Shown: piece after piece, positions 1-8,802 of the stretch | Numbering within the stretch: position 1 is the stretch's first letter | Layout of the letters: the number at the start of each line of letters is the position of its first letter | Assembly (NCBI GenBank): GCA_002690445.1 | Contig: NZER01000247.1 | Span: forward strand, 1 to 8,802 | Direction of reading: 5' to 3' | Length of the DNA stretch: 8,802 bases | Source: Candidatus Pacearchaeota archaeon | Lineage (GTDB): Archaea; Nanoarchaeota; Nanoarchaeia; Pacearchaeales; GW2011-AR1 | Program-made: the position numbers and the translations under genes | Notes under the pieces: model-generated | What the model saw: only the letters and a program-made list of their open reading frames with translations | Told to the model about the DNA's origin: nothing | The model's database searches: none

Positions 1-2
1 AA

Positions 3-62
3 CGTGAATTGGGTCTCGAGGTGAATAACCTCGAATTAGTGGGAATCTCTGAAAAATTCTAA
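3..62 (+). CDS. 3' end of an unidentified + strand gene, possibly frameshifted
   Basis: Reading from base 3, the + strand is open for 19 codons (ending ...GISEKF) and stops with TAA at 60-62. Shifting back one base in the A-run at 53-57 keeps the frame open with protein-like sequence (ILKTIKELQKLIGDTEG..., rich in Leu, Ile, Lys and Glu) and would carry the reading past 140 into the opposite-strand gene, to a stop near 224. The gene therefore either ends at 62 or has lost one base in a homopolymer. The visible part is too short to identify a family. A 7-bp inverted repeat (TCGAGGT / ACCTCGA, 16-34) lies inside this coding end and is probably incidental. Confidence 0.35.
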   Translation, partial: RELGLEVNNLELVGISEKF

Positions 63-132
63 AAACCATTAAAGAATTACAAAAACTCATCGGAGATACT
101 GAAGGCATTCAAAAGCTCATTGACCTATCAAA

Positions 133-555
133 TTATCTAGAATCAGGAAGAGGAAGATCAGGAAGTTTCCTTACTCTATGTCTTGCAGCATTATTAAGAA
201 TTATCCCATCTCTCCCAACATAAACACTAGCAACATCACCATTTAAAGGTTCTTTTGAACCTTCTCTAGGAATATAAGCACTAATCTCATACAGGGCACC
301 TTCAGGTGCATTTGCAAATCTCGGGTTATGGGGATCCACCAATTTAAGACAAATTCCAGAACCCCTATCTAATTCAACCTCAACATCACCATCTTCCCAT
401 AATTCAACTTTAACATTTCCATCAGCTGTCCTAGATCTTGCAGTTTGCTCATTAGTAACAACAGCAATAGAATTCTGACTAAAATCCACCCCAAGCAAAT
501 CTGCTACTCCCGCTACAGCAGCATATCTTTGCAAAAGCAGATCTTCATCAGTCAT
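133..555 (-). CDS. Hypothetical acidic 140-residue protein
   Basis: Function not recognised. The product is soluble and acidic, with no signal peptide, no membrane segment and one Cys. Its middle part alternates hydrophobic and charged residues (VKVELWEDGDVEVELDRG, about residues 48-65), which suggests beta-strands. The ATG at 553-555 is supported by an AT-rich promoter block at 576-600, exactly 20 bases upstream; a nearly identical block stands at the same distance from the 91-residue gene at 3299-3574. The 3' end converges on the + strand gene at the window edge and may overlap it. The + strand here does not show the strong C-over-G bias seen across the neighbouring ArgRS gene, so base use is unlike the core genes. 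Reality as a gene is likely because of the long open frame and the promoter; function is open. Confidence 0.65.
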   Translation of the reverse strand: MTDEDLLLQRYAAVAGVADLLGVDFSQNSIAVVTNEQTARSRTADGNVKVELWEDGDVEVELDRGSGICLKLVDPHNPRFANAPEGALYEISAYIPREGSKEPLNGDVASVYVGRDGIILNNAARHRVRKLPDLPLPDSR

Positions 556-575
556 AAAAAATCAAATAAAAATTT

Positions 576-600
576 CTTTTTAAATATTTATATACTAAAA
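576..600 (-). promoter_or_regulatory. Promoter of the 140-residue gene, AT-rich 25-bp block
   Basis: On the minus strand the block contains TATATAAATA followed by TTTAAAAAG. It lies 20 bases before the ATG at 555. It matches the block at 3595-3619 at 23 of 25 positions by eye. Archaeal TATA spacing would put transcription start within about 10-20 bases of the ATG. Confidence 0.55.
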
Positions 601-618
601 CATACAATAACCCACCCC

Positions 619-627
619 CCAAAAAGA
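619..627 (-). terminator. T-run just after the ArgRS stop codon
   Basis: Read on the minus strand, the ArgRS stop TAG (628-630) is followed at once by TCTTTTTGG. Short T-runs without a hairpin are the usual archaeal transcription stop. Only five T's are present, so the signal is weak. Confidence 0.3.
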
Positions 628-2442
628 CTACATCTCCCCCAACACCCCCACCCCCAACAACCCCAGCCCCTTTTTCATCACAACCCGAAACGCTTCCACA
701 AGCTGCAGCCTAAACCCCTCTTCTTCAGAACCTAAAACAGGACAGCAGTGATAAAACTCATTAAAATCCTTAGCTAACTCATAACAATAATTTGCAATCA
801 AACTCGGCGCCAAATTATCATAAGCACTTTCAACAACACTCCCAAAACCATCTAACTTTTTCAAAAGCCGTATCTCCTCATCTTTCAAATCAACAATCTT
901 CATCACCTTCCCGCCCTTAACCTTCCGCACAATAGAACTAGCCCTCGCATAACTATAAAGCAAGTAAGGTCCTGTATCTCCTTCAAATTTCAATGCCTGA
1001 GTTTTATCAAAAATAATATTCTTATTAGAACTCTGTTTTAACATCGAATACTTAATCGCAGCAACAGCCACCGCCAACCCCCTCTTCTCCAACTCTTTCT
1101 TACTCAACTTAAACCTCTTCGCAATCTCACTCTCAGCATAACTAACAATCTCCTTTTTAAAATCAGAATACAAAATATTATCCCCAGTCCGCGAAGACAT
1201 CTTACCCGTCGGCAACCTCACCATCCCATAACTCACATGACCAATCTTACCCGCATTCTTAACCCCATCTAACTTCAAAGTCTTAACTAACTGCTTCATA
1301 TGCAGATCCTGTTCATTTGCCACCACATAAAGAGACCTATCTAATTTAAAATCTTTAAACTTTTTTTCAGCAAGAGCCAAATCTTTTGCAGAATATAAAA
1401 CAGTGCCATCACTTCGAAGCAAAACCCAGACACCTAATCCCTTATTCCCTTTAACATAATCAAGCGATTTGCTCTTAACTAATTTATTTGGATTCGCTAA
1501 GGGTAGGTGGGTGGGCGATTTGCTTTTGCTTACGTTCCGTCCAAGTGCAAGAGTGAATTGCGAGTCGGGATTCTTAAGAGCAAATCGCGACAAATCCATA
1601 ATCACTGCCCCGTCAGAAACCTTTGCGACTTTCTTTTTAACTAACTCCTTAACAATCTGCTTCCCCCCCTTTTCCATATCAGATTCAAAATAATATTTAT
1701 CAAACTTAGTATTCAAATCCTTATAAATAATCTCCAACGAATCTAAACTCAACTTCCGCGTCTTTTTCCACAACTCATTTAATTCCTTATCCTGTCTTGC
1801 ATCCAGCTTCTTGTTCACCTCATTCACTTCTTGCTGAAGTTTCTCATTCTTTGCCAATCTTTTAACAGCATCAACATAAATTCCAGCTACCCACGACTCA
1901 TCCTTTTTCAATTTCTCATTTTTATGATATTTATTATAACACCAAATCCACTTTGCAACATGCATCCCTGTATCCCCCTGATAATTTGCCCTCACAACTT
2001 TATTTCCAACTGCTTCAAAAATCCTTGCTAAACTTTCCCCAATACTAGTGCCCCGAATATGCCCAATATGAAACGCCTTATGAGTATTTGCCTGAGAAAA
2101 CTCTATCATAACTTTTCCCCCAGCCCTCCTCCCAGCCCCACCTACCACCCCCACCCCTGCCAAAACCCTCGCCGCTAAAATCTTCTTATCAATAAAAAAA
2201 TTCACATAACCTCCTTTGAAATCCACATTTGAAATCTCCTTAGGCAAACCATCCCTACGAATTTTCTCAGCCAACTCCTCAGCAATCAGCATCACATTTT
2301 TCTTTTCCTTCTTAGCAAGTGCAAAACACGGAAAAGCATAATCCCCCAAATCATCTTGCGGCGGCACTTCCACTAACTCCTCTACCTCACCCCGAGAAAG
2401 CCCCACTTCTTTTAAAATCAGCTCAACAACTATCTTTTTCAT
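628..2442 (-). CDS. argS: Arginyl-tRNA synthetase with an in-frame palindromic insertion
   Basis: A cytosolic class I synthetase that charges tRNA-Arg with arginine using ATP. The ATG at 2440-2442 gives 604 residues; an upstream TTG at 2446-2448 is a poorer start. Visible parts: N-terminal additional domain (about 1-90); the pre-HIGH segment IEFSQANTHKAF and the HIGH motif at 125-128; the KMSKS-type loop KMSSR at 414-418; the anticodon-binding DALR domain starting at ALKFEGDTGPYLLYSYARA (about 483); and an intact C-terminus. Residues about 286-335, between VIMDLS and GLGVWVLLRSDGT, are an extra block of about 50 residues rich in Lys, Ser and Pro. It coincides with the palindromic element at 1464-1588. 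Without it the length would be about 554, normal for the family. The frame is intact, so the protein is probably functional. The linker AGVGVVGGAGRRAGG (about 95-109) is built from G-run codons. The minor start ambiguity does not affect identity. Confidence 0.96.
   Translation of the reverse strand: MKKIVVELILKEVGLSRGEVEELVEVPPQDDLGDYAFPCFALAKKEKKNVMLIAEELAEKIRRDGLPKEISNVDFKGGYVNFFIDKKILAARVLAGVGVVGGAGRRAGGKVMIEFSQANTHKAFHIGHIRGTSIGESLARIFEAVGNKVVRANYQGDTGMHVAKWIWCYNKYHKNEKLKKDESWVAGIYVDAVKRLAKNEKLQQEVNEVNKKLDARQDKELNELWKKTRKLSLDSLEIIYKDLNTKFDKYYFESDMEKGGKQIVKELVKKKVAKVSDGAVIMDLSRFALKNPDSQFTLALGRNVSKSKSPTHLPLANPNKLVKSKSLDYVKGNKGLGVWVLLRSDGTVLYSAKDLALAEKKFKDFKLDRSLYVVANEQDLHMKQLVKTLKLDGVKNAGKIGHVSYGMVRLPTGKMSSRTGDNILYSDFKKEIVSYAESEIAKRFKLSKKELEKRGLAVAVAAIKYSMLKQSSNKNIIFDKTQALKFEGDTGPYLLYSYARASSIVRKVKGGKVMKIVDLKDEEIRLLKKLDGFGSVVESAYDNLAPSLIANYCYELAKDFNEFYHCCPVLGSEEEGFRLQLVEAFRVVMKKGLGLLGVGVLGEM
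637..673 (-). other. G-run cluster in the ArgRS sense strand, potential G-quadruplex
   Basis: Read on the minus strand, the last codons of ArgRS contain GGGG-CT-GGGG-TTGTT-GGGGG-T-GGGGG. That is four G-runs of four or more with short loops, a canonical quadruplex pattern that would also be present in the mRNA. It encodes the GLGLLGVGVLG tail. Whether it folds is unknown. Confidence 0.45.
1464..1588. repeat. Palindromic in-frame element 1 (inside argS), 125 bp
   Basis: Perfect 15-bp inverted arms GCGATTTGCTCTTAA (1464-1478) and TTAAGAGCAAATCGC (1574-1588) bound the element. The order on the + strand is left arm, AT-rich spacer, G-rich core GGGTAGGTGGGTGGGCG (1501-1517), then a second, direct copy of the arm's first ten bases (1515-1524) overlapping the core, a 49-base segment with a possible 7-bp imperfect hairpin (CTTTTGC ... 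GCAAGAG), and the right arm. The host frame stays open throughout. The insertion in the protein, about residues 286-335, matches these limits plus a few flanking codons. The core and layout recur in the two ABCE1 elements, while the arm sequences differ. Confidence 0.75.
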
Positions 2443-2460
2443 AACCAAACATAAGAAAAC

Positions 2461-2473
2461 TCTTTAATAAATC
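2461..2473 (-). promoter_or_regulatory. Possible TATA box for argS
   Basis: The minus strand reads GATTTATTAAAGA about 20 bases before the argS ATG. It lies in the 37-base gap after the upstream membrane-protein gene, so argS may have its own promoter as well as read-through. No Shine-Dalgarno sequence is seen before the ATG. Confidence 0.3.
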
Positions 2474-2479
2474 TTACTT

Positions 2480-2653
2480 TTACTTCTTCTTCAACATCTT
2501 AAAAAGAGCCATTGCCAAAAACCCCAGCCCCAACCCCAAAAGCACCCCCGCCCCCCACTGATCATAAATTCCCCCAAGCCCCAAACCAATCAACAACCCC
2601 GCAGGAATAAACAACCCAACATTGTCCTCTTTTTGTTTTTTATCTTTCGCCAT
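2480..2653 (-). CDS. Small two-helix membrane protein, 57 residues
   Basis: The ATG at 2651-2653 opens a frame of 57 codons to TAA at 2480-2482. A charged N-terminus (MAKDKKQKED) is followed by two hydrophobic segments: NVGLFIPAGLLIGLGLGG (about 11-28) and GAGVLLGLGLGFLAMALF (about 34-51), then a basic tail KMLKKK. This is the organisation of small Gly-rich inner-membrane hairpin proteins, and the positive tail predicts both ends in the cytoplasm. No enzymatic motif is present and function is unknown. It ends 37 bases before the argS start on the same strand and probably shares its transcript. The Gly codons are mostly GGG or GGA in runs of G, giving further quadruplex-like tracts on the sense strand (about 2519-2560). 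Short length is the only weakness; composition and context support a real gene. Confidence 0.75.
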   Translation of the reverse strand: MAKDKKQKEDNVGLFIPAGLLIGLGLGGIYDQWGAGVLLGLGLGFLAMALFKMLKKK

Positions 2654-2683
2654 CTTTAAATTAAAACATCACCAATTAAAAAC

Positions 2684-2694
2684 CTTTTTATATC
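2684..2694 (+). promoter_or_regulatory. TATA box upstream of the broken membrane-protein genes
   Basis: The + strand reads CTTTTTATATC, centred about 25 bases before the ATG at 2714. That spacing predicts a nearly leaderless transcript. The same 60-base gap must also hold the promoter of the divergent 57-residue gene. Confidence 0.5.
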
Positions 2695-2713
2695 TAAAAA
2701 ACCATACAAAAAC

Positions 2714-3080
2714 ATGGCATGGCTCCCAATTGCAATCATCACCATAATCATAATTCTCGGGATTCTTAGCCGCCCTTAGCATCTATTATGCAAAAAAATC
2801 CGGCAAAAAAAGACCCACAGACTACTACACATTTTTCATTCTCGGAGTTGTCTGGCTAATCATCGGCATCTCTGGAAAAAACTCCACCTTTTTTATTCTC
2901 GGATTAGTTTTCACAGCAATCGGATTAACCCATCAAAAAGATTGGAAAAAAACCAAAGTAAAATGGAGCGACCTCACTAAACCAGAAAAAACCATAAGAA
3001 CAATCCTAATTACAACCTTAGGAATCTTAGCCCTCGCCAGCTTAGTTGTATTTTTCCTAATTAAAAAAAGCATCATCTAA
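2714..3080 (+). pseudogene. Membrane protein, about 121 residues, broken by +1 base
   Basis: The ATG at 2714 reads MAWLPIAIITIIIILGILSRP and then stops. Removing one G from the GGG at 2759-2761 restores a continuous frame (…LGFLAALSIYYAKKSGKKRP…) to TAA at 3078-3080, for 121 residues. The restored product has about four hydrophobic segments: 3-25, 37-53, 58-72 and 96-117. Basic loops (YYAKKSGKKRPTD; KDWKKTKVKW) lie between them. No motif for a function is visible; small proteins of this look are frequent in DPANN archaea. The 3' part has no usable start in its own frame, so as written the gene would give only a short peptide. The break is either a sequencing or assembly indel at a homopolymer or a recent inactivation. 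The next gene starts inside its stop codon (TAATG), showing the two were made as a coupled pair. Confidence 0.65.
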
Positions 3081-3285
3081 TGGAAACAAAACACCTACTC
3101 ACCTTAACCTGGCCCAAATTATGGCTAATCGCAATCACCGGCTTTGTCTCAATACTCCTCCACAACCTCCTAAGCTACGCTTTTGATTTTGAAGAACCTT
3201 TTTTCTTCACAATAGTAATCATCATCCTCCCCTATATTTCGCTATATGTGTAATCTACACCCTCTTTCAAAAAACTAGAAAATAA
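3080..3285 (+). pseudogene. Small membrane protein, about 68 residues, broken by -1 base
   Basis: The ATG at 3080-3082 shares its A with the stop codon of the gene before, a TAATG coupling. As written, the frame ends at TAA 3251-3253 after 57 residues. Adding one T to the TTT at 3237-3239 gives a better C-terminus, ILPYIFAICVIYTLFQKTRK, ending at TAA 3283-3285 with a basic tail. Hydrophobic segments lie at about 13-34 and 41-60. Its type is a two-helix membrane protein with an acidic loop (FDFEEP) between the helices; function is unknown. The shorter reading could be real, but the restored one has the helix-plus-basic-tail ending expected of such proteins. It converges on the 91-residue gene 13 bases further on. 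Confidence 0.6.
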
Positions 3286-3298
3286 TCAATCAGCATAA

Positions 3299-3574
3299 TC
3301 AAAAAAACTGATCAAGAAAATAACGAACTGCTGTCGGTCCACTATGAGATCTCAATATTCTTCCATCTGCATTTCGCTCCCAAACCCTATAATACCTAGA
3401 AGTCGGAATAAGGGCTAGACCCACCCCCCACCCCCCCAATTCCAAAAATTTATCTCGGAATTCAACATGATTCGGATCACGGCAATTACTAAAAACAGTC
3501 AACCTTGCAGGCAATTCCACTTCTGTTTTTCCACCTGCTCTTTCTTCTGTTTCCTCTGCTACCCCTTCAGCCAT
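3299..3574 (-). CDS. Hypothetical 91-residue protein
   Basis: Function not recognised. The ATG at 3572-3574 opens 91 codons. Residues 1-20 are acidic and low in complexity (MAEGVAEETEERAGGK). The rest looks globular, with a WGVGLALIPTSRYYRVWERN segment in the middle and an aromatic C-terminus (RYFLDQFF). There is one Cys and no signal peptide or membrane helix. A G-run stretch (GGGGGGGTGGGGGGTGGG, minus strand, about 3421-3438) encodes LGGWGVG. Its promoter block (3595-3619) is a near copy, at identical spacing, of the one before the 140-residue gene at 133-555, so the two unknown genes are likely controlled alike. The + strand here is not as C-biased as in the flanking genes. Confidence 0.6.
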   Translation of the reverse strand: MAEGVAEETEERAGGKTEVELPARLTVFSNCRDPNHVEFRDKFLELGGWGVGLALIPTSRYYRVWERNADGRILRSHSGPTAVRYFLDQFF

Positions 3575-3594
3575 AATTAAAAAATAGATAATAA

Positions 3595-3619
3595 CTTTTT
3601 AAAAATTTGTATACTAAAA
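3595..3619 (-). promoter_or_regulatory. Promoter of the 91-residue gene, near copy of that at 576-600
   Basis: The minus strand reads TTTTAGTATACAAAT then TTTTTAAAAAG, ending 20 bases before the ATG at 3574. It differs from the block at 576-600 at only two of 25 positions. The similarity extends across the TATA-like core and the bases before it. Confidence 0.55.
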
Positions 3620-3692
3620 TTACTAGGGTAAAACATTTCAAAGAAAATAATGTACTAAACACCCAATCTAAAAAAGGAAAAAAACAAAACTT

Positions 3693-3700
3693 TTTATATA
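3693..3700 (+). promoter_or_regulatory. TATA box of the structured RNA gene
   Basis: TTTATATA stands 20-27 bases before base 3720, where the closing stem of the RNA begins. That is the archaeal TATA-to-start distance, so transcription would start almost exactly at the 5' end of the fold. Confidence 0.6.
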
Positions 3701-3719
3701 CATAATCCCTATATAATTC

Positions 3720-3818
3720 AGATAAAGATACCTAATGTATGGCTCTAATAGTTTCGGACGAACGAGCCTTGTTAGGCCTACGGGGAGTTCGCTCCCAATC
3801 TTTATCTACAAATTTTTT
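3720..3818 (+). ncRNA. Structured small RNA, three-way junction, family unknown
   Basis: The + strand can fold as follows. P1 is a perfect 10-bp closing stem, AGATAAAGAT (3720-3729) with ATCTTTATCT (3798-3807). P2 has a base CCTAA (3731-3735) with TTAGG (3772-3776), an internal loop, then GGCTC (3741-3745) with GAGCC (3764-3768), a five-base bulge UAAUA, and a small apical hairpin (GTTTC/GAAC, loop GGAC). P3 is GGGAG (3783-3787)-UUCG-CUCCC (3792-3796). A TATA box lies at the right distance upstream and a six-T run (3813-3818) follows, so the unit has its own start and stop. An ACA (3808-3810) follows P1 directly, as in box H/ACA guides, but the branched form is not typical of that class. It is not a standard tRNA, SRP RNA or RNase P. 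Its 3' end overlaps the end of the opposite-strand gene. Alternative: a non-coding palindromic repeat. The fold was made by eye. Confidence 0.6.
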
Positions 3819-4309
3819 CTAATAACCTCCTCCAACTTCTCTAAATCCCTAGCAGTTAAACAATAATCTTCTTTTTTTCTCACCCTCAGAACATCATTAG
3901 CTAATCTATGAGCTCTTGATTTTTTCTTTTTATTCCTCTTAAATCTTAAACTAATATAATTTGTTACTGGTTCATCTTTATAGAACTTACAAATCTTTGA
4001 TAACGATTTAGAAACAAGGAACAAAGGTTCATAATCTCGACAAACAGAAACTGCCTTAACCCATTCTTTATTCAAGGTAATTAATTTAAAGATCAAAAAA
4101 GAATATATCATAACAACAACTTTTTTATTATGTTTCCTATCTGATTTATCTCCTAATTCCGAAATAAACTTCTTTTTCAGAATTTTTTTATCTGAAGATT
4201 TGATTTTAACAGAAAATCCAAAATTTCTATTCTTCATCGCAAGAATCGTATCCTTAGTCCACTTATTATCAATTTGATTTGCCAAGTCTACTTCAAATCT
4301 CTCAACCAT
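3806..4309 (-). CDS. Hypothetical basic 167-residue protein, coupled to ABCE1
   Basis: The ATG at 4307-4309 comes one base after the ABCE1 stop codon (4311-4313), which makes it the natural start. An upstream in-frame ATG at 4360 would overlap ABCE1 by 50 bases and add only an Arg/Gly-rich stretch that is the ABCE1 end read out of frame. The protein is strongly basic and soluble. A hydrophobic strand-like segment (VVVMIYSFLIFKLI, about 66-79) is followed by CRDYE (about 91-95) and, near the C-terminus, SRAHRLANDVLR. The succession of strand, D-x-E and a Ser/Ala-His-x-Leu-Ala helix reminds me of small archaeal proteins with a possible RNase H-like fold, but this is recollection, not proof. Ordinary reading: unknown, co-transcribed with ABCE1. 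Its stop overlaps the 3' end of the structured RNA on the other strand. Confidence 0.65.
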   Translation of the reverse strand: MVERFEVDLANQIDNKWTKDTILAMKNRNFGFSVKIKSSDKKILKKKFISELGDKSDRKHNKKVVVMIYSFLIFKLITLNKEWVKAVSVCRDYEPLFLVSKSLSKICKFYKDEPVTNYISLRFKRNKKKKSRAHRLANDVLRVRKKEDYCLTARDLEKLEEVIRKNL

Positions 4310-4310
4310 C

Positions 4311-6290
4311 TTAAAAAACAACCCACCGCCCCGCCGCCTTCTGCTCCCTATCCAAAACACTCCCCCTCTTATTTATCCTAGGCCTCCCACTCTCCTTATC
4401 TTTCCTCAGCGTAACATCCAACTCCTTCAATAATTTACTCACCCCTTCTTCAAATTCCAAAACTTCTGAACTCTCTCCCTGCTTACCACTCTCTCCAGAA
4501 AACACAATTACATTATCAGCTAAATAAGAAATCAAAAGCAAATCATGATCAACAACAAAAGCTGTCTTCTCCTTCTCAGTCATAATTTCCTTAACTGCCT
4601 TAGCAACAGCAATCCTCTCCTCAACATCAAGATAAGCACTTGGCTCATCCACCAAATAAATATCAGCTTTCTTAGCAAGACACCTCGCAATACTAAACCT
4701 CTGCAGCTCCCCCCCGCTCAACTCCCCCACCTTTTTCTGCTGCAACACACCCAAATTAAAAATCGTCGCAAGCTTCTTGCCCATCTTCTCCCTAATCATA
4801 ATATCGCGAACAACTTCATCACTTTTTGTAAAAAGATACTGCGGCTTATAACTAACCTCCAACTTACCTAAGTCCAATTTCCCATTACTTGTCTCAATTT
4901 CCCCTGCCAACGCCCGCACAAAACTTGTCTTCCCTGTCCCATTCCGCCCCAAAATCCCAATCACATGATTTTCATGAATCTCTCCTGCTTTTACTTTTAA
5001 TGAAAATCCGCCGCCCTCGCCCCCCGAAGCAAACGACTTAGAATCTGATGTTGCGTTCACAACATCACTATTTGTGGGTGGGTGGGCGGGTCGTTTGCTT
5101 CCAAAAGACTTACTCGCTTCGCTCGCACTAGTAATCTTACCATTCCCCACATTACTCCCAGATTTGCTTAATTTGCCATCACCACCAAACTCCAAGCTAA
5201 AATCACCCCACCCCGCCACCCTCTTCCCCTTTCTCGCAAGATTCTTAGTGAAATTAAAATTCAACTCCTTATCCCTAATTCTCAAATTCTCCTCTTTTAA
5301 AAAACCTTGAAGATAAGCATTCACCCCTGCCTTACTCGCCTTCACTCCAGACACCAGCCCAAACGCCCCCTGACTCCCGAAAAAAATATTCAAATAATCT
5401 GTCAAATAATCCAAAATCAACAAATCATGTTCAACAACCACAACTGTCTTGTCCTTAGCAATCCTAGAAATAAAATCACTCACCCTTAACCTCTCACCAA
5501 TATCCAAATAAGCCAACGGCTCATCAAAAAAATAAATATCACTCTCACCAAGCGAAGCAGCTAAAATCGCCACCCTCTGCAGCTCACCCCCAGACAACTT
5601 ATCCAACTTATTTTCCAAAACATTTTCTACATTCAATTCCCCTGCCAACCTCTTAATCTCCCCAACCTTTCCCCGCTTCTTAAGCAAATCTATAACTTTC
5701 ACCCCAACAGCAAGCGAAGATAAATTCTGCGGTTTGTATGCAATCTTTTTGCCTTCTAAATCATCAAAATATTTTTGCAATTCTGTTCCTTGTAGGAATT
5801 TTTTAACATCAGAAGATAAAAAGGGATCTGGATCATTATCTTCGCTTCTGCGAAGGGTGGGACCCGTGGCTTTGCCACGGCTTTGGGCGGGCATGTCAGA
5901 TCCCGCACCAGATAAACCCAGATTCATCCCCACTTTCCCAGCCAAAATCTCAACAGCAGTAGACTTTCCAATCCCATTTCGCCCCAACAGCCCTAAAACC
6001 GAACCTGCCTTAGGCACAGGCAGCCCGTAAAGTGCAAAATCATTTTTCCCAAAACGATAAACCAAATCCTCCTCCTTTACCGAAGGTAAATTAATAATAT
6101 CAATTGCCTCAAAAGGACACTGCCTCACACAAATTGAACACCCGTTACAAGTCTCCTCATCAATCCGCGCCTTTCCCTTAATAGTCACACAACTATCTGC
6201 TTCTTTTTTCTCTACCGGACAAAACTTCTTGCACTCATGCCCGCAAGCAGCTGGCTTGCATTTTTCCTTATGAATTACAGCTAATCTCAT
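4311..6290 (-). CDS. rli1: ABCE1/Rli1 ribosome-recycling ATPase with two in-frame insertions
   Basis: ABCE1 is a cytosolic iron-sulfur twin-ATPase that splits ribosomal subunits after termination and binds the small subunit. Visible parts of 659 residues: two [4Fe-4S] sites, C11-x4-C16-x3-C20-x3-C24 and C48-x2-C51-x2-C54-x3-C58; NBD1 with Walker A GRNGIGKS (103-110), signature LSGGELQRV (232-240), Walker B FFDEP and His switch EHDL (287-290); NBD2 with Walker A GRNGTGKT (448-455), LSGGELQRF, VDEP (547-550) and DHDL (581-584); and the usual end RPRINKRGSVLDREQ. All catalytic residues are present. Two blocks are extra: about 125-155, just after the first P-loop helix (…MNLG), and about 370-427, before NBD2. 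They coincide with the palindromic elements at 5823-5904 and 5026-5101. Without them the length is about 572, near the family norm. The insertions keep frame, so the protein is probably active. The 167-residue gene follows one base downstream. Confidence 0.96.
   Translation of the reverse strand: MRLAVIHKEKCKPAACGHECKKFCPVEKKEADSCVTIKGKARIDEETCNGCSICVRQCPFEAIDIINLPSVKEEDLVYRFGKNDFALYGLPVPKAGSVLGLLGRNGIGKSTAVEILAGKVGMNLGLSGAGSDMPAQSRGKATGPTLRRSEDNDPDPFLSSDVKKFLQGTELQKYFDDLEGKKIAYKPQNLSSLAVGVKVIDLLKKRGKVGEIKRLAGELNVENVLENKLDKLSGGELQRVAILAASLGESDIYFFDEPLAYLDIGERLRVSDFISRIAKDKTVVVVEHDLLILDYLTDYLNIFFGSQGAFGLVSGVKASKAGVNAYLQGFLKEENLRIRDKELNFNFTKNLARKGKRVAGWGDFSLEFGGDGKLSKSGSNVGNGKITSASEASKSFGSKRPAHPPTNSDVVNATSDSKSFASGGEGGGFSLKVKAGEIHENHVIGILGRNGTGKTSFVRALAGEIETSNGKLDLGKLEVSYKPQYLFTKSDEVVRDIMIREKMGKKLATIFNLGVLQQKKVGELSGGELQRFSIARCLAKKADIYLVDEPSAYLDVEERIAVAKAVKEIMTEKEKTAFVVDHDLLLISYLADNVIVFSGESGKQGESSEVLEFEEGVSKLLKELDVTLRKDKESGRPRINKRGSVLDREQKAAGRWVVF
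5026..5101. repeat. Palindromic in-frame element 2 (ABCE1 hinge), 76 bp
   Basis: Perfect 12-bp inverted arms are GAAGCAAACGAC (5026-5037) and GTCGTTTGCTTC (5090-5101). Inside is a perfect 8-bp hairpin TGATGTTG-CGTTCA-CAACATCA (5046-5067), then the core GGGTGGGTGGGCGGG (5076-5090), which abuts and shares one base with the right arm. The host frame is open; the encoded block is rich in Ser, Lys, Ala and Pro (…KRPAHPPTNSD…). In the protein the element lies between two copies of SKSF. Bases just beyond the right arm (CTTACTCGCTTCGCTCGC, about 5110-5127) resemble the CTTACGTTCCGTCC stretch at a comparable place in element 1, so the mobile unit may be longer than the arms. Confidence 0.75.
5076..5090 (+). 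other. Canonical G-quadruplex motif in element 2
   Basis: Four GGG runs are separated by single bases (T, T, C), the pattern expected to form a very stable parallel quadruplex. It is on the template strand of ABCE1; the mRNA carries the C-rich complement. Folding is known chemistry for such a motif, but a role here is inference. Confidence 0.7.
5823..5904. repeat. Palindromic in-frame element 3 (ABCE1 NBD1), 82 bp
   Basis: Perfect 8-bp arms are GGGATCTG (5823-5830) and CAGATCCC (5897-5904). Inside are two perfect hairpins: CTTCGC-TTCT-GCGAAG (5840-5855) and CCGTGGC-TTT-GCCACGG (5864-5880). The G-core is split: GGGTGGG (5855-5861) before the second hairpin and GGGCGGG (5885-5891) after it, the same two halves that are joined by a single T in element 2. 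The host frame stays open and encodes about 30 extra residues (…AQSRGKATGPTLRRSEDND…). Confidence 0.72.
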
Positions 6291-6296
6291 AACTGA

Positions 6297-6325
6297 CTAA
6301 TTAAAAATTAGATTATAAATATAAC
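6297..6325 (-). promoter_or_regulatory. ABCE1 promoter region
   Basis: The minus strand reads TTATATTTATAAT about 23-35 bases before the ABCE1 ATG at 6290, a good TATA box predicting a very short leader. Between it and the ATG is a small inverted repeat CTAATT-AAA-AATTAG (6297-6311) near the expected transcription start, possibly an operator. Confidence 0.5.
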
Positions 6326-6367
6326 TAATTATTAAAAGAACTACAATTAAAAAGTGTAAACCCTTAC

Positions 6368-6385
6368 AGTTTCAAACGAAACCAA
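6368..6385 (+). promoter_or_regulatory. Degenerate third operator copy
   Basis: AGTTTCAAACGAAACCAA is a variant of the repeated AGTTTCAATTGAACCAA found at 6391 and 6454. It is itself near-palindromic (GTTTC…GAAAC). It lies 23 bases, about two helical turns, before the first perfect copy, on the side of the ABCE1 promoter, so a bound protein could touch both promoters. Confidence 0.5.
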
Positions 6386-6388
6386 TAA

Positions 6389-6407
6389 GTAGTTTCAATT
6401 GAACCAA
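6389..6407 (+). promoter_or_regulatory. Operator copy 1, upstream of the TATA box
   Basis: GTAGTTTCAATTGAACCAA has a perfect palindromic centre, TTCAATTGAA. The same 19 bases recur at 6452-6470, 63 bases on. This copy ends five bases before the TATA box (6412-6419) of the HEPN/nucleotidyltransferase operon, where archaeal activators or repressors and TFB bind. Confidence 0.65.
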
Positions 6408-6411
6408 AAGA

Positions 6412-6419
6412 TTTATAAA
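6412..6419 (+). promoter_or_regulatory. TATA box of the HEPN/nucleotidyltransferase operon
   Basis: TTTATAAA lies between the two identical operator copies. Transcription should start near 6437-6445, giving a leader of about 25-33 bases that contains the second operator copy. Confidence 0.6.
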
Positions 6420-6451
6420 CACTAATTCATAGTTACATGTGAAACCCTAAG

Positions 6452-6470
6452 GTAGTTTCAATTGAACCAA
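6452..6470 (+). promoter_or_regulatory. Operator copy 2, overlapping the start codon
   Basis: This is identical over 19 bases to copy 1. Its last A is the first base of the ATG at 6470. The bases before it add an inverted GAAACC…GGTAGTTTC arrangement (6441-6460), so this site may be a double one. Protein bound here would block the start site; the RNA copy could also act in translation. Confidence 0.65.
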
Positions 6471-6868
6471 TGAAAAATGAAACTCATCTAAGAAACTTAA
6501 ATGAAAGCTTAAAATTAATAGAGGAAAGTATAGAAAAAGGACTCATTGAAAGACAAAGGACAATTGGGTTTAATACTTCAGCTGCATCTGCAGATATGTT
6601 AGAAATCCTTCTACATAAAAACGATCTTATTGACATTGGATTTATAATTAAACATGAGTGGCTGAAATCAAAAAATCAAATAAAGAACAAACTTCCATTT
6701 GACTTCCCTAAGAAAAAAGAAATTATTGATTTAATATTCAAAATAGAAGAAAAAAGAAATATCCTATGTTATGGCAAATCACAAAAAATTGAAATCATTC
6801 AAGAAGTTTTAGACAATTTTAATAAATTAAAAAGAACTTTTAAGGAGGCTGGTCTAAATGAAATCTAA
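6470..6868 (+). CDS. HEPN-like protein, partner of a nucleotidyltransferase
   Basis: The product has 132 residues, nearly all helical, without signal peptide. HEPN proteins paired with minimal nucleotidyltransferases (the HepT/MntA class) are RNase toxins that the partner neutralises by adding AMP. Their active motif is R-x4-6-H, usually RNxxxHxY. Here the matching place reads R96-N-I-L-C-Y101-G-K: Arg and Asn are kept, but His is replaced by Tyr and the usual following Tyr is Lys. I recall related archaeal proteins with the same RN-x-LCYG string, which would make this a subfamily feature. The start ATG overlaps the second operator copy. The nucleotidyltransferase starts 11 bases before this gene's stop, behind an AAGGAGG ribosome-binding site (about 6841-6847). 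Alternative: a non-catalytic substrate-binding HEPN. Pairing is well supported; toxicity is inference. Confidence 0.7.
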   Translation: MKNETHLRNLNESLKLIEESIEKGLIERQRTIGFNTSAASADMLEILLHKNDLIDIGFIIKHEWLKSKNQIKNKLPFDFPKKKEIIDLIFKIEEKRNILCYGKSQKIEIIQEVLDNFNKLKRTFKEAGLNEI

Positions 6869-7469
6869 CTTAATCGCATATGCTCTAGACTTTGTTTCCT
6901 TTTTAATTCAAAAAACAAAACAAAAAGACAAAATTAAAAACATTATTTTATTTGGTTCAGTTGCAAGAGATGATGCCAGCAAAACAAGTGATGTTGATAT
7001 ATTTATTGATGTAATAAATGAATCTAAAATTGAACAAGAATTAGATAGAACCTTAAGTGAATTTCTAGATTCCACAAAATATAAAAATTACTGGAAAGCT
7101 CTTGGAATAGAAAATGAAATAAAATTATCCATAGGAAACTTAAACAAATGGAAAGAACTAAAGCCAAGTATTATTGCAAATGGCATATTGCTATACGGAA
7201 AATTTAAACCAGAAATAAAAGAAGGAGAACATAAAGTATTTTTTATCTGGGAAAACATAAAACCAAATTCTAAAAGAGTTTTACTTAACAAACAATTATT
7301 CGGCTATAAACAAAAACAAAATTCTTATGATGGCTTACTCCAAAAATATGAAGGAAAAAGACTTGGCAAGGGATGCATTATTGTTCCTCTGGAATATTCT
7401 AAAATTTTCCACAATTTCTTTAAAAAATATAAGGCAACAGTAAAAATTAAAAAAGTCTTAGAATACTAA
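6858..7469 (+). CDS. MNT-type nucleotidyltransferase with C-terminal extension
   Basis: The product has 203 residues. The motif FGSVARDDASKTSDVDIFI (about 32-50) is the GS-x10-D-x-D signature of polymerase-beta-type minimal nucleotidyltransferases: Gly33-Ser34 bind the nucleotide phosphates, Asp45 and Asp47 bind Mg. The third carboxylate is not certain (Glu85 or Glu87 in GIENEIKLSI are candidates). Typical MntA antitoxins are about 100-140 residues. This one has about 90 extra, including KYEGKRLGKGCIIVPLEYSK (about 163-182), which looks like a small separate beta-alpha domain and may be the part that binds the operator repeats. It overlaps the HEPN gene and has a strong Shine-Dalgarno, so the pair is co-translated. 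The likely role is modification of the HEPN partner or its RNA target. Family is clear from the motif; toxin-antitoxin function is inferred from context. Confidence 0.85.
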   Translation: MKSNLIAYALDFVSFLIQKTKQKDKIKNIILFGSVARDDASKTSDVDIFIDVINESKIEQELDRTLSEFLDSTKYKNYWKALGIENEIKLSIGNLNKWKELKPSIIANGILLYGKFKPEIKEGEHKVFFIWENIKPNSKRVLLNKQLFGYKQKQNSYDGLLQKYEGKRLGKGCIIVPLEYSKIFHNFFKKYKATVKIKKVLEY

Positions 7470-7493
7470 ACTCCCTAAACTGATTAAATCAAA

Positions 7494-7940
7494 ATGCCAG
7501 AAATAAAACAAAAAAAAGTTTCAGCCTTACAGAAAAAAACTAAAAAGAACAGATTAAAAAAAATTATAAGTAAATCCAAAAAATCCCAAATTAAAAAAGA
7601 AATAAACAGATTTAGCAAACTTGAAAAAAAATATAAAAGAAAACAAAAATTGCAGGATGTAGGGAAAAAAGGTTTTGCAAAAATAAACTGGGCAGGAGGA
7701 AAAACAAAAAAAATACTTGATCAATTCAGGCAAATAATAGAATTGCCCAGAAAATCCATACTAAAATTCAAAGCAAGAAAAGATAAAAAAGGGATTATAA
7801 TAATGAACAGCCACTTCATCGATGAATTACAACAAAAAACAAAAGATCAAAACTATAAGGGCAAATGGATTAAACTAAATCCTCCTAAAAAACACAAAAA
7901 AACTAATCACACTCTTCAACAACTTCACAATTCTTATTAG
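7494..7940 (+). CDS. Lysine-rich hypothetical protein, 148 residues
   Basis: Function not recognised. The N-terminal half is dominated by Lys, Ser and Gln (KKTKKNRLKKIISKSKKSQ) and is probably disordered or a basic helix that could bind nucleic acid. The middle has a more ordered stretch (FAKINWAGGK; RKSILKFKARKDKKGIIIMNSHFIDELQQ). There are no Cys, no membrane helix and no catalytic motif. It starts 24 bases after the nucleotidyltransferase stop, same strand, without its own evident promoter, so it may be the third member of that operon. Base use is A-rich like the two genes before it. The last 38 bases overlap the end of the zinc-ribbon gene on the other strand. The strong A-richness makes chance open frames likelier, hence only moderate confidence. 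Confidence 0.5.
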   Translation: MPEIKQKKVSALQKKTKKNRLKKIISKSKKSQIKKEINRFSKLEKKYKRKQKLQDVGKKGFAKINWAGGKTKKILDQFRQIIELPRKSILKFKARKDKKGIIIMNSHFIDELQQKTKDQNYKGKWIKLNPPKKHKKTNHTLQQLHNSY

Positions 7941-8181
7941 CAGAATCACATTCTAATTTTTCCCTGCAATGAGCACCGCACTCCGGGCAAAACTTCTCCC
8001 CACCCTTTAACACCCAGTTGCACTCAGCACACCTTTCAATCTTCTTCGCCTTTTTATCTTCCACCACCCTATACCCCGCCCGCCCCGAAACAATCTTCCC
8101 CACAATATTTTTCACTTTTTCCTTTTCCTCACCATCTTCCTGAAACTTTCTCAAATCAAATCCATCCATCTCATTTGCCAT
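7903..8181 (-). CDS. Zinc-ribbon protein, 92 residues, Cys-rich tail
   Basis: The ATG is at 8179-8181. A charged N-terminal half (about 1-50) is followed by a zinc ribbon C51-x2-C54 … C65-x2-C68 (CAECNWVLKGGEKFCPECG), the form found in many small archaeal proteins where it holds one structural Zn and binds nucleic acid or protein. Four more Cys (72, 78, 85, 91) and His71 lie in the tail, which is unusual; they could bind a second metal. The tail's end is coded in the region overlapping the lysine-rich gene, so part of its composition may reflect double coding. It lies 53 bases after the P1B ATPase stop on the same strand with its own TATA-like sequence, so a metal-related link to the ATPase is possible but not shown. 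Confidence 0.7.
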   Translation of the reverse strand: MANEMDGFDLRKFQEDGEEKEKVKNIVGKIVSGRAGYRVVEDKKAKKIERCAECNWVLKGGEKFCPECGAHCREKLECDSANKNCEVVEECD

Positions 8182-8202
8182 GAAAAATAATAAGAAAATC
8201 CT

Positions 8203-8218
8203 CTTTTAAATATAACTA
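8203..8218 (-). promoter_or_regulatory. TATA-like element before the zinc-ribbon gene
   Basis: The minus strand reads TAGTTATATTTAAAAG, ending 21 bases before the ATG at 8181. Sequence and spacing resemble the blocks before the 140- and 91-residue genes, so this is a common promoter form here. Confidence 0.45.
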
Positions 8219-8234
8219 TTTTGTTTCCTCGATT

Positions 8235-8802
8235 TTAAATCTCCCTCCGCCTCAACAAATTAGCATTAGTCACAACAGTAATCGAAGACAACGCCATAGC
8301 CAACTCAGCAACAACCGGATTCAAAAATCCTGCAACAGCAAGAGGAATAGCCACCACATTATAAAAAAACGCCCAAAACAAATTCTGTTTTATCTTGCTA
8401 AAAGTTGCCCGCGAAAGCTTAATTGCTTGCACCACCCCCATCAAATCCCCCCTTGCCAAAACAATATCCCCTGCCTCAATTGCAATATCTGTCCCCGTCC
8501 CAATTGCAATCCCCACATTTGCCTGCTTCAAAGCAGGTGCATCATTAATCCCGTCGCCAACAAAAGCAACAAACCCTTTTTTCTGCAGCTCCTCAACCTT
8601 TTTGCTTTTATCCTCAGGCAAAACCTTAGCAATAACCTCATCAATACCAACCTGCTCTGCAATTGCCTTCGCAGTAATCTCATTATCTCCCGTGATCATA
8701 ACTGTTCTAAAACCCCCCCTATGCAGCTTCCTAATTGCCTCAATAGAATCTTCTTTAACAGCATCAGCAATCCCCACCACCCCCGCCACCCCCCTCCCCG
8801 CC
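8235..8802 (-). CDS. copA: P1B-type Cu(+)-exporting ATPase, C-terminal part
   Basis: The gene enters from beyond the window edge; 188 codons to the stop are visible. Membrane pump that moves monovalent copper out of the cytoplasm using ATP. Counting from the GTG at 8787-8789, visible parts are the P-domain motifs MITGDN (31-36) and VGDGINDAPAL (77-87) followed by IAIGTGTD, then TM7 (about 136-155) with the Tyr-Asn pair (143-144) and TM8 (about 161-178) with M165-x2-S168-S169. The Tyr-Asn in TM7 and Met-x2-Ser-Ser in TM8 are the copper(I) ligand pattern of the P1B-1 (CopA) group. The DKTGT site, N-domain and metal-binding domains lie outside. The product ends with NLLRRREI and has no C-terminal metal domain. 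The first visible codons are G-runs (AGRGVAGVVG). Ag(+) specificity cannot be excluded. Confidence 0.92.
   Translation of the reverse strand, partial: AGRGVAGVVGIADAVKEDSIEAIRKLHRGGFRTVMITGDNEITAKAIAEQVGIDEVIAKVLPEDKSKKVEELQKKGFVAFVGDGINDAPALKQANVGIAIGTGTDIAIEAGDIVLARGDLMGVVQAIKLSRATFSKIKQNLFWAFFYNVVAIPLAVAGFLNPVVAELAMALSSITVVTNANLLRRREI

What the first reader, a model, noticed from the sequence alone, without database searches (positions are those of the whole stretch)
1438..5918. Three G-quadruplex-cored palindromic elements inserted in frame in two essential translation genes
ArgRS (1464-1588) and ABCE1 (5026-5101, 5823-5904) each carry extra blocks at places where these conserved proteins normally have none. 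Every block is bounded by perfect inverted repeats (15, 12 and 8 bp) of different sequence and has, in the same order on the + strand, left arm, AT-rich spacer or hairpin, G-core and right arm. The cores are GGGTAGGTGGGTGGGCG, GGGTGGGTGGGCGGG and GGGTGGG-hairpin-GGGCGGG. All three have the same orientation relative to the host gene and keep the frame open. Rickettsia palindromic elements are the only well-known parallel for repeats tolerated inside protein genes; an archaeal family with a quadruplex core and copy-specific arms would be new as far as I know. The mode of spread is unknown; no transposase is in the window.
Basis: partly seen in the sequence, partly recalled or inferred. Interest (0 to 1): 0.88.

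Follow-up and report, generated by a model that had tools for sequence, protein, structure and literature searches.

The report
Quadruplex-cored palindromes inside archaeal genes
Small hairpin-shaped DNA repeats with a guanine-rich core have been inserted in frame into two essential protein genes of an uncultured dwarf archaeon, and similar repeats are found between and inside genes of some of its relatives, which suggests that palindromes can spread through archaeal genes without destroying them.

Summary
ArgRS and ABCE1 of this Pacearchaeota-like contig carry in-frame inserts with G-cored palindromes at sites where none of the 119 best-listed ArgRS and 120 best-listed ABCE1 relatives has the same insert. 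Chance does not give the two longer palindromes; the third has weak arms. Genome G121 has 36 exact G3N1G3N1G3N1G3 cores; of the 33 I read, 29 are enclosed by perfect arms of 9 bp or more (19 of 600 random centres). The arms differ between copies (median identity 50%) yet pair with their own partner, and the G strand is locally C-rich in 32 of 33. G160 has 8 homologous copies on one strand, three in frame in genes. A second, unrelated structured family (R1) lies in one frame in Kae1, PheS/T, ArgRS, ABCE1, TopoI, TrmY and others. In-gene palindromes are known (Rickettsia; archaeal Methanocaldococcus), so this is a new variant. New are the G core, compensating copy-specific arms, and strand polarity (clear in G121 and G172 only). 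The mechanism is inferred.

The parts
628..2442 (-). host gene 1: arginyl-tRNA synthetase (604 aa)
   Evidence: Pfam tRNA-synt_1d, DALR_1, Arg_tRNA_synt_N; most listed relatives 551-575 aa
1464..1588 (+). insert E1: palindromic block in ArgRS; arms GCGATTTGCTCTTAA / TTAAGAGCAAATCGC
   Evidence: 15-bp perfect arms; 47-aa insert absent in 119 of 119 relatives aligned; aa 291-333 pLDDT below 50
1501..1517 (+). G-rich core of E1, GGGTAGGTGGGTGGGCG (imperfect quadruplex motif)
   Evidence: sequence
1515..1524 (+). extra internal copy of the arm, GCGATTTGCT, overlapping the end of the G core of E1
   Evidence: inverted repeat 1515-1524 / 1579-1588
4311..6290 (-). host gene 2: ABCE1/RLI ribosome-recycling ATPase (659 aa)
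   Evidence: Pfam ABC_tran, Fer4_RLI, Fer4; best PDB fold match 3bk7, ABCE1 of Pyrococcus abyssi
5026..5101 (+). insert E2: palindromic block in ABCE1; arms GAAGCAAACGAC / GTCGTTTGCTTC; part of a 57-aa insert
   Evidence: 12-bp perfect arms; absent in 120 of 120 relatives aligned, although 12 of them have other inserts of 7 aa or more at the same loop (core columns 340-342); aa 370-427 pLDDT below 50
5046..5067 (+). AT-rich hairpin TGATGTTG...CAACATCA inside E2
   Evidence: inverted repeat
5076..5090 (+). G-quadruplex-type core of E2, GGGTGGGTGGGCGGG
   Evidence: sequence
5823..5904 (+). insert E3: block in ABCE1 with 8-bp arms GGGATCTG / CAGATCCC
   Evidence: sequence; insert absent in 120 of 120 relatives aligned, 6 of which carry other inserts at core columns 126-131; aa 125-154 pLDDT below 50
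5840..5855 (+). hairpin CTTCGC-TTCT-GCGAAG inside E3
   Evidence: sequence; fold of the coding strand
5855..5861 (+). first half of the E3 G core, GGGTGGG
   Evidence: sequence
5864..5880 (+). hairpin CCGTGGC-TTT-GCCACGG inside E3
   Evidence: sequence; fold of the coding strand
5885..5891 (+). second half of the E3 G core, GGGCGGG
   Evidence: sequence

Best explanation
The three blocks are copies of a lineage-specific class of short palindromic DNA repeats with a guanine-quadruplex-type core. Such repeats occur in this order of small-genomed (DPANN, Pacearchaeota-like) archaea between genes and, in frame, inside conserved genes. Shown in relatives: many copies per genome (G121, G160), diverged arms that each keep pairing with their own partner (G121), G strand on the locally C-rich strand (G121, G172) or on one strand of a contig (G160), and in-frame copies in conserved proteins. 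Shown in the window: the same architecture, empty sites in relatives, open frame, predicted disordered loops, and G cores on the C-rich strand. Inferred: the block acts as DNA, not as RNA or peptide. It proliferates at replication forks, where the G strand stalls the polymerase and hairpin formation with template switching both seeds new copies and makes the arms perfect; copies in genes survive only where they are in frame and in a surface loop. The peptides are tolerated passengers.
For: Excess over chance in the window. Empty sites. G121: 36 exact cores in about 0.9 Mb; 29 of the 33 read have enclosing perfect arms of 9 bp or more, against 19 of 600 random centres. Arms: 80.5% of pairs formed against 59.3% (maximum 66.5%) when whole arms are dealt to other copies; 140 double changes against 60 (maximum 84). 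Polarity: 32 of 33 in G121; 7 of 7 read in G172, of 14 cores there; 8 of 8 homologous G160 copies on one strand. In-frame copies with arms in Bud32, PolB and Taw3 (G121) and in Bud32, a Trm5-like and a weakly matched RsmF-like protein (G160). Bud32 comparison shows inserts opposite gaps. Sense and antisense insertion both occur, which speaks against an RNA- or peptide-level design. No Y1 transposase found in G121, G160 or G006.
Against: No second copy from the window's own genome could be sought. Arms of E1-E3 share little sequence with the relatives' copies, so kinship with those of G121 or G160 rests on architecture only. The nearest genome by ArgRS (G008) has no core, exact or with one mismatch. 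Polarity is not general: in 9 other genomes the core is on the C-rich strand in only 7 of 16 cases, where skew is weak and most cores lack arms. In the window, strand skew and gene direction largely coincide (minus-strand genes -0.33 to -0.70, plus-strand genes -0.10 to +0.10). In G160 the fetched stretches have almost no skew. In-gene copies are a minority in G121 (5 of 33, one of them, Kae1, with arms of only 8 bp). Replication-linked spread was not observed; strand bias could come from selection after insertion.
Confidence: 0.65

Rival explanations
1. They are non-autonomous transposons (MITE or REP type) moved in trans by a transposase, such as an IS200/IS605-like or RAYT Y1 enzyme acting on single-stranded hairpins.
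For: Dispersed palindromes with copies in and between genes; strand bias is also expected for elements that use single-stranded DNA at forks (recalled); Y1_Tnp is present in 8 of 14 genomes searched, among them G172 (1), G175 (6), G009 (5) and G008 (10).
Against: Y1_Tnp not found in G121, G160, G006, G001, G007 and G116; G121 and G006 are the richest genomes seen for the G-core and R1 families. Arms differ between copies (median identity 50%), unlike terminal repeats read by one transposase. The genomes may be incomplete and other transposase families were not searched.
Confidence: 0.2
2. They are functional polar DNA signals (replication pause, segregation or recombination sites in the manner of KOPS or Chi) that are kept by selection and happen to fall in genes.
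For: Polarity relative to skew in G121 and G172; arms kept by compensation.
Against: Patchy presence among relatives; KOPS is (recalled) unpaired and on the G-rich strand, here the G core lies on the C-rich strand; insertion inside enzymes is an odd place for a conserved signal.
Confidence: 0.15
3. They are archaeal introns with bulge-helix-bulge junctions, removed from the mRNA.
For: Paired arms close the inserts; archaea have such introns (recalled).
Against: The window blocks and the in-gene copies listed keep the frame open, which splicing would not require; this is partly by ascertainment, since I recognised in-gene copies by open frames. The junction motif was not searched for systematically.
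Confidence: 0.03
4. They are ordinary low-complexity loop expansions, and palindromes and G runs arose by chance.
For: The same ABCE1 loops carry other inserts in relatives: 50 inserts of 7 aa or more in 31 of 120, counted over the whole protein.
Against: Chance does not give the palindromes of E1 and E2 or the core-in-palindrome coincidence; homologous copies at unrelated sites within G121, G160 and G172. For E3 alone this rival is not excluded.
Confidence: 0.06

Closest known systems
Rickettsia palindromic elements (RPE) and the protein-coding palindromic repeats of Wolbachia
   Same: Short palindromic repeats inserted in frame in unrelated conserved genes and between genes, several families, in genomes of host-dependent cells (passages).
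   Different: RPEs are 105-150 bp, with a 12-bp terminal repeat and a conserved peptide (PMC2229807 and PMC10969869, passages). Here 55-125 bp, a G-quadruplex-type core, copy-specific arms, no shared peptide in the window, strand polarity in two relatives. The second family found here (R1: one frame, conserved peptide) is the closer analogue of RPE.
MJRE palindromic repeats of Methanocaldococcus jannaschii (Suyama et al. 2005)
   Same: Archaeal, palindromic, some copies fused into protein genes.
   Different: Known to me only through citing passages and recall (the name MJRE is recalled); no G-quadruplex core or strand polarity is recalled for them. Sequences were not compared.
REP/BIME elements and RAYT transposases
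   Same: Short hairpins in many copies (recalled; REP also described in a passage of PMC4666352).
   Different: REPs are extragenic with conserved sequence (recalled); here arms are not conserved and copies are also in genes; Y1 transposase genes were not found in G121, G160 or G006.
BoxC / potential intrastrand triplex elements of E. coli
   Same: G-rich repeats that can form non-B DNA and are linked to local instability (PMC4666352, passages).
   Different: Bacterial, studied as intergenic, defined by a triplex-forming sequence; no in-frame coding copies in the passages seen.

Membership tests
Rickettsia palindromic elements (RPE) | palindromic repeat inserted in frame in unrelated conserved genes | tested here: met
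   window ArgRS and ABCE1; relatives Bud32, PolB, Taw3
Rickettsia palindromic elements (RPE) | copies of one family share sequence and encode a conserved peptide in one frame | tested here: not met
   window blocks share only core-plus-arm fragments and have different peptides; arms of G121 copies diverge. Met instead by the separate R1 family: 32 of 38 copies in one frame
Rickettsia palindromic elements (RPE) | occurs in Rickettsia | tested here: not met
   host genes are archaeal, closest records are Pacearchaeota/Nanoarchaeota/archaeon MAGs
MJRE of Methanocaldococcus jannaschii | sequence similarity to the M. jannaschii repeats | not tested
   their sequences were not at hand
REP/RAYT or IS200/IS605-derived MITE | cognate Y1 transposase in genomes rich in the element | tested here: inconclusive
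   PF01797 not found in G121, G160 and G006 but present in 8 of 14 genomes searched, including other bearers; genomes may be incomplete
REP/RAYT or IS200/IS605-derived MITE | conserved terminal sequence between copies | tested here: not met
   left-arm identity median 50% over 33 G121 copies
G-quadruplex-forming sequence | four runs of three G with short loops | tested here: inconclusive
   met by E2 and by 36 cores in G121; E1 and E3 only imperfectly; folding in vitro not tested
archaeal bulge-helix-bulge intron | bulge-helix-bulge at both junctions | not tested
   only minimum-energy folds were looked at by eye; the kept frame speaks against it
KOPS-like polar motif | motif on the G-rich (leading-like) strand (recalled) | tested here: not met
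   G core on the C-rich strand in 32 of 33 in G121 and 7 of 7 read in G172

The most novel reading that the evidence does not exclude
A transposase-free class of selfish DNA: quadruplex-cored palindromes that copy themselves through replication-fork stalling and hairpin template switching. This makes each copy's arms perfect yet unique and fixes its strand relative to the fork, and in an order of dwarf archaea it has seeded new in-frame loops into essential translation and replication proteins.
Probability: 0.27. Interest if true: 0.92.

Novelty: new variant of a known kind. Interest (0 to 1): 0.78.

Why it matters
In-frame palindromic repeats are, as far as I know, discussed mainly for Rickettsia and Wolbachia, with one archaeal case. 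Here two unrelated families do the same in an order of archaea with genomes of about 1 Mb: the G-cored one in ArgRS, ABCE1, Bud32, DNA polymerase and Taw3, the other (R1) in Kae1, PheS, PheT, ArgRS, ABCE1, topoisomerase I and others. That suggests that reduced genomes in both domains repeatedly accumulate coding palindromes and that essential enzymes gain loops this way. The compensating, copy-specific arms and, in two genomes, the bias toward the C-rich strand make a replication-based origin of such repeats directly testable.

Tried and rejected
Own genome: not held. Strict core in 14 ABCE1-nearest genomes: nothing. Fragment AAGCAAANSGNCCCRCCCACC from E1/E2 in viral contigs: 0. Rfam at E up to 1 and tRNA scan of the window: nothing. 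Model R1 of the second family against the window: best E 0.62, so the window's blocks are not R1. The pattern search CCCTCTAAAN{6,30}TCTTC hit 87 of 180 genomes, mostly by chance (the reversed control pattern also hit in many genomes); the real family was recognised in G006, G001, G008, G118 and G013 and rebuilt as a structure model. Outside G121, of 48 cores that I fetched (13-mer, up to 1 mismatch) only 5 have enclosing arms of 11 bp or more (random centres 3 of 600): most such G-runs elsewhere are ordinary or have only an adjacent hairpin, so the share of genomes with true elements is probably well below 52 of 180. Polarity in 9 genomes other than G121 and G172 was mixed, 7 of 16 on the C-rich strand. 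Bulge-helix-bulge introns, chance palindromes and Y1 transposition were considered and ranked low for the reasons given above.
Full report
1. What is there. The window is a contig of an uncultured archaeon: the closest ABCE1 loci carry the titles Pacearchaeota, Nanoarchaeota or archaeon. ArgRS (628-2442, minus strand) and ABCE1 (4311-6290, minus strand) are confirmed by Pfam. Arms of 15, 12 and 8 bp are perfect. All six GGGNGGG words on the + strand lie in the blocks, while the minus strand is rich in GGG generally, 272 against 32 overlapping words. In 250 dinucleotide shuffles the mean number of inverted repeats of 12 bp or more was 0.07 (3 observed, one of which is not an arm pair of a block but joins native ABCE1 sequence with E3) and of GGGNGGG clusters inside such a repeat 0.004 (2 observed; none of 250 reached it). 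The 8-bp arms of E3 are not remarkable alone.

2. They are inserts. In 19 aligned ArgRS relatives and in the 119 best-listed of 5717 hits the 47-aa block is missing; P0006 has a different 20-aa insert at the same place. In ABCE1 of 14 relatives' genomes (L037 left out because it matched in pieces) and of the 120 best-listed of 7632 metagenome proteins neither window insert occurs. The ABCE1 loops concerned are insertion hot spots: by alignment there are 50 inserts of 7 aa or more in 31 of 120 relatives, mostly at core columns 37-39, 126-131, 340-342 and 380-391 (the row count depends on how the aligner splits gaps). Twelve relatives have inserts at the loop of E2 and six at that of E3. AlphaFold models, from shallow alignments of 28 and 20 sequences, give pLDDT below 50 for ABCE1 residues 125-154 and 370-427 and ArgRS residues 291-333, which match the inserts; the ABCE1 iron-sulphur domain (1-88) is also poorly modelled there, so low confidence alone is not proof of disorder. 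The ABCE1 model matches P. abyssi ABCE1 3bk7.

3. G-cored palindromes in relatives. The core GGGTGGGTGGGCG with up to one mismatch occurs in 52 of 180 sampled genomes of the order, but most of these are probably not elements: outside G121, 5 of 48 fetched cores have enclosing arms of 11 bp or more against 3 of 600 random centres. In G121 the picture is clear. It has 36 exact (G3N1)3G3 cores in about 0.9 Mb at about 31% GC. I fetched stretches holding 33 of them. Typical copy: AATTTTACTTCA-TAATAAA-GGGTGGGTGGGAGGG-TTTATTATA-TGAAGTAAAATT. Perfect arms are 9 bp or longer in 29 of 33 (median 12) against 19 of 600 random centres (median 6; one random centre gave 16). The arms are related but diverged: median pairwise identity 50%. 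With the best register, 80.5% of the positions pair, against a mean of 59.3% and a maximum of 66.5% when right arms are dealt to other copies; cells with a change on both sides number 140 against 60 (maximum 84). So each copy keeps its own pairing. A longer form, GGTGGGCGAGCARTTACRCGAG, is shared exactly by G121 (3 copies) and G172 (3 copies) and is in none of the other 178 genomes at up to 2 mismatches. G160 has 8 homologous copies of yet another form, TTCGNGAGTACNAATT-spacer-core, absent in 5 other genomes searched; enclosing arms are 8 bp or more in 6 of 8.

4. Copies in genes. NCBIfam matched 9 of 9 host proteins tested, two of them far below the curated cut-off (the RsmF-like and the Trm5-like ones). 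With palindromic arms and in frame: G121 in Bud32 (two copies, both reading SNTIKREGGRVL; arms 10 and 6 bp), family-B DNA polymerase (15 bp) and Taw3 (12 bp); G160 in Bud32, a Trm5-like and an RsmF-like protein (arms 8-9 bp, homologous to each other). Without clear arms and therefore weak: G121 Kae1 (8 bp), G126 deoxyhypusine synthase and G083 LeuRS. Pairwise comparison shows the G121 insert opposite a gap in Kae1 and, for Bud32, the first G121 copy and the G160 copy opposite gaps, while the second G121 copy lies where G160 has other extra sequence. In G121 5 of 33 cores are in ORFs, the rest between genes by a simple ORF caller. Sense and antisense to the host gene both occur: with arms, sense in Bud32 (three copies), PolB and the RsmF-like gene, antisense in Taw3 and the Trm5-like gene.

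5. Polarity. In G121 the G core lies on the strand that is locally poor in G in 32 of 33 cases; two cases (in L312) have skew near zero, one of which is the exception. In G172 it is 7 of 7 that I read, of 14. In 9 other genomes it is 7 of 16, with weak skew and mostly without arms, so the rule is not general. In G160 all 8 homologous copies are on one strand of a 623-kb contig, within about 150 kb of it, though the stretches I fetched have almost no skew. The window's + strand, which carries all three cores, has skew -0.44 with the blocks masked, the same polarity as G121, but there skew and gene direction largely coincide. If the G-rich strand is the leading strand, as is usual (recalled), the G core sits in the leading-strand template. 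That step is inference.

6. A second family. In-gene inserts of relatives' ABCE1 led to a 54-65-nt element, CACGTAATAGTG-TA-CCCTCTAAA-hairpin-TCTTCATCGGGCAAG. A structure model (R1) finds 44 matches in 14 of 180 genomes at E up to 0.001 (only 30 candidates per genome were scored, so counts are lower bounds). All 44 were read. Of the 38 matches at E of 1e-4 or better, in 12 genomes, 32 lie in sense in one and the same frame, peptide (A/T)RNSVPSK..VPSSSGK in the best ones. The other 6, all in G009, are not in that frame and in no sense ORF over 102 aa, three with a stop inside; one lies opposite a 273-aa open stretch. The six weakest matches (G107, G108) are shorter variants; one reads in another frame. 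Since other frames of the element hold stops, the fixed frame may reflect survival, not aim. Host proteins: 17 of 20 tested matched NCBIfam models, among them Kae1, PheS (2), PheT, ArgRS (2), topoisomerase I, UvrD-like (2), TatD-like, TrmY (2), L32e, Elp3; ABCE1 copies are. Nine of 12 pairs show changes on both sides over 36 distinct copies; covariation score 0.332 against 0.129 when shuffled and at most 0.064 when slid (the alignment is fitted to the model; the MAFFT alignment of 10 copies gives 0.231 against 0.085). R1 lies on the locally G-rich strand in 35 of 38, confounded with gene sense; on the 394-kb contig of G006 all 9 copies (one cut by my slice border) are on the minus strand while ORFs are 163 plus and 217 minus. 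R1 was found in 6 of 378 genomes sampled from the class at E up to 1e-5, all six already known from the order (14 candidates scored per genome). R1 does not match the window.

7. How it may work. Shown: structure kept by compensation (G121, R1), strand bias (G121, G172, G160), in-frame tolerance. Inferred: since sense and antisense insertions both occur in G121 while the strand relative to skew hardly varies, the selected or copied form is DNA. A quadruplex stalls the polymerase and a hairpin offers the nascent strand an alternative template; such quasi-palindrome correction (recalled from bacterial genetics) makes arms perfect and is blind to their sequence, which would explain copy-specific arms. 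A transposase reading terminal repeats would instead conserve them. Y1 transposases were not found in G121, G160 and G006, but are present in 8 of 14 genomes searched; other families were not searched.

8. Known or new. In-gene palindromes are known for Rickettsia, Wolbachia and M. jannaschii (PMC2229807, PMC10969869, PMC2996958: passages seen; Suyama 2005 and Ogata 2000 not read). Searches for palindromes or repeats in DPANN, Pacearchaeota or archaea together with quadruplexes, in-frame insertion or strand bias listed no report of this kind (open-licence PMC papers only, listings seen). Verdict: a new variant of a known kind, with two families, of which the G-cored one is the stranger.

Noticed in passing
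L141-L206 (for example L144:6174-6232, L190:5311-5369): A second, unrelated palindromic family (R1) sits in one frame inside conserved genes of relatives, peptide ARNSVPSK..VPSSSGK, with strong covariation.
   Followed up: yes
P0121-P0240 (ABCE1 homologues), core columns 341 and 391: A third short insert type of about 9 aa (such as SGDKAREGQ, GDDPAGPSG) recurs at two loops of ABCE1 and, similar in look, in ArgRS of P0006 and P0010.
   Followed up: partly
window 3720-3807: Intergenic block bounded by 10-bp inverted repeats AGATAAAGAT/ATCTTTATCT; no Rfam match in the window.
   Followed up: partly
window 5712-5723 and 5836-5847: A 12-bp inverted match between native ABCE1 sequence and the inner part of E3, as template switching from the neighbouring gene sequence might leave.
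   Followed up: no
window 6368-6470 and 6470-7469: Two 40-bp direct repeats (80% alike) with AGTTTCAATTGAACCAA stand before a 132-aa ORF and a Pol-beta-type nucleotidyltransferase, a layout like an MNT-type toxin-antitoxin operon with operators (recalled).
   Followed up: no
L195, L197, L200, L202, L193, L205 (genome G009): Six copies of the R1 family in G009 outside the common frame have TTTTAATCGGG or TCTTAATTGGG-like 3' ends with a TAA, where most in-gene copies have TCTTCATCGGG.
   Followed up: partly
L252, L253, L259, L261: In G172, G167 and G083 a hairpin stands directly before the G core instead of enclosing it.
   Followed up: no
genomes G008, G009, G175: Y1 transposases (PF01797) are numerous there (10, 5 and 6 matches, fragments included) but not found in G121, G160 and G006.
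   Followed up: partly
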